Source of the DNA: Xanthomonas fragariae
Lineage (GTDB): Bacteria > Pseudomonadota > Gammaproteobacteria > Xanthomonadales > Xanthomonadaceae
Length of the DNA: 64,000 nt
Direction: 5' to 3'
Assembly: GCF_017603965.1 (NCBI RefSeq)
Contig: NZ_CP071955.1
Coordinates: 3,567,501-3,631,500, forward strand
Shown: positions 1 to 64,000 of the stretch, one piece after another
Layout of the letters: each line of letters opens with the position of its first letter
Numbering within the stretch: the first letter of the stretch is position 1
Position numbers and translations under genes: made by a program
Notes under the pieces: model-generated
Told to the model about the DNA's origin: nothing
Seen by the model: only the letters and a program-made list of their open reading frames with translations
Database searches by the model: none

Positions 1-431
1 GGCGACGTATTAACACCTTGGCAGTCCATGTGTGCATGACAAGTCGCCAGAGGTCGGCGACAGAAAGCAGTATCGGCTGGTCAAACCGGGACCATAGCGA
101 GGAAAGTTTGCTGGCCTCTGCAGGTTGCAGGCGTTGACGCCGACTGCCCGACATGGAATTGCAGGGTTGCATGCTGTCCCGTGCCCAGTAATCGTTACGG
201 CGAGGGCGGCCAAACGCCGTTGGGCGTAGCATCAATAAACTGATCGTCTACGTTCGGGGCGCCTTCAAATATCGGTGGCACTCGTGGATTGCGCCGCATT
301 CATAAGCCGCAGTCATAAAATGCACAGATTCATAGTTCAACTTAAACGCTCATTTAAAACAGCTGCAACTTCTGCTATCTGGACAGCATCGGCTGCATCG
401 CGCAGACTTCCGGCCTTTCCGCATCTCTCGA
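1..431. other. Intergenic region upstream of aroQ
   Basis: I see no convincing gene on either strand. The last part, about 295-365, is clearly AT-richer than its surroundings and lies just ahead of aroQ, so it is the most likely place for the aroQ promoter. No clean -35/-10 pair or terminator was recognised. Confidence 0.4.
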
Positions 432-437
432 ATGTTC

Positions 438-884
438 ATGGCTCACCTGCTGCTGTTGCATGGCCCAAACCTCAACCTGCTCGGTACACGCGAGCCGGAG
501 GTCTATGGGCGCACCACGCTGGCGCAGATCGATGCGGCCCTGGTCGACCGTGCGCAAGCGGCCGGGCATACGCTCAGCAGCCTGCAATCCAACGCCGAGC
601 ACGTGCTGGTGGAGCGCATCCATGCCGCGCGCGAGGACGGCACGGTCTACATCCTGATCAACCCGGCCGCCTTCACCCACACCTCTGTGGCGCTGCGCGA
701 TGCGCTGCTGGGCGTGGGCCTGCCATTCGTGGAAATCCACCTGTCCAATCCGCATGCACGCGAGCCGTTCCGCCACCACAGCTATTTCAGCGACAAGGCA
801 GACGGGGTGATCAGCGGCTTCGGCGCAGATAGCTACCGGCTGGCGCTGGAAGCGGTGATCGCGCGACTCGAGCGCGAAGCATGA
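438..884 (+). CDS. aroQ: 3-dehydroquinate dehydratase, type II
   Basis: Cytosolic shikimate-pathway enzyme that dehydrates 3-dehydroquinate to 3-dehydroshikimate. The 148-residue length fits the type II (dodecameric) class. The N-terminus carries the signature [16 protein letters not shown], which includes the active-site arginine and tyrosine. Further on are the substrate-binding stretch NPAAFTHTS and the [11 protein letters not shown] segment with the catalytic histidine region. An alternative ATG lies two codons upstream at 432; the start at 438 (MAHLLLLHG) fits family alignments better. accB and accC follow on the same strand, an arrangement common in gammaproteobacteria, so co-transcription is likely. 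Confidence 0.95.
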
Positions 885-980
885 CATCTGCAACACCGAA
901 GCCCAAGCCCACGCCGAGGGTCCGACCCCATTCCGCCGACACCCGCCGGCCCCACCACCGATTCACTTCATGAGGCCCGT

Positions 981-1466
981 ATGGATCTCCGCAAAATCAA
1001 GAAACTGATCGACCTGCTCGAAGAATCCAATCTCGCCGAAATCGAGATCAAGGAAGGCGAAGAAAGCGTGCGTCTGGCGCGCGTGCCCAAGGGCACGACC
1101 ATGATGAGCGCGCCTGTGCAGCAGTACGCACCCGCACCCGCCGCGCAGGCACCGATCGCGACCAGCATGCCGATGCAGTCGCCCACCGAGGCCTCCACCG
1201 GCGGTGCCAAGCAGGTCCCCGCGCTGCCCGAAGGCCATGTGCTGCGCGCGCCGATGGTCGGCACGTTCTACACCTCGCCTTCGCCGGACAAGCCGTCATT
1301 CGTCACCGTCGGTCAGCAGGTCAAGGCCGGCGACACCATGGCGATCATCGAGGCGATGAAGATGTTCAACCCGATCGAAGCCGACGTCTCCGGCACCATC
1401 GTGGCCATCCTCGGCGAAACCGGCCAGCCGGTGGAATTCGATCAGCCGCTGTTTGTGATTGGCTGA
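981..1466 (+). CDS. accB: Biotin carboxyl carrier protein of acetyl-CoA carboxylase
   Basis: Carries biotin between the biotin carboxylase (AccC) and the carboxyltransferase in malonyl-CoA synthesis, the first committed step of fatty acid synthesis. The 161-residue protein has the usual plan: a helical N-terminal part beginning [17 protein letters not shown], an Ala/Pro-rich linker at about residues 45-80, and a C-terminal biotinyl domain. The biotinylation motif EAMKMFN places the modified lysine near residue 127, about 35 residues from the end as is typical. It normally couples to accC, but here a decayed extra gene separates the two. Confidence 0.96.
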
Positions 1467-1486
1467 GTTGCGAAGATTGGAGAGTC

Positions 1487-1915
1487 GTGATTTGGGATTG
1501 GCAAGAGCGACCGCACGAGCGCCTGACGCTCTGGCGCGATGCGATGTCGCTGGTCGAAGCGATTTATCGATCCACTCACGACTTTCCCGATTCGGAACGC
1601 TGCGGCCTGACGGCTCAGATGCGGCGATCAGCGTTTCTTCCAGCATCGCCGAAGACGCCGCCCAGCGCTCCACTGCCCGATACCTGCGTTATCTCTGGAT
1701 AGTGCGGGGCGCGCCGGCGGAACTGGATACGCAACTGCAGATTGCAACGCGGTCGCAGTTCGCCTGGCCCCGATGCGGCAACTCTCGAACTCTTGAATCG
1801 CACGTTCGCCAAGCTCAATGCAGTGATCCGCACGCTGGACCAATCGCGACATCTGCGCGAGCCCAGCGCCCTCTACGAATCCCCACTTTCGAATCCCGAA
1901 GCCCATGCTAGATAA
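1487..1915 (+). pseudogene. Four-helix-bundle protein (23S rRNA intervening-sequence type), frameshifted relic
   Basis: Three successive reading-frame pieces together resemble the four-helix-bundle family found in 23S rRNA intervening sequences and elsewhere. The first piece reads LTLWRDAMSLVEAIYRSTHD and ends in GLTAQMRR. Near 1625 the homology jumps frame and continues as AAISVSSSIAEDAAQRSTA and YLRYLWIVRGAPAELDTQLQ. Near 1755 it returns to the first frame ([20 protein letters not shown]) and stops at 1913-1915, overlapping the start of accC by 11 bases. Two indels of opposite sign are therefore needed. The start is unclear; a GTG at 1487 is possible. Function in intact relatives is unknown. 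Confidence 0.72.
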
Positions 1916-3272
1916 AATCGTCATTGCCAACCGAGGTGAAATCGCGCTGCGCATCCTGCGCGCGTGCCACACGCTCGGCATCCGCACGGTCGCGGTGCAT
2001 TCCACGGTCGACCGCAACCTCAAGCACGTGGCTATGGCCGACGAGTCGGTGTGTATCGGCCCGGCCGCGTCCAGCGACAGTTACCTCAATATCCCAGCGT
2101 TGATCGCCGCGGCCGAGGTGACCGATGCGCAGGCCATCCATCCCGGCTACGGCTTTCTCTCGGAAAACGCCGACTTTGCCGAGCGGGTGGAAGAATCCGG
2201 TTTCATCTTCATCGGCCCCAAGGCCGACACCATTCGCCTGATGGGCGACAAGGTCGAGGCGATCCGCGCGATGAAGGCCGCCGGCGTGCCGTGCGTGCCC
2301 GGCTCGGGCGGCCCGTTGGGCGATGACATCGTCGCCAACACCAAGGTAGCGCGCGAAATCGGCTACCCAGTGATCATCAAGGCCGCCGGCGGCGGCGGCG
2401 GACGCGGTATGCGCGTGGTGCATTCGGAAGCCGCGCTCAAGGCGGCCATCGAGACCACCAAGTCCGAAGCCAAGGCCGCTTTCAGCAATGATCAGGTCTA
2501 CATGGAGAAGTTCCTGGAAAATCCGCGTCACGTGGAAATCCAGGTGCTCGCCGACGGCCAGGGCAATGCAATCCATCTGGGCGAACGCGATTGCTCGATG
2601 CAGCGTCGTCACCAAAAAGTAGTGGAAGAAGCGCCCGCACCGGGCATCACCCAGGAACTACGCAACGAGATCGGCAAGGTGTGCGTGGATGCCTGCATCC
2701 GCATCGGCTATCGCGGCGCGGGTACCTTCGAATTCCTGTTCGAAGAGGGGCGTTTCTACTTCATCGAAATGAACACCCGTATCCAGGTGGAGCATCCGGT
2801 GACCGAACGCATCACCGGTATCGACTTGGTGTGCGAGCAGCTGCGCATCGCCGCCGGGCAGAAGCTGGCCATCAAGCAGAGCGACATCGTGCTGCGCGGA
2901 CATGCGATCGAGTGCCGCATCAACGCCGAGGACCCGGAAACCTTCATGCCCAATCCGGGCCTGATCACCGGATTCCATCCGCCCGGTGGTCCAGGTGTGC
3001 GTGTGGATACGCATATCTACGCTGGCTACAAGGTGCCGCCGAATTACGACTCTATGATCGGTAAACTGATCGTGCATGGCCCGGATCGCGAAACCGCGAT
3101 CGCGCGCATGCGCGTGGCACTGAGCGAGATGGTGGTGGAAGGCATCAAGACCAACATTCCGCTACAGCAGCGCATCATGCGCGACAAGGGCTTCCAGGCC
3201 GGTAGGCAGAACATCCACTATCTGGAAAAGCGCCTGGCCGAGCGCAAGAACAAGTCGATCGCGTTGGTCTGA
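1905..3272 (+). CDS. accC: Acetyl-CoA carboxylase, biotin carboxylase subunit
   Basis: ATP-grasp enzyme that carboxylates the biotin of AccB using bicarbonate and ATP. Its 455 residues match the family length. Visible landmarks are the N-terminal [20 protein letters not shown], the glycine-rich ATP loop [14 protein letters not shown], the [20 protein letters not shown] segment, and [16 protein letters not shown] with the metal-binding and catalytic residues. The start at 1905 lies inside the tail of the four-helix-bundle relic. A strong terminator follows, so this ends the aroQ-accB-accC transcription unit. Confidence 0.97.
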
Positions 3273-3291
3273 TCGCCGCAGGCAGAGAACC

Positions 3292-3317
3292 AAAAAGCCC
3301 GGGAAACCGGGCTTTTT
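3292..3317 (+). terminator. Rho-independent terminator after accC
   Basis: AAAAAGCCCGGG, a short AAA loop and then CCGGGCTTTTTT form a perfect GC-rich hairpin followed by a T run, about 20 bases after the accC stop. Confidence 0.92.
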
Positions 3318-3484
3318 TCGCAAAGTCAGGCGTGAGCGCGTAGTGCTTTATGCGATCGAGGGACGTATGGATAAAACCAATGCGCATTATCCACTTTCGG
3401 AAAAGCGCACAGCGAGCTCCGACCCAACAGCCTACTAGCACGAATGGTCTACGATGCACGCTTTAAAATTCACCGACCGCCACG

Positions 3485-4405
3485 ATGCCGTTTCTTGAAC
3501 TGACCCTGCGCTGCTCCGACACCTCCCAGCTCCGTTTCCAGACTGCGTTGGAAGACGTCGGCGCGCTGGCGGTGACCTTGCTCGACGCCGACGCCGATAC
3601 CAGCAACGAGCGCGCCATCCTCGAGCCCGGCGTGGGCCAAACGCCGCTGTGGAACACAGTGGTGCTGACTGCGCTGTTCGATGGCGACAGCGATGCACTG
3701 GTGTTGCTGGCCGCGCTGGAAGCGTTCGACCCGGGGCTGGACTGGAGCCAGGTGGCCTTCCGTATGGTCGAAGACACCGACTGGGAACGCGCCTGGATGG
3801 ATCAGTTCAAGCCAATGCAGTTCGGCGCCCGCACCTTCATCGTGCCGTGGAATCACGACCTGCCCGAGGCCGCCGACACGCCCGACGCGGCGGTGGTGCG
3901 GCTGGATCCGGGCCTGGCGTTCGGCTCGGGCACGCATCCGACCACCGCGCTGTGCCTGCGCTGGCTGGACAGCCTGGCCGGCAGCGGCGAGCTTCAGGGC
4001 CGCAGCGTGCTCGATTTCGGCTGCGGCTCCGGCATTCTCGCTCTCGCCGCGCTGAAGTTGGGCGCCGTCAGTTCGGTGGGCGTGGACAACGACCCGCAGG
4101 CACTGTTGGCCACCGCCGACAATGCCGCGCGCAATGAAGTCGACGCGCAGCTGGCGGTGTTCCTGCCGCAGGACGAGCCGGTGCAGACCTACCCGGTTGT
4201 GGTCGCCAACATCCTGGCCTCGGCGCTGGACGCGTTGGCCAACACCCTGGCCGCACGCGTGGCGCCGGGCGGCCGGATTGCGCTGTCGGGCATCCTGCAT
4301 GGGCAGGAGGACGAACTGCTGGAACGCTACGCGCCGTGGTTCGAGCACCTGCACTGCGAACGCGACGACGACTGGATGCGCATCGACGGCATACGCCGCG
4401 CCTGA
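3485..4405 (+). CDS. prmA: Ribosomal protein L11 methyltransferase
   Basis: SAM-dependent enzyme that trimethylates ribosomal protein L11. The 306-residue protein begins [12 protein letters not shown], with an N-terminal L11-recognition domain. The methyltransferase fold has [19 protein letters not shown] before motif I ([20 protein letters not shown]), then GVDNDPQA for the SAM acidic loop and [13 protein letters not shown]. It is transcribed separately from accC because of the terminator upstream. In related genomes it is followed by the DUF3426 gene and fis; here an unrelated divergent pair and a MITE lie between them. Confidence 0.96.
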
Positions 4406-4416
4406 CCAAGCGCAGG

Positions 4417-4920
4417 CTACCGCTGCAGCCGACCGGCGCGGATCTGCGCGGTGGTCACGGCATCGGCCACGCTGATCGCATGCAGGCGGCTCACCGCCTG
4501 CCAACCGTCGCGCAGTAGCCCCGCATTGCGCCAACGTCCGGCCTGGCGGGCCGCACGCACTCGCAATATCCCCTCGGCCAATAGCAACACCTGCCAGGCG
4601 GTGGACGACCACGCCTGCACGCCGGCGAGCGCCACGCCACCGGCCAGGACCGCCACCAACACGCCCAATGCCAGCAGCGGCCATTGCCGGTAGCTCAGCG
4701 CCCACCCGCGTGGCGCCAACGCCGCTGACCAATGCACACCGTCGGCGACAGCCGTCCATTGCGCACCCCGCTGCCAGACCTGATAGCACGCCGCGCCGCG
4801 GAAGCGGTTCACTGCAGGATCCAACGGGGAATGGGCAGGCCACGGCGCGGCCGGGGGCGCTGCTGGCAGCGGCGTTTCGCGACGTGGGGCGTCGGATTTG
4901 GGGGCGGCAGGCTCGACCAT
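4417..4920 (-). CDS. Hypothetical membrane protein
   Basis: A 167-residue protein I do not recognise. The start is fixed by a strong ribosome site, AAGGAGG, seven bases before the ATG at 4920. A Pro/Ala-rich cytosolic N-terminus of about 35 residues precedes a soluble stretch containing ACYQVWQRGAQWTAVADGV. Two adjacent hydrophobic segments follow, around WPLLALGVLVAVLAGGVALA and STAWQVLLLAEGILRV, and then a basic C-terminal tail. It converges on prmA (gap of 11 bases) and diverges from the XRE regulator gene, with an inverted repeat in the shared promoter region. Confidence 0.7.
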   Translation of the reverse strand: MVEPAAPKSDAPRRETPLPAAPPAAPWPAHSPLDPAVNRFRGAACYQVWQRGAQWTAVADGVHWSAALAPRGWALSYRQWPLLALGVLVAVLAGGVALAGVQAWSSTAWQVLLLAEGILRVRAARQAGRWRNAGLLRDGWQAVSRLHAISVADAVTTAQIRAGRLQR

Positions 4921-4949
4921 GAACGTCCTCCTTGAGTTCGGTGTGATCT

Positions 4950-4971
4950 TGTCGTCATTGATTGGACGACA
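4950..4971. promoter_or_regulatory. Inverted repeat in divergent promoter region, possible XRE operator
   Basis: TGTCGTC and GACGACA are perfect 7-base arms separated by 8 bases, centred about 40 bases upstream of the membrane-protein start and about 110 upstream of the regulator start. Position and symmetry fit an operator for the adjacent XRE regulator. This is inference only. Confidence 0.4.
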
Positions 4972-5069
4972 GTATCGCAAACATAAGTCCATATGAAAGG
5001 CATACGAACTATCTTCGGACGCTTCTAGGGCTATATCTCCCGGCCCTGTCCGCCTTCCAACGGTGCCGT

Positions 5070-5447
5070 GTGAGCAAGCTGTACCAGCGAGTACGCGAAG
5101 CCCGCAGTCTTACCAAGCTGACCCAGGAGGCTCTGGCGGGCGAGTTGGGGGTTACGCGCAGCGCGGTGGCGCAATGGGAGATGGCCGAAGGCACCGCACC
5201 GTCGGTGGAAAACCTGAGCGGCTTGGCCAAGCGCAGCGGCATGGCGTTCGAATACCTGGCCACCGGCCGCGGCGACCGGGTGTTTGGCCCACCGGTCTCG
5301 GCCATTGCCGAAGAACCCGCCCAGTACCACCGCCTGGACGACCAGCAACGCGTGCTGCTGGCCCGCTTCGATACCTTGGCACCACGGCAACGTAGCGGCT
5401 TGCTGGATTTGTTGTTGGCCGAGGGGAAGACGCGGCGAAGGCGTTGA
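5070..5447 (+). CDS. XRE-family helix-turn-helix regulator
   Basis: DNA-binding protein of about 125 residues from a GTG at 5070. The open frame extends upstream to a TTG at 4962, but the family homology begins at SKLYQRVREARSLTKLTQEA. The HTH is LTQEALAGELGVTRSAVAQW, then EMAEGTAPSVENLSGLAKRS, the classic lambda-repressor-type N-terminal domain. The C-terminal half (LDDQQRVLLARFDTLAPRQR) looks like a short helical dimerisation region. Divergent orientation to the membrane protein and a palindrome between them suggest control of that gene and of itself. The start codon is the main uncertainty. Confidence 0.8.
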   Translation: MSKLYQRVREARSLTKLTQEALAGELGVTRSAVAQWEMAEGTAPSVENLSGLAKRSGMAFEYLATGRGDRVFGPPVSAIAEEPAQYHRLDDQQRVLLARFDTLAPRQRSGLLDLLLAEGKTRRRR

Positions 5448-5791
5448 GGCTGGGATTGGAGCGTTGCGATTGGGGATTGGTAGTGCGGCTTTCACGATGT
5501 GTCGCTTGCCCAGCAACCACTTCGTCAGAAGCGACTGAACGTTTTACGCAGGGGCTCTAAATGCGGATTGGCTAGTTGTGAATCACGTGCTAGGTGTTCG
5601 ATCTGTTCTTTCCGACGGCAAACAGAGCCTTGTGGCGGCTTACCGTGAGGCATTGGAGCGGGACGCGCGATGCTTGGGCTTTGGCGACATGCGCGATCTG
5701 TTATCGGCTGGAGACCCTTCAATGCGATGTTTCGTCGACTGACATGTGTCGCGATCAATGCGCCGCCGCACCAATGCGCGCTTCACGCTAA
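5448..5791. other. Gene-free stretch before MITE copy 1
   Basis: No supported gene. The first 80 bases contain short GGGATTGG-like repeats typical of Xanthomonas intergenic DNA. The rest may hold decayed sequence from the 5' end of the DUF3426 gene, but no CxxC zinc-ribbon codons could be read. Confidence 0.4.
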
Positions 5792-5933
5792 GAGCGGCTA
5801 ACAAAACGTAGCGAGCAGTCGTCAGGTGGGTGCGGACGGCGCGTAGGAACCGCAGTTTACGCTTGGTATATGCCGATTCCGAGCACCGGCCGCGCCCGCC
5901 TGGCGGTGAGCGCAGTCGTTTTGTTAGCCTCTC
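5792..5933 (+). mobile_element. MITE copy 1 (142 bp)
   Basis: Ends GAGCGGCTAACAAAAC at the left and ...TTTTGTTAGCCTCTC at the right, bounded by TAA target duplications at 5789-5791 and 5934-5936. The right end has one mismatch (CTCTC for CGCTC). It lies about 80 bases before the first usable start of the DUF3426 gene. Confidence 0.9.
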
Positions 5934-6015
5934 TAAGCGCAGCCGCTGACGCCGACGGGTTCGCCCATCGGCATGCGCGTGCTTGAATAGCGGTCTTGCC
6001 GCTGCACGCCTGTCG

Positions 6016-7137
6016 ATGTCTCAGACTCCGCCACCGCACCGCCCCCTGGCCACGTTCCTGCGTGCGACGCCGGCTGCCCCGCCACCGATTCCGACGCCGG
6101 TGCTACCGCCCGCCGAACCGCCGAAGCGGGCGCTGCCGGTACCGTCGCCCGAGTTGCCGCCAGCGTCATTGCCGGAGCTGGTCGCCGCGCCGATGGTTCC
6201 GCCGCCAGCGACGTCTGTCGATAGGCCGCTGCGTGTTGATGCGCCCACGACACATCACGACGGTCGCCACGCGGCAGCATCGATGGTCCCGACCCAAGCC
6301 CCAGCGTTGCCAACGCCACCGCATCCCGATGCACGGGCAACTGTGATAACGCGGCATGGCGATCACGGCTCGGCCGCGGCGGATGCAGCCGCAGTGGATC
6401 TAATGCACCCAAACGCGCCGGGCATGTCAGACGTGTGGACAGAGACAACCACCCGCCCCGAAACCGAACTCAATCTCGGCGCAGATCCCACACCAGGACG
6501 CACGAATGCAGCAGTGTCCCAGACTCCCTCGCCACGCGGTTTAGCAAGCGACGACGCTGACGCCACCCCCGCAATCAACGCGCCCACCGCTGCGCACTCC
6601 CAGCAACTGCCCGCACCCGCTCTCGCCGTACCTACCTTCGCGGGCAGTGGGTTGACCCGGTCGCGATTGCGCGCCAGCGGGCGGCATTGGGCGCTGTTGT
6701 TCGGGCTGGTGGGTGTGCTCGGGCTACAGATCGTCATCGCCGACCGCGCGCATCTGGCCGGCAACGCGCACTGGCGGCCGTTGGTCGGTGCAGCCTGCGC
6801 GGTGGCGCGCTGCACGCTACCGGCGTGGCGCGAGCCGGCGGCGCTGACCCTGCTCAACCGCGATGTGCGCCCGCTGCCGGGCATGCCCGGCGTGCTGCAG
6901 ATTCAGGCCAGCTTCCGCAACGACGCGCGTTGGGCGCAGGCCTGGCCGTGGCTTGAGCTGTCGTTGTCCGACGCCGACGGGCGGGTGATCGGCACGCGGA
7001 TGCTGGCGCCGCAGGAGTATTTGGGCCAGCTGCCAGCCGGGCAGGACACGCTCGGATCAGGCCAAGCAGTGCAGGTGGCGTTTCGTGTGCGCGAACCGGC
7101 CGCGAGCACGGTTGCCTTTAGTTTCGACTTCCGGTGA
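6016..7137 (+). CDS. DUF3426-domain membrane protein, 5' end probably altered
   Basis: Of about 373 residues, the first 220 are Pro/Ala/Thr-rich and low complexity. A single membrane segment follows (HWALLFGLVGVLGLQIVIAD), then a C-terminal domain matching DUF3426: LTLLNRDVRPLPGMPGVLQI, ASFRNDARWAQAWPWLELSL and the ending VAFSFDFR. Members of this family usually begin with a CxxC zinc ribbon. None is seen here, and MITE copy 1 lies directly upstream, with a stop at 5947 in frame. An alternative TTG start lies at 5983. Position before fis is the usual one. The product may be shortened at the N-terminus. Confidence 0.75.
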   Translation: MSQTPPPHRPLATFLRATPAAPPPIPTPVLPPAEPPKRALPVPSPELPPASLPELVAAPMVPPPATSVDRPLRVDAPTTHHDGRHAAASMVPTQAPALPTPPHPDARATVITRHGDHGSAAADAAAVDLMHPNAPGMSDVWTETTTRPETELNLGADPTPGRTNAAVSQTPSPRGLASDDADATPAINAPTAAHSQQLPAPALAVPTFAGSGLTRSRLRASGRHWALLFGLVGVLGLQIVIADRAHLAGNAHWRPLVGAACAVARCTLPAWREPAALTLLNRDVRPLPGMPGVLQIQASFRNDARWAQAWPWLELSLSDADGRVIGTRMLAPQEYLGQLPAGQDTLGSGQAVQVAFRVREPAASTVAFSFDFR

Positions 7138-7185
7138 GCGGATGCGACCGATATGCGATGGCCACATGGGCGTGGCGAGCGATGA

Positions 7186-7527
<342 letters not shown>

Positions 7528-7972
7528 ATTCTCGGGAATGGGAATCGTAAAAGCGTTGCTGGGGTGTTGAGGGATTGCGTGCTGATGTTGCACGTTTGGT
7601 GAGCGGTAAGCCGCTGGTCATCGCTGCTCTGGCGGTTTTTACGTGCCGATCAAGCGTAGGTACGGGCCGTCATGGAAGAACAGTGGCGTGCTGTCACTTG
7701 CAATGAATGGCTCCATGCCGTTTTGGGTGGATGACGACCCGGGTGCAGTGACGACACATAGCTGGTGAATTGACTGCGCTGATCGCACCTGGTCATCGTC
7801 GCGCCGATGCCCTGCAATGCTGTCGCTTTTCTTCAAGCTCCATGGCATCGCCAGGGCCAACATCGGCGCCGCTGACGCGCGCCTCGGTTCGATGGCTACT
7901 GCAGGCCAACTGCCAAACTCTGACAGTTGGCCTGACCATGAAACGCAGCGCAAATGCCGCTGCCGTTCTTGC
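7528..7972. other. Gene-free stretch between fis and the ice-nucleation gene
   Basis: No supported gene. A minus-strand open frame ends near 7639 with a protein-like tail (DSTPLFFHDGPYLRLIGT), but it has no recognised homology and no ribosome site. A perfect hairpin lies at 7902-7934. Confidence 0.35.
7902..7934 (-). terminator. Perfect 11-bp hairpin downstream of ice-nucleation gene
   Basis: CAGGCCAACTG and CAGTTGGCCTG are perfect complements separated by 11 bases, about 40 bases past the stop of the minus-strand ina gene. There is no T run, so it is at best a non-canonical terminator or an RNA-protecting hairpin. Confidence 0.4.
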
Positions 7973-9574
7973 TCAGTTGGGCGCTTGCTCGACTGGCAAA
8001 TAATCGGCGGCCAAAGGATGTCCGCCGTCATGCGGCAGAACGATCGTGTCGAAGGGATCGTCGAATTTTTCGACCACGTTTTTGTCGTCGTCCACCTGGT
8101 AGGCCGTGTCGGCTTCCACGCCTTCCTCGCCGGTCTTGGCGATGATGTTGGTGTAGCGCTTGCCGTCCCAGCACCTGAAGATCAACACCGAGTCTTCGCC
8201 ACCGGTCAAGGTAGAACCCAGGCTGCCGATCAGCCGGCTATTGGCTCCTGCCGTCAGGATGCTGTTCTTTCCTGCCGTCAGCTTGCTGCGGTCGCCGGCC
8301 ATCAGGGTGCAGTCATCGCCGGCAGTGAGTTTGCTGCGGTCACCGGCAGTGAGGAAACTGTTGCTGCCGGCCAGCAACTTGCTGCGATCGCCAGCGGTCT
8401 GGGTACTGTCGGCACCGGCGATCAGCTTGCTGCGGTCGCCCGCGGTCTGCACGCTGCCCATGCCCGCGATCAAGGTGCTGCGCTAGCCGGCGGTTTGCGA
8501 ACTCAGCTTGCCCGCAATCAGCATGCTGCGATGGCCGGCAATCTGCGTGCTTTCATGCCCGGCGATCAACGAACTGCCATAGCTTGCGATCTGATTGCTG
8601 CCATAACCTGCGGTCAAATAGCTGCGCACGCCGCTGGTCAAGGTGCTGCCGTAGCCGGCGATCAGCGAACTATCGGTGCCCGCAGTTCCGGTGCTGCCGT
8701 AGCCGGCGGTGAGATCGCTGCCGTTCTGCGCGGTCTGCGTGCTGCCGTAACCGGCGGTCAACGAGCTATCGCCGCCGGAGGTCTGCGTGCTGCCGTAGCC
8801 GGCCGTCAGTTCGCTGCCGTTGCGGGCCGTCTGTGTGCTGCCATAACCGGCAGTCAGCGTGCTTCCACCTCCTGCTGTTTGAGAGCTGCCATAGCCGGCC
8901 ACAATGGTGCTGTCTGATCCGGCCACACCGGTGCTGCCGTAACCGGCGATCAACTCACTGCGGTTGCCTGCCGTCTCGGTGCTTCCATAGCCTGCGATCA
9001 GCTGACTCTGATCGGCGCCGGTCAGCGTGCTGCCATAGGTCGCGATCTCGCGTGTGCGCACGATCTCGTTTGCATGCTGCGCGGCTTGCGGTCCAACACC
9101 GTTGAGCGGCGATGGACTTGGCGCAGCAGAATGAGCACCGCTTTCAACGGCCGGCGCGGTGAACTGCGCGTGCGGCGCCTTGGGCGTGAATTCCGCGGCC
9201 ATGACGGTGGCGACGGGCAACTCGGGCTTGGGTGGCGCGTGTTGCTCGATGCCGGCGGCGATGCAGCTCATGGCGCCCGCACGGTTGCCGGCGTAGACCA
9301 CTTCGGCCCTGGGGAACTTGATCATTCCCTCTTCGCCCAACCAGATGATGTCGGCGGTATCGACCATGCAGACGACCCAATGCGCATCGGCAGGCATGTT
9401 CAAATGTGCGTTGGTTCCCTGCCCCCACAACAGGCCGGTCAGGCCGTTTTCCTGTTTGACGGTGGGCTGCCAGTGCCTGCATTCGACAGTGCCGGTCTGC
9501 GGCCAAATCAATCCGCAGTGGTCGGACATATTGTTGGTGCACGTGCGCAATGCCAAAACTTTTTCACGATTCAT
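7973..9574 (-). pseudogene. Short ice-nucleation protein gene with in-frame stop
   Basis: The N-terminal domain (LRTCTNNMSDHCGLIWPQTG and VKFP-like MIKFPRAEVVYAGNRAGA) and the C-terminal domain (IFRCWDGKRYTNIIAKTGEE then VEADTAYQVDDDKNVVEKFD) are those of bacterial ice-nucleation proteins, outer-membrane proteins that template ice. Between them is the AGYGSTxTAGxxSxLT repeat. Only about 17 repeats of 16 residues are present, whereas active family members have several times more. A TAG at 8483-8485 interrupts the frame at codon 364, inside the repeat; the frame reopens immediately after it. Total length would be 533 residues against roughly 1,200 or more for known proteins. The start at 9574 has GAGG upstream. 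Confidence 0.88.
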
Positions 9575-10100
9575 AAGATGACCTCATCTGGATTTTCTAA
9601 GACAGCCGTGCAAGCCAACGTCCGTGCCATCGCCGACGGAAATGGGGCGTCGTCGCCCATGTGGCGAGACGAATCCTCCCGTTGGCAAGGACTGCGCCGA
9701 AACTACAGTGGTGGTGATTCGCAAACGCGCTGAGGCGCACGTTGCGCTGGGGTGTCTTGCTTGAATCGCAGGGTCAGGGACAGCCGTGACTGCAAGACGC
9801 AGCGAGGGGTGGGAGCAAGGCTGGCTCCTGCGCGGCAGCCCTTGCAGCAAACATCGGTAGACGCCTCGCCGGAGCGTCGTTTCCTTTGAACGTGAACGTG
9901 AGCGGGCGCAACAGATCGGCGAGTCCGGATCGTGGGTCAGCTGTGCCGGGCAGATGTCGCCACAGCATAAATTGCGTTCGCGATACCGAAGCACAAAGCA
10001 GGCAATGCGACGGGATTTCGAAATTTTTTGTAAATATGCGGACAGGTCTTGATTATTTTCTTCGGTGAATCGCTCGTCTTTCTAAACGCTCGGCGACTTA
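9575..10100. other. Gene-free stretch upstream of the ice-nucleation gene
   Basis: No supported gene. Long minus-strand open frames here are arginine-rich and low quality. The promoter of the ina gene should lie in the first 150 bases. MITE copy 2 closes the region. Confidence 0.35.
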
Positions 10101-10232
10101 GAGCGGCTAACAAAACGTAGCGAGCAGTCGTCAGGTGGGTGCAGACGGCGCGCAGGAACCGGAGTGTACGCGTGGTACCGAGCACCGGCCGCGCCCGCCT
10201 GGCGGTGAGCGCAGTCGTTTTGTTAGCCGCTC
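10101..10232 (+). mobile_element. MITE copy 2 (132 bp)
   Basis: Perfect ends GAGCGGCTAACAAAAC / GTTTTGTTAGCCGCTC with TTA duplications at 10098-10100 and 10233-10235. It is about ten bases shorter than copies 1 and 3, lacking part of the central GTACATGCCGATTCC segment. Confidence 0.93.
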
Positions 10233-10235
10233 TTA

Positions 10236-10743
10236 ACCGATAATTTGCAACGCGTGATTTTCCCGATGAACGCCGAATCAGCTGGAGACGTGGAACATCC
10301 GAATGCATTTCACTCAGTGGGTGAGGTTCGCTTTTTTAGCGCGCCATGTCCTTCGACGTGTGTGACGCTGACTTTACTTCAATGCAGCAGCGGCTCGCAC
10401 TTTCTAGTGAATCGATAATGCTCGACGGCTATAAATTCCGGCAATGTCTGAGCGAACTGCGACCAATCACTTCGGCTGCACATCGGCAAGCGACGACACA
10501 GCAGGCTGATCGTTCGATTGCCGGCACATGGGCAGCTGGTCTAAAGGCGGCTTCCCGGGAATCGATCGCCCCGACGGCGTGCGCGTGATCGTGATCGTGA
10601 TCGTGCCAGCTGCCAGACACGCACGCCTGACGCCACATGGTCGCCACCTGCTGTCGCAAATGCCGATGCTCTGCCGCCAGGCAGCCACGGCAGCGCCTGA
10701 AAGCGCGCTTTCGACACACAGATCCAGGTCGTGGCGAGGGCAT
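10236..10743. other. Gene-free stretch between MITE copies 2 and 3
   Basis: No supported gene. It contains a short microsatellite of GTGATC units at about 10586-10606. On the minus strand this encodes a His-Asp run, but no family was recognised in the surrounding frame. Confidence 0.35.
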
Positions 10744-10746
10744 TAA

Positions 10747-10888
10747 GAGCGGCTAACAAAACGTAGCGAGCAGTCGTCAAGTGGGTGCGGACGGCGCGCA
10801 GGAACCGGAGTGTACGCGTGGTACATGCCAATTCCGAGCACCGGCCGCGCCCGCCTGGCGGTGAGCGCAGCCGTTTTGTTAGCCGCTC
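10747..10888 (+). mobile_element. MITE copy 3 (142 bp), upstream of purH
   Basis: Full-length copy with perfect ends and TAA duplications at 10744-10746 and 10889-10891. Its right end is only 63 bases from the purH ATG, so it lies within or at the edge of the purH promoter region and could influence purine gene expression. Confidence 0.93.
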
Positions 10889-10951
10889 TAAGCCCATCGA
10901 GCGCTGGCACGGCCTACAATATCGGCTGCTCCGCTTCGACATCCTTCACCG

Positions 10952-12535
10952 ATGGCCTCTGATTTCTTGCCCGTGCGCCGGGCCCTGCTCTCCGTTTCCG
11001 ACAAGACCGGCCTGATCGATCTGGCCCGCGCACTGGTGACGCGCAACGTCGAGCTACTGTCCACCGGCGGCACTGCCAAGGCGATCCGCGAAGCCGGTTT
11101 ATCGGTCAAAGACGTCTCCGAGCTGACCAGTTTCCCGGAAATGATGGACGGCCGCGTCAAGACCCTTCACCCGCTGGTGCACGGCGGCCTGCTCGGCCGC
11201 GCCGACCAGGACGAAGCGGTGATGGCCGAACACGGCATCGTGCCGATCGACCTGTTGGTGCTGAATCTGTATCCATTCGAGTCGGTCACTGCCAAGGCCG
11301 ATTGCACGCTGGCCGATGCGGTAGAAAACATCGATATCGGCGGCCCGGCGATGCTGCGTTCGGCGGCAAAAAATTTCGCGCGCGTGGCAGTGGCCACCGA
11401 CCCGTCGCAGTACGCCGAGCTGCTGGCCGAGCTGGAGGCCAACGACGGCCAGCTGTCGGCGGCCAAGCGCTTTGCGTTGTCGGTGGCCGCGTTCAACCGC
11501 GTGGCACAGTACGACGCGGCGATCAGCAACTATTTGTCTGCGGTGGCCGACAGTGCGGAGAGAGTGCCCACGCGCAGCCCGTTTCCGGCGCAGATCAATT
11601 CCAATTTCATCAAGGTCATGGACCTGCGCTATGGCGAGAACCCGCATCAGTCCGGCGCGTTCTACCGCGACCTGTCTCCGGTGCCGGGCACGCTGGCCAC
11701 CTTCCAGCAGTTGCAGGGCAAGGAACTGAGCTACAACAACCTTGCCGATGCCGATGCGGCATGGGAGTGCGTGCGCCAGTTCGATGCGCCGGCCTGCGTG
11801 ATCGTCAAGCATGCCAACCCCTGCGGGGTGGCGGTAGGCGCAGCCTGCGGCGATGCCTATGAGCTGGCCTATGCGACCGACCCGACCAGCGCCTTCGGCG
11901 GCATCCTGGCCTTCAACAAGACCCTCGATGCAGCGACTGCAAAAGCCATTCTGGACCGCCAGTTCGTCGAAGTGCTGATCGCCCCGGACTACGAGCCCGG
12001 CGCGCTCGAGTACGCCACCAAGAAATCCAACGTGCGCGTGCTCAAGATTCCGCACGGCAACGGCCTCAACAACTACGACACCAAGCGGATCGGTTCGGGC
12101 CTGTTGATGCAGTCGGCCGATAACCGGGGCATGTCGCTGGGCGAATTGAGCGTGGTCACCCAGCGTGCACCCAACGAGGCCGAACTGGGCGATCTGCTGT
12201 TCGCCTGGCGCGTGGCCAAGTACGTCAAATCCAACGCCATTGTCTATGCCAAGGACAGCCGCACGATCGGTGTCGGCGCCGGGCAGATGAGCCGCGTGGT
12301 CAGCGCCAAGATCGCCGCGCTCAAGGCCGAAGAAGCCAAGCTGGAAGTGGCCGGCTCGGTGATGGCATCGGATGCGTTCTTCCCGTTCCGCGACGGCATC
12401 GATGCCGCCGCCGCTGCCGGCATCAAGGCGGTGATCCAGCCCGGCGGCTCGATGCGCGATGGCGAAGTGATCGCCGCCGCCGACGAACACGGCATCGCGA
12501 TGGTGTTCACCGGCGTGCGGCATTTTCGGCACTGA
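10952..12535 (+). CDS. purH: Bifunctional AICAR formyltransferase / IMP cyclohydrolase
   Basis: Catalyses the last two steps of de novo IMP synthesis. The 527-residue length is normal. The N-terminal IMP cyclohydrolase domain begins [20 protein letters not shown] and has [15 protein letters not shown] and [18 protein letters not shown]. The C-terminal transformylase domain has the KHANPCGVA active-site motif, [10 protein letters not shown] and [11 protein letters not shown]. purD follows on the same strand after 119 bases containing an inverted GGGAATGGGG repeat. Confidence 0.97.
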
Positions 12536-12539
12536 AGTA

Positions 12540-12647
12540 CCGGGAATGGGGAGTGGGGAATCGCAAGAGCGGCATCCCTAGATCCCATTCCACATCGTAC
12601 GGCCTGCAGAAGCAAAGACTTTTCTATTTCCCATTCCCTATTCCCGG
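12540..12647. repeat. Inverted GGGAATGGGG repeat between purH and purD
   Basis: CCGGGAATGGGGAGTGGGGAA at 12540-12560 pairs with the reverse complement at 12627-12647, matching at about 17 of 21 positions. Repeats of this sequence are common between Xanthomonas genes. In the transcript the arms could form a long hairpin just ahead of the purD start. Confidence 0.6.
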
Positions 12648-12654
12648 CACTCAA

Positions 12655-13965
12655 ATGAAAATCCTCGTCATCGGCTCCGGCGGCCGTGAACATGCCCTGG
12701 CCTGGAAGGTCGCGCAGTCCGAGCGCGTGATCGAGGTGCTGGTCGCACCCGGCAATGCCGGCACCGCCGCCGAAGCCAAGTGCCGCAATATCGCGATCAA
12801 GGTCGACGATCTGGATGGTCTGCTCGCATTGGCCCAGCACGAAGATGTCGCGCTCACCGTGGTCGGCCCGGAAGTGCCGCTGGTGCTGGGCGTGGTCGAT
12901 CGTTTCCATGCCGCCGGCCTGCGTATCTTCGGGCCCACCGCCAAGGCTGCTCAGTTGGAAGGCAGCAAGGCCTTCGCGAAAGATTTTTTGGCCCGTCACG
13001 GCATCCCAACTGCGTATTACGCGGTGCATACCGACGTGGACGCGGCACTTGCCTACGTACGCGAGAAAGGCGCGCCGATCGTGGTCAAGGCCGATGGCCT
13101 GGCCGCCGGCAAGGGCGTGATCGTGGCGATGACGCTGGCCGAGGCCGAAGACGCAGTGCGCGACATGCTGTCTGGCAATGCCTTCGGCGATGCCGGCGCG
13201 CGCGTGGTCATCGAAGAATTTCTCGACGGCGAAGAAGCCAGCTTCATTTCGATGGTCGATGGCAAGCACGCCTTGCCGATGGCCACCAGCCAGGACCACA
13301 AGCGCATCGGCGATGGCGACACCGGCCCGAATACCGGCGGCATGGGCGCGTATTCGCCAGCGCCGGTGGTGACGCCCGAGGTGCATGCGCGGGTGATGCG
13401 CGAGGTGGTCGAGCCGACCGTGCAAGGCATGATCGCCGACGGCGTGCCGTTCACCGGCTTCTTGTACGCCGGGCTGATGATCGACGCACAAGGTGCACCC
13501 AAGGTGATCGAATTCAACGTGCGCTTCGGCGACCCGGAAACACAACCGGTAATGCTGCGCCTGCAGTCGAATCTGGTGGATTTGCTCGAAGCGGCCATCG
13601 ACGGCAAGCTCGACAGCGCGCAAGCGCAGTGGGACCCACGCCCGTCACTGGGCGTGGTCATCGCGGCCAAGCCATACCCGGAAGCACCGATCACCGGCGA
13701 GGTCATCAGCGGCCTGGACGCGGTGCCGGCCAATGCCAAGGTCTTCCACGCCGGCACCGCATTGAATGCCGAAGGTGAAGTGATCAGCGCCGGTGGCCGC
13801 GTGCTGTGCGTTGCCGCACTGGGCGACAGCGTGCTGGATGCGCAGCGCAACGCGTACGCAGGCCTGCAGCCGATCCATTGGGCCAGCGCCTTCCAGCGCA
13901 GCGACATTGGCTGGCGTGCGATCGCCCGCGAGCGCGAGCGCGACAAAACGACTGAGAGCGGCTGA
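12655..13965 (+). CDS. purD: Phosphoribosylamine-glycine ligase (GAR synthetase)
   Basis: ATP-grasp enzyme for the second step of de novo purine synthesis, 436 residues. The start ATG at 12655 gives [20 protein letters not shown], the canonical N-terminus; the open frame upstream of it is repeat DNA. Landmarks are [23 protein letters not shown] for ATP binding, [20 protein letters not shown] and [14 protein letters not shown] for metal binding. The last codons (TTESG) run into a triple 10-bp tandem repeat, so the natural C-terminus may have been altered. Confidence 0.96.
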
Positions 13966-13983
13966 GAGCGGCTGAGAGCGGCT
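13954..13983 (+). repeat. Triple 10-bp tandem repeat resembling the MITE end
   Basis: GAGAGCGGCT occurs three times in a row and is followed by GACAAAA. The unit plus what follows resembles the MITE terminus GAGCGGCTAACAAAA. It covers the purD stop codon. Confidence 0.7.
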
Positions 13984-14180
13984 GACAAAAAACGCACTCA
14001 ACCCACCCTGATCTTTCCTCACCCGGCACTAGCTGCCAAGAGACTTTAATCGGGTCTTGCTGTGGCGAATACCGCTCAACGCATTTTCTGTTTGAATTTA
14101 CATTACGCGCGGAGACCGCAGCATGAAAATTGAGTCCATCCGGCTAAGGAACTTCAAAGCGTTTCGTGATGTGCACCTAA

Positions 14181-15337
14181 GTAAGCTCTGAACAACGCCC
14201 CCAGATGCGCGACACTACACACCTACGTTGAGGAGTGATCCATGCAACTGACGTTTGGTGACGCCGAGGGCCTGGGTAAGCGCAAGCAGACCCGCCGGGA
14301 AATCTTCCTGGCCGAGATGGAGCAGGTCGTTCCGTGGCAGCGGTTGCTTGCGCTGATCGCACCGCACTATCCGGCGTCGGGACGGCCAGGTCGGCAGCCG
14401 TACGCACTGGCCACGATGTTGCGGATTCATCTACTGCAACAGTGGTACGCGCTGAGCGATCCGGCGATGGAAGAAGCGTTGCATGAGATCCCGAGCTTGC
14501 GGCGTTTTGCCCAGCTCGGTGGGTTGGACAACGTTCCTGACGAGACCACGATTCTCAATTTTCGTCGTTTGCTGGAGACCCATGGCCTGGCCGCGCGGAT
14601 GCTGGAAGCGGTCAACGCGCATCTGGCGCGCAAGGGTCAAAGTCTGCGCTCGGGCACGATCGTCGATGCAACCCTGATCGCTGCGCCCAGTTCGACCAAG
14701 AACGCTGACCACGCGCGCGATCCTGAGATGCACCAGACCAAGAAAGGCAAGCAATATTACTTCGGGATGAAAGCGCACATTGGAGTAGACGATGTGTCCG
14801 GGTTGGTGCACCACGTGGAATGCACGGCGGCCAACGTTGCCGATATCACGCAGGCGCACAAGCTGCTGCATGGCAAGGAAGACACGCTCAGCGGGGATAG
14901 CGGTTACACGGGGCTGGACAAGCGCGCGGAGATGGCGCGCAAGCGCAAGTTGCGCTACCTGATTGCAGAGAAGCCGTCCAAGCTCAAGCAGATCAAGAAC
15001 GCGCGCGAGTTGCAGTGGGCCCAGCGCTGGGAGCACACCAAGGCCAGCCTGCGGGCGAAGGTGGAACATCCATTTCGGGTGATCAAACGCCAGTTTGGTT
15101 ACGTCAAGGTCCGCTATCGCGGCCTAGCGAAGAATACCGCGCAGGTGCTGACGCTGTTTGCGCTATCCAATCTATGGATGGTGCGCCGGCAGTTATTGCC
15201 GGCCAAGGCATAATGCTGTCCGGCGGCAGCTGAAGCCGCCAGATAAGCGCAAAATCTCGTCTTACATACCCAATTTACGCGTTACTGGCGCTCTCTATGC
15301 TGATATTTTTAGGTGTTGAGAGTTGTTCAGACCTTCC
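14181..15337 (+). mobile_element. IS5-family insertion sequence (1,157 bp) in the ATPase gene
   Basis: Bounded by CTAA duplications at 14177-14180 and 15338-15341. The ends form 16-bp inverted repeats (GTAAGCTCTGAACAAC against GGAAGGTCTGAACAAC) matching at 14 of 16 positions. CTAA-type 4-bp targets are typical of the IS5 group. It carries one transposase gene and appears complete. Exact relatives would need a database search; IS1478-like elements of Xanthomonas are the obvious candidates. Confidence 0.9.
14242..15213 (+). CDS. IS5-family DDE transposase
   Basis: The single 323-residue transposase of the surrounding IS, apparently intact. The N-terminal part (MQLTFGDAEGLGKRKQTRRE, then ATMLRIHLLQQWYALSDPAM) is the IS5 DUF772-type domain. 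DDE residues are visible in GTIVDATLIAAPSSTKN (first D), LSGDSGYTGLDKRAE (second D) and the RAKVEHPFRVIKRQFGY block (E), the Y-(2)R-(3)E-(6)K signature region. It is translated in the same direction as the ATPase gene it interrupts. Confidence 0.93.
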   Translation: MQLTFGDAEGLGKRKQTRREIFLAEMEQVVPWQRLLALIAPHYPASGRPGRQPYALATMLRIHLLQQWYALSDPAMEEALHEIPSLRRFAQLGGLDNVPDETTILNFRRLLETHGLAARMLEAVNAHLARKGQSLRSGTIVDATLIAAPSSTKNADHARDPEMHQTKKGKQYYFGMKAHIGVDDVSGLVHHVECTAANVADITQAHKLLHGKEDTLSGDSGYTGLDKRAEMARKRKLRYLIAEKPSKLKQIKNARELQWAQRWEHTKASLRAKVEHPFRVIKRQFGYVKVRYRGLAKNTAQVLTLFALSNLWMVRRQLLPAKA

Positions 15338-15576
15338 CTAAAGAACATGCCTTCGTTTCTTGTAGTGGTGGGGGCCAATGGATCAGGCAAGAGCACCTTG
15401 TTCGATGTATTCTGCTTTCTCCATGATTGCCTGAAAGGGAATGTTCGACAGGCGCTGGACAAGCGAGGGCGTTTCCGCGAGGTGCTCAGCCGCGGATGTG
15501 ATCCGGCAACCGATGCGATTTTAATCGAGCTGCAATATAAAATGGAAATTACCGGTATTGAGCGACTGGTAACTTA

Positions 15577-15714
15577 GAGCGGCTAACAAAACGTAGCGAG
15601 CAGTCGTCAGGTGGGTGCGGACGGCGCGCAGGAACCGGAGTGTAAGCGTGGTACATGCCAATTCCCAGCACCGGCCGCGCCCGCCTGGCGGCGCAGTCGT
15701 TTTGTTAGCCGCTC
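15577..15714 (+). mobile_element. MITE copy 4 (138 bp), inside the ATPase gene
   Basis: Perfect terminal repeats and TTA duplications at 15574-15576 and 15715-15717. The insertion adds 141 bases including the duplication, a multiple of three, but the TTA|GAG junction itself creates a TAG stop in the ATPase frame. It lacks the GTGA before GCGCAGTCG near the right end. Confidence 0.94.
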
Positions 15715-16614
15715 TTACTCTATCGAGATCGGCGAAGAAAATGGCGCTCCTATAGTGCAGAGAGAGTTGCTGCGTTACAAACGTGGCCGCTATGGCAGCC
15801 CCTATCATTTCCTGGATTTCTCCAAAGGTGAGGGTTATGCGATAACCAATGAGGAGGACTTCAAAAAAGCCGACTCAGAACTGGATAGAGAAAGTCAGAA
15901 AGTGTCCCCTGATACACTGGCGATCAAAGGATTAGGGCAATTCGAGCGGTTCAAGGCAGCCAATGCATTTCGGCAATTGATCGAAAACTGGCACGTTTCT
16001 GATTTTCATATCAGCGCAGCCAGAGGACGCAAAGAAGCCACTGGCGACTCCGAGCATCTTTCGGAAAGCGGCGACAACTTGCCGCTGGTCGCTCAATACA
16101 TGAACGAACGTCATTCGGTGGTATTCCGCAGTATCCTTGACATTATGGCAAGACGCGTTCCCGGCGTAACCTCAGTCGAGCCCAAGCTGATGGACGATGG
16201 CTATCTCACGCTACGCTTTCAAGATGGTTCGTTTAAGACGCCTTTCCTGGACCGCTATGTGTCTGACGGAACGATCAAGATGTTTGCCTACCTGGTACTC
16301 CTCCATGACCCCGATCCTCATCCGTTGCTGTGTGTCGAGGAACCTGAGAACCAATTATATCCGCAGCTCATGAGCGAACTGGCGGAAGAGTTTCGCATGT
16401 ATGCTGATCGCGGCGGGCAAGTATTGGTTTCCACTCATTCCCCTGACTTTTTGAACGCTACCGAGCTTGAAGAGGCATTCTGGCTGGTGAAGCGAAACGG
16501 TTGCACGGAGGTTCACCGCGCACGTGATGACAAGCAAATTGCCAATTATGTAAAAGAAGGCGATCAACTTGGCTATCTGTGGAAACAGGGATTCTTCGAT
16601 GGGGTAGACCCGAA

Positions 16615-17196
16615 ATGAGAGAGCTGGTATTTCTTCTGGAAGAGCGTTCAGCTAAAGCCATGCTGGAAAATTTACTGCCTCGCCTCTTGTCGAAAGATAT
16701 TCGGTATCGCCTTGTCGCTTTTGAAGGAAAGCAGGATCTGGAAAAACAACTGGAACGCCGCATCCGTGGCTACCAAAACCCGCGCGCCCGTTTTATTGTA
16801 CTCAGAGATCTCGACAGCCACCCTGACTGCATAGTTATGAAAAGTAAATTGCTAGAAATCTGCAAACGCTCTGGACGCAGTCAGTATTGCCTGGTGAGAA
16901 TTGCCTGCACGGAACTGGAAACTTTTTACCTTGCCGACCTCGCAGCAGTCGGTATAGCACTCCAAATGACCACGCTCGCCTCTCAACAGAACCATCGCAA
17001 GTTCAGATCGCCAGACGAGCTCGGCAACCCAAGCAAAGAACTCAGAACCATTACAAAGAACAAGTATCAGAAGGTGGATGGTTCGCGCGCCATCGGGAAA
17101 TATCTCCAATTGGACAATGTTCGCTCCGCCAGTTTTCGCAATCTGATTTCTGGCGTCAGACGCATGGAGGCGGAACTCCTCTCCGCTTCGACTTGA
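16615..17196 (+). CDS. DUF4276 family protein, TOPRIM-like, partner of the ATPase
   Basis: A 193-residue protein overlapping the ATPase stop by ATGA, which points to translational coupling. It begins MRELVFLLEERSAKAMLENL; LEE resembles the conserved glutamate strand of TOPRIM-like nucleases, and VLRDLDSHPDC supplies a DxD motif about 55 residues later. TELETFYLADLAAVG and YQKVDGSRAIGKYLQL fit the DUF4276 family. ATPase-plus-DUF4276 or TOPRIM pairs resemble OLD, PARIS and AbiL-type anti-phage systems, in which the ATPase restrains a nuclease effector. The role here is inference. This gene is intact although its partner is not. Confidence 0.82.
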   Translation: MRELVFLLEERSAKAMLENLLPRLLSKDIRYRLVAFEGKQDLEKQLERRIRGYQNPRARFIVLRDLDSHPDCIVMKSKLLEICKRSGRSQYCLVRIACTELETFYLADLAAVGIALQMTTLASQQNHRKFRSPDELGNPSKELRTITKNKYQKVDGSRAIGKYLQLDNVRSASFRNLISGVRRMEAELLSAST

Positions 17197-17413
17197 AAAA
17201 TAGGCGTGTGGATTGGTTCGGCAAAGACCGGCGCCACTTCCCGAAGCAAGCGTTCCCACCGTGAAACATTGGCTGTCGCGTTCTGACAAGGGACTCAGGG
17301 CCTGAGCACCCTGCGCGTTTCGTAGTTGCTACTGACAAAGAGCTAGCCGCTCTCTACACCCATGACGCGTGCCTGCGGCGATAATGCCCTGACACGCTTG
17401 CCTTGCAGAGACT

Positions 17414-19630
17414 GTGGCCACTTCTTCCTTCGAAACCCGCCTTAGCCGCTTGTGGGCCCATGAAAAGGCCAGCTATGGCCTGCGTGTGTTCACCGCGCTG
17501 GCGGTGGCGATGGGCGTGTGCTGGCACTGGCAGCAACTCACCGCGGTACCGGCGCTGTTCCTTGGCGCGATCGCCAGTGCCATTGCTGAAACCGACGACA
17601 ACTGGCTGGGCCGCATCAAATCGGTGCTGCTGTCCTTGCTGTGTTTTGCCGCCGCTGCGGCTGCGGTGGTGCTGCTGTTTCCGTATCCGCTGCCGTTCGT
17701 GATCGGGATGGCGTTGGCGACCTTCTCACTGACCCTGCTCGGTGCATTGGGCGAGCGCTATGCCTCAATCGCACAGGCCACGGTGGCCTTATCGATCTAC
17801 GCCATGATCGGCATTGACCAGCATGGCAGCCACGACCCGCACATCGCCTGGCACGGCGCGACGCTGCTGCTGATCGGCGCCAGCTGGTACGGCGTGCTGT
17901 CGATCCTGTGGACCATCCTGTTCGCCAATCGCCCGGTGCGCGAGCGGCTGTCGCGGCTGTTCTTCGAGCTGGGCCACTATCTCAAGCTCAAGGCCGATCT
18001 GTTTGAACCGGTGCGGCAGAGCGACCTGCATGCGCGCCGGCTGGCGCTGGCCGAGCAAAACGCCAAAGTCGTCGGCGCGCTCAATGCCGCCAAGACCGCG
18101 ATCATGAGCCGCTTCGGCCGCTCCGGTCGACCGGGCGTGCAATCGGGGCTGTATTTCCGGCTGTATTACATGGCCCAGGAATTTCACGAGCGCGCCAGCT
18201 CCTCCCACTATCCCTATGAAGCGCTGACCGAGGCGTTCTTCCACAGCGATGTGCTGTATCGCTGCCAGCGTCTGCTCGCGCTGCAAGGCAAAGCATGCGC
18301 CGCATTGGGCGAGGCGATCCGCCTGCGTCATCCGTTCGACTATGGCGAACACAGCCGCCTGGCGACCGAAGATCTGCGCCAATCGCTGGATTATCTACAC
18401 GCACGTGCCGATCCAGCATTCGCGCGCCTGCTCGGTGCGCTGGAATTGTTGGTGACCAACCTGCAGAGCATCGAACGCAAGCTGTCGGAAGCGGCGCAAT
18501 CCGATTCCACCAGCGACCAGATCGACACGCGCTTGCGTGACTCTTCGCCGCACACCTTGCGCGAGATGACGGCACGTCTGGTGCAACAACTCACACCTGG
18601 CTCGGTGCTGTTCCGGCACGGCCTGCGCATGGCCGTCGCGCTGCTGGTCGGCTACGCCATCATGCACTTCATCCACGCCGATAACGGCTACTGGATCCTG
18701 CTCACTACCGCCTTCGTGTGCCGGCCCAATTACGGCGCCACCCGCTTGCGACTGGTCCAGCGCATCGCCGGCACCCTGATCGGCCTGATCGTCACCTGGG
18801 CGCTGATGCAGCTGTTCCCCGGCACGGAAGTGCAGCTGCTGCTGGCGCTGGCCGCCGCGCTGGTATTCTTCATCACCCGCACCGATCGCTACATGCTGGC
18901 CACCGCCGGCATCACCGTAATGGCGCTGCTCTGCTTCAACCTGCTCGGCGACGGCTTCGTGCTTATCTGGCCGCGCCTGATCGACACGTTGATCGGCTGC
19001 GCGATTGCTGCAGCCGCATCGTTCCTGATACTGCCCGATTGGCAAGGCCGCCGCCTCAATCAGGTGATGGCAACGGTGCTGGCCAGCTGCGCGCAGTATC
19101 TCACCCAGGTGCTGGAGCAATACGCCAGCGGCATGCGCGACGATCTGCCCTACCGCATCGCACGTCGCGACATGCACAACGCCGATGCCGCATTGTCGGT
19201 GGCGTTGTCCAACATGTTGCGGGAACCGGGCCGCTATCGGCGTAATCTGGATGCGGGTTTCCGCTTCCTGGCGCTGTCCAACACCTTGCTCGGGTATCTG
19301 TCCGCACTGGGGGCGCATCGCGCCGCGCTCGAGGGCGAACACGACCCCACCATCGCGCAGGCCGGCGAGTATCTGCAGCGCGCACTGAGCGAAGTCGCCA
19401 CCGCATTGCGCGAACGCCAACCATTGCCGATGCACGACGAAACCGAAGAAGTGGCCATCGCCGAAGCGCTGGAACAACACGCCGTTCAATTGCAGCCCAA
19501 GCAGCGCTTGGTGCGCGACCAGTTGGCGTTGACGCTGCGTCTATTGCCCAAGCTGCGTGCCGCTGCGTTGGCAGTCACCACTGCACCGGCGGCAGATAGC
19601 GCGGCGCGTTTAGCGATAACCAACGCCTAG
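17414..19630 (+). CDS. FUSC/YccS-family inner-membrane protein
   Basis: A 738-residue protein from a GTG start (ATSSFETRLSRLWAHEK follows). Two hydrophobic blocks of about six helices each (residues 20-170 and about 395-530) are separated by a cytosolic domain of about 220 residues, the layout of YccS/YhfK and the fusaric-acid-resistance family. Visible are GVCWHWQQLTAVPALFLGAI, MVQQLTPGSVLFRHGLR before the second block, and TAFVCRPNYGATRLRLVQRI with AGTLIGLIVTW. Such proteins are thought to export aromatic acids or act in envelope stress, but no substrate is established here. It looks complete and monocistronic. Confidence 0.85.
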   Translation: MATSSFETRLSRLWAHEKASYGLRVFTALAVAMGVCWHWQQLTAVPALFLGAIASAIAETDDNWLGRIKSVLLSLLCFAAAAAAVVLLFPYPLPFVIGMALATFSLTLLGALGERYASIAQATVALSIYAMIGIDQHGSHDPHIAWHGATLLLIGASWYGVLSILWTILFANRPVRERLSRLFFELGHYLKLKADLFEPVRQSDLHARRLALAEQNAKVVGALNAAKTAIMSRFGRSGRPGVQSGLYFRLYYMAQEFHERASSSHYPYEALTEAFFHSDVLYRCQRLLALQGKACAALGEAIRLRHPFDYGEHSRLATEDLRQSLDYLHARADPAFARLLGALELLVTNLQSIERKLSEAAQSDSTSDQIDTRLRDSSPHTLREMTARLVQQLTPGSVLFRHGLRMAVALLVGYAIMHFIHADNGYWILLTTAFVCRPNYGATRLRLVQRIAGTLIGLIVTWALMQLFPGTEVQLLLALAAALVFFITRTDRYMLATAGITVMALLCFNLLGDGFVLIWPRLIDTLIGCAIAAAASFLILPDWQGRRLNQVMATVLASCAQYLTQVLEQYASGMRDDLPYRIARRDMHNADAALSVALSNMLREPGRYRRNLDAGFRFLALSNTLLGYLSALGAHRAALEGEHDPTIAQAGEYLQRALSEVATALRERQPLPMHDETEEVAIAEALEQHAVQLQPKQRLVRDQLALTLRLLPKLRAAALAVTTAPAADSAARLAITNA

Positions 19631-19747
19631 CGAATCATGATCGGTAGGCGCGCACGCCGCGCAGCAGCTGAGGCATCCATGTGGCCATGCGACGCTGGGT
19701 ATCAACTGCGTCTGCCCGGTGGCCCGTATTCGTTGCGCCAGCCGCGC

Positions 19748-20938
19748 CTATTTCCAGTGGTTCCACGCAGCACTCAGCCCAACCCACCCCAACGCCGCCA
19801 CAGCCAGCACCGCGCCACCGATCACCACACCGTTCCAGCCGGCCTGCGCATACGCCGCAGTGCTCAAGGTCGAGCCCAACGCACCACCGATGAAGTAGCA
19901 GGTGATGTAAGCCGAGGTGATGCGATTGCGTGCGTGCGGATTGCGCTGATAGATCACGCTTTGATTGGCGACATGCACGCCTTGCACCGCGATATCCAGC
20001 AGCAGCAGGCCGATGATCAGCAATACGATCGAGTGCGGCGCAAACGCCAGCAATCCCCACGACAGCAGCAACATCAGCAGCCCACCCCAACTGACGCGAT
20101 CGCCATGGCCGTGGTCGGACCAATGGCCGGAGCGATTGGCCGCCAACGCGCCAGCTGCACCGATCAAGCCGAACAGCCCGATCACCGCCGTACCATAGCC
20201 ATAACTCGGCCCCGATAACAGAAATGCCAGCGTGGTCCAGAACATGCTGAAACCGGCAAAAATCAGCCCACCCAGCACCGAACGCGAACGCAGCACCGCA
20301 TCGTCGCGCAGCAGTGTCAACACCGATCCCACCAACTGCGGGTACGCCAGCTGCGCATTGCCCGGATGCCGTGGCAGCCCGCGCCACAACAGCACGGCAG
20401 TCACCAACGACAACCCCGCTGCGATCCAGTACACGGTATGCCAACCGCCCACGCCTGCCAGCAGCCCGGCGGCGGTACGCGCCAGCAAAATGCCCAGCAG
20501 CAACCCGCTCATCACCGTGCCGATCACCCTTCCACGTTCGTTGGGCGCGGCCAAGGTCGCCGCGAACGGCACCAGAATCTGCGCTCCCACCGAACTGGCC
20601 CCGGTCACAATCGTGCCGACCAGCAACATGCCGAAGCTGTGCGAACTGGCGCTCACCAGCAGGCCCAGCGCACCGAGCACAAACAGGCCGACGAGCAGGC
20701 CGCGACGCTCCAGTCGGTCGCCCAGCGGCACCAGCAACAGCAGTCCGACCGCATAGGCCAGCCGTGCAGCCGTCACCACCGCCCCGGCACTGCGCACCTG
20801 GATCCCGAACGCCTGCGCCAGCGTTTCCAGCAAGGGCTGCGCGTAATAGTTGCTCGCCACCGCCAACCCGGTGGCTGCGGCCATCAGCAGCACCAGGCCG
20901 CGCGGCAGGGGTGGGTGGGAAGTCGACTCGATAGTCAT
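19748..20938 (-). CDS. MFS transporter (drug/metabolite efflux type)
   Basis: 396 residues from MTIESTSHPPLPRGLVLLM, with 12 predicted membrane helices. The motif-A-like loop after helix 2 reads VPLGDRLERRGLL, and VTAARLAYAVGLLLLVPLGD is the preceding helix. The upstream part of the open frame (to 21037) lacks hydrophobicity and is not counted. A LysR regulator relic lies divergently next to it, so in the ancestor the LysR protein probably controlled this exporter. Substrate unknown. Confidence 0.86.
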   Translation of the reverse strand: MTIESTSHPPLPRGLVLLMAAATGLAVASNYYAQPLLETLAQAFGIQVRSAGAVVTAARLAYAVGLLLLVPLGDRLERRGLLVGLFVLGALGLLVSASSHSFGMLLVGTIVTGASSVGAQILVPFAATLAAPNERGRVIGTVMSGLLLGILLARTAAGLLAGVGGWHTVYWIAAGLSLVTAVLLWRGLPRHPGNAQLAYPQLVGSVLTLLRDDAVLRSRSVLGGLIFAGFSMFWTTLAFLLSGPSYGYGTAVIGLFGLIGAAGALAANRSGHWSDHGHGDRVSWGGLLMLLLSWGLLAFAPHSIVLLIIGLLLLDIAVQGVHVANQSVIYQRNPHARNRITSAYITCYFIGGALGSTLSTAAYAQAGWNGVVIGGAVLAVAALGWVGLSAAWNHWK

Positions 20939-21033
20939 GGCATGTGCTTGGTGAAGGGATGGGCGCAATGTGGGCGGCCCAGAAACATCTTTCCAATCTA
21001 GCGTTTTCACTGCCTCCATCGCGTTTTGGGATC

Positions 21034-21375
21034 GCATGTTTGGGCCAATTGGAATCTGCCGTCACCGTGGTCGAAGAAGGCGACTTTACCGCCGCCGCAG
21101 GCCGCTGCAACGTTGACTAAGAGCGGCTAACGAAACGTAGCGAGCAGTCGTCAGATGGGTGCGGACGGCGCGGAGCAACCGGAGTGTACGTGTGGTACAT
21201 GCCGATTCCGAGCACCGGCCGCGCCCGCCTGGCGGTGAGCGTAGTCGTTTTGTTAGCCGCTCTTATATTTACGCGGTGTGGCGGCCCGACCCCATTCCGG
21301 GTCGCGCGCGCCTTCGTGGCGCTGCTGCGGATCCAGGCCGCGCAACGTGCGCCGTCGGCACGCGTTGCGCGCTGA
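21034..21375 (+). pseudogene. LysR-family regulator relic split by a MITE, centre deleted
   Basis: Left of MITE copy 5, codons 21034-21120 read LGQLESAVTVVEEGDFTAAA then GRCNVD, matching the first HTH helices of LysR proteins (VVEEGSFTAAAERLHVS type). Right of the MITE, IYAVWRPDPIPG and, after a one-base frameshift, RVARAFVALLRIQAAQ match a LysR C-terminus and end at 21375. The roughly 700 bases coding for the rest of the HTH and the effector domain are missing. The orientation, divergent from the MFS gene, is typical for LysR-exporter pairs. Confidence 0.72.
21121..21262 (+). mobile_element. MITE copy 5 (142 bp) within the LysR relic
   Basis: Near-perfect ends (GAGCGGCTAACGAAAC at the left, one change). 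The flanks do not match: TAA at 21118-21120 and TTA at 21263-21265. Together with the missing LysR core this suggests the copy is a recombinant of two insertions. Confidence 0.92.
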
Positions 21376-21443
21376 GCGAATCGGCCATCCACGAGTGCGC
21401 CGTGGAAGCCTGCTAGGCTGCGCGCGTTCGCAAAGGAAACTGC

Positions 21444-23366
21444 ATGTCCGATCACAGTCAGTTCGCCCTGCTCAGGCAGCGCCGCTTCTTGCCGTTCTTC
21501 GCTGTACAGGCGTTGGGCGCGTTCAACGACAACGTCTATCGGCAGGCCATCATCGGCTTGTTGTTCTACTTAGGCATCGATGCGGGGCAGCGCATGCTAT
21601 ACACCAACCTGGCGCCGGCACTGTTCATCCTGCCGTACTTCCTGTTTTCCGCACTGGCCGGACAGATCGCCGAAAAACTGGAAAAGCAGAAACTCATCGT
21701 GATCACCACCACTATGGAGATCGCCATCATGGCGCTGGCCGCGGTGGGCTTTCTCACCGAGAGCATGGTGGTTCTGCTGATCGCGCTGTTCTGCACCGGC
21801 CTTCAGTCCACGCTGTTCGGGCCGGTGAAGTATTCGATCCTGCCTTCGGTGCTCAAACCGGAAGAGCTCACCGGCGGCAATGGCCTGGTCGAGATGGGCA
21901 CCTCGATCTCGATCCTGTGCGGCATGATTTTCGGCGGGCTGATCTTCCAGATCGCCGGCAACCATGGCCCGGTCGCCGCGGCCACTGCGGTGATCGCTAT
22001 CGCCGTCACCGGCAACCTGGTGGCGCGGCTGGTGCCCAGGGTCGATGCCGGCGCGCCGGACCTGAAGATCAACTGGAACCCCCTCCCCGAATCGCGCGCG
22101 ATCATGCGCCTGACCCGGCGCACGCCAGCGGTGCGCAACGCAGTGCTCGGGGTGTCGTGGTTCTGGTTCGTCGGCACCGTACTGACCGCGCAGTTGCCCA
22201 CCTATGCGCAGCTCAACCTGGGCGGCCGGCAGGATCTGTACGTGTTCGCGCTGGCGCTGTTCTCCATCGGCACCGGCGTCGGCTCGCTGCTGTGCGAACG
22301 GCTGTCTGGTCGCACCGTGGAAATCGGTCTGGTGCCGCTGGGCGCGTTCGGCATCAGTGCGTTCCTGCTGGATCTGTATTTCGCAAGGTCTGGTGCCGCG
22401 CCCGTTGGCAATCTGTCGATCAGCCAGTTCGTGCATCAGCCAGGCAGCGTGCGCTTGATCGTGGATCTGATCGGCATCGGCCTGTTCACCGGCTTGTTTG
22501 TGGTGCCGCTGTTTGCGCTGATCCAAAGCCGCACGCCCAAGGCAGAACTCTCGCGGGTGATCGCCGGGCTCAACATCCAGAACGCGTTGTTCATCGTGTC
22601 CGCAGCAATCATCGGCATCGCGTTGCAATTGCCGCAGGCGGTGCTGTTCGGTGTGCGCATTCCGTTGCCGGACCTGAGCATTCCGCAGGTGTTTCTGGCC
22701 TTGGCGCTGGCCAATACATTGGTGGCGCTGTGGATCTTCACCCTGGTGCCCGAGTTCCTGATGCGCTTTCTCAGCTGGGTGCTGGTGAGCGCCTTGTATC
22801 GGCTGAGCGCGCGCGACATTGATCGCCATGTGCCGGACGAAGGCGCCGCACTCCTGGTCTGCAACCACGTCAGCTATATGGACGCGCTGATTCTGTCGGC
22901 GGTGATTCCGCGCCCGGTGCGCTTTGTCATGTACTACAAGATCTTCCGCATCCCGGCAATGCGCTGGATCTTCCGCACCGCTAAAGCCATTCCGATCGCG
23001 GGCGCGCGCGAAGACCCGGCGCTGATGCAACAGGCCTTCGATCGTATCGATGCCGCACTGGCCAACGGTGAGCTGGTGTGCATTTTCCCCGAAGGCGCGC
23101 TGACCAAGGATGGCGAGATCGCGCCGTTCAAATCGGGCGTGGAAAAGATCCTAGAACGCCGCCAGGTATCGGTGATCCCGATGGCACTGCGCGGCATGTG
23201 GTCGAGCATGTGGAGCCACCGCGATACGCGTCTGGGCCGCATGCGCGTGCCGCGTCGGATGCGCGCGCAGATCGAAATCGTTGCAGGTGCAGCGGTTCCC
23301 GGCAATCAGGCCACTGCCGCGCTGCTCGAACAGCAGGTGCGTGCACTGCGTCGTTATCAATCATGA
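21444..23366 (+). CDS. MFS transporter fused to a PlsC-type acyltransferase (LplT-Aas-like)
   Basis: 640 residues. The first 410 are an MFS transporter of the lysophospholipid-transporter type: FFAVQALGAFNDNVYRQAII is the typical first helix, and QIAEKLEKQKLIVITT follows. The last 200 are a 1-acylglycerophosphate acyltransferase domain with the HX4D motif NHVSYMDALI and the FPEGALTKDG motif. It resembles the lysophospholipid remodelling system, in which a flipped-in lysolipid is re-acylated, but lacks the acyl-ACP synthetase domain of Aas. The inner membrane is the site of action. The start ATG at 21444 has AAAGGA upstream. Confidence 0.86.
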   Translation: MSDHSQFALLRQRRFLPFFAVQALGAFNDNVYRQAIIGLLFYLGIDAGQRMLYTNLAPALFILPYFLFSALAGQIAEKLEKQKLIVITTTMEIAIMALAAVGFLTESMVVLLIALFCTGLQSTLFGPVKYSILPSVLKPEELTGGNGLVEMGTSISILCGMIFGGLIFQIAGNHGPVAAATAVIAIAVTGNLVARLVPRVDAGAPDLKINWNPLPESRAIMRLTRRTPAVRNAVLGVSWFWFVGTVLTAQLPTYAQLNLGGRQDLYVFALALFSIGTGVGSLLCERLSGRTVEIGLVPLGAFGISAFLLDLYFARSGAAPVGNLSISQFVHQPGSVRLIVDLIGIGLFTGLFVVPLFALIQSRTPKAELSRVIAGLNIQNALFIVSAAIIGIALQLPQAVLFGVRIPLPDLSIPQVFLALALANTLVALWIFTLVPEFLMRFLSWVLVSALYRLSARDIDRHVPDEGAALLVCNHVSYMDALILSAVIPRPVRFVMYYKIFRIPAMRWIFRTAKAIPIAGAREDPALMQQAFDRIDAALANGELVCIFPEGALTKDGEIAPFKSGVEKILERRQVSVIPMALRGMWSSMWSHRDTRLGRMRVPRRMRAQIEIVAGAAVPGNQATAALLEQQVRALRRYQS

Positions 23367-23615
23367 GCCGAACGGGCGCAGGCTTTGCCTCCATCGCGCG
23401 CTGCGCGTAGCCTGTGTGCCATTGCACGGTTTGCCGCCGCGCTCGCCAAGCGGACGCAGCCGGTCGTAACGGGGAGAAAGTCGTGTGCTCAACATCATCG
23501 CGCCTGAGGCGTCACCCAGGATCGGCGACCGTCGCTCATTTGCTGCGCCACACCATCGGTACTCCTCTCACTCACGCATCAGTTCGCTGTCGTACACCAC
23601 CCAAGGAACTCCACC

Positions 23616-23960
23616 ATGAGTGACATCCCACCGCCGATCCATCCTTCGTCCAGCGCCGCGCCAGGCCCGGTGCCGAACCACCTGATCTGGGCGATCGTCT
23701 CCACCGTGCTCGGCTTCTGCCTGTGCTGCCCGACCCTGATCACCGGCATCGTGGCGATCGTGTTCTCCAGCAAGGTCAACGGCCTGCTCAACCAGGGCGA
23801 CATCGACGGCGCGCGTCGCGCCTCCAACACCGCCAAGACCTGGTGCATCGTGACCAGCGTGCTGGCCGTGATCGGCCTGCTGATCAATATCGGTATCGTC
23901 GCCACCGGCGGCATGCACGGCTACATGGATTACATGCAGCAGCTGCAGCACATGCAGTAA
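23616..23960 (+). CDS. CD225/dispanin-family membrane protein
   Basis: 114 residues. A Pro-rich N-terminus (MSDIPPPIHPSSSAAPGPVP) precedes PNHLIWAIVSTVLGFCLCCP, the first CD225 hydrophobic segment with paired cysteines. Then comes the conserved cytosolic loop IVFSSKVNGLLNQGDIDGAR with the AxxxS/NTAKTW continuation, and a second helix (WCIVTSVLAVIGLLINIGIV). This is the dispanin fold shared with animal IFITM proteins; the bacterial function is unknown. The DUF2752 gene overlaps its stop codon, a frequent pairing. Confidence 0.85.
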   Translation: MSDIPPPIHPSSSAAPGPVPNHLIWAIVSTVLGFCLCCPTLITGIVAIVFSSKVNGLLNQGDIDGARRASNTAKTWCIVTSVLAVIGLLINIGIVATGGMHGYMDYMQQLQHMQ

Positions 23961-24370
23961 TGCACCTGCGTCCCCACCATTGGCTTGGACTGGGGGCGGC
24001 CACCAGCATGGCCGCCTTTGGCGTGACATTGCTGTATCGCTTCGATCCGAATGCGAGCAACAGCCCGTTCCCGCCGTGCGTATTCCGCGCCGTCACCGGC
24101 TGCTACTGCCCCGGTTGCGGCATGACCCGCGCGCTGTATGCGCTGGTGCATTTCGATCTGCCCGGCGCCTTCGCGATGAACCCCGCCGCCGTGCTCGGCC
24201 TGTTCACTCTGCCCGGCCTGATCGCCTGGAAAGCCGGATGGCGCGCGTGCTGGTTCGCTCCGGTGGTCGCGGTGATGTCCGAGCCGAAGTTCTGGTCGTG
24301 GGCGTTGCCAATGTATTGGGTTGCCAGAAATTTACCGTGGTTTCCGTTCACTCTGCTGGCGCCGGGTTAG
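23960..24370 (+). CDS. DUF2752 membrane protein
   Basis: 136 residues from an ATG overlapping the CD225 stop codon by one base (TAATG). It has the family signature CVFRAVTGCYCPGCGMTRAL and then YALVHFDLPGAFAMNPAA, with three membrane segments. The CxxCGxTR motif is diagnostic for DUF2752. Co-translation with the CD225 protein suggests the two small membrane proteins act together. Function unknown. Confidence 0.85.
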   Translation: MHLRPHHWLGLGAATSMAAFGVTLLYRFDPNASNSPFPPCVFRAVTGCYCPGCGMTRALYALVHFDLPGAFAMNPAAVLGLFTLPGLIAWKAGWRACWFAPVVAVMSEPKFWSWALPMYWVARNLPWFPFTLLAPG

Positions 24371-24422
24371 CGCGCGAACAGCCGCTTGATGGGTGAGTTC
24401 CCAGGCGCAGCGGCACCCAGCG

Positions 24423-25313
24423 CTACCGCACCCACCCGGCAATCACCAACAGCGCCAGCACCACCATCCACAGCAGCAGCACGCGCCAGACCAGGCTCAT
24501 CGCATCGCGCACTTCCGGTAGACGGCGCCAGACCGGTACCAGACCCGAATCGGTGTAGTCATGCGCTTGCTCGCGCAGCTCGGCACTGACGCTGGCACGC
24601 GCCACCGCACCAAGAAAATGCGGCTCCAACGACCAGCGGTTGCCGTGCGCCTCGCGCCAGGCGCGGAACACCGTATCGAAATTGCCCGCCAGTGCCATCG
24701 ACACCGTCATCAACTGCGCCACCGGCCATTCCAGCACGGCCAGCAGCCAGCGCGCACCGGCCAGATTGCGCGGCGGCAGCAAGACCGACAGCGGACTCTC
24801 CACCGCCAACGCCGTGAGTCTGTACAGCACAGCACCGAACGGCCCCAGCAGCACAAACCACCACAGCACCGCGAACCAGCGCCGAAGGCCGTTGACTACC
24901 ACCGCTTCCACCAGCGAGGGTGCATCTTCGTGCACGCTGCCGCCGGCCGCCTGCAAGTGCGCAATCGCATCGCGACGCGCGCCCGGCTCGTCGGCATCGA
25001 TCGCCGCTTCCACATCGCGATCCAGATCGCGCGGGCCCCAGGTCCAGGCCAGCACCGCCACGCCGAACAGCAAGGCTACAAAGCCATGCAAAAGATCGTC
25101 CAGCAGCCACTGCAGCGGGGCAACCAACAAGGCCGGCAACAACGCCAGCAACACGCCATAACGGCCCTGCCACGCCCCACGCCCGGCCGCATGACTGTCC
25201 AGCCAACGCAGCCATTGGCCGAACCATGCGAAATTCCGCAGTCTGGCCACCTGAGCCGGCGCCAGATGGCCTAGCGAAAGTGCGACGACGACAGCGACCA
25301 GGGTCGTGAACAT
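24423..25313 (-). CDS. ampE: AmpE-like regulatory membrane protein
   Basis: 296 residues with an N-terminal helix (MFTTLVAVVVALSLGHLAPA) and four or so further membrane segments, such as VLLALLPALLVAPLQWLLDD and VLLLWMVVLALLVIAGWV. GPRDLDRDVEAAIDADEPGA and NGLRRWFAVLWWFVLLGPFG match the AmpE/CobD-like family. AmpE is an inner-membrane partner of AmpD in signalling from peptidoglycan recycling to beta-lactamase induction, but ampD is not next to it here, so that role is not certain. Confidence 0.75.
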   Translation of the reverse strand: MFTTLVAVVVALSLGHLAPAQVARLRNFAWFGQWLRWLDSHAAGRGAWQGRYGVLLALLPALLVAPLQWLLDDLLHGFVALLFGVAVLAWTWGPRDLDRDVEAAIDADEPGARRDAIAHLQAAGGSVHEDAPSLVEAVVVNGLRRWFAVLWWFVLLGPFGAVLYRLTALAVESPLSVLLPPRNLAGARWLLAVLEWPVAQLMTVSMALAGNFDTVFRAWREAHGNRWSLEPHFLGAVARASVSAELREQAHDYTDSGLVPVWRRLPEVRDAMSLVWRVLLLWMVVLALLVIAGWVR

Positions 25314-25386
25314 GGTTAGGCCTCCTCAGCCAAGTCTAGCCGAGCGAACGCAAGCACACCCGCCGCGCCGCGCCGGCCTGCCAAGC

Positions 25387-26277
25387 TCAGCCATGTGAAC
25401 GATGCCAGTGCTCGATCAACGCGCACGCAATGGAAATGCGCGGCGGCAACCCGATGTCGCCTTCGCCAGCCAATGCGGCGGTCACCTCGGCATGGCTGAC
25501 CCAGCGCGCGTCTTCCAACTCACCGGTGACCTGTGGCACCTCGGCAGCTGCGGCGCGCGCGCTGAAGCCGAGCATCAGCGCGCCTGGGAACGGCCACGGC
25601 TGCGCGCCCTGATAGCGACAGTCCTGCACATGCACGCGGGTTTCTTCGAAGACCTCGCGTGCCACGGCCTGCTCCAGCGACTCACCGGGTTCGACAAAGC
25701 CGGCAATCACCGAATAGCGGCCCGGCGACCACCTTGCCTGACGGCCAAGCAGCAGGCGCTCGCCATCGCTGACCGCCACGATGATTGCCGGATCCACGCG
25801 CGGGTAATGCTCGGTCTGGCACTGCGTGCACTGTGCGATAAAGCCGGCCCGCCGGAACGCGATCGCCCCGCCGCAGACACCACAAAAGCGCGTGCGCGAC
25901 TGCCAGTGCAACATCGCACGTGCGTAGGCAAACGCTGTGGCGATGTCGGCCGGGCAATCGGCCGCGACCTGACGCAGATCGATGCGCTGCGGTGCCTGCA
26001 CACCGACAATATCGGCCGGCAGACAGAACCAACCGACGTCGTTGCGCAGACCGAGAAAGATCGCCGCGTCCGACCCGGCGCCGAGCACGGCGCTGTCCAT
26101 CAACAAGGGTTGGCCATCGGCATCGGCTAGCGCCGCGCCCTTGGCGTCGAGCAACAGCACCCGGCCCTGCTGCCACAGACGCGCCAATGCATCGGGATCG
26201 TCACGCAGCAAATCGCCACGGTCGAGCGGCGCGTGAGTGAAGGCAAAATCGGAGGAAGAAAAAAGAGACTCTGACAT
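25387..26277 (-). CDS. nudC: NAD+ diphosphatase / NAD-capped RNA decapping Nudix enzyme
   Basis: About 296 residues from MSESLFSSSDFAFTHA; an ATG at 26391 would add 38 residues and is less likely. The zinc ribbon is visible as CGVCGGAIAFRR with CTQCQTEHYPRVDP following, the usual arrangement in NudC. The Nudix box is GFVEPGESLEQAVAREVFEE followed by TRV. Preceding it is VDPAIIVAVSDGERLLLGRQ and the SQPWPFP-type segment AQPWPFPGALMLGF, specific to NudC. It cleaves NAD(H) and removes 5' NAD caps from RNA. Confidence 0.92.
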   Translation of the reverse strand: MSESLFSSSDFAFTHAPLDRGDLLRDDPDALARLWQQGRVLLLDAKGAALADADGQPLLMDSAVLGAGSDAAIFLGLRNDVGWFCLPADIVGVQAPQRIDLRQVAADCPADIATAFAYARAMLHWQSRTRFCGVCGGAIAFRRAGFIAQCTQCQTEHYPRVDPAIIVAVSDGERLLLGRQARWSPGRYSVIAGFVEPGESLEQAVAREVFEETRVHVQDCRYQGAQPWPFPGALMLGFSARAAAAEVPQVTGELEDARWVSHAEVTAALAGEGDIGLPPRISIACALIEHWHRSHG

Positions 26278-26524
26278 CGGCGCAAGCCTGCCGATAATCG
26301 GCATCGCCTGCAACCGTCGCCTCCAGTCTGACGGCCTCGCTACCGGCGCATGTTCAGACGTGGGGGCTACCAGCGCAGGCCGGTCGATCACCGCGTGGTC
26401 ACATTAAGCCGCGGGCTGCCCGGATTGCGAGGCAGCGCGCAGTTGTTGCAGCATTCGAGCAACGACGTCGCCCCGCCGTCATCTTCAGCTCGGACACGGA
26501 TGCTGTGGCGCCAGCATCGCGTGA

Positions 26525-26911
26525 TCAGACGCTGAAGCTGCTGCCGCACCCGCACGTGGTCTTTGCATTGGGATTGCGGATAACGAACTGCGCACCGGTC
26601 AGGCTTTCGGTGTAATCCACCTCGGCGCCCATCAGGTATTGCAGGCTCAGCGGATCGACGAGCAGCGTCACGCCATCGGTGGCCACGGCCAGGTCATCCT
26701 CGGCGCGGTTCTCGTCGAACTCGAAGCCGTACTGGAAGCCGGAACAGCCGCCCCCCTGGATATACACACGCAACGCCAGATCGGCATTTCCCTCTTCCTT
26801 GATCAGCTCGCGCACCTTGGCTGCGGCGGCCACGGAAAAGTTCAGCGGCCGGTCGATGGACTGGTAGTCCGGTGCCGGAGCGGCGGTTGGAAGCGAAACG
26901 AGCGTACTCAT
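26525..26911 (-). CDS. erpA: Iron-sulfur cluster insertion protein ErpA
   Basis: 128 residues from the ATG at 26911 ([20 protein letters not shown]). A-type Fe-S carrier with the three cluster-binding cysteines in [16 protein letters not shown] and [31 protein letters not shown] is the conserved central stretch. It delivers Fe-S clusters to apoproteins, including those of isoprenoid synthesis. The bactofilin gene lies just upstream on the same strand, 82 bases away. Confidence 0.94.
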
Positions 26912-26993
26912 GACGTCAGCATGGGGGCCGGGGGGCCACACTTCAAGCCGATTCGAGCAATGCCGGAGCCAGGCTTCAGCCGCACCCGCACGC

Positions 26994-27443
26994 TCAGGCG
27001 TCGGCAATTTTGGCCTGCAAGGCCTTGAACGGCTCTGCGCCACTGGCGTCCGGCGCCGGCAACGCAGCGGTCGCGCCTGCGGTGGCGGCGTGGATCAGGT
27101 GTCCGGTGAGCTGCGCACCGGCGCTCATCTCCACCACTTGGTAATGCACATTGCCCTGCACACGCGCGTTGGCGGCCAGTTCGACCCGCTCGGCAGCGTG
27201 TACGTCGCCAGTCAGCTGGCCATTGATGATCACCACCGGCGCACGCACCTCACCCTCGATGCTGCCCTGCTCGGCCACCGTCAAGGTGGCGCTGGCGCCG
27301 TCTTCGGCAATGACCTTGCCCAGGATGCGGCCTTCCACATACAGACCGCCACTGAACATCAGGTCGCCGCAAATGACCACCTGCGGCCCGATCAAGGTAT
27401 CGACCATGGTCTGCGCACCACGGTTGGACTTATTTCCGAACAT
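26994..27443 (-). CDS. Bactofilin-family cytoskeletal protein
   Basis: 149 residues; the central beta-helix of the bactofilin (polymer-forming, DUF583) family spans about residues 15-115. Typical stretches are [39 protein letters not shown] and [20 protein letters not shown]. Short disordered ends flank it, as is usual. Bactofilins polymerise without nucleotide and scaffold envelope or cell-shape machinery. The upstream gene ends only three bases away, so it is co-transcribed with that coiled-coil membrane protein, possibly its membrane anchor. Confidence 0.9.
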
Positions 27444-27446
27444 GAG

Positions 27447-28220
27447 CTACTCCCCCGCGCCATTGCCGGCGATGTTCCAATCGAATGTCTGATTGACCGG
27501 CGCCCCATCGCCGCTGAGGGAAATTTTGACACGTTGCGGGGTGAAATCTTTCGGCAGGATCACGCTGCCTTCCAATTGCTGGAAATAGCGAAACGAATAC
27601 GGCTGCCCAGCGGCGTCCGGTTTCTGATGCAGCTCGTTCCAGCTCACCGTGACCAGCTTGCCGGCGCGTACGCCTTCCACCGCAAAGCGCAGCTGGCCCT
27701 GGCTGATCGCGCCACGATTGAGGTTCTGGGTCAGCACCACGCTGTAATTCCAGGTGCCGCCAGCTTCGGCGGTGAACTGGACCGAGTGCGCGTTGAGCCC
27801 TTTGCGCTGCGCAGTGGAGCCCACCAGCCGCTCGTAAAAGGCCACATCGGCGCGCAGCGCGGCGATCTGTTCGTCGCGCTCGGCCAGCGAGGCCTGCACC
27901 TCGGTATTGGCGGCGCGGCTGATCTTGTCGGACATCGCCAGATTGACCTGCCGCTGCTGCAACTGCTCGATCTGCCGCCGCTGCCGGGCCTGGCGACGCT
28001 GCGCCTGCTGCAGCACCGACTCGGCCTCGACCAAACGCGGCGCGGCGGTACGCGTAGCCAGCCACCACGCCCCACCCAGCGATGCCAGCCACACGATGAC
28101 GATCACCACCACCCACACCCAGCGGCGGCTGGAGCGGCCACCGCCCGAATCACGGTGAACGATCTGAATGCGTGCGGCTGGTCGCATGGGCATCGGGTCC
28201 GGACGGGCCGGCGCAGTCAT
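27447..28220 (-). CDS. DUF6776-like membrane-anchored coiled-coil protein
   Basis: 257 residues from MTAPARPDPMPMRPAARIQI; internal ATG codons at 28193 and 28187 are alternative starts. One membrane helix (WVWVVVIVIVWLASLGGAWW) is followed by a Gln/Arg-rich coiled coil (QQAQRRQARQRRQIEQLQQR). The C-terminal globular part has ERLVGSTAQRKGLNAHSVQF and KDFTPQRVKISLSGDG. This layout fits the DUF6776 family, which is often encoded beside bactofilins. Three bases separate it from the bactofilin gene. The periplasmic function is unknown. Confidence 0.75.
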   Translation of the reverse strand: MTAPARPDPMPMRPAARIQIVHRDSGGGRSSRRWVWVVVIVIVWLASLGGAWWLATRTAAPRLVEAESVLQQAQRRQARQRRQIEQLQQRQVNLAMSDKISRAANTEVQASLAERDEQIAALRADVAFYERLVGSTAQRKGLNAHSVQFTAEAGGTWNYSVVLTQNLNRGAISQGQLRFAVEGVRAGKLVTVSWNELHQKPDAAGQPYSFRYFQQLEGSVILPKDFTPQRVKISLSGDGAPVNQTFDWNIAGNGAGE

Positions 28221-28316
28221 GGGCGGCGTAGTGTGCCAGAGCCTCGACGGCGGCCGCGCTGGCGCTGGACCGGCGGTTATCCGATAGTTCCACAATTGTT
28301 TGCAGAGAACGATGCT

Positions 28317-28943
28317 ATGAGCGAAGCCCATCTGTTCGTGATCGGCATCCTGCTGGCCTGGCTGGCCGGCATCCGTGTCTACCTCACCGTGTTCGGCGTC
28401 GGCCTGGCCGGCCTGCTCGGCTGGATCGAGCTGCCGCCCGCCCTGCATCCGGCGCAATCGTGGTGGGTACTTGGCGCCTCGGGCGCGCTGGCGGTGGCCG
28501 AATTCTTCGCCGACAAGATCCCCGGTGTGGATTCGGGCTGGGACTTGGTGCAGACGCTGGCCCGCGTGCCGGCAGGCGCATTCCTGGCCGCAGCCACGCT
28601 GTCGCCCGATGGCAATCTGGGCACCGGCGCGCTGGCCGCAGGCGCAGGCGTGGCACTGACCAGCCACACGCTCAAAGCTAGCACCCGCGCGCTGCTCAAT
28701 ACCTCGCCGGAACCGGCCAGCAACTGGATCGCCTCGCTGGCCGAGGACACCATCGCAACCACCGCATTGGCAATGGCACTGGCGCACCCGTGGCTGGCGC
28801 TAAGCTTGGCGGTGGGATCCAGTGTGCTCGCCACGCTGGTGGTGTGGTGGGTCTGGCGGTTGCTGTGGCGGGGCATGCATCGGCTGGTCGCGCCAATGCG
28901 TGTTGCCACCACAACTGCTACACGCCGCTCCCCGCTATCGTGA
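28317..28943 (+). CDS. DUF4126 membrane protein
   Basis: 208 residues, mostly hydrophobic, with five to six helices. MSEAHLFVIGILLAWLAGIR, GYTVFGVGL-like VYLTVFGVGLAGLLGW, VAEFFADKIPGVDSGWDLVQ and ALTSHTLKASTRALLNTSPE are the conserved DUF4126 stretches, including the FFADKIPxVDSxWD motif. The start ATG at 28317 is preceded by GAGA. Divergent from the bactofilin operon. Function unknown. Confidence 0.85.
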   Translation: MSEAHLFVIGILLAWLAGIRVYLTVFGVGLAGLLGWIELPPALHPAQSWWVLGASGALAVAEFFADKIPGVDSGWDLVQTLARVPAGAFLAAATLSPDGNLGTGALAAGAGVALTSHTLKASTRALLNTSPEPASNWIASLAEDTIATTALAMALAHPWLALSLAVGSSVLATLVVWWVWRLLWRGMHRLVAPMRVATTTATRRSPLS

Positions 28944-28982
28944 TGGTTCATCGCATAATCACCGCGACTTTAGGGAGTATCG

Positions 28983-30878
28983 ATGGCCGCCCGAGATCCG
29001 GTTCCTTTCACCACCCGTGACGATACCGCCACGCGTAATCGCCCACTGCGCGCCGAGACCCCGCCGGCCGACCACTGGCGCCGCTGGGCCGACGAGGCTG
29101 CAGCGGCCGACAGCGTCGCGCCGGTGAGCGCAGCAATCATTCCTGCGGTTGCGGCTGTGTCCGGACCGGCAGCACAAACCGCGCCGGCGTCAGTGGCGCT
29201 AGCAGTCACACGCGACGGCAACGTACCGGCCGATGCGCCGTATCGCGTATTGATCGTCGAGGACGACCGCTCGCAGGCGTTGTTCGCACAGAGCGTGCTG
29301 CATGGCGCCGGCATGCATGCGCAGGTCGAAATGACCGCTGCCAGCGTGCCGCAGGCGATTCAGGACTATCGTCCGGATCTGATCCTGATGGACCTGCATA
29401 TGCCCGAGCTGGATGGCATCCGCCTGACCACCTTGATCCGTCAGCAACCAAGCCAGCAGTTGCTGCCGATCGTGTTCCTGACCGGCGACCCGGACCCGGA
29501 GCGCCAGTTCGAAGTGCTCGACAGCGGCGCCGACGATTTCCTGACCAAACCGATCCGCCCACGCCACTTAATCGCCGCGGTGTCCAACCGCATCCGTCGC
29601 GCGCGCCGGCAGGCACTGCAGCAGGCCGGCCAACAGATCAGCGTGCGCAGCAATCCGGAAACCGGGCTGCCCACGCGAGGCCACGTGATGGAGTTGCTCG
29701 CCGATGCGCTGGAGCGCAAGCAGTCCGGCGGCCTATTTTTTATCGAGATCGCCAGCGCGCTCGGCCTGCGTGAGCGCTACGGCTACGCCGCCTACGAGCG
29801 CCTGATGACCCAGGCCGGCCATCGCTTGGCCAGTGCCGCGCATCCGTATCCGTTGGCGCGTTTAAACGACAACAGCTTCCTGTTGCTGGCGGTGGGCATG
29901 CCCGAAGCCAGCCTGGAAAAGCACGCGCTGGAGATCAGGCAGCGGCTCTCGGCCAACGCCTTCCCGGTACGCGAAGATGAATCTGTGCACGTGCGCTGCG
30001 CGATCGGTGTGGCGCCTTTAGGTTTTGGCTTCGACGACACCGGCAGCGCGCTGGAAGCAGTCGAACGCACCGCCTTGCAGGCACGCTTACGCAGCGATGG
30101 CGTACAGGCCTATCTGGCACCCAGCCAGGCCGAACAACAGGAGCAACTGCGCCTGGTCGAAGGCCAGCTCGAATTGGCCTACCAACCGATCGTGGCCGTG
30201 ACCGGCAGCGACACCGCGCAGTACCAAGTGCTACTGCGGCTGCGCCAGGCCGACGGCACGCTACTGTCGGCCGGCCAAGTCATTCCCGCTGCCGAAGCGG
30301 CCGGGCGCATCGCCGATCTGGACCAACAGGTCATGGACCACGCAGTCGGCTTGCTGCATCTGTACCAGCACGCCAGCCCGCCGCTGCGCCTGTTCGTCTC
30401 GCAATCGCCGCGCACGCTGGCACGCGAGGCTTTCGCTGATTGGCTGCTCAAGGAACTGGTCGAACGCGGCGTGGCCGGGCAATCGCTGATCGTCGACCTG
30501 CGCTTGGACGATGCACTGATCCACACCGTCACCGTGCAGCAGTTCTGCGCCAAGTTGATGCCGGCCGGCGTGCAATTCTGCCTCAGCCAGTTCGAACCCG
30601 GCGACGAAGCCAACGCGCTGCTGAGCCAATTGCCGCTCAGCTTCGTACGCATGGCCAACCGCTTCGCCGATTCCCACGGCAATACCGCGGTGCGCGATCA
30701 ATTGCGCAGCGTGATCGACATCGCCCACCAGCGCGGTCTGCTGATCATCGGCCAACGCATCGAAGATCCGCAGGCAGCTGCCGCGATGTGGATCAGCGGT
30801 GTGGATTTCATCCAGGGCAACCTTGTGCAGACGGTCGGCAAGGAACTGGACTTCGACTTCACGAATGCGGTGCTCTGA
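28983..30878 (+). CDS. Response regulator with degenerate GGDEF and EAL domains
   Basis: 631 residues. A low-complexity N-terminus (about 75 residues) precedes a receiver domain (YRVLIVEDDRSQALFAQSVL, phospho-acceptor in LILMDLHMPELDG, then TKP). A GGDEF-like domain has LNDNSFLL where the GGDEF loop should be, so no cyclase activity is expected. The EAL-like domain has YQVLLRLR in place of the EAL strand and lacks most metal ligands, so phosphodiesterase activity is also unlikely. It may bind c-di-GMP or a partner protein, like FimX/Filp-type effectors. The hybrid kinase gene starts directly after its stop. Confidence 0.87.
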   Translation: MAARDPVPFTTRDDTATRNRPLRAETPPADHWRRWADEAAAADSVAPVSAAIIPAVAAVSGPAAQTAPASVALAVTRDGNVPADAPYRVLIVEDDRSQALFAQSVLHGAGMHAQVEMTAASVPQAIQDYRPDLILMDLHMPELDGIRLTTLIRQQPSQQLLPIVFLTGDPDPERQFEVLDSGADDFLTKPIRPRHLIAAVSNRIRRARRQALQQAGQQISVRSNPETGLPTRGHVMELLADALERKQSGGLFFIEIASALGLRERYGYAAYERLMTQAGHRLASAAHPYPLARLNDNSFLLLAVGMPEASLEKHALEIRQRLSANAFPVREDESVHVRCAIGVAPLGFGFDDTGSALEAVERTALQARLRSDGVQAYLAPSQAEQQEQLRLVEGQLELAYQPIVAVTGSDTAQYQVLLRLRQADGTLLSAGQVIPAAEAAGRIADLDQQVMDHAVGLLHLYQHASPPLRLFVSQSPRTLAREAFADWLLKELVERGVAGQSLIVDLRLDDALIHTVTVQQFCAKLMPAGVQFCLSQFEPGDEANALLSQLPLSFVRMANRFADSHGNTAVRDQLRSVIDIAHQRGLLIIGQRIEDPQAAAAMWISGVDFIQGNLVQTVGKELDFDFTNAVL

Positions 30879-33185
30879 GTGACAGCGCGTGCAGGAGGCC
30901 TTCGCGCCTGGAGCATTTTAGCTACCCTGGCCGCCCTGGTGGCAGCGCTGGGCGCAGGCTTGCAATGGTCCGCACTGCAGGGCCCATGGCTGGCGGTGAC
31001 CGCAGTTTCGGCGACGCTCGCAGTAGTGTTCGGCCTGTGCGCCGCCATCGCCGCCAATCGTGCCCTGCGCGCACAGCAGGCGCTCTCGCAGCGCCTGGAA
31101 GAAGTCGACCTCGCCCGCGAGCGACTGCAGCAGGAATTGCAACGCCACAGTGAACTCGAGCAAGAATTACTGCGCGCCAAGCAGGCCGCCGAAGCCGCCA
31201 CGCTGGCCAAAGGCGAGTTCCTGGCCACCATGAGTCATGAGATCCGCACACCGCTCAACGGCATCGTTCCGATGCTGGAGCTGATCTCCAGTGGCCAGCT
31301 CAGTGTGGACCAGCGCGACATGCTACAGACCGCCACTGGCAGCTCGCTGCAGTTGCTGCGCATCGTCGACGACATCCTCGACTACTCCAAGCTCGAAGCC
31401 AACAAGCTGGAACTGGAGATCACCACCTTCAACCTGCGCGAACTGCTCGACGGCGTCGTGCAGCTGCTGCAACGCACCGCCGAAGGTCGCCAGCTGCGCC
31501 TGAGCCTGGACATCGAGCAGTCGGTGCGTCTGCTGGTGCGCGGCGATCCGATCCGCCTGCGCCAGGTACTGGGCAACCTGATCGGCAACGCGATCAAGTT
31601 CACCGAGCGTGGCAGCGTGGATATCCTACTGCGCCGCCTGGGCGAAACACGCGCCCAGCATCTGCTGCGCTTCCAGGTGCGCGACACCGGCATCGGCATC
31701 GCCCCGGATCAGCAGGCCCGCCTGTTCCGCTCCTTTGCGCAAGCCGACGCATCGACCACGCGCCTGTACGGCGGCACCGGGCTGGGGCTGGCGATCTGCA
31801 AGCGCATCATCGACCTGATGGGCGGCCGCATCGGCGTGGAATCCGAACCTGGGCGCGGCGCCACCTTCTGGTTCGAAATCCCGCTGCTCAAAGTCATCGG
31901 CGACCTGAAGCAGAACACCGGCACCGACGCGGGACGGGTCATGGTGATCAGTTCGGATGCTCGCCTGTCGCAACGCCTCAAGCGCTTACTCGATAGCTGG
32001 GGCGTGTCGCATGTGCTGATGGAAACCACCCAGGAAGCGCTCGAACGCGTACGTCGCCACAGCGACACCGAAGGCTTCCGCTGCGTCATCGCCGACCACG
32101 ACACGCTGCGCTACAGCGCGCGCGCCGTGCATCGCGCGTTAGCCCGCCCGGAAGACCTCAGCGGCTCGCGGCTGATCTGGCTGTACGGCGAAGAGCCGGT
32201 CCCTGCCGAACTGCAGGACAACGCCACCTTGGTGCCGCGCCAGAGCCCGGACGAGACGCTGCGCGCGTTGGTGCTGCCGCCCGATCCCAAGCCGGCCCAT
32301 GCAGCCGCGCTGGATTCGGAAGCGATCCCAGACCCGTTGCCGCCACCGATGGCCAACCCACGCGACGTGCGCATCCTGCTGGCGGAAGACAACCCGGTAA
32401 ACCTGTTGGTCGCGCAAAAGTTGCTGGCCTTCCTCGGCTTCGAAGCCGACACCGCCACCGACGGCGAAGCCGCGCTGAGCGGCATGGCATCCACCCGCTA
32501 CGACATGGTGTTCATGGATTGCCAGATGCCGGTGCTGGATGGCTATGCCGCCACCCGATGCTGGCGCGCCATGGAAACCGAAAGCGGCCGCCGCCCGGTA
32601 CCGATCGTGGCGATGACCGCCAACGCCATGGCTGGCGACCGCGAACGCTGTCTGGCCGCCGGCATGGACGACTATTTGTCCAAGCCGGTGGCACGCGAAC
32701 AACTCAATGCCTGCCTGCAGCGCTGGCTGCCGCGTCAGCAAGCGCTGCCCGGACTGGCCAGCCGCGGCCCAGTCGCGATGAATCCAGAGAGCGCAAGCGC
32801 TGCGGCGCAGGCACGCGCACTGCCGATCCTGGACAACAGCGTCATCGATGAGCTGTACGAAGTAGCGGGCGCAGACACCTTCACCATCCTCCAGCTGTTC
32901 CTCGAAGACGCGCCGCTCATCATCGAACGGCTGGAAGCGGCCGCAGCCAATCGCGACAGCATGCAGCTACGCGATCTGGCCCACACCCTCACCTCGTCCA
33001 GCGCCAACGTCGGCGCCCAGGCGGTGTCCAACGCGGCACGACGCATTGAACTAGCCGCCCGCACCGGTACCATCGAACGCCCCTCGGTCATGGTCGCACT
33101 GGTCGTCTCCGAATACGCCCGCGCTCGCTTGGCACTGCTAGACCAGATTGCCCGCCTGCAGTCCGCAACCCGCGCTGCTAGCTAA
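30879..33185 (+). CDS. Hybrid sensor histidine kinase with receiver and Hpt domains
   Basis: 768 residues from a GTG abutting the previous stop codon. Two N-terminal membrane helices (about residues 8-60), a coiled-coil linker, then HisKA with [13 protein letters not shown] and the ATPase N, G1, F and G2 boxes ([38 protein letters not shown]). A pseudo-receiver without its aspartate follows, then a true receiver ([15 protein letters not shown]) and a C-terminal Hpt with [16 protein letters not shown]. No periplasmic sensor domain is evident. The TAA stop is supplied by the target duplication of MITE copy 6, so the natural C-terminus may have been longer. Confidence 0.92.
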
Positions 33186-33313
33186 GAGCGGCTAACAAAA
33201 CGTAGCGAGCAGTCGTCAGGCGGGCGCAGCCGCCGCGGAGGAACCGGAGTGTAGCGTGGTACATGCCGATTCCGAGCATCGGCCGCGCCCGCCTGGCGGT
33301 GAGCGCAGTCGTT
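33186..33313 (+). mobile_element. MITE copy 6, right end truncated
   Basis: Left end GAGCGGCTAACAAAAC intact after TAA at 33183-33185. The copy stops at ...GCAGTCGTT; the last 15 or so bases, including the right terminal repeat, are replaced by unrelated DNA. It can no longer move. Confidence 0.88.
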
Positions 33314-33388
33314 ATCTGTGCTGGGCAGCGATACCAGCAAGGACCACACCTGACGCAGCAAAGCAACGCAACAGTGCGTCAGCCGCAC

Positions 33389-33859
33389 TCAATCATCCAA
33401 CTTCGTCAGCAAATAATTCGGCTCGCCAATCCGCGCCACCAGATCCAGCTGGGTTTCCAGCCAGTCGATGTGCTCTTCTTCCGATTCCAGAATGTCCACC
33501 AGCAACTGCCGGCTCACGTAGTCCTTGACCGACTCCGCATACACCACCGCCTCGCGCAGCACCCCCACCGCCTCGCGCTCCAGGGTCAGATCGCAGCGGA
33601 ACATTTCGGTCGGGTTCTCGCCGATGCGCAGCTTGCCCAGCACCTGAAAATTGGGAAGTCCCTCGAGGAACAGGATGCGGTCGGACAACTTGTCCGCATG
33701 CTTCATCTCGTCGATGGATTCCTTGTACTCATGCTCGGCCAATTCCTTCAGGCCCCAGTTCTTGAGCATTTTGGCGTGCAGGAAGTACTGGTTAATCGCG
33801 GTAAGTTCGTTGTAGAGCACCTTGTTGAGGTGCTCGATGACTTTGGTATCGCCCTTCAT
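33389..33859 (-). CDS. bfr: Bacterioferritin
   Basis: Haem-containing iron-storage protein, 156 residues, forming 24-mers. [20 protein letters not shown] supplies the first ferroxidase glutamate. [20 protein letters not shown] carries the second-site residues and the haem-ligand methionine at residue 52, which marks it as a true haem-binding bacterioferritin. [20 protein letters not shown] and [20 protein letters not shown] complete the di-iron centre. bfd lies upstream on the same strand, though 446 bases away. Confidence 0.97.
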
Positions 33860-34305
33860 GCGATGTCTCCTAGACAGTGAGCCGAGCGCACTCTAACGCG
33901 ATGACGCGGCACATGAAGGAACGCGAATCGTGATCAGTTGCGGGACGCATGGCCGACCACAAGACAAGCCGCCATACGGTCGGCAGCAAGGACAAAACGC
34001 TTGTAGGTCAGATGAAGCTACAGCTGCAATCCGTTCCTCCACAAACAGCGCCACAGCCAGCCGCAGTAGCTACCCGGCCGGCAGCCAGGCGCAAGCAAGA
34101 CCAAGAGAGCGATCATCGATCTAGTGGAGCCAACGCTACAATCCGTTGCCGACCAGCAGCGCGACAGGCTGCAACCAAAAGGTTTCAGAACCTCGTGCGT
34201 CGCAACGCGTGCTTCATCGACGCGACGAAGTCGGCATCTGCGCACCGACCAACAAATCTGCGCACCGACCAACAAAACGAATCAGCAAAATGCACAAAGC
34301 AACCT
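33860..34305. other. Gene-free stretch between bfd and bfr
   Basis: No supported gene. It holds the bfr promoter region, and a 2 x 20-bp perfect tandem repeat at 34236-34275. Confidence 0.4.
34236..34275. repeat. Perfect 2 x 20-bp tandem repeat downstream of bfd
   Basis: The unit ATCTGCGCACCGACCAACAA occurs twice back to back, about 30 bases past the bfd stop codon. Confidence 0.85.
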
Positions 34306-34515
34306 TCACGCAGCGCTGGCCAAACCCAACAGGGGCAGCGGTAGCGCACGCGTTGCATGTACCTGGCTCAACAAGTCGCCAGCCATTTCAAGGCACGAGC
34401 CACAATTGGATCCGCACCCGGTGCGCATGGTCAGCTCGGCCAAACTGGCGCAACCGTTCTCAGCCGCTTCGCGGATCTGGTGGTCGGTGACCCCATTACA
34501 GATGCAGACGTACAC
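34306..34515 (-). CDS. bfd: Bacterioferritin-associated ferredoxin
   Basis: 69-residue [2Fe-2S] protein that docks on bacterioferritin and reduces its core to release iron. It begins MYVCICNGVTDHQIREAAEN; ligands Cys4, Cys6, Cys38 and Cys41 (GCGSNCGSC) have the family spacing. The C-terminal tail after LLSQV is not conserved. A Fur-box-like sequence about 80 bases upstream would fit iron-repressed expression, as expected for bfd. Confidence 0.95.
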   Translation of the reverse strand: MYVCICNGVTDHQIREAAENGCASLAELTMRTGCGSNCGSCLEMAGDLLSQVHATRALPLPLLGLASAA

Positions 34516-34592
34516 GGTATCGGTGTGGTGTTGGCGATCCGGAGAGGACCGGGACTAATTGCACCGCAAACGAGAATAGGTGTCAATTCCAA

Positions 34593-34612
34593 AGGTTAAT
34601 CATTATTAATCC
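34593..34612 (-). promoter_or_regulatory. Possible Fur box upstream of bfd
   Basis: On the minus strand the sequence reads ATTAATAATGATTAACC, sharing ATAATGATnAA with the Fur consensus GATAATGATAATCATTATC. It overlaps the last codons of rppH, about 80 bases before the bfd start. The match is partial. Confidence 0.3.
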
Positions 34613-35216
34613 GGACCGGCCGCACCCCGCTGCGCTTGAATGGGCGCTTGCGCGGGCTGTCGTGTCCCGCAGCGCTGCTGCCCGGCAACCATGCTTCCAG
34701 CGCACGCTCAGGCATCGCACCGACCGCCCCAGGTGGTCCGGCCAGATTCTGCGCAAGCGGCGCCAGATGGCGCAACGCTCGTGCATACACACCGCGCTTG
34801 AACATCACCACATGTTCAACCGGATACCAGAAATCTACCCAGCGCCAGTGGTCAAACTCAGGCGTGTCGGTATGGTCGAGCTTGAGGTGGGATTCCTCGC
34901 CAGTGAACCGTAGTAGGAACCAGACCTGTTTCTGACCAATGCAGACCTGTCGCTCGTTCCGACGGACAGCCCGGCTGGGTAGGCGATAGCGTAGCCAGCC
35001 AGGCGTGGCACCGAGCAATTCGACATGCTCGGGCAACAACCCGGTTTCTTCGCGCAGCTCGCGGTACATGGCTTCGACGGGCGTCTCATCGGTATTCATG
35101 CCACCTTGCGGGAACTGCCAGCCGTCTCTACGCACACGTCGTGCCCAGAACACCTGACCGTCCTGCCGCATCAGCACGATGCCCACGTTTGGCCGGAAAC
35201 CGTCCGGATCGATCAC
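34596..35216 (-). CDS. rppH: RNA pyrophosphohydrolase
   Basis: Nudix enzyme that removes pyrophosphate from mRNA 5' ends and triggers decay. The start [20 protein letters not shown] and [20 protein letters not shown] are canonical; the Nudix box is [20 protein letters not shown] followed by [24 protein letters not shown] is also conserved. At 206 residues it has a Xanthomonas-type C-terminal extension beyond the core of about 160. It diverges from the tRNA-Met gene. Confidence 0.95.
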
Positions 35217-35292
35217 GATGCGGACTCCTGAAAATCTACTGTCACCGACTCTGCCACGGCGACGCCCGGCTCACAAGCTGCAAACGACATAC

Positions 35293-35320
35293 TTGACAAC
35301 GCCGTTACGCATTGTAAGAA
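35293..35320 (+). promoter_or_regulatory. Promoter of the tRNA-Met / tRNA-Gln unit
   Basis: TTGACA at 35293-35298 is followed after 16 bases by TAAGAA at about 35315-35320, which places the start roughly seven bases before the tRNA-Met gene. Confidence 0.7.
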
Positions 35321-35334
35321 TTACCGGCTACCTA

Positions 35335-35411
35335 GGCTATGTAGCTCAGCCGGTTAGAGCACAGCACTCATAATGCTGGGGTCGGTGGTTCGAGTCCACC
35401 CATAGCCACCA
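35335..35411 (+). tRNA. tRNA-Met (CAT)
   Basis: 77 nucleotides with encoded CCA. Acceptor GGCTATG pairs with CATAGCC; the T arm contains GGTTCGAGTCC; the anticodon loop ACTCATAAT gives CAT. The paired first acceptor base (G-C) indicates the elongator rather than initiator form. Confidence 0.95.
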
Positions 35412-35463
35412 AGGTATTCATGCCTTCGCAGGCATGCAATAATCTGGGATCGACACATTTTAT

Positions 35464-35537
35464 TGCCCCGTAGCCAAGCGGTAAGGCACCTGACTCTGAC
35501 TCAGGCATCGGTGGTTCGAATCCATCCGGGGCAGCCA
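35464..35537 (+). tRNA. tRNA-Gln (CTG)
   Basis: 74 nucleotides with encoded CCA. Acceptor TGCCCCG pairs with CGGGGCA; anticodon stem CCTGA/TCAGG encloses CTCTGAC, giving CTG; the T arm has GGTTCGAATCC. It lies 52 bases after tRNA-Met and is probably co-transcribed with it. Confidence 0.95.
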
Positions 35538-35542
35538 AACAC

Positions 35543-35574
35543 AAAAGGTTCGATCGAAAGATCGGACCTTTTTT
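35543..35574 (+). terminator. Rho-independent terminator after tRNA-Gln
   Basis: AAAAGGTTCGATC, loop GAAA, GATCGGACCTTTT then more T. A 13-bp stem with one wobble pair, followed by a T run. Confidence 0.92.
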
Positions 35575-35903
35575 GTTGCCCAACCATTCTTGCCCTGAAT
35601 CCACTCGGCCATCCGGGGGGACGCAAAATATCCCTGCCCCGAGACCACGCGAAAATCGCTAAAGGCACCTGCCTGCCCTATCAGCATAAACGACGCGCCA
35701 ACGATGCGTCCTGAATGCACGAGGTACTGTGACCCAATAACCCGCCATCGCCCATGACATCACTTGCGCACGCAGCTGTCGCCGCCCGTACGCGATCCGC
35801 ACAAGACGGCTATCGGCCACCTGTAAGCTAGACCCGGCGAAAGAAAATCGCCCCTCGCGAAGCAACGCGTCGCAGGCTGCGGATTTGCAAACCCCAAAAC
35901 GAC
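35575..35903. other. Gene-free stretch between tRNA-Gln and rpsI
   Basis: I see no gene, repeat or regulatory element that can be supported here. Confidence 0.4.
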
Positions 35904-35928
35904 AAAAGCCCAGCATGGCCGGGCTTTT
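35904..35928 (-). terminator. Terminator after rpsI
   Basis: AAAAGCCC and GGGCTTTT arms around GGCCATGCT on the minus strand, about 45 bases past the rpsI stop, ending in a T run. Confidence 0.85.
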
Positions 35929-35972
35929 GAAGCAAGCGCGCCGGCGAACCGGGACGCAGCGAGCGCGATAGA

Positions 35973-36365
35973 TCAGCGCTTGGAGAACTGGGTAGCGCGA
36001 CGGGCCTTATGCAGACCGACCTTCTTACGCTCGACTTCGCGAGCGTCACGGGTCATGAAGCCAGCCTTGCGCAACTCGGACTTCAGGGTTTCGTCGTATT
36101 CGACCAACGCACGGGCAATGCCAAGACGGATCGCACCGGCCTGACCGGTAGTGCCGCCGCCCGAAGCGGTGACCAGGATGTCGAAGCTCTCGGTGTTCTT
36201 GGTGAGCTCCAGCGGCTGGCGCACAATCATACGCGCAGTCTCACGGCCAAAGAACTCGTCCAGCGGACGGTCGTTGACGGTGATGTTGCCAGTGCCTTTG
36301 CGCAGGAACACGCGAGCGGTGGAGGACTTACGGCGACCAGTGCCGTAGTTTTGCGTGATAGCCAT
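35973..36365 (-). CDS. rpsI: Ribosomal protein S9
   Basis: 130-residue small-subunit protein whose C-terminal tail reaches the P site. [20 protein letters not shown] and the closing RRATQFSKR (the SKR end contacts tRNA) are diagnostic. [19 protein letters not shown] is also conserved. It lies three bases after rplM, the universal L13-S9 operon. Confidence 0.98.
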
Positions 36366-36368
36366 GAT

Positions 36369-36797
36369 TTAGATATCCAGAACTTGCGGCTGCTGGGCGG
36401 CGTGCGGATGCTCGGCACCCGAATAGACCTTGAGCTTACGGTACATGGTGCGGCCCAGAGGACCCTTCGGCAGCATGCCCTTGACAGCGATTTCGATCAC
36501 GCGCTCCGGGTGGCGCTGCAGCGCCTGCTCCAGGCTCTCGGTCTTCAAGTTACCGATGTAGCCGGTGAAACGGTGATACTTTTTGTCTTTCAGCTTGTTG
36601 CCCGTGACCACGATTTTCTCGGCATTGATCACCACAAGGTAATCGCCAGTATCGACGTGGGTGGTATAGACCGGTTTGTGCTTGCCGCGCAGACGGCGAG
36701 CCAGTTCGGTGGATAGACGGCCGAGCGTCTTGCCGGCGGCGTCAACGAGATACCAGTCGCGCTGGACGGTCTCGGACTTTGCGGTGAACGTAGTCAT
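36369..36797 (-). CDS. rplM: Ribosomal protein L13
   Basis: 142-residue large-subunit protein, first gene of the rplM-rpsI operon. [40 protein letters not shown] and [20 protein letters not shown] are the family signatures, followed by the H-P-H-A-A-Q-Q-P end. Confidence 0.98.
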
Positions 36798-36977
36798 GAT
36801 AAAACTCTTGAGTGGTCGGGCGGATTGCAGCGGCTAACGACCACTGGAACTTTGCCACGCGTTGTGATGTCGAAACACAAGATCGACAATCATACGGGAC
36901 ACTCGGCCGCTGCGCAAGTTGCGACCGACGCGAGATGGGCGGTTGGCAACGGGTCGGCGGGGGGCCAGAATCGACGC

Positions 36978-37631
36978 ATGGCCCAAACGACTCCTTCCCG
37001 ACTGCATAGCCGGCTCGACCGGCTGCTGATCGAAGTCCAGCGTGCGCTGGATACCGTCTTCGGCAACCTGCCCGCCGAGCGCCCCAATCCGGCTGCGAAC
37101 ACACCCGATGTGGTGCTGAAACCGGACCAACGCCAGAATGCGGCCGGATTGATGCGCATCAATCATGTTGGCGAGGTGTGCGCGCAAGGCCTGTATTTCG
37201 GCCAGGCCGCGGTGGCCCGCGACGCCCACACCCAGCACCATCTGCTGGAAGCTGCGCAGGAAGAAACCGACCACTTGGCCTGGTGCGCCGACCGCCTGCA
37301 CGAACTGGATAGCCGCCCCAGCCTGTTCAACCCACTCTGGTACGCCGGCAGCTACGCACTTGGCGCATTGGCAGGATTACGTGGCGACGACTGGAGCCTG
37401 GGCTTTGTGGTCGAAACCGAGCGCCAAGTGGAGGCCCATCTGGACGAACACCTGGAAACCTTGCCGGAAATCGACCAACGCAGCCGCGCGATTTTGCGCG
37501 TGATGAAAATCGACGAAGCACGCCATGCCGACCAAGCCGAACAAGCAGGCGCCCGCATCCTCCCGCCCCCGATCCCCAGCGCCATGGCCCTAGCCTCCAA
37601 ACTAATGAAGACCATCGCCTACCGCTTGTAG
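36978..37631 (+). CDS. coq7: Demethoxyubiquinone hydroxylase (di-iron)
   Basis: 217 residues; hydroxylates 2-polyprenyl-3-methyl-6-methoxy-1,4-benzoquinone in ubiquinone synthesis. The ferritin-like four-helix core supplies the di-iron ligands in [50 protein letters not shown] and [14 protein letters not shown] (two EXXH-type pairs). The ATG at 36978 gives [16 protein letters not shown]; the frame upstream is not conserved. Membrane-peripheral. Divergent from the rplM operon. Confidence 0.94.
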
Positions 37632-37766
37632 ACAATAGGCAAGGCACCACGCAGATCAGTTGAGGGCGGGCGCCGAAAGCGCGGCGAGGATGGGTAGCTG
37701 ACGCGTTGGAGTCAAACGGTTTGCACAGCAAGCCTTGGGTGGCCAGCACCGCGAAGCTGGAGCTGA

Positions 37767-37895
37767 CTACGACACCAGCTTCAACGCGATCACGTCTGCA
37801 ACGATCAAACCAACGCATGCCAAGCGCGACCACGAGTCGCTATCGCCGAACAGCGCGATGCCGGCGATGGTCACACCCAACGCGCCGATACCGGA
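37767..37895 (-). pseudogene. C-terminal fragment of an SMR-family efflux pump
   Basis: SGIGALGVTIAGIALFGDSD followed by SWSRLACVGLIVADVIALKL matches the last two helices of small multidrug resistance proteins (EmrE/SugE type: W-x-G-x-G-x-x-G then LIVAGVxxLKL). Only about 42 codons remain of about 105, and the catalytic N-terminal helix is absent. The neighbouring 135 bases down to coq7 hold nothing recognisable. Confidence 0.65.
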
Positions 37896-38049
37896 CTCAT
37901 CACAGAAAAACGGATAAAAAAAAGCGACCCAGTGGTCGCGCACTGAGCTGCCCCCGGCTGTGGAACACGAGCTCATCGCGTGGCACCCCGTCTCGCCTTG
38001 TGTCTCTACCGCACCTGCAAGCAGGTGCGCAACAGCCAATTACCTGCGC

Positions 38050-38844
38050 TCATTCGCTCAGATTGCGCCCGTGGAACAACTCTTCGATTTCGCGCTTGAG
38101 TAGCGTTTCGATCTTCATGCGCTCCTTGAAAGACAGATTCTTGGCGCGCTCTTCGAACAGGTACTGATCCAGATCGAAATCCTTCAGGTGCATCTTCGTG
38201 TGGAAGATATTTTCCTGATAGACGTTGACGTCGAACATCTCGTAGCGCGACTTCACGTTCTTGGCGAGGAAGTGCTGGATCGAGTTGATCTTGTGGTCGA
38301 TGTAGTGCTTCTTGCCCTTCACATCGCGGGTAAAGCCGCGAACCCGGTAATCCATGATCACGATGTCCGACTCAAGACTCTCGATCAGGTAGTTAAGCGC
38401 CTTCAACGGCGAGATCACCCCGCAGGTAGCGACGTCGATGTCGGCACGGAAGGTGGCGATACCTTCCTGTGGATGCGTTTCGGGATATGTGTGTACAGTG
38501 ATATGACTCTTGTCCATATGAGCAACCACAGCATCGGAGATCAACTCTTTGCCAGCCTGCTTCTTGTCGATAACTGGCTCTTCCGAGATCAGGATCGTGA
38601 CCGACGCTCCCTGCGGATCGTAGTCCTGACGTGCGATATTGAGGATATTGGCGCCAATGATCTCGGCCACATCGGTCAGGATCTGGGTCAGACGGTCGGC
38701 ATCGTACTGCTCATCGATATATTCGATGTAGCGCTGACGCTCCTCTTCGGTACGCGCATAACAGACATCGTAGATGTTGAAGCTCAACGCCTTGGTGAGG
38801 TTGTTGAACCCCTGTAGCCTCAGGCGAGGCAACGGCTTGACCAC
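38050..38844 (-). CDS. speD: S-adenosylmethionine decarboxylase proenzyme (Gram-negative, E. coli type)
   Basis: 264 residues; supplies decarboxylated SAM for spermidine synthesis. The self-cleavage site that generates the pyruvoyl group is in [19 protein letters not shown], where the serine becomes pyruvate. [18 protein letters not shown] near the start and [20 protein letters not shown] are typical of the long bacterial class. It diverges from clp across about 140 bases. Confidence 0.96.
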
Positions 38845-38985
38845 GTCAGTCTGTCCTTATGAAAAGCGGAGGATAAAGAAGTCAATTATGAGCCAAAGAT
38901 CCCAGCAACGAAATGCCGATGTTAAGAATGGTTTACCTTGCACGACTCATGCCGTTAAGCTTCGGAAATTATACGCGGAACTACC

Positions 38986-39678
38986 ATGAGCCCAGGAAAC
39001 ACGACGGTTGTCACTACGACGGTACGTAACGCTACCCCTTCACTGGCGCTAGACGCGGGCACCATCGAGCGTTTTCTGGCGCACAGCCACCGCAGGCGCT
39101 ATCCGACCCGGACCGATGTGTTCCGGCCAGGAGACCCTGCCGGCACCCTCTACTACGTGATCAGCGGCTCGGTAAGCATCATTGCCGAGGAAGATGACGA
39201 TCGTGAATTGGTGCTGGGCTACTTCGGCAGCGGCGAGTTTGTCGGAGAGATGGGGTTGTTCATCGAATCCGATACTCGGGAGGTGATCTTGCGCACCCGC
39301 ACCCAGTGCGAATTGGCCGAGATCAGCTACGAGCGGCTGCAGCAGCTGTTCCAGACCAGCCTGTCGCCGGATGCACCGCGGATCCTGTACGCGATCGGCG
39401 TTCAGCTTTCAAAACGGCTGCTCGACACCACAAGAAAGGCCAGCCGCTTGGCGTTCCTGGACGTGACCGACCGCATCGTGCGCACGTTGCACGATCTGTC
39501 CAAGGAGCCTGAGGCGATGAGCCATCCGCAGGGCACTCAATTGCGCGTATCGCGCCAGGAACTGGCACGCCTGGTCGGTTGCTCGCGTGAAATGGCCGGG
39601 CGGGTGCTCAAGAAGCTGCAAGTCGATGGCTTGCTGCATGCACGCGGGAAGACCGTCGTGCTGTACGGCACGCGCTGA
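38986..39678 (+). CDS. clp: CRP-like global regulator Clp
   Basis: 230 residues. The cyclic-nucleotide domain has RPGDPAGTLYYVISGSVSII and FGSGEFVGEMGLFIESDTRE; the C-terminal winged helix has SRQELARLVGCSREMAGRVL then KKLQVDGLLHARGKTVVLYG. In Xanthomonas this protein activates exoenzyme, exopolysaccharide and virulence genes and is inhibited by c-di-GMP rather than activated by cAMP. The sequence, including the extended N-terminus MSPGNTTVVTTTVRNATPSL, fits that protein. Position beside speD is the known one. Confidence 0.96.
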   Translation: MSPGNTTVVTTTVRNATPSLALDAGTIERFLAHSHRRRYPTRTDVFRPGDPAGTLYYVISGSVSIIAEEDDDRELVLGYFGSGEFVGEMGLFIESDTREVILRTRTQCELAEISYERLQQLFQTSLSPDAPRILYAIGVQLSKRLLDTTRKASRLAFLDVTDRIVRTLHDLSKEPEAMSHPQGTQLRVSRQELARLVGCSREMAGRVLKKLQVDGLLHARGKTVVLYGTR

Positions 39679-39682
39679 GTGG

Positions 39683-39722
39683 CACTCGGCGGTCGGTGTG
39701 GATTCGCACTGACCGCCGAGTG
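39683..39722. terminator. Perfect 12-bp hairpin after clp
   Basis: CACTCGGCGGTC and GACCGCCGAGTG pair perfectly around a 16-base loop, starting five bases after the clp stop. There is no T run, so it may stabilise the 3' end rather than terminate by itself. Confidence 0.55.
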
Positions 39723-40145
39723 GTCCGCGTGCGGCGACGGCATGCGGTGGTGGTGTGACGACCTTTTCGCCATCATCTCACCACCGCTTCTCCCGACGAA
39801 GCGGGCCGCAATCCTGAAGAGCGGGCGACCTGATCCAGTTCCGTAGCGATTGCAGGGTTGAAGACGGATCGACATTGACCGATCTCAGGCGAATAAGCGC
39901 CTGCTGATGGCACTGCGTTGTGGTTGTTGCTTAAGCATGTTTGATTGCGAGCTCTGCCTGCGTATGCTTGAGCTGGCTTGCGTTGCCACGCTTATCGAAA
40001 GACCCAAGCGTGATCGAGACCGTTGGTCGGGCCTCACCGCACGCGGTGGTCCGTTCTCTAGCTGACGCTTGCCGCGCCCGCCCTTCGCAAGCCGGAGCGC
40101 GATCGCTGCCAGTGTTCGCTTCCAACCCTCGCAAGCTTGAGCGCG
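39723..40145. other. Gene-free stretch between clp and the HAD gene
   Basis: No supported gene; the open frames are arginine-rich and without recognisable homology. Confidence 0.4.
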
Positions 40146-40862
40146 TTAAAGCGCCTTGCCGCCGCGGTCGCGACAACCCCAGTTGAGGATCGGCGTGCCT
40201 GCGGGCAGCACCTGGCGGAACAGGTCTTCGCGATTGGCTTTGGGATTGACCACTACCGGCGCACGCGCGGCTTTCAACAGCGGCAAATCTGCAGTGCTGT
40301 CCGAATAGGCGATGGCGATATCGGCGTAACCGCGCTCGCGCAGCATCCGCATCTTTTCTTCGCTGTGGCAGTGACGCCGCGCAGTGACCGCACCCAAGCG
40401 TGGGCCGACCGAACTGCCGATGACCGGTACATCCTGATGCGCGACAAATCCAAGAATCGCGCGGGCCAGCTCCGGCGGTGCGCCGGTAGCGACCACCACG
40501 CGGTCGCCAGCAGCACGATGTTCGGTGAACACCTTCAGGGCATGCGGTAACAGGCGCTGACGGATCTGCGCCTCATGCTTGAGCACGTATGCATCGATGA
40601 AGCGATTGAACTCGCGCGCACGGTGCAGGCCGAAGGTAGCGATCCACACATATCCGGACACGCCGCGGCGACGGGTCGGCAGTATTGCCACCATCGGGCC
40701 GAGGATCGGCGAGGCCAACAACGCGACCAGCAAGCGCAACGGGTTGCGCTTGATCAGCCAGGCGAACAGATGGCTGCCCGAATCGCCGTCATAAAGGGTG
40801 TGGTCGAAGTCGAAGACCACCAGCGGTGCGTCTTCGCGCGGCGTGGGATACGACTCAGTCAT
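40146..40862 (-). CDS. HAD-superfamily hydrolase, subfamily IB (SerB-like)
   Basis: 238 residues from an ATG at 40862 that overlaps the end of trpC by eight bases. Motif I is [16 protein letters not shown], motif II lies in [14 protein letters not shown], and motif III/IV in [16 protein letters not shown]. The insertion with [13 protein letters not shown] [20 protein letters not shown] suggests membrane contact. HAD-IB members are phosphoserine or lipid-phosphate phosphatases; the substrate here is not evident. Overlap with trpC points to translational coupling. Confidence 0.87.
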
Positions 40863-41652
40863 GCGCAAAGAATAGCTGACGCAGCGACTCGCCTGGCTCG
40901 GGCGCGCGCATGAAGGTCTCGCCAACCAGAAACGCGTTCACACCGTGGCCGCGCATCAAATGCACATCGTCCGGCGTGACGATGCCGCTTTCAGTGACCA
41001 GAATGCGGTCGCGCGGCACCGCGGCGCGCATATCCAAGGTGGTCTGCAGCGAGACTTCGAAGGTGCGCAGATTGCGGTTGTTGATGCCGATCAGCGGCGC
41101 CGGTACCTGCACGGCACGCTCGAGCTCGTCGATGTCGTGCACTTCCACCAGCACGTCCAGACCGAGTTGCATGGCCAGGCCGGAAAGATCGGCCAGCTGC
41201 GCGTCTTCCAGCGCAGAGACGATCAGCAAGATGCAGTCGGCCCCAAGCACGCGCGCTTCGTAGACCTGGTAAGGGTCGACGGTGAAATCCTTGCGCAGCA
41301 CCGGCAGCGTGCAGGCTTCGCGCGCCTGGCGCAGATAGTCATCGGCCCCCTGGAAGAAATCCACATCGGTGAGCACCGACAGGCAGGTCGCACCGCCAAA
41401 TTCGTAGCTGACTGCGATATCAGCCGGGTGGAAGTTGGGCCGGATCACGCCTTTGGACGGGCTGGCCTTCTTGACTTCGGCGATCACAGCCGGGTCGCCG
41501 GCTGCAATGCTCGCCTGAATGGCGGCCGCAAACCCGCGCGTCGGCGGCAGATCAGCGCTACGCGCGATCAGCGAGGCCAACGGCGCGCGCGCGTTGCGCT
41601 CGGCGACTTCATCGGCCTTGCGGGCAAGAATGGTGTTGAGGATGTCGCTCAT
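40855..41652 (-). CDS. trpC: Indole-3-glycerol phosphate synthase
   Basis: 265 residues from [20 protein letters not shown]; closes the indole ring in tryptophan synthesis. The TIM-barrel landmarks are [20 protein letters not shown], the catalytic [46 protein letters not shown] and [12 protein letters not shown]. It is monofunctional, with no TrpF domain. It follows trpD after 138 bases. Confidence 0.97.
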
Positions 41653-41790
41653 CGTATCGGGTCCTGGCGGGCGGGCATTATCGGTCAAGACGGCCGCAAC
41701 GGACCGCGGCTACACGCCAGTGCATAGCATGCCAGCGAGGCCGCGGATGCCGACCCGCGATTGCCACTGCGCTGCGGCGCTCGACATGGG

Positions 41791-42828
41791 TCAGGACTGC
41801 ATGGCAACCTGGCGGGTCAAAGCGACATAGGCGTCCACTTTGGCGCGTGCCGAGCCATCGGTAAGCACTGCGCGCGCGCGCGCGATGCCGTCGGCAATGC
41901 TGTCGGCTACACCGGCCACGTACAAAGCCGCACCGGCGTTGAGTGCCACGATGTCCAGCGCCGGGCCGGGCACGTTGTCCAGCACCTGTAGCAGCATCGT
42001 GCGCGATTGCGCGGCATCGGCCACCTTGAGGTTGCGGCTGGCCGACATGGCGATGCCGAAATCTTCTGGATGCACTTCATATTCATGGACCTTGCCATCG
42101 CGCAGTTCGCCGACCAGGGTGCCGGCACCGAGTGAGAGTTCGTCCATGCCATCGCGGCCCCACACCACCAGCGCGCGCTCGGCGCCCAGTTGCCGCAGCA
42201 CGCGCGCCTGGATGCCGACCAGATCCGGATGGAACACGCCCATCAAAATGTTCGGCGAGCCAGCCGGGTTGGTCAGTGGACCGAGGATGTTGAAGATGGT
42301 GCGCACGCCCATTTCGCGACGCACCGGCGCTACGACTTTCATGGCCGGGTGATGCACCGGCGCGTACATGAAGCCGATTCCGGTCTGCGCCAGCGAGGCG
42401 GCGACTTGCTCAGGCTGCAGTTCGATCACCGCGCCCAACGCTTCCAGCGCGTCGGCGCTGCCGGATTTGGACGAAACGCTGCGGTTGCCGTGCTTGGCGA
42501 CCTTGGCACCGCCGGCCGCGGCCACGAACATCGCGCAGGTCGAGATGTTGAAGGTGTGCGAGCCATCGCCGCCGGTGCCGACGATGTCGACCATGTGCTG
42601 ACGGTCAGTGACGTTCACGCGGCGCGAGAACTCGCGCATCACCGTGGCCGCACCGGCAATTTCACCGATGGTTTCCTTCTTGAGCCGCAGCCCGGTGAGG
42701 ATGGCGGCGACCATCATGTCGGACACCTCGCCGCGCATGATCTGCCGCATCAACTCGACCATTTCGTCATGGAAGATTTCGCGTTGTTCGATGACGCGCT
42801 GCAGCGCTTCTTGCGGAGTGATGGGCAT
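41791..42828 (-). CDS. trpD: Anthranilate phosphoribosyltransferase
   Basis: 345 residues from [20 protein letters not shown]; transfers phosphoribose to anthranilate. The PRPP-binding motif [39 protein letters not shown] and [20 protein letters not shown] are all conserved. The open frame upstream to 43176 lacks homology. It lies between the flavin reductase-like gene and trpC. Confidence 0.97.
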
Positions 42829-42950
42829 GGGGCAAACCGTGGCGATACGTGGGAAAGATATGCCGAGCCGCCTTGCGACCAGCTCGATCAGAGTGGGCGA
42901 CTGCAGGTACCAGCCGTAGCGCCGAGGCGAAACGGCCGTGCCTGCGGCGA

Positions 42951-43583
42951 TCATCGATCTGGACGCTTCATGCGAAAACGCGCCTGCGGCTGCACTTCGA
43001 AATAATCCGCCGGACCACCGGCGCGCAGGATCGTCTGCACCGCTGCCGGATCGTAGATGCCGTCGTGCAGCGCCGCGCGCGAGAGATGTACGCCGACCAC
43101 TTCGCCCAATACCAGCCAGGTTTCGATGGCCTGCCTGCTTGCAGTCTGCAACGGCAACAGCTGGCTGAGCCGGCACTCGAAACTGACCGGGCTTGCCGCA
43201 ACGCGCGGGGCGCCGATCAGGCGCGACGGCGCCATCTGCAAGCCTGCCAATACGAACTCGTCCACCTCCGCCGGCACCATCGCCGCACTGGCATTCATCG
43301 CCTCGGCCAGGGGGCGCGTGGACAGATTCCAGGTGAACTCGCCGGTGGCTTCGATATTGCGCAGGCTGTCCTTGCGACCGATGCTGGCAAAGCCCACGAT
43401 CGGCGGCACGTAATTGAAGGCATTGAAGAAGCTGTAAGGCGCCAGATTGGCAATGCCATCGGCGCTGCGCGAGCCGATCCAGCCGATCGGTCGTGGACCA
43501 ACGATGGCATTGAACGGATCGTGCGGCAGCCCGTGGCCGTGGGCGGGCTCGTAGAAGTGGACGCTGTCGCTGGCGGTGCTCAT
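42951..43583 (-). CDS. Flavin reductase-like FMN-binding protein
   Basis: 210 residues from [40 protein letters not shown] and [20 protein letters not shown] are the FMN-binding signature of the flavin-reductase-like split-barrel family; [19 protein letters not shown] follows. Function beyond FMN binding is not established. It sits within the trp cluster between trpG and trpD on the same strand and may be co-transcribed. Confidence 0.85.
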
Positions 43584-43763
43584 CGTGATCCGGTTGCAGG
43601 CGTAGGAAGAAGCGCAGGGGAAATCATCTGCTCTGCGCCTTGCAGCGCAAGTGATCGCAGGCATCGCACTGCTGCGCAGCCGATGCACCGACGCCGCTGA
43701 AAAATGCATCGACACTGATGAAGACTGCATCGACATCGACGGCGTGCGCGCTGCCCATTTCGC

Positions 43764-44345
43764 TCAGCGCTGCAGAAAGTTCTTCAACAAGGCATGCCCG
43801 TGCTGGGTCAGGATCGATTCGGGATGGAACTGCACTCCTTCGACCGGAAACTGGCGATGCCGCAGGCCCATGATCTCTTCGATCGAGCCATCCGGATTCT
43901 CGGTCCAGGCGGTGACTTCCAGCACGTCCGGCAAGGTGGTTTTGTCCACCACCAGCGAGTGGTAGCGGGTGGCCTCGTAGCTGTCTGGCAGCCCGGCAAA
44001 CACGCCCTTGCCTTGGTGGCGGATCGGCGATGTCTTGCCATGCATGATGTTGTCGGCGCGGATCACATCACCGCCATAGACCTGACCGATACTTTGATGC
44101 CCGAGACAAACGCCCAGGATCGGCGTGGTCTGGCCCAGTTGTTCGATCAGCTGCAGCGAGATGCCGGCCTCGTTTGGCGTGCACGGGCCGGGAGAGATCA
44201 CGATACGCTGCGGCTTGAGCACAGCGATCTGATCGACGCTCATCGCATCGTTGCGCACCACCGTGACCTCGGCGCCCAGCGCCTGCAGGTACTGCACGAG
44301 GTTATAGGTGAAGCTGTCGTAGTTGTCGAGCATCAAGACATTCAT
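43764..44345 (-). CDS. trpG: Anthranilate synthase component II (glutamine amidotransferase)
   Basis: 193 residues; provides ammonia to Trp[32 protein letters not shown], the catalytic cysteine in [15 protein letters not shown], and His/Glu in [14 protein letters not shown] are all present. MITE copy 7 ends only 30 bases upstream of its ATG, and an IS and a gene fragment separate it from trpE. Its ancestral promoter may therefore have been displaced. Confidence 0.97.
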
Positions 44346-44375
44346 CGCCTTAACCTAATTGATCTTATTTGATAA

Positions 44376-44516
44376 AAGTGGCTAACAAAACGTAGCGAGC
44401 AGTCGCCAGGTGTGTGCGGACGGCGCGGAGGACCCTTAGTGTACAAGTGGTACACGCCGATTCCGAGCACCGGTCGCGCCCGCCTGACGGCTACGCAGTA
44501 GTTTTGTTAGCCACTC
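44376..44516 (+). mobile_element. MITE copy 7 (141 bp), upstream of trpG
   Basis: Ends AAGTGGCTAACAAAAC and GTTTTGTTAGCCACTC with TAA duplications at 44373-44375 and 44517-44519. Both ends carry the GTGG/CCAC variant instead of GCGG/CCGC. The trpG start lies 30 bases to the left, reading away from the element. Confidence 0.92.
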
Positions 44517-44519
44517 TAA

Positions 44520-44834
44520 TTTTTTCACTGCACCACCGGGAGATACGTACCGATCTACGCATGTAAAGTCGAAGAAGAGGCCAAGGAGGTAAGCGATCGT
44601 GGCCACCACCACCCTCGGTCGGGATCTGGCAGCACTAACGGTTGAGAGTGAGACCAATAGTGTGTCACAGCGCGCTCAAGCGCATAAGATCGCACCCCGC
44701 ATGGGAGCTAGTGCTCTCAGCTCAGACGTGAAGGAAGCGTCAAGACATTCGCACACCTAGCGGGCATCAAAGCTGAGATATCTACAGGAGGCAAGACAAC
44801 TTTCTTGATTAGGACGAGCCTCCATTCCGGGAGC
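44520..44834. other. Region between MITE copy 7 and the IS, mostly without recognisable genes
   Basis: About 315 bases with no clear homology apart from one short possible gene. A second frame near its end reads TFAHLAGIKAEISTGGKT and continues to the IS border; together they may be a frameshifted relic. Confidence 0.35.
44599..44760 (+). CDS. Possible small protein (53 aa) with strong ribosome site
   Basis: A GTG at 44599 is preceded by AAGGAGGT with an eight-base spacer, the best Shine-Dalgarno match in this area. The product begins VATTTLGRDLAALTVESETN and ends at a TAG at 44758. No family recognised. A second frame continues beyond with protein-like sequence, so this could be the 5' part of a frameshifted gene. 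Not supported by homology. Confidence 0.3.
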   Translation: MATTTLGRDLAALTVESETNSVSQRAQAHKIAPRMGASALSSDVKEASRHSHT

Positions 44835-44837
44835 TAA

Positions 44838-45703
44838 GAGCGGCTAACAAAACTCAGGAAGAAGCCGTAAGCAGATGATCGAGCAAGCAAGCGATAGCAA
44901 CGCCATGTGGGTATCGATGCGGCGTTCGAAGCGAATGCGCAGTTTGCCCATGCCAGCGAACCAGGCATGTGTGCGCTCCACGACCCAGCGATGACGTCCC
45001 AACCTGTCGTTACGTTCGGTGCCCTTGCGTGCGATCCGTGCAAGGATGCCGCGCTGCTTGAGAACGGTGCGACGCCGTTGGATGTCGTAGGCCCTGTCGG
45101 CATGCAGTGTGTCTGGCCAGCGTCGCGGGCGCCCTGGTCTTCCGGAGATTGGAGCCAGGGCGTCAATCGACTCCTCAAAAACCACCGAGTCGTGCCGATT
45201 GGCGCCGGTGACGCATACCGCCAACGGGACGCCGTTGCGATCGACGATCAGATGCCGTTTGCTGCCGAGTTTGCCGCGATCGGTCGGGTTTGGCCCGGTG
45301 TAGGCGCCCACCGGGGGGAGGCCCCACTGGCGGCGTCCAGACTTGCCCGGCTCAGATCCAGCCGATCGGTGCGACGTCGCTCGGTCAGCAACACCTGATG
45401 CAGACGATGCCACACACCTGCGGCCTGCCAATCACGCAACCGGCGCCAGCAGGTCATGCCGCTGCCATAGCCGAGTTCCATCGGCAGGTCTTCCCATGGA
45501 ATGCCCGTCCGCAAGACATAGACGATGCCGTTGAGGGCTTGTTTATCACTGATACGTGGCCTTCCACCTTTGGGGGAACACTTCACTTGTGGAATCAGTG
45601 GCTCGATACGCTTCCACAGCGCAATGGGGATCTCTTTGCGACGTGTCATGCCCTAATTTTTGCCAACAGCGAGACAACATTCAAGGGGTTTTGTTAGCTG
45701 CTC
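44838..45703 (-). mobile_element. IS5-family element (866 bp), probable autonomous partner of the MITEs
   Basis: Ends GAGCGGCTAACAAAAC (left) and, reversed, GAGCAGCTAACAAAAC (right), 15 of 16 identical, with TAA duplications at 44835-44837 and 45704-45706. These ends and the target size match all MITE copies in the window. Internal sequence outside the ends is unrelated to the MITE core. It encodes a two-frame transposase of the IS427-group kind on the minus strand and appears complete. Confidence 0.93.
44844..45649 (-). CDS. IS5-family (IS427-group) transposase in two overlapping frames
   Basis: OrfA (45649-45248) begins MTRRKEIPIALWKRIEPLIP and has RISDKQALNGIVYVLRTGIP. OrfB homology continues from about 45310 as GPNPTDRGKLGSKRHLIVD with NGVPLAVCVTGANRHDS, LHADRAYDIQRRR (second D) and RWVVERTHAWFAGMGKLRI (E). 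The first D is in SRASLDAAS. A run of six C on the coding strand, at 45313-45318 where the frames meet, is a plausible slippage site, so the split is probably programmed frameshifting typical of the group rather than damage. Confidence 0.9.
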
Positions 45704-46139
45704 TAACTCCTACAAGAGATTCCAGATCGGTACATTCGCGCCGACCAAGGTCGCTTGGGGGCATGAAAATCGGACGACTGGCTTTCGCGTTTGTGGTCAA
45801 GGCTCTGACGCTGTCCGCGTGGAATGCCGTATAGGCGGTGCGGATATGAATCCTTACCTAGCCTTCGCGGGGCTGATTGCGGCAGGTCTGGCAGGCATCG
45901 ACGAGCAACTGTCGTTGCAAGAACCATTCGCGGGCGACGCTTATCACGGTGAGGGATTACCGGAGATTCCGAAAACGCTGAGAGCTGCCATCGACATCAG
46001 TTCGCAATCGAAATGGCTGCACGAGGTGCTAGGCGATGAGGTCGTCGACCACTACATACACGCCGCGCAATGGGAACAAGCCGAATACGATAGGCGCGTT
46101 ACGGATTGGGAATTGCTTAGAGGATTCGAAAGAGGTTGA
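45704..46139 (+). pseudogene. 3' fragment of a glutamine-synthetase-family gene
   Basis: From the IS border the frame reads NSYKRFQIGTFAPTKVAWGH then ENRTTGFRVCGQGSDAVRVE, CRIGGADMNPYLAFAGLIAA and LPEIPKTLREA-like LPEIPKTLRAAIDISSQSKW, ending at 46139. This is the C-terminal third of a GlnA/PuuA-type gamma-glutamyl ligase (R-x-G-x-N-R ATP-binding and NPYLAFAA motifs). The N-terminal two thirds are not found on the other side of the IS, so a deletion accompanied or followed the insertion. It is transcribed opposite to the flanking trp genes. Confidence 0.85.
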
Positions 46140-46279
46140 GTCGCGGTTTGCTGGGAGATGTGGAAATGCGTACGATCCAGCGACGTTTTCCAGCTGGGGT
46201 GCGCAGATGCCTGCTAACTGCGCGCGCCCAGCATAACGCCCTTTTGGCCAACAGCGCGCTACGCTGCCCTGCCCGTCCA

Positions 46280-47755
46280 TCACAGACCTTTAGCCGCCTG
46301 GGCAACCGCGCGGAACAGCGCGCGACCCTTGTTCATCGTCTCCTGCCATTCCAGGTCGGGGTCGGAGTCGTAGACCACGCCGCCGCCGGCTTGCACGTAG
46401 AGATAGCCGTCCTGGATGACCGCGGTGCGGATGGCAATCGCCGTATCGGCATCGCCGTGCCAACCGATGTAGCCGACCGCGCCCGAATACACGTTGCGCT
46501 TGACTGGCTCCAGCTCGCGGATGATCTCCAGCGCGCGGATCTTCGGCGCGCCGCTGACGGTGCCGGCCGGGAAGGTGGCACGCAGCACATCGCTGTAATT
46601 CATGCCCGCTTTGAGCGTGCCGGTGACTTCGCTGACGATATGCATGACATGGCTATAGCGTTCGATCACGAACTGCTCGCCGACTGTCACTGTGCCAGGT
46701 TCGGCGACGCGGCCGACATCGTTGCGACCCAGATCGATCAGCATCACGTGCTCGGCGCGCTCCTTCGGATCGGCCAGCAGCTCGGCTTCCAGCGCCTTGT
46801 CCTGCTCGGCCGTGGCACCACGCGGACGGGTGCCGGCAATCGGCCGCACGGTCACCACGCCATCGCGCAAACGCGCCAGAATTTCCGGCGATGAGCCGAC
46901 GACCTGCGTGCCACCGACATCGAGAAAATACATGTACGGCGATGGATTGAGCGCCCGCAAGGCGCGATATACGTCCACCGGGCGCGCACGGAAAGGTACG
47001 CGTAACCGCTGCGACGGCACCACCTGGAAGATGTCGCCAGCGCGCACGTATTCCTGCGCCTTGCGCACCACCGCGTGATATTCCTCGCGGGTGAATGAGG
47101 AGTGGAAATCCGCTTCGTCGATCGCGTCGGAAATCTGCGCCTGCGGATAACCTGCGCCACCCTGACGCAGGCGATGCGCCAGCTCGTCCAGACGCCGATT
47201 GGCGCGCAAGTAGGCCTGCGGTTGGCGTGGGTCGGCATGCACAATCAGGTACAAACGCCCCTTGAGATTGTCGAACACCGCCAGCTCTTCGGAGAGCATC
47301 AGCAGGATGTCGGGGGTGCCGAGTTCGTCGGGTTTATCGCCGCTGCCCAGCCGCGGTTCGATGTACTGGATGCACTCGAAGCCGAACCAGCCGACCAGGC
47401 CGCCGGTGAAGCCGGGCAAGCCGTCGAGCTGCGGCACCGAGTGCTCGGCGCGCAGGGCGTCGACCTCGGCCAGCGGGTCGGCGACCTCGCGGCTTTCCAG
47501 CACTTCGCCGTGCTCGCTGATGTCCAGCGTGTGGCCACGGAAGCTGTATACGCGCCGCGCCGGCAGGCCGATGATGGAATAGCGCCCGAAGCGTTCGCCG
47601 CCTTCGACCGATTCGAACAGATAGGTGTAGGCGCCGTCGGCGAGCTTCAGATAGACCGATAGCGGCGTGTCCAGATCGGACAGCACTTCGCGGACAACGG
47701 GGATACGGGTGTGACCTTCAGCGGCCTGGCGCTGGAACTGCTCTGCAGTGATCAA
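46280..47755 (-). CDS. trpE: Anthranilate synthase component I
   Basis: 491 residues from a TTG at 47755 ([18 protein letters not shown] follows), chosen because AAGGAAAG sits nine bases upstream and the extra N-terminal residues of the longer frame are not conserved. Landmarks: [20 protein letters not shown] (tryptophan feedback site region), [47 protein letters not shown] and [18 protein letters not shown]. It should pair with TrpG, whose gene is now 1.9 kb downstream beyond mobile elements. Confidence 0.96.
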
Positions 47756-48015
47756 GACGGCTTTCCTTCCGGGACTCTGTGGCGGGGCGGACGACGGCAA
47801 CGGGGCACCATCGCCACCAGCGGCGAGCGGAAGAGAAGGAGCGTGGAGTCGTCAGGCGGGACACGGAGCTACTGTAGCGCAACTGCTGGCGCAGGGCAGC
47901 AGGCAGCTGGCGGAGCCGTTCGAATTGCGAAGCTGTAAGCGGCAATGGTGCTGCCCGGCATGGCCGGTTGCACCGACCGAAATCGCGCGCGCGCCGCCCT
48001 TCCAACTCCCGATTC

Positions 48016-48945
48016 TCAAACTCCAAGCAACGGGCAATCGACAGGCAAATGCATCCGCAACCGCGCCGGTGCGCATTCGATGCGGAAATGCAGCGAGGTC
48101 TCCGGTTCGCCGTCCAGGTTCAAGGTCAGCGGCTGATGAGAGCTGATTTCCAGCCACGGCAAGCGCGCGCGCACGGCCACACGTTCCAGTGCGGCCTGTT
48201 TGCCGCCGGTGACCAGCGCGCCAAGCGTGGCGGCGACTTCGCCGTTGAGCGCGGGCACGATGGTGACGTCGAGCAGGCCATCGTCGATCAGCGCTTCCGG
48301 GCACAGTGCCTGACCGCCGCCGGCCTGACGCCCGTTGCCCAGGCCCAATGCGATGAACTCGCCTTCCCAGCTGAAATCCGGGCCGCTGAAGCGGGCGCTG
48401 ATCGGGTCGATTCGGCCCAGCCGCGACATGCCGGTGATCAGGTAAGCCAGGCCGCCGAGCATCTTTTTCAAGCCTTCGTCGGTTTCGACGGTGACCTGGG
48501 TGCCGAAGCCGCCGCTGGCGACGTTGGCGCACCAGTGCGGGCCGTGCTCGGCATCGATGCGCAGCAGATCGATCGGTTGGGCGGCACGCTCGGCGATCAG
48601 ATTCAGCGCATTTAACGGCTCGATCGGCAGAGTGGCGGCAGTGGCGAAGTCGTTGGCGGTGCCCAGCGGCACCAGACCCAGCGACGGCAGCGTGGCAGCG
48701 TCGGCATCGTGATGCGCGAGCGCGGCAGCCACTTCGCTCAGAGTGCCGTCGCCACCGGCGGCGACCACCGTGTGCACACCATCGGCAACCGCTTCGCCGA
48801 CATAGCGCTCGGCGTCGCCGTCTTCCCAGGTGACCCGCACGTCCAGCTGGATGCCGCGCTTGCGCAGCGTTCTCACCGCCTCACGCAGGTCCGGATTGTC
48901 GGTGGACTTGCCGTTAAGAATCAGACGCCAGTGGAGCGGGGCCAT
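48016..48945 (-). CDS. yegS: YegS-like lipid kinase
   Basis: 309 residues, diacylglycerol-kinase catalytic fold. [20 protein letters not shown] starts the protein; [17 protein letters not shown] is the GGDGT phosphate-binding motif; [20 protein letters not shown] and [20 protein letters not shown] follow. E. coli YegS phosphorylates phosphatidylglycerol in vitro; the physiological substrate is unknown. Same strand as trpE, 260 bases upstream of it. Confidence 0.93.
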
Positions 48946-49087
48946 GCGCGCTGCCGATGCTGTAAGGGTGATGGGCGCAGGCTAGCAGCGCGCCGATGCG
49001 TGGATCGTGAATGGGCAGCGCCACCAGGCTGTCATTGGCATGTCATCGATCACACGGAGGATGGAAGGCCATAGCAGGGACGACGGG

Positions 49088-49148
49088 CGGAGGCAGGATC
49101 AGCCTCCAATTTTCTCGAAGGCCGCTCCTGTTGGGGCGGCCTTCTTTT
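49088..49148 (+). ncRNA. Candidate small RNA 3' end: hairpin plus orphan terminator
   Basis: GGAGGC-AGGATCA-GCCTCC (49088-49106) is followed nine bases on by a 12-bp terminator stem (GAAGGCCGCTCC, TGTT, GGGGCGGCCTTC at 49116-49143) and five T. It points along the plus strand, while both neighbouring genes are on the minus strand, so it ends no annotated gene. The 5' end of any such RNA is not defined; the available space begins at 48946. Confidence 0.45.
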
Positions 49149-49181
49149 TGCGTGGCGCATTGTTGTGTGGTGCACTTGCGC

Positions 49182-49673
49182 TCAAGCGCCAGCCGCAAAC
49201 GCCACCAGCCGCTCGCCGTCGATCCGGTACATGGTCCAGCCATTCATCGGGCGCGCACCGGCGGCCTGATAGAAGTCGATGGCGGGTTGATTCCAGTCCA
49301 GCACCGACCATTCGAAGCGGCCGCAGCCACGCTGCACGGCCAACTGCGCCAGATGGTGCAACAACGCCAGGCCGGCGCCCCGCCCGCGCGCCTGCGGACG
49401 CACAAACAGGTCTTCCAGATACAACCCGTTGCGGCCGAGCCAGGTCGAGTAGTTGAAGAAATACACCGCAAATCCCAATGCCTGCCCGTCGTGCTCGCAG
49501 ATCAGCGCGTGCGCGGTGGCGCCGTCGCCGAACAAACTGGCGCGCAGATCCTCCGGGCTGGCCTTGACCGCATCGGGCTGGCGCTCGTACACCGCCAGCG
49601 CGGTGATCAACTCGTGCGGCAGCGACGCGTCGTCGGGTGTGGCAGCGCGGATCTGCAGCGCGGTGGGGCTCAT
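49182..49673 (-). CDS. GNAT-family N-acetyltransferase
   Basis: 163 residues from the ATG at 49673, which overlaps the rpe stop as [24 protein letters not shown] begins the fold; the acetyl-CoA loop is [20 protein letters not shown] (RxxGxG/A form), then [20 protein letters not shown]. This is close to the diamine/thialysine acetyltransferase branch (SSAT-like: [18 protein letters not shown]). Substrate is inferred only from that similarity. Confidence 0.9.
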
Positions 49674-50341
49674 CGCACTGCATCCACCGCTGCGCGCATC
49701 TGCGCGATCACGTCGGCATAGTCGGGCGCGTTGAAAATCGCCGAGCCGGCGACAAAGGTATCGGCACCGGCTGCAGCAATTGCGCCAATATTGTCGGCCT
49801 TGACTCCGCCATCGATCTCCAGCCGGATCGGCTTGCCCAGCGCGTCGATCTTCGTGCGGATGGCACGCAGCTTGTCCAGCGCCGAGGGAATGAAGGCTTG
49901 CCCGCCGAAGCCGGGGTTGACCGACATCACCAGCACCAGATCCAGCTCTGGCAGCACCCACTCCAGGATATCCACCGGCGTGGCCGGGTTGAGCACCAAC
50001 CCGGCCTGACAGCCATGCGACTTGATCAGCTGGATGGTGCGGTGCACGTGGCGGCTGGCTTCGGGATGGAAGCTGATGGTGGTGGCGCCGGCGTCGGCGA
50101 AATCCGGCACGATGCGGTCCACCGGCTCAACCATCAGGTGCACGTCGATCGGCGCGGCGATGCCGTGCTTGCGCAACGCCTGGCACACCATCGGACCGAT
50201 GGTGAGGTTGGGCACGTAGTGGTTGTCCATCACGTCGAAGTGCACCCAGTCGGCGCCGGCCTGCAGAACGTTGTTCACCTCTTCGCCCAGACGGGCAAAA
50301 TCGGCGGACAGGATGGACGGGGCGATCGCCGTCGGTTGCAT
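49670..50341 (-). CDS. rpe: Ribulose-phosphate 3-epimerase
   Basis: 223 residues; interconverts ribulose-5-P and xylulose-5-[41 protein letters not shown] (metal-binding His and Asp), [13 protein letters not shown] [40 protein letters not shown] and [20 protein letters not shown] are canonical. It heads the minus-strand run GNAT, yegS, trpE, and in gammaproteobacteria rpe often lies near trp genes. Confidence 0.97.
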
Positions 50342-50463
50342 ATGGGCAGCTCGTCAAAGAACGGAAGCCGCATTGTCGCAGGCGGGCAAAGCCGGTGCAT
50401 CCGCAACGGTCGAACCGGCGTATGCACTTGACCGGCGCACCGCGCCTTTTGAAAGGACACCGC

Positions 50464-51303
50464 ATGAAGACCACCACGCTCGCCTCTGCCGCGTTCGTCC
50501 TGTTGGCCCTCACTCCGGCGGCCTGGGCGCAATCCGGCCCGGCCGACTGGTCCGGTTTCTCGATCGGCGCCAATGTCGGCGGCGCCGATCTCAGCGGCGT
50601 CTCCGGCGGCCGCTTAGGCTTCGACACCAATCTGGACGGTCGCGAAGGCGACCAGGTCATTACCGCCACCGGTGCAGATGCGTTCTCGCCCGGGTTCTGC
50701 GGCGGCGCCGCCGCCGGACGCACACCGGCCAGCGGCTGCAGCAAGGACAAGGGCGGTGTCGAATACGGTGCACGGCTGGGTTACGACTGGCAAGCCGGCA
50801 ACTGGGTCTACGGCGTGGTGGCCGAATACACTCGCAACGATCTACGCGATAGCGTCAGCGCCTTCAGCACCACCCCGGCGTTCTACACCTTCACCCGCCA
50901 GCTCAACCGCACCGCCGCACTGCGCGGCCGCATCGGCCATGCGTTCGGCGAACAAGGCGATTACCTCGCCTATTTCACCGCCGGCGTGGCACGTGGCGAG
51001 TTCGACCACAGCTTCTCCAGCAGCAACGCCGCCAACAGCTTTACCAGCAGTGGTGGCGACAGCGCCGACGGCTATCAGGCCGGTCTGGGCCTGCAGCGCC
51101 GCTTGAGCGACAACGTCTCGGTAGGCGTGGAATACCTGTTCACCCGTCTGCAGGATGAAGACACCCGCGTGCGCGTTGGACCGGGCACTGCGCCAGCGAC
51201 CAACCCGTTCCTGCGCGTCAATCCGGCCGGCACCGATCTGCGTCGAAGCGATACCGACTTTTCGTCGAATGCGGTGCGGCTGACGGCGACGTACCGTTTC
51301 TGA
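50464..51303 (+). CDS. Outer-membrane beta-barrel (opacity-type porin family) protein
   Basis: 279 residues with a clear signal peptide (MKTTTLASAAFVLLALTPAA, cleavage near WAQ). The start contains DWSGFSIGANVGGADLSGV, and alternating strands end in NAVRLTATYRF, the terminal aromatic needed for outer-membrane insertion. GVEYGARLGYDWQAGNWVYG and NVSVGVEYLFTRLQ are typical of OmpA/Omp25-like small barrels. There is no peptidoglycan-binding domain. Function (surface structure or adhesion) cannot be told from sequence. Confidence 0.85.
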   Translation: MKTTTLASAAFVLLALTPAAWAQSGPADWSGFSIGANVGGADLSGVSGGRLGFDTNLDGREGDQVITATGADAFSPGFCGGAAAGRTPASGCSKDKGGVEYGARLGYDWQAGNWVYGVVAEYTRNDLRDSVSAFSTTPAFYTFTRQLNRTAALRGRIGHAFGEQGDYLAYFTAGVARGEFDHSFSSSNAANSFTSSGGDSADGYQAGLGLQRRLSDNVSVGVEYLFTRLQDEDTRVRVGPGTAPATNPFLRVNPAGTDLRRSDTDFSSNAVRLTATYRF

Positions 51304-51348
51304 GTTTTGGTGTCTGCGTGTCGACCCCTAAACCGGTCAGGCGTTTTA

Positions 51349-51469
51349 GAGCGGCTAACAAAACGACTGCGCTCACCGTCAGGCGGGCGCGGCCGGTGCT
51401 CGGAATCGGCATGTACTGCGCGCCGTCCGCACCCACCTGACGACTCTCGCTACGTTTTGTTAGCCGCTC
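51349..51469 (-). mobile_element. MITE copy 8 (121 bp), inverted orientation
   Basis: Same ends as the other copies, but the interior runs the other way: GACTGCGCTCACCG follows the left end and CTACGTTTTGTTAGCC closes the right. Flanks do not match (TTA at 51346-51348, TAA at 51470-51472). About 20 bases of core are missing. Confidence 0.92.
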
Positions 51470-51548
51470 TAAGTGCATCGATGCCAGCTTCGATCCAGCA
51501 GCAGGTTGCCGCACTGCCTGCTGCAGATACCAGATACGCATCCTTCAA

Positions 51549-51878
51549 TTAGCGTTTGCGCAATCGCTGGATGCGGTCGTAGGCGGCGTTGATCTGGCTG
51601 GCTTTTTTCTCGGCCTGCCGGCGTGCTTCCGGGTCGGCATTGATCACCTTGTCGGGGTGGTAGCGCGACATCAACCGGCGATAGGCCAAATCGATCTCGG
51701 CGGTGGTGGCGTCCGGCTCCAGCCCCAGCGGTTCATACGGGTTTTCCGCACGACGCTTGAACCAGCCGGCGTCCACCGCGTGCCCAATCGCCAGGCCGAT
51801 CATCAGCCCCACTACCGGTGCCCCGCGGAACAGTAAGGCACCAGCGAGTGCACCGAGCAGTTTTCCGTACCAGGACAT
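51549..51878 (-). CDS. Membrane-anchored J-domain protein
   Basis: 109 residues from MSWYGKLLGALAGALLFRGA; an ATG two codons upstream is possible. An N-terminal hydrophobic segment (PVVGLMIGLAIGHAVDAGWF) precedes a C-terminal J domain: NPYEPLGLEPDATTAEIDLA, YRRLMSRYHPDKV with the HPD motif, and ASQINAAYDRIQRLRKR. The layout resembles the C-terminal half of DjlA without the TerB part. It probably recruits DnaK at the inner membrane. Confidence 0.88.
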   Translation of the reverse strand: MSWYGKLLGALAGALLFRGAPVVGLMIGLAIGHAVDAGWFKRRAENPYEPLGLEPDATTAEIDLAYRRLMSRYHPDKVINADPEARRQAEKKASQINAAYDRIQRLRKR

Positions 51879-52084
51879 AGGCAATCGGGGCGGGGAGGCT
51901 GGTTGGCGATCTTACCCGAACGCACGCCCGTCTTGACCGCCAGGGCGTGCACAGCGACTGCCCGGCTGACTCCAGTCAATCCAGCGGAACGCGCCGAAGC
52001 GCCGTACACTACGCGGCCCGCTGCCCACCCGCGGGCCCGCCGGGTCCCGGGGACAGCGTCATTGCGACGTCCTTAGGAGTGCCT

Positions 52085-53011
52085 GTGTCGACCACGCTGT
52101 TGCAATCCGATCTGCCCGGCCTGCCGTTGCGTCACCGTGGCAAGGTCCGCGATGTCTTCGACATTCCCCGCGAGCGCCTGCCCGCCAATGCGCCTGCCGG
52201 CGACTATCTGTTGATGGTGGCGACCGACCGTCTGTCTGCGTTCGACGTGGTGCTGCCGGACCCGATTCCCGGCAAGGGCGAGATGCTCTGCCAAGTGTCC
52301 AACTTCTGGTTCCACAAGACCGAACACCTGATGCCCAACCACTTGGTCGACATCACGGTGGATCAGGTGCTGCCCGAGGGCGTGGACCCGGCGTTGTACG
52401 CCAAACGCGCGGTGGTCACCCGCAAGCTCAAGCCGGTGCCGGTGGAGGCGATCGCACGTGGGTATCTGATCGGCAGCGGCTGGAAGGATTATCAGCGCAC
52501 CGGCAAGATCAGCGGCATCGAATTGCCCGACGGCCTGCGTCAGGCCCAGAAACTTCCCGAGCCGATCTTTACCCCCTCGACCAAGGCCGCCGTCGGCGAC
52601 CATGATGAGAACATCGACTTCGATGCGATGGTCAAGACCGTCGGAGCCGAACTGGCCGAGCGCGTGCGCGATGCCACGTTGCGTATCTACCGTTTTGCCG
52701 CCGATTACGCGGCCGAATGCGGCATTCTGCTGGCCGATACCAAGTTCGAATTCGGCACCGACGCCGATGGCCGCCTCTACATCATGGACGAGATGCTGAC
52801 CCCGGACTCCTCACGTTACTGGCCAGCCGACCAGTACGAACTGGGCACCAGCCCGCCGAGCTACGACAAGCAGTTCGTCCGCGATTATCTGGAAACCCTG
52901 GACTGGGGAAAAACCGCACCTGGCCCGAGCTTGCCGGCCGAGGTGATCGAACGCACGCGGGCGAAATATGCTGAGGCACTGCAACGGCTGGCAAATATTT
53001 CGGTTGGTTGA
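52085..53011 (+). CDS. purC: SAICAR synthase
   Basis: 308 residues; joins CAIR and aspartate in purine synthesis. The start is GTG at 52085, supported by AGGAG five bases upstream. [60 protein letters not shown] and [20 protein letters not shown] are conserved. The length fits the larger yeast-like class found in Xanthomonas. A wobble hairpin follows at 53019-53043. Confidence 0.97.
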
Positions 53012-53341
53012 TGGTTGGAGCCTGCGCACTGATTGTGCAGGCTGAAGACCATGGTGCGTGTGCAGATGCCACGCACCTAATACACAGACCGCCTGCTGCG
53101 CAGCATTATGCATACGGCATCGATAGCAACGAGATGATGCTGCGCCATGGAACGATCACTGCGATGCGCTCCACAACGCAACGTGTCGGGGCGCACTGAA
53201 CGCATCACCACTGTAATTCTTACTCATGGATTGTAGTGGGCTGTGCGAGGTTGGCTGCTGGCACCGCTGCGGTGTTGGCAAATCGCGCGCCCGCCGATGC
53301 CTTCATCGCGCGCGACAGCATTATCGATGCCGATGGTACCG
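53012..53341. other. Region after purC with hairpin and decayed sequence
   Basis: A hairpin at 53019-53043 (AGCCTGCGCA / TGTGCAGGCT) without a T run may mark the purC mRNA end. Around 53245-53330 a frame reads RLAAGTAAVLANRAPADAFI, which could be a remnant of the signal and propeptide of the metalloprotease that follows, but this is unsure. Confidence 0.4.
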
Positions 53342-53855
53342 ATTTCCGACATCCTGGGCACGATGGTGGCGTACTACGCCAACAACAGCGCGCAGCCTGG
53401 TGATTAGCTGATTGGCGAGAAAATCGCGCCCGGCAACGGCAACGGCACACTGGCATTGCGCTACATGTTCAAGCCCAGCCTGGATGGCGATTCGCCGGAC
53501 TGCTACAGCAGCGCCCTGGACTCGCTCAACGTGCACTACAGCTCGGGCGTGGCCAATCACTTCTATTATCTATTGGCCGAAGGCGCAGTGGTGCCGAGCG
53601 GCTTCGGTTCGGGCACGAGTTGGAACGTGACGCAGGCCGATTCGGTCTACAACGGCAATACCGCGTTGACGGCGACCGGACGCGCCGCGGCCAGCCGCAT
53701 CTGGCACCACGCATTGACGGTCGATATGACTTCCTGGACCAATGACGCGGCAGCACGCCGGGCAACGTTGTGTGCGGCCACCGAATCTGTATGGCAGCGC
53801 CTCCAGGCAGTACCGCGCGGTTGCGGCCGCACGGAGCGCGGTGTCGGTGAACTGA
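53342..53855 (+). pseudogene. C-terminal relic of an M4 (thermolysin-family) metalloprotease
   Basis: ISDILGTMVAYYANNSAQPG then, after a TAG at 53405-53407 where the family has Trp, LIGEKIAPGNGNGTLALRYM, FKPSLDGDSPDCYSSALDSL, NVHYSSGVANHFYYLLAEGA and NTALTATGRAAASRIWHHAL match the C-terminal domain of secreted M4 proteases, including the histidine-bearing HYSSGVANH. Near 53785 the frame shifts and ends as LYGSASRQYRAVAAARSAVS with a stop at 53853. The HEXXH catalytic helix and everything before it are missing, so the gene is dead. Confidence 0.85.
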
Positions 53856-53955
53856 TGTGCCCGCGCCCCTCGCCACGTGATCGACGCGTGGCGAGGGGCG
53901 TGGCTGCCACAGCACCATCGGCGCGCGTATGCTTGGGTCATTCCTGGGAGAGAAC

Positions 53956-54441
53956 ATGACCGAACGCAGCACGACCGCGCGACCGATCGACCGCTATTTC
54001 GCCAGTTATTCCGACGATCATCAAAACACGACCAATCAGCAGATTCATGTGCTGGCGGTGCCGGCGGTTTTGTGGTCGGTCGTAGCGTTGCTGTGGTGCA
54101 TTCCGGTCGGCGGCACTTTGTTCACCAGTGGCATCTGGGCGGCGCTGTCGATGTTCGCGGCATGGTCGTATTACAACCGGCTGTCGCGCCGGCTCGGGCT
54201 GGGAATGCTGGGGATCTTCTTTTTCTTCGGCTGCCTGTGCCGACTGATCGAAGGCAGGATCGGGCTGACCGGACTGTTCGCTGCGGCGCTGACGGTCTTC
54301 GTACTGGCATGGATTGCGCAGTTCGTCGGTCACACGATCGAAGGCCGCAAGCCGAGCTTTTTGACCGATCTAACGTATCTGCTGATCGGGCCGATCTGGT
54401 TATTGGCCAAGTTGTATCGTCAGCTGCGCTGGCGATATTAG
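53956..54441 (+). CDS. Mpo1-like (DUF962) membrane protein
   Basis: 161 residues from MTERSTTARPIDRYFASYSD. HQNTTNQQIHVLAVPAVLWS carries the conserved H-x(n)-N-x(2)-x-H pattern, and WIAQFVGHTIEGRKPSFLTD the second histidine motif of the DUF962 family. Four membrane helices. The yeast member Mpo1 is an Fe-dependent dioxygenase of 2-hydroxy fatty acids; similar histidines here make that chemistry possible but not proven. GGGAGAG precedes the start. Confidence 0.87.
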   Translation: MTERSTTARPIDRYFASYSDDHQNTTNQQIHVLAVPAVLWSVVALLWCIPVGGTLFTSGIWAALSMFAAWSYYNRLSRRLGLGMLGIFFFFGCLCRLIEGRIGLTGLFAAALTVFVLAWIAQFVGHTIEGRKPSFLTDLTYLLIGPIWLLAKLYRQLRWRY

Positions 54442-54460
54442 GATCCACTGACAGGCCGAA

Positions 54461-54600
54461 GAGTGGCTAACAAAACCTAGCGAGCAGTCGCCAGATGGGT
54501 GCGGATGGCGCGGAGCAACCGCAGTGTAAAGTGGTACATGCCGATTCCGAGCGGCGGCCGCGCCGCCTGGCGGCGAGCCCAGTCGTTTTGATAGCCACTC
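54461..54600 (+). mobile_element. MITE copy 9 (140 bp), diverged
   Basis: Ends GAGTGGCTAACAAAAC and GTTTTGATAGCCACTC, the GTGG/CCAC variant at both ends, with one extra change. Flanks GAA (54458-54460) and CAA (54601-54603) are degraded or were never TNA. It carries more substitutions than the other copies and is probably older. Confidence 0.85.
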
Positions 54601-54809
54601 CAAGTGCGAGCGCCAATTGCGCGATCGTGCTGCCTGGCGGCAGGGACTGCTCGACCAGTGCGATCCCTGCCCATCACCTGCATCTACCAATCACTGCTTG
54701 CTAGGGTTACCGGCCGCGGATGAACGCATGCGCTCGGCCGGTGCGATCAGTCGAAGTTGGGGCGGCGCACTACGCAGGTCTTCAAAGCAGGTAGACGTCC
54801 AAGCAGGCG

Positions 54810-55712
54810 TCACTCACCAATACCGAGCTCTTCCGGCAATGGCCGAAACGCACGCGGTGCATAGCCGAAATCGCGGCGTGCCGGTCCCAGATCGAACACC
54901 AAGTCATCGCGCATGCGCTGCAGCGCGGCGGCATTCATGCCAGGCAGCCACCCCAGGCGTTGCACAACGGTGAGCGCAAATCCAAACAGGCGCGGCTGCA
55001 CCCGATACAGCCGCGCAGGCCGTGGCAGCGCTTCGAGCACGCGCTGCACCATTTGGGTGTAAGCCAACACCTCACCACCGCCCACCGCATAACTGCGCTG
55101 CTGGGTGGCCGGCTGGGTGACCACTGCCAATGCGGCACTGGCCAGATCGTCCACATGCACCGGCTGACGCAGGCCGGTGGCGTTGGCCGGCAGCACGAAG
55201 GCGCCGGTGCGCTGCGCCAGCCCGGCGATGCGGGTGAGCGTAAGGTCGCGTCCGGCGCCGTAAACCAGCGTCGGGCGCAGCACGGTTGCGGTCGCGCCGC
55301 GCGCCTGGGCCACGGAAAACAGGGCTTGTTCGGCGGTGGCAAGGCGCTGAGCCAGATCGCGCTCGGCCGCGTCGATCGAATGTTGCTTGACCTCCACGCT
55401 GGTCGAGCCGAACGCCACGATGCGCGGCGCCAGCACCGGGTTTTCCGCATACCAACGTGCGAAATGATCCAGCGGGCCGCAGCTGAAGATCACCTCGAAG
55501 GCTGCACCGGCTGCCGTCGGCACGGCTAGATCGCCCTGTCGCCAGATCAGCCCGGAGCGCGCGGCACGCGGTTGACGCGACCATGCCGTCACTTGCCAAC
55601 CGCGGCTCAGCAGACGCATCAGCAGACGCTCGCCGATCTGCCCGCTGCCGCCGAAAACCAGGGCGCGTGGCGCAGATGCAGCGGTGGACGCAGGGGGATT
55701 GGCGGCGGTCAC
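54810..55712 (-). CDS. NAD(P)-dependent epimerase/dehydratase-like protein
   Basis: 300 residues from a GTG at 55712 (TAANPPASTAASAPRALVFG follows); the frame extends upstream to 55832 but without homology. ALVFGGSGQIGERLLMRLLS is the Rossmann nucleotide loop, AFGSTSVEVKQHS holds the Ser region, TVLRPTLVYGAGRDLT the RPxxxYGxG motif, and QPVHVDDLASAALAV the late conserved block. It resembles extended SDR proteins without an obvious catalytic YxxxK. Substrate unknown. Confidence 0.82.
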   Translation of the reverse strand: MTAANPPASTAASAPRALVFGGSGQIGERLLMRLLSRGWQVTAWSRQPRAARSGLIWRQGDLAVPTAAGAAFEVIFSCGPLDHFARWYAENPVLAPRIVAFGSTSVEVKQHSIDAAERDLAQRLATAEQALFSVAQARGATATVLRPTLVYGAGRDLTLTRIAGLAQRTGAFVLPANATGLRQPVHVDDLASAALAVVTQPATQQRSYAVGGGEVLAYTQMVQRVLEALPRPARLYRVQPRLFGFALTVVQRLGWLPGMNAAALQRMRDDLVFDLGPARRDFGYAPRAFRPLPEELGIGE

Positions 55713-55879
55713 GTGGCAGCTACGCGGCGATGAATGACTGCAGCATACCGAGTGCAGTACAGTGGTGCGAAGCCAATTCAGCGCGAATTTGGTCCCACGC
55801 TCAGCGACGACGTTGACGCGGACGTCAGTCAACGTTTTGTTAAGCTCCCTGGCCTGCTCGCGAATCTTGTGTTCCCTGC

Positions 55880-58708
55880 ATGTCTTTTTCGTTGGAAATC
55901 CTGCTCGCGCTGCCTTTCATCATGGCGGCCGCCGCCGCGCTGCTCTGGCGCACATCCCGTTCGATCACTGCGTGGTTGGCTGCGGCTGCGCCGTTGGCCG
56001 GGCTGCTGGTGCTGGCCCTGTTGACGCCAGCGGTGCTGCGCGGTGAGGTGATTGGCAGCGAACATGCATGGTTGCCGCAGATCGGCCTGATGTTCTCGCT
56101 ACGGCTCGATGGCCTGGCCTGGATGTTTGCGCTGCTGGTGCTGGGCATCGGCGCATTGGTGGTGATGTATGCGCATTACTACCTGAGCGCACGCGATAGC
56201 GCATCACGCTTTTTCGCTTATCTCATGCTGTTCATGGGTGCGATGCTCGGCATGGTGTTGTCGGGCAATCTGTTGCTGCTGATGGTGTTCTGGGAACTTA
56301 CCAGCATCAGTTCGTTCTTGTTGATCGGGTTTTGGTCGCATCGCAAGGATGCACGCGAAGGTGCGCGCATGGCCTTCGTGTTGACCGCTGGCGGTGGATT
56401 GGCATTGTTGGGCGGCGTGTTGATGATCGGCCGCATCGTCGGCAGTTTTCAGCTGGATGCAGTACTAGCTGCCGGCGATGCGATTCGCGCCAGCCCGCTG
56501 TACCCATATGCGTTGGGGCTGGTGCTGCTGGGGATTTTCACCAAGAGCGCGCAGTTCCCGTTCCATTTCTGGCTGCCTCACGCGATGGCCGCGCCCACGC
56601 CGGTGTCGGCATATCTGCATTCGGCCACCATGGTGAAGGCCGGCGTGTTCTTGCTGGCGCGCCTGCATCCTGCGCTGGCCGGCACCGATCTGTTTTTCTA
56701 CACGGTCACCAGTATCGGCGCGATCACGCTGTTGCTGGGCGCCTGGCACGCGATTTTTCAGCATGATCTCAAAGGTGTGCTGGCTTACTCGACCATCTCG
56801 CATCTGGGCCTGATCACGATGCTGTTTGGTTTGTCCACGCCGATGGCGATGGTGGCCGGCGTGTTCCATATCCTCAACCATGCCGTATTCAAGGCCTCGT
56901 TGTTCATGGCTGCCGGCATCATCGACCACGAGACCGGCACGCGCGACATGCGCAAGCTGGGCAATCTGCGCCGTTTGATGCCTGTCACCAGCGCGCTGGC
57001 GATTACCGCATCGCTGGCGATGGCGGGGGTTCCGCTGCTCAACGGCTTCTTGTCGAAGGAAATGTTCTTCGCCGTTGCGTTGGAGACCGAAGCGCCGCAG
57101 CTGATGCGCATTCTGGCGAGCATTGCTGCGCTGCTGGCCGGTCTGCTCGGCGTGGCCTACAGCTTGCGCTTTGTGCACGACACTTTCTTTGGCGAAGGCC
57201 CGCGCGATCTGGACACCGCGCCGCATGAGCCACCGGGCTGGATACGGATTCCGGTAGACGTGCTGGTACTCACGTGTGTGGCCGTCGGCATCGTGCCGGC
57301 GTGGACAGTGGCGCCGGTCTTGCGCGCCGGTGCAAGTGCAATTCTTGGCGGCATGCTGCCCGACTATAGCCTGGCGTTGTGGCATGGCTTCAACTGGCCG
57401 CTGGCGATGAGCGTCGCCGGCATGATCGGCGGCATGCTGTTGTACATGGCGCTGCGCCGCACGCTGGATCTGTACGCGATCCAGAACCGCTCGCCGGGCA
57501 AGGCCTTGTTCCAATGGAACCAGCGCGCGTTGTTCGCCGGCACCACACGCATGACCGATGCGGTCACCAACGGCAATCTGCAGCGCATGTTGATGTTGCT
57601 GGTGCTGAGCGCAGTGGTGGTTGCGCTGGTGCCGTTCCTGCAAGGCGGCACGCTGGCGGACTGGCCTGCGCCCACGCCGATGCCGTTGCTGGGTTGGATG
57701 GTGTGGCTGCTGATGATGGCATGTGCGCTGGGCAGCCTGTTCTTGTACCAGCAGCGCCTGCTGGCGGTACTGGTGCTAGGCGGCACCGGCCTGGCGGTCA
57801 GTTTGACCTTCGTGTTTTTGTCGGCGCCGGATCTGGCGCTGACGCAGTTGCTGGTGGAGATGGTGACGCTGGTGCTGATGTTGCTGGCGATGAATTATCT
57901 GCCCGAGCGGTCGTTGCCCGAGCGTGCACGGCTAGGCAAGATCCGTGATGCGTCGATCGCCATCTTCGGCGGTGCGGGCCTGGCGGCGTTGGCTTATACG
58001 TTGATGACACAGCCCAGCCGCACCGTTGCTGGCGAACTGCTGCAACGCGCGCTACCGGAAGCTTACGGGCGCAATGTGGTCAATGTGATCCTGGTGGATT
58101 TCCGCAGCTTCGATACCTTCGGCGAGATCACTGTGTTCGCGATTGCCGGGCTGGTGGTGCACGCCTTGCTGCGGCGCGCGCGCATGGCACCGGAGCGCAC
58201 CATGCCCGGGCCGCCGATCAAGTTGCCGGTGCCGGCCGATCTTGCGCAGATCATGTTTCCGCTGACGCTCACGGTGTCGTTGTTCCTGTTCCTGCGCGGC
58301 CACAACGCGCCTGGCGGTGGCTTTATCGCCGGCCTGGTGCTGGCGGTGTCGCTGCTGATGCAGTACGCGATCCAAGGCAACGCATCGGTGGAATCGCGCT
58401 TCGGCTTCGACTACATCCGCCTGATCGGTATCGGCCTGCTGTGCGCGCTGGTCAGCGGCGCCGGTTCGCTGGTGTTTGGCATGCCGTTTATGAGCAGCGG
58501 GCATCTGGAGATTCCATTACCGCTGTTGGGCGAGCTGGAAGTCGCCAGCGCGTTGGGCTTGGATATCGGCGTGTATCTGGTGGTGTTCGGTGCAGCGATG
58601 TTGATGCTGTCGATGATGGGCACGATCAAACCTTCGCGTACGCGCAGTTCGCAGCGCGGCGAGATCGACCCTACCCAACGTTCGACACGCACCGCGGAGC
58701 AGCATTGA
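55880..58708 (+). CDS. mnhA: Na+/H+ antiporter Mnh/Mrp, fused subunits A and B
   Basis: 942 residues. The first part, about 1-640, is the MrpA/NuoL-like transporter core: LLLMVFWELTSISSFLLIGF, KSAQFPFHFWLPHAMAAPTP, VSAYLHSATMVKAGVFLLAR and LKGVLAYSTISHLGLI. A DUF4040 segment (APDLALTQLLVEMVTLVLML) follows, then the MrpB part: NVVNVILVDFRSFDTFGEIT and LRGHNAPGGGFIAGLVLAVS. There is no separate mnhB, so this is the A-B fusion form. First gene of a six-gene operon; its stop overlaps the next ATG (TGATG). Confidence 0.95.
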   Translation: MSFSLEILLALPFIMAAAAALLWRTSRSITAWLAAAAPLAGLLVLALLTPAVLRGEVIGSEHAWLPQIGLMFSLRLDGLAWMFALLVLGIGALVVMYAHYYLSARDSASRFFAYLMLFMGAMLGMVLSGNLLLLMVFWELTSISSFLLIGFWSHRKDAREGARMAFVLTAGGGLALLGGVLMIGRIVGSFQLDAVLAAGDAIRASPLYPYALGLVLLGIFTKSAQFPFHFWLPHAMAAPTPVSAYLHSATMVKAGVFLLARLHPALAGTDLFFYTVTSIGAITLLLGAWHAIFQHDLKGVLAYSTISHLGLITMLFGLSTPMAMVAGVFHILNHAVFKASLFMAAGIIDHETGTRDMRKLGNLRRLMPVTSALAITASLAMAGVPLLNGFLSKEMFFAVALETEAPQLMRILASIAALLAGLLGVAYSLRFVHDTFFGEGPRDLDTAPHEPPGWIRIPVDVLVLTCVAVGIVPAWTVAPVLRAGASAILGGMLPDYSLALWHGFNWPLAMSVAGMIGGMLLYMALRRTLDLYAIQNRSPGKALFQWNQRALFAGTTRMTDAVTNGNLQRMLMLLVLSAVVVALVPFLQGGTLADWPAPTPMPLLGWMVWLLMMACALGSLFLYQQRLLAVLVLGGTGLAVSLTFVFLSAPDLALTQLLVEMVTLVLMLLAMNYLPERSLPERARLGKIRDASIAIFGGAGLAALAYTLMTQPSRTVAGELLQRALPEAYGRNVVNVILVDFRSFDTFGEITVFAIAGLVVHALLRRARMAPERTMPGPPIKLPVPADLAQIMFPLTLTVSLFLFLRGHNAPGGGFIAGLVLAVSLLMQYAIQGNASVESRFGFDYIRLIGIGLLCALVSGAGSLVFGMPFMSSGHLEIPLPLLGELEVASALGLDIGVYLVVFGAAMLMLSMMGTIKPSRTRSSQRGEIDPTQRSTRTAEQH

Positions 58709-59082
58709 TGGAATTGGCAGTGGCAAGCGCGATCGGCGTCCTTACCGCATTGGCAATCTATTTGCTGCTACGCGCGCGCAGTTTCGATGTGATTCTGGGA
58801 ATGACGTTCCTGTCGTACGCGACCAACCTGCTGATCTTCGCCGGTGGACGGCTGCGTAGCGGCCAGGCGCCGGTGTTGCGCGATGGTGTGCCCGCCGACC
58901 TGATGCATTCCACCGATCCGCTACCGCAAGCACTGGTGTTGACCGCGATCGTGATTGCATTTGCGATGACGGCGGTGAGCCTGGTGCTGGCGATCCGCAG
59001 CCGCAGCGACAACGGGAGCGATCATGTGGATGCACACGAAGATGCCGCCACCGGTGTGGATACACGCCAGGCGCGGCGATGA
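58708..59082 (+). CDS. mnhC: Na+/H+ antiporter subunit C
   Basis: 124 residues, NuoK-like with three helices. LAIYLLLRARSFDVILGMTF, LSYATNLLIFAGGRLRSGQA and DPLPQALVLTAIVIAFAMTA are the MnhC signature. It overlaps mnhA by one base and mnhD by four. The hydrophilic tail after AIRSRSDN is variable. Confidence 0.95.
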   Translation: MELAVASAIGVLTALAIYLLLRARSFDVILGMTFLSYATNLLIFAGGRLRSGQAPVLRDGVPADLMHSTDPLPQALVLTAIVIAFAMTAVSLVLAIRSRSDNGSDHVDAHEDAATGVDTRQARR

Positions 59083-60623
59083 ATCATCTGCCGATCCTGC
59101 CGATCCTGATCCCGGTGCTGGGCGCGGCGGCGGCGCTGTTTGTCGAGCATCGCCGCTATGGGCCACGCGTACAGCGCACGGTGGCATGGGTGAGCATGGC
59201 CTTGCTGGCAGCGGCAGTCACCGCCTTGTTCGCGCGCGCCGCCGAAGGCCAGGTGCTGGTGTATCTGCTCGGCGATTGGCCGGCGCGTATCGGCATCGTG
59301 CTGATGGGCGACCGCTTGTCGGCGTGGATGTTGTTGACCACCTTGATCCTGGGCGCGGCCTGCCTGCTGCACGCCTGCGCTGGTTGGGACCGGCGCGCGC
59401 CGCATTTCCATGCTTTGTTTCAGTTCCAGTTGATGGGCTTGAACGGCGCGTTTCTGACCGGCGACATTTTCAACCTGTTCGTGTTCTTCGAAGTGATGTT
59501 GATCGCTTCCTACGGCCTGCTGCTGAGCGGCGGACGCGGCCTGCAGATGCGTGTAGGCCTGCATTACGTGGTATTCAACGTGTGTGCGTCGACGTTGTTT
59601 TTGATCGCGCTGGGCTTGTTGTTCGGTGTGTTCGGCACGCTCAACATGGCCGAGTTATCGCACCGCATCGCCGATCTTCCGGCGCAGGATGTGCCGTTGG
59701 CCAAGGCCACGCTTGGCTTGTTGCTGTTGGTGTTCTGCAGCAAGGCCGCATTGTTGCCACTGTATTTGTGGCTACCGGAAACCTATTCGCGTGCACCGGC
59801 AGCGGTGGCCGCGTTGTTCGCGATCATGACCAAGGTTGGGCTATACGCCACGCTGCGGGTGTCCTCGCTATGGTTCGGCGTTAGTGCCGGCGCACTGCAT
59901 GGCTTCGGTCGGCGTGCACTGCTGTGGCTGGGCATTGCAACCCTGCTGATGGCCGCGTTCGGCGTGATGGCCGCATCGCGACTGCGGGTGATGGTGTCGT
60001 ACCTGGTGGTGTTTTCGGCAGCGACGTTGTTCATCGCGTTCTCGTTGGATGATGTCGGCGCAGTGGGTGCAGGCCTGTACTACCTGCCGCACAGCAGCTT
60101 CGTAGCGGCCGCGTTGTTCATGGTGTCGGACCTGATTCGGCGCCGCCGCGGCAGTGCCAGCGATCGCAAGGAGGTGGTCGCGCCGCTGCCGCGACGTGGA
60201 AAGCCCGGCACCATGTTCATGATCGCCGCGATCGCTGTGGCGGGCCTGCCGCCACTGTCCGGATTTCTTGCCAAGGCAGCCTTGTTGCAGCACGTGCCCG
60301 CCAGTCTGGTCGGGCCGGTGTGGGCCGCGATCCTCGGCAGCAGTCTGTTGGTGGTGATCGGCCTGACCCGTGCGGGTGTGCGTCTGTTCTGGCGCGTGCC
60401 AGCAGCCCTGGAAGGCGTGCACGAGTTGCAGCCGCAACGGCGCGGTCGCATGCGACCGGTGGAAACTGCCGCCGCCGTGGTGTTGCTCACCGGGCTGGTG
60501 GCGATGACCGTGGCGGCAGAGCCGTTGATGCGCTACACCAATGCCGCCGGTGCACAGTTGCGCGATCCGGGCGCGTATGTGGAGCAGGTCCGCGCCACCA
60601 CGCCGCAGCGGAGGCAGCCATGA
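59079..60623 (+). CDS. mnhD: Na+/H+ antiporter subunit D
   Basis: 514 residues, NuoM/NuoN-like proton-channel subunit with about 14 helices. FNLFVFFEVMLIASYGLLLS carries the conserved membrane glutamate; VFCSKAALLPLYLWLPETYS and APAAVAALFAIMTKVGLYAT hold the key lysines and the broken helix. GLPPLSGFLAKAALL near residue 390 is also typical. Overlaps its neighbours by four bases on each side. Confidence 0.95.
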   Translation: MNHLPILPILIPVLGAAAALFVEHRRYGPRVQRTVAWVSMALLAAAVTALFARAAEGQVLVYLLGDWPARIGIVLMGDRLSAWMLLTTLILGAACLLHACAGWDRRAPHFHALFQFQLMGLNGAFLTGDIFNLFVFFEVMLIASYGLLLSGGRGLQMRVGLHYVVFNVCASTLFLIALGLLFGVFGTLNMAELSHRIADLPAQDVPLAKATLGLLLLVFCSKAALLPLYLWLPETYSRAPAAVAALFAIMTKVGLYATLRVSSLWFGVSAGALHGFGRRALLWLGIATLLMAAFGVMAASRLRVMVSYLVVFSAATLFIAFSLDDVGAVGAGLYYLPHSSFVAAALFMVSDLIRRRRGSASDRKEVVAPLPRRGKPGTMFMIAAIAVAGLPPLSGFLAKAALLQHVPASLVGPVWAAILGSSLLVVIGLTRAGVRLFWRVPAALEGVHELQPQRRGRMRPVETAAAVVLLTGLVAMTVAAEPLMRYTNAAGAQLRDPGAYVEQVRATTPQRRQP

Positions 60624-61126
60624 CCACGCAGGTGCCGTTGAAGCGCCGCATGTTTCCGTCCGCGCCGTTGAGCGTCATGGTGTTTGTCTTCTGGCTGCTG
60701 CTCAGCGACAGCTTCGGCCCGCAGCAGTGGGGGCTGGGCGCGTTGCTTGGCTGGGTGGTGCCGCTGTTCGCTGCGCGGCTGGACCGCGAATTCGCACAGA
60801 TCGGTTCGCTGCGCTCGGTACCGCGCATGCTGCTGGTGGCCGCGGGCGACATCGTGCGCTCCAACATCCAGGTCGCCGGCCAGGTGCTCGGCCCGGAGTC
60901 GCGCATCCATCCGGGCTTTATCTGGGTGCCGCTGGATATCGCCAACATCCACGGCATCGCCGCGCTCACCAGCATGATCACGCTGACCCCGGGAACAGTC
61001 TCGGCGGCGCTCTCGGACGATCGTCGCTATCTGCTGGTGCACGTGCTGCACCTGGATGATCCGGACGCGTTGATCGCCCAGATCAAGACCCGCTACGAAA
61101 AGCCCCTGATGGAGATCTTTCCATGA
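60620..61126 (+). CDS. mnhE: Na+/H+ antiporter subunit E
   Basis: 168 residues. Two N-terminal hydrophobic segments, then SVPRMLLVAAGDIVRSNIQV, GFIWVPLDIANIHGIAALTS and MITLTPGTVSAALSDDRRYL, the diagnostic MnhE block. The ATG overlaps the mnhD stop by four bases. Confidence 0.95.
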   Translation: MTTQVPLKRRMFPSAPLSVMVFVFWLLLSDSFGPQQWGLGALLGWVVPLFAARLDREFAQIGSLRSVPRMLLVAAGDIVRSNIQVAGQVLGPESRIHPGFIWVPLDIANIHGIAALTSMITLTPGTVSAALSDDRRYLLVHVLHLDDPDALIAQIKTRYEKPLMEIFP

Positions 61127-61407
61127 CCGGCCACATGTTCATCGAATCGACCATCGTCATCTGCATGCACACGGTGGGCCTGGCCATGCTGATGGCGCTG
61201 TGGCGGCTGCTGCGCGGGCCGACCGTGCCCGACCGCATCCTGGCGCTGGACACGCTGTCCATCACCGCCATCGCCGAGCTGATGCTGTGGGGCATGTATC
61301 TGGATTCACCGATCTATTTCGAGGCCGCATTGGTGATTGCGATGCTGGGCTTCGGCAGCACCGTGGTGCTGAGCAAATACGTGTTGCGCCGGAGCATTGT
61401 CGAATGA
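61123..61407 (+). CDS. mnhF: Na+/H+ antiporter subunit F
   Basis: 94 residues, three helices. GLAMLMALWRLLRGPTVPDR and ILALDTLSITAIAELMLWGM carry the conserved GPTxPDRILALD motif; AALVIAMLGFGSTVVLSKYV ends it. Overlaps mnhE and mnhG by four bases each. Confidence 0.95.
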   Translation: MTGHMFIESTIVICMHTVGLAMLMALWRLLRGPTVPDRILALDTLSITAIAELMLWGMYLDSPIYFEAALVIAMLGFGSTVVLSKYVLRRSIVE

Positions 61408-61889
61408 TCGCCTTGACCGAGTATTTGCTCAGCGCATTGTTGCTGGTAGGCACGTTCTTCATCCTGATCGGCGCGTTCGGGCTGGTGAAGTTGTCTGACT
61501 TTTTCAAACGCCTGCATGCACCGACCAAAGCCAGCACATTAGGGGTGGGCTGCGTGCTGCTGGCCTCGGTGGGCTATCACCTGTTCCTGGGCGTGGACCC
61601 GCAGCCGCGCGAATTGCTGATTACCGTATTCCTGTTCATCACTGCACCGATCAGCGCGCATTTGATGGCCAAGGCCGCGCTGTCGCTGATGATGGAAAAC
61701 CGCCCGGAAGTGCCGAATCATGGCCAGACGCACAGGGAAGCAGTACCGCAGCTGCAGGGAGATGCAGGCGAGGACGGACAGACCGAGAAGCAGCATCCGG
61801 GGCCGCAATCGGAGCAGCATCAAGCAAGCTCTGAACAACTCTTCCATGAGCCTTCGATCGAGAACCGAGGCGATCGCCGCGATGGGTAA
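61404..61889 (+). CDS. mnhG: Na+/H+ antiporter subunit G, with unusual C-terminal tail
   Basis: 161 residues. The first 110 are typical MnhG: FILIGAFGLVKLSDFFKRLH, APTKASTLGVGCVLLASVGY and TAPISAHLMAKAALSLMMEN. The last 45 residues are Gln/His/Glu-rich and hydrophilic, and part of that tail is encoded by sequence resembling an IS5-group terminus at about 61828-61845. The tail may therefore come from an old insertion or rearrangement. The antiporter core appears complete. Confidence 0.9.
   Translation: MIALTEYLLSALLLVGTFFILIGAFGLVKLSDFFKRLHAPTKASTLGVGCVLLASVGYHLFLGVDPQPRELLITVFLFITAPISAHLMAKAALSLMMENRPEVPNHGQTHREAVPQLQGDAGEDGQTEKQHPGPQSEQHQASSEQLFHEPSIENRGDRRDG
61828..61846 (+). repeat. Solo IS5-group end-like sequence in the mnhG tail
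   Basis: CAAGCTCTGAACAACTCTTC shares AAGCTCTGAACAAC with the left end of the IS at 14181 and TCTGAACAACTCT with its reversed right end. No transposase sequence adjoins it. Confidence 0.5.
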
Positions 61890-62014
61890 GCGCATGATTT
61901 TCAGCATGGACAATCGGCGCGTTCCGGAAACGGCCTGTCGTTGGGCACTGCAACGCGCCCGCCTGTTGACTCGTTGACATAGTAAAACGGCGTCACGGTG
62001 GCAGCCGCGACATC

Positions 62015-62773
62015 TCAGCCTGGCGCGTGCTGCCGGGCCACTGCATCCAGCGCATGCACCGCGGCCGGCCAGCAGGCGGCGGCGGACACTTCGCGCATGC
62101 GCGGCTCGTCGGCGGCCACACCATGCTCCTGCTCGTGTGCCCAAGTCATCGCGTACGGCGTGTAGATGCCCCAGCCACCGATCGCCAGCACTGGCTCCAC
62201 GTCCGAGCGCAGCGAATTGCCGATCATCACAAAGCGATGCGCCGGCAGGTCGAATTCGCGCAGCACGCGCGCATAAGTCCTGGGATCTTTTTCGGAAACC
62301 ACTTCTACCCGCGGAAACAGATCGGCCAGACCGGACTGCTCGATCTTCTGCTCCTGATGAAACAGGTCGCCCTTGGTGATCAGCACCACCGCGTAGTGGG
62401 CAGCGATCGCAGCGAGCGCCTCGCGCACGCCAGCAATCACCTCCACCGGGTGTTGCAGCGTGGCGCGACCGATCTCGACGATGCGTTGGATGTCGCGCGC
62501 GTCGATGCGGGCCTGCGTCAACTCGATTGCGGTTTCGATCATCGACAACGTCATGCCCTTGGCACCATAGCCGAACACCTTGAGGTTACGCCGCTCCACC
62601 GCCAGCAGATGCTGCTGCATGCGGCTGTCGCCCAGGTCCAGATAACCGGCCAGGATCGCTTCGAACGCCGCTTCGGCGCTGCGGTAATAATCCTCGCTCT
62701 TCCAGAGGGTGTCGTCGCCATCGAAGCCGACCAGCTGGATCGCCTGGCCTTCGCGCTGTGCAAAAGAGGTCAT
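62015..62773 (-). CDS. HAD-superfamily hydrolase
   Basis: 252 residues. Motif I is LVGFDGDDTLWKSEDYY, motif II VVLITKGDLFHQEQKIEQSG, and motif III/IV EKDPRTYARVLREFDLPAHR with FVMIGNSLRSDVEPVLAIGG. The order is that of phosphoglycolate-phosphatase-like (subfamily IA) enzymes. Substrate not evident. Convergent with the mnh operon. Confidence 0.87.
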   Translation of the reverse strand: MTSFAQREGQAIQLVGFDGDDTLWKSEDYYRSAEAAFEAILAGYLDLGDSRMQQHLLAVERRNLKVFGYGAKGMTLSMIETAIELTQARIDARDIQRIVEIGRATLQHPVEVIAGVREALAAIAAHYAVVLITKGDLFHQEQKIEQSGLADLFPRVEVVSEKDPRTYARVLREFDLPAHRFVMIGNSLRSDVEPVLAIGGWGIYTPYAMTWAHEQEHGVAADEPRMREVSAAACWPAAVHALDAVARQHAPG

Positions 62774-62810
62774 TGCGCAAGTCTAGCAGCGCGGTATGGC
62801 GGTGCTACGC

Positions 62811-63248
62811 TCAGTCCCCTGCGGCATCGCCCGGGCCGGGCTGATAGCTTGCGAATTCCTCGCGCGACAGATGCACGTCGCCATTGCTGTCGAAACCGGC
62901 GAAATTCTCGCGCAGGATCGGGTCGGCGCCCGCTTCGGCCACGATCAGCAATCCATCGGCGTCGGTGTCCAGGTTACGAAAGCTGTGCGGCGCCAGCGTG
63001 CCGGCCGGTGCGACAGATGCATCGGCTCCGCTCTTGGTGCTGGATGGCCCGGAAGCATCGACAGGCAGCAAGGGAGTTGTGGCCGGGGTTGTCGGATCGA
63101 TCGGCATCGGCATCGGCAACATCGCCGACGCACCACGAGTGGCAGGCACTACCGACGCCGGGTTGGCCTGCGGCAATTTCGGTGGCGCGGCAAGCGCCAG
63201 CATTGGACCCGACAACCCGACCAACAAAGCGATGCGCAGCTGCGGCAT
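62811..63248 (-). CDS. Secreted EF-hand-like protein
   Basis: 145 residues from MPQLRIALLVGLSGPMLALA, a signal peptide with likely cleavage after ALAA. A Pro/Ala/Thr-rich middle is followed by a C-terminal EF-hand pair: NLDTDADGLLIVAEAG (loop DTDADGLLIVAE) and GFDSNGDVHLSREEFASYQ (loop DSNGDVHLSREE). Both loops keep most calcium ligands. Likely a periplasmic or membrane-associated calcium-binding protein; role unknown. A second EF-hand gene lies 213 bases upstream. Confidence 0.8.
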   Translation of the reverse strand: MPQLRIALLVGLSGPMLALAAPPKLPQANPASVVPATRGASAMLPMPMPIDPTTPATTPLLPVDASGPSSTKSGADASVAPAGTLAPHSFRNLDTDADGLLIVAEAGADPILRENFAGFDSNGDVHLSREEFASYQPGPGDAAGD

Positions 63249-63460
63249 GGACGACGACCTGACGCGCAATGCATCACCGTAGCGCGGCAGATGTAAAGAA
63301 AGCGGGAGCGATCCTGGCAGATCGCTCCCGCGCGTCCATCCCGTTGCTTGGTGTAATTCACTTGCCGGTGGCCTCGCAACGGCGCCACCGAATTGCGTTG
63401 TCGTTGCCATCCGCTCGATGGCGTGCGGGAGAGTGACAGAAGACGTGCGCGAGTATGTGA

Positions 63461-63811
63461 TCAGTTGCCCTGCGAACCGGTTGCTGCACCGCCACTCTGT
63501 TGCTTGGCAACGAAAGCCTTGTACTCATCCGTGGTCAGCTTGCCGTCGGTGTTGCCGTCGGCTTGATCGAAAATCTGCACGAGCCCTGCATTGACCTGCG
63601 CCTCCTGCTTGCTGATGGTGCCGTCGCTATCGGTATCCACGCTGGCCCACGTCTGACCGCCGCCCGAACTTGCACCACTGGATTGGGCCGAAGTGGCCGA
63701 ACTACCCGACTGCGCGGCGGCATCCTGAGCGGGACTTTGGGCGATGGCCGGCAGCGCCAGAGCGGCGGACAGAGCGGCGGTGGCGGCGAGCAGCGAGGTG
63801 CGGTTCTTCAT
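63461..63811 (-). CDS. Secreted EF-hand protein
   Basis: 116 residues from MKNRTSLLAATAALSAALAL with cleavage near AIAQ; an ATG at 63826 would add five residues. After a Ser/Ala/Gln-rich stretch come two EF-hand loops, DTDSDGTISKQEAQ and DGNTDGKLTTDEY (within FDQADGNTDGKLTTDEYKAF), both with complete acidic ligand patterns. Likely periplasmic calcium sensor or buffer. Upstream sequence to the window end holds its promoter. Confidence 0.83.
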   Translation of the reverse strand: MKNRTSLLAATAALSAALALPAIAQSPAQDAAAQSGSSATSAQSSGASSGGGQTWASVDTDSDGTISKQEAQVNAGLVQIFDQADGNTDGKLTTDEYKAFVAKQQSGGAATGSQGN

Positions 63812-64000
63812 ATTGAATGGTCTCATTGGCTTGGGAATGCGCGGTATCCCCGCGCATTCCACTACCCTACCCAACGCAAATGAACATTCAACCCACCGCA
63901 ATTTCGTGCAAAACGACCTTTTAACCACACAACAAACGTTTGCGGCTAGCCGTCTGTTAGGCGTCGGTGAGCCAAATAGAAGTGCCTCATTCAATATATA

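What the first reader, a model, noticed from the sequence alone, without database searches (positions are those of the whole stretch)
14123..17196. Two-gene ATPase + DUF4276 defence-like operon, ATPase interrupted twice but exactly restorable
An AAA15/AAA21-type ATPase (Walker A GANGSGKST, Walker B LLCVEEPE, switch histidine STHSPD) is coupled by ATGA overlap to a DUF4276 protein with E...DxD residues resembling a TOPRIM nuclease. The pairing recalls OLD, PARIS and AbiL-type anti-phage systems but is not clearly any of them. Removing one IS with one CTAA copy and one MITE with one TTA copy gives 1,194 bases in one frame with sensible residues at both junctions. So two independent transposition events silenced an otherwise undamaged gene, while the possible effector gene remains open.
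Basis: partly seen in the sequence, partly recalled or inferred. Interest (0 to 1): 0.75.

Follow-up and report, generated by a model that had tools for sequence, protein, structure and literature searches.

The report
Disrupted HEC-01 phage-defence operon in Xanthomonas
This is a broken copy of a widespread two-gene candidate anti-phage system (an SMC/OLD-type ATPase plus a small protein predicted to be a TOPRIM nuclease), interrupted in this plant-pathogen strain by two jumping elements; the system is already listed in a defence database but how it works is untested.

The parts
12553..13965 (+). purD, left neighbour and insertion site (purH-like gene before it at 10952-12535)
   Evidence: Pfam GARS_A/N/C and AICARFT_IMPCHas; purD 3' end found in 35 of 35 genus genomes
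14123..14180 (+). ATPase fragment 1 (residues 1-19 of the intact allele)
   Evidence: 19/19 identical to P0131 residues 1-19
14181..15337 (+). IS5-family insertion sequence, 1,157 bp, 4-bp target duplication
   Evidence: 8 full-length near-identical genomic copies including this one
14242..15213 (+). IS5-family transposase, 323 aa
   Evidence: NF033581 E 8.6e-103; DDE_Tnp_1 E 1e-34
15338..15576 (+). ATPase fragment 2 with Walker A GANGSGKS (residues 21-97 of the intact allele)
   Evidence: PADLOC PDLC04144 HEC-01B E 4.3e-33, profile 21-95; 75/77 identical to P0131
15577..15714 (.). MITE, 138 bp, perfectly paired inverted ends, 3-bp duplication
   Evidence: at least 41 places in own genome including this one
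15715..16618 (+). ATPase fragment 3 with Walker B LLCVEEPE and switch His STHSP (residues 99-397)
   Evidence: PADLOC PDLC04144 E 1.1e-175, profile 97-395/395; 298/299 identical to P0131
16615..17196 (+). DUF4276 protein, 193 aa, predicted TOPRIM nuclease; ATGA overlap with the ATPase stop
   Evidence: PF14103 E 2.6e-13; PDLC04143 E 3.9e-92; fold
17197..17413 (.). intergenic stretch where four other carriers keep a decayed second purD 3' end; here not detectable above chance
   Evidence: 158 and 16 of 500 shuffles reach the score in the window (two purD queries); 0 of 500 with either query in the four others
17414..19630 (+). FUSC-like (yccS-type) membrane protein gene, right neighbour
   Evidence: PF12805 E 6.1e-99; 5' end found in 35 of 35 genus genomes

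Best explanation
It is a HEC-01 locus (PADLOC candidate defence system) inactivated in this strain by an IS5-family element and a MITE inside the ATPase gene. In intact form it is a 'split OLD' pair: an ABC ATPase with an SMC/Rad50-type head and a separate, translationally coupled TOPRIM protein (DUF4276). Most likely mechanism (inferred, by analogy with PARIS and OLD/Gabija): the ATPase forms the sensor/scaffold that binds and restrains or licenses the TOPRIM subunit; a phage trigger, perhaps a protein that blocks restriction, changes the ATPase state, and the TOPRIM subunit then makes two-metal cuts in nucleic acid (DNA or tRNA), stopping the phage or the infected cell. Shown here: pairing, overlapping genes, conserved residues, interruption. 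Predicted: folds. Inferred: trigger, substrate, toxicity, anti-phage effect.
Confidence: 0.6

Rival explanations
1. The pair is not primarily defensive: an OLD-like ATPase/TOPRIM pair acting in DNA repair or chromosome maintenance, carried horizontally.
For: The highest-ranked ATPase folds are SMC heads, with Rad50 and PtuA within about 1-1.5 Z; an archaeal OLD-family ATPase acts in the cell cycle, apparently not in defence (PMC12796447, start of abstract in listing); some copies lie in housekeeping surroundings.
Against: Patchy: 10 of 35 genus genomes and 7 of 198 sampled family genomes, own genome included in both; R-M operons around 7 of 40; listed by PADLOC; broken in several Xanthomonas genomes.
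Confidence: 0.15
2. Toxin-antitoxin-like addiction pair: the ATPase neutralises a toxic TOPRIM protein, with stability of the carrying element as main benefit (Pfam describes AAA_21 as 'putative AbiEii toxin, Type IV TA system').
For: Near-obligate coupling; AAA_21 label; presence on plasmids.
Against: In this strain the would-be antidote is broken while the partner stays open, and likewise in X. cucurbitae G014, so the partner alone is not lethal or not expressed.
Confidence: 0.12
3. DUF4276 is a catalytically dead TOPRIM regulator/scaffold and the ATPase does the work.
For: E404-equivalent acid absent; for E. coli YbjD, an OLD protein, the TOPRIM domain was dispensable and the ATPase domain essential (PMC13261556, start of abstract in listing).
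Against: E, DxD and ExE are all invariant in 67 of 67 and in 12 of 12 of a more diverse set.
Confidence: 0.13

Closest known systems
PADLOC HEC-01 (Hma-embedded candidate 01)
   Same: Both proteins are best hits of HEC-01 models; two adjacent genes
   Different: Here the ATPase gene is interrupted twice; the site is the purD 3' end, not an Hma operon
PARIS (AriA/AriB)
   Same: Separate ABC ATPase and TOPRIM protein genes side by side; TOPRIM fold
   Different: Partner is DUF4276, not DUF4435 (that AriB is DUF4435 is recalled); AriA model scores E 4e-30 vs 4e-230 for HEC-01; fold ranks OLD TOPRIM above AriB
OLD nucleases class 1/2 (GajA of Gabija)
   Same: OLD-type TOPRIM fold, E + DxD + xxE pattern, ABC ATPase
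   Different: Two polypeptides, no fused ORF in 80 loci; second metal-B acid (E404) absent
MADS (mad3/mad4)
   Same: mad3 model E 1.3e-24 on the intact ATPase, mad4 E 0.008 on DUF4276
   Different: Far below HEC-01 scores; neighbours in the window are purD and a FUSC-like gene
AbiL (AbiLi)
   Same: AbiLi model hits the intact ATPase, E 3.8e-24
   Different: Weaker than HEC-01; no AbiLii among the 11 PADLOC families listed for DUF4276

Membership tests
PADLOC HEC-01 | ATPase component matches a HEC-01 model | tested here: met
   Fragments E 4.3e-33 and 1.1e-175 tile profile 21-95 and 97-395; intact allele 4.1e-230 over 1-395
PADLOC HEC-01 | DUF4276 component matches a HEC-01 model | tested here: met
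   PDLC04143 E 3.9e-92, 1-188/190
PADLOC HEC-01 | two genes adjacent and both intact | tested here: not met
   Adjacent and overlapping, but the ATPase is interrupted by IS and MITE: a disrupted copy
PADLOC HEC-01 | anti-phage activity | not testable with these tools
   No assay; no HEC-01 result seen in the papers opened
TOPRIM superfamily (DUF4276) | TOPRIM alpha/beta fold | tested here: met
TOPRIM superfamily (DUF4276) | invariant E after strand 1 and DxD | tested here: met
   E9, D65, D67 in 67 of 67
OLD class 2 active site | second acid four residues after the TOPRIM E (E404) | tested here: not met
   Position 13 is A 63, M 2, S 1, E 1 of 67, taking E9 as the TOPRIM E; by motif order, not superposition
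OLD class 1/2 | ATPase and TOPRIM in one polypeptide | tested here: not met
   Separate genes; 0 fused ORFs in 80 loci
PARIS | AriB-type (DUF4435) partner | tested here: not met
   Only DUF4276 is hit in Pfam at E<=0.1
PARIS | ATPase hexamer sequesters the TOPRIM subunit | not testable with these tools
   Needs biochemistry; no complex was modelled
MADS | full multi-gene MADS operon | tested here: not met
   Neighbours are purD and a FUSC-like gene

The most novel reading that the evidence does not exclude
HEC-01 moves as a roughly 2-kb integrase-less cassette that lands at the 3' end of purD, swaps the last PurD codons for its own and pushes the old purD end downstream, and this site has been filled more than once in Xanthomonas; inside restriction-modification operons the same pair serves as a guard that fires when phage proteins block restriction.
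Probability: 0.18. Interest if true: 0.65.

Novelty: new member of a known kind. Interest (0 to 1): 0.42.

Why it matters
The pair occurs across phyla (titles), yet no paper in the library searched contains the word DUF4276. Tying DUF4276 to OLD-type TOPRIM nucleases, with near-obligate coupling to an ABC ATPase, gives a concrete mechanism to test. The locus also offers intact, empty and broken states at one chromosomal site within one genus, useful for measuring gain and loss of a candidate defence module.

Tried and rejected
AriB is no better than unrelated folds in the fold comparison, so structural kinship specifically with PARIS is not claimed. Sequence searches of solved structures gave nothing useful for DUF4276 and one weak OLD hit for ATPase fragment 3 (6p74, E 0.035). 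No phage record matched DUF4276 at E 1e-5; two distant viral-contig matches, 27-28% identical. Relaxed selection on the left-over DUF4276 gene could not be shown: dN/dS 0.087 (window-dyei) against 0.084 (bromi-dyei), with synonymous sites near saturation. purD linkage outside Xanthomonas was not seen: PurD-like sequence in 2 and FUSC-like in 4 of 82 loci, all Xanthomonas. The purD remnant in the window itself is not above chance. Rows dropped: PurD comparisons with G019 (misaligned); the X. cucurbitae ATPase piece (wrong frame; it entered no ratio). One of 29 loci (L193) had no ATPase beside a truncated DUF4276; integrase/transposase-like ORFs (label from reading the translations) lie there. 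A first pick of ten tightly flanked loci by eye gave 8 in R-M or methylase operons; a rule-based recount (15 of 40 loci tight on both sides; unscanned ones scanned) gives 7 with R-M genes on both sides, plus L166 whose DUF1156/DUF499 neighbours are methylase-type only by recall. I use the recount, and lowered the probability of the novel case from 0.20 to 0.18 for it. Recalled, not from a call: the DUF4435 content of AriB, genome-size impression of X. fragariae, the origin paper of the HEC names beyond the passages cited.

Full report
What is there. Between purD (ends 13965) and a FUSC-like gene (starts 17414; names from Pfam) lies a two-gene operon: an ATPase starting at 14123 and a DUF4276 gene at 16615-17196 with an ATGA start/stop overlap. 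The ATPase is cut by an IS5-family element with a 323-aa transposase and by a 138-bp MITE. Both elements have close copies in the genome: eight full-length, ~100% identical IS copies including this one, and at least 41 MITE places including this one, the nearest other 99% identical (40 of 348 candidates scored).

Frame check without joining. Another X. fragariae genome (4,122,720-bp contig) encodes an intact 397-aa protein, P0131, to which the pieces align 19/19, 75/77 and 298/299. So the window strain is X. fragariae or very near it, and the break looks like a strain-level event. Three residues differ; two are at columns at least 90% conserved in A3.

Which system. PADLOC names both parts HEC-01: fragments 4.3e-33 and 1.1e-175, DUF4276 3.9e-92; the intact allele 4.1e-230 over the whole profile, against 4e-30 for AriA, 1.3e-24 for mad3 and 3.8e-24 for AbiLi. 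The same genome has a second, intact HEC-01 pair of another subtype (410-aa ATPase, 39% identical to P0131; 221-aa DUF4276). So the strain has lost one copy, not the kind.

Pairing. Overlaps are ATGA 71, GTGA 4, TAATG or TAGTG 4; no fused ORF was found. These 80 are the closest relatives. For the wider family, a class-wide Pfam search matched 27 of 229 genomes (36 matches; 29 loci other than the window's own were read): 28 of 29 have the ATPase next door. Record titles include Pseudomonadota, Hymenobacter, Planctomycetota, a cyanobacterium, Synergistota and Bacillota.

Surroundings elsewhere. Of the 80 loci, 40 outside Xanthomonas have full flanks. In 15 of these 40 a same-strand ORF lies close on both sides. 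Seven of the 15 have restriction-modification genes on both sides: type I in L108, L109, L110, L112, L117 and type III in L125, L131. L166 has DUF1156 and DUF499 neighbours; L141 and L158 have metabolic or signalling genes; L160 has Maf on one side; L137 has a DUF3418 helicase on one side; L164, L167 and L176 had no Pfam hit in the adjacent ORFs. Among one-side neighbours, L159 has a type ISP restriction enzyme and L119 a purL-type gene. Across 74 larger neighbours of the 40 loci, N6_Mtase matched 6, ResIII 6, HsdM_N 5 and Methylase_S 3; no background set was run. A Meiothermus plasmid also has the pair beside type I restriction genes. PARIS, with a similar layout, senses the Ocr anti-restriction protein and cuts tRNA (PMC12839542, passages; PMC12409363, passages and section 24). 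A restriction-guard role is therefore plausible but inferred.

The purD site. Both flanks are found in 35 of 35 genus genomes. Five of 35 carry HEC-01 there; in the other 30 the gap between the purD match and the FUSC match is under 1 kb, too short for the pair. In X. bromi, X. dyei, X. cucurbitae and X. axonopodis a ~65-bp decayed copy of the purD 3' end follows DUF4276 (0 of 500 shuffles reach the score with either query); in the window it is not detectable (158 and 16 of 500). PurD ends in (D/G)Q in those four carriers, in Q followed by A, G or S in 29 of 29 readable non-carriers, and differently in the window (G024 not readable). The remnant in bromi, dyei and axonopodis fits the non-carrier purD ends better on average than the carrier ends; cucurbitae is undecided. 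This looks like an insertion that replaced the last purD codons and displaced the old end. Synonymous divergence window-dyei is 0.36 (PurD) and 0.44 (FUSC) but 1.5 (DUF4276) and 2.9 (ATPase fragment 3; near saturation), whereas bromi-dyei values are 0.33, 0.35, 0.40 and 0.51. The window copy thus probably reached this site separately, or was replaced by recombination; its near relative G019 is empty there.

Repeated breakage. X. cucurbitae G014 has a shifted frame in the ATPase, and two contig ends that overlap by 8 bp and share terminal sequence, as an IS would leave. X. axonopodis G008 has contig ends inside the ATPase and inside DUF4276. X. oryzae DUF4276 clusters include 169-aa (108 contigs) and 178-aa (6 contigs) forms that start after E9, and a full 193-aa form. 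Intact ATPase alleles exist in X. oryzae, X. cucurbitae and X. fragariae. Whether the breakage exceeds the general IS load was not tested.

Literature. No paper in the library contains DUF4276; of the 15 papers listed for HEC-01, one was opened and names it as a detected system (PMC12724379, passage). HEC-04, a fused ABC ATPase-TOPRIM, is described as active against T4 and T5 (PMC12111858, passages), and several HECs including HEC-06 as showing antiviral activity (PMC12988326, passages). I saw no result for HEC-01. The PADLOC paper describes Hma (PMC8565338, passages).

Verdict. A real but disrupted member of a known candidate kind; the TOPRIM assignment, the strict coupling and the purD-site history are the useful additions.

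Noticed in passing
L002 (G000 C1:657165-657770 region): A second, intact HEC-01 pair of another subtype in the same genome (ATPase 410 aa, DUF4276 221 aa, ORFs 2 nt apart).
   Followed up: partly
L072 (G018), L029 (G028), L031 (G012): Extra copies of the purD 3' end (two long ones in G018, one in G028, three short ones in G012) without HEC-01, between purD and the FUSC-like gene.
   Followed up: partly
window 7973-9574, minus strand: AGYGSTxTA-type repeats like an ice-nucleation protein (name recalled) spread over two ORFs (7973-8473 and 8483-9574).
   Followed up: no
window 10746-10889: Another copy of the same MITE (94% identical) just upstream of the purH-type gene.
   Followed up: no
window 13952-13990: Tandem CTGAGAGCGG units, resembling the MITE end, at the 3' end of purD in this strain; PurD ends differently from relatives.
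   Followed up: partly
L088 (Synechocystis pSYSM), L090 (Pseudanabaena plasmid), L091 (Meiothermus plasmid): HEC-01-type pairs on plasmids; the Meiothermus one sits beside type I restriction genes.
   Followed up: partly
L141; L119: HEC-01 pair between homoserine dehydrogenase and threonine synthase genes in a Polaromonas MAG; and directly after a purL-type (FGAR-AT) gene in a betaproteobacterial MAG.
   Followed up: no
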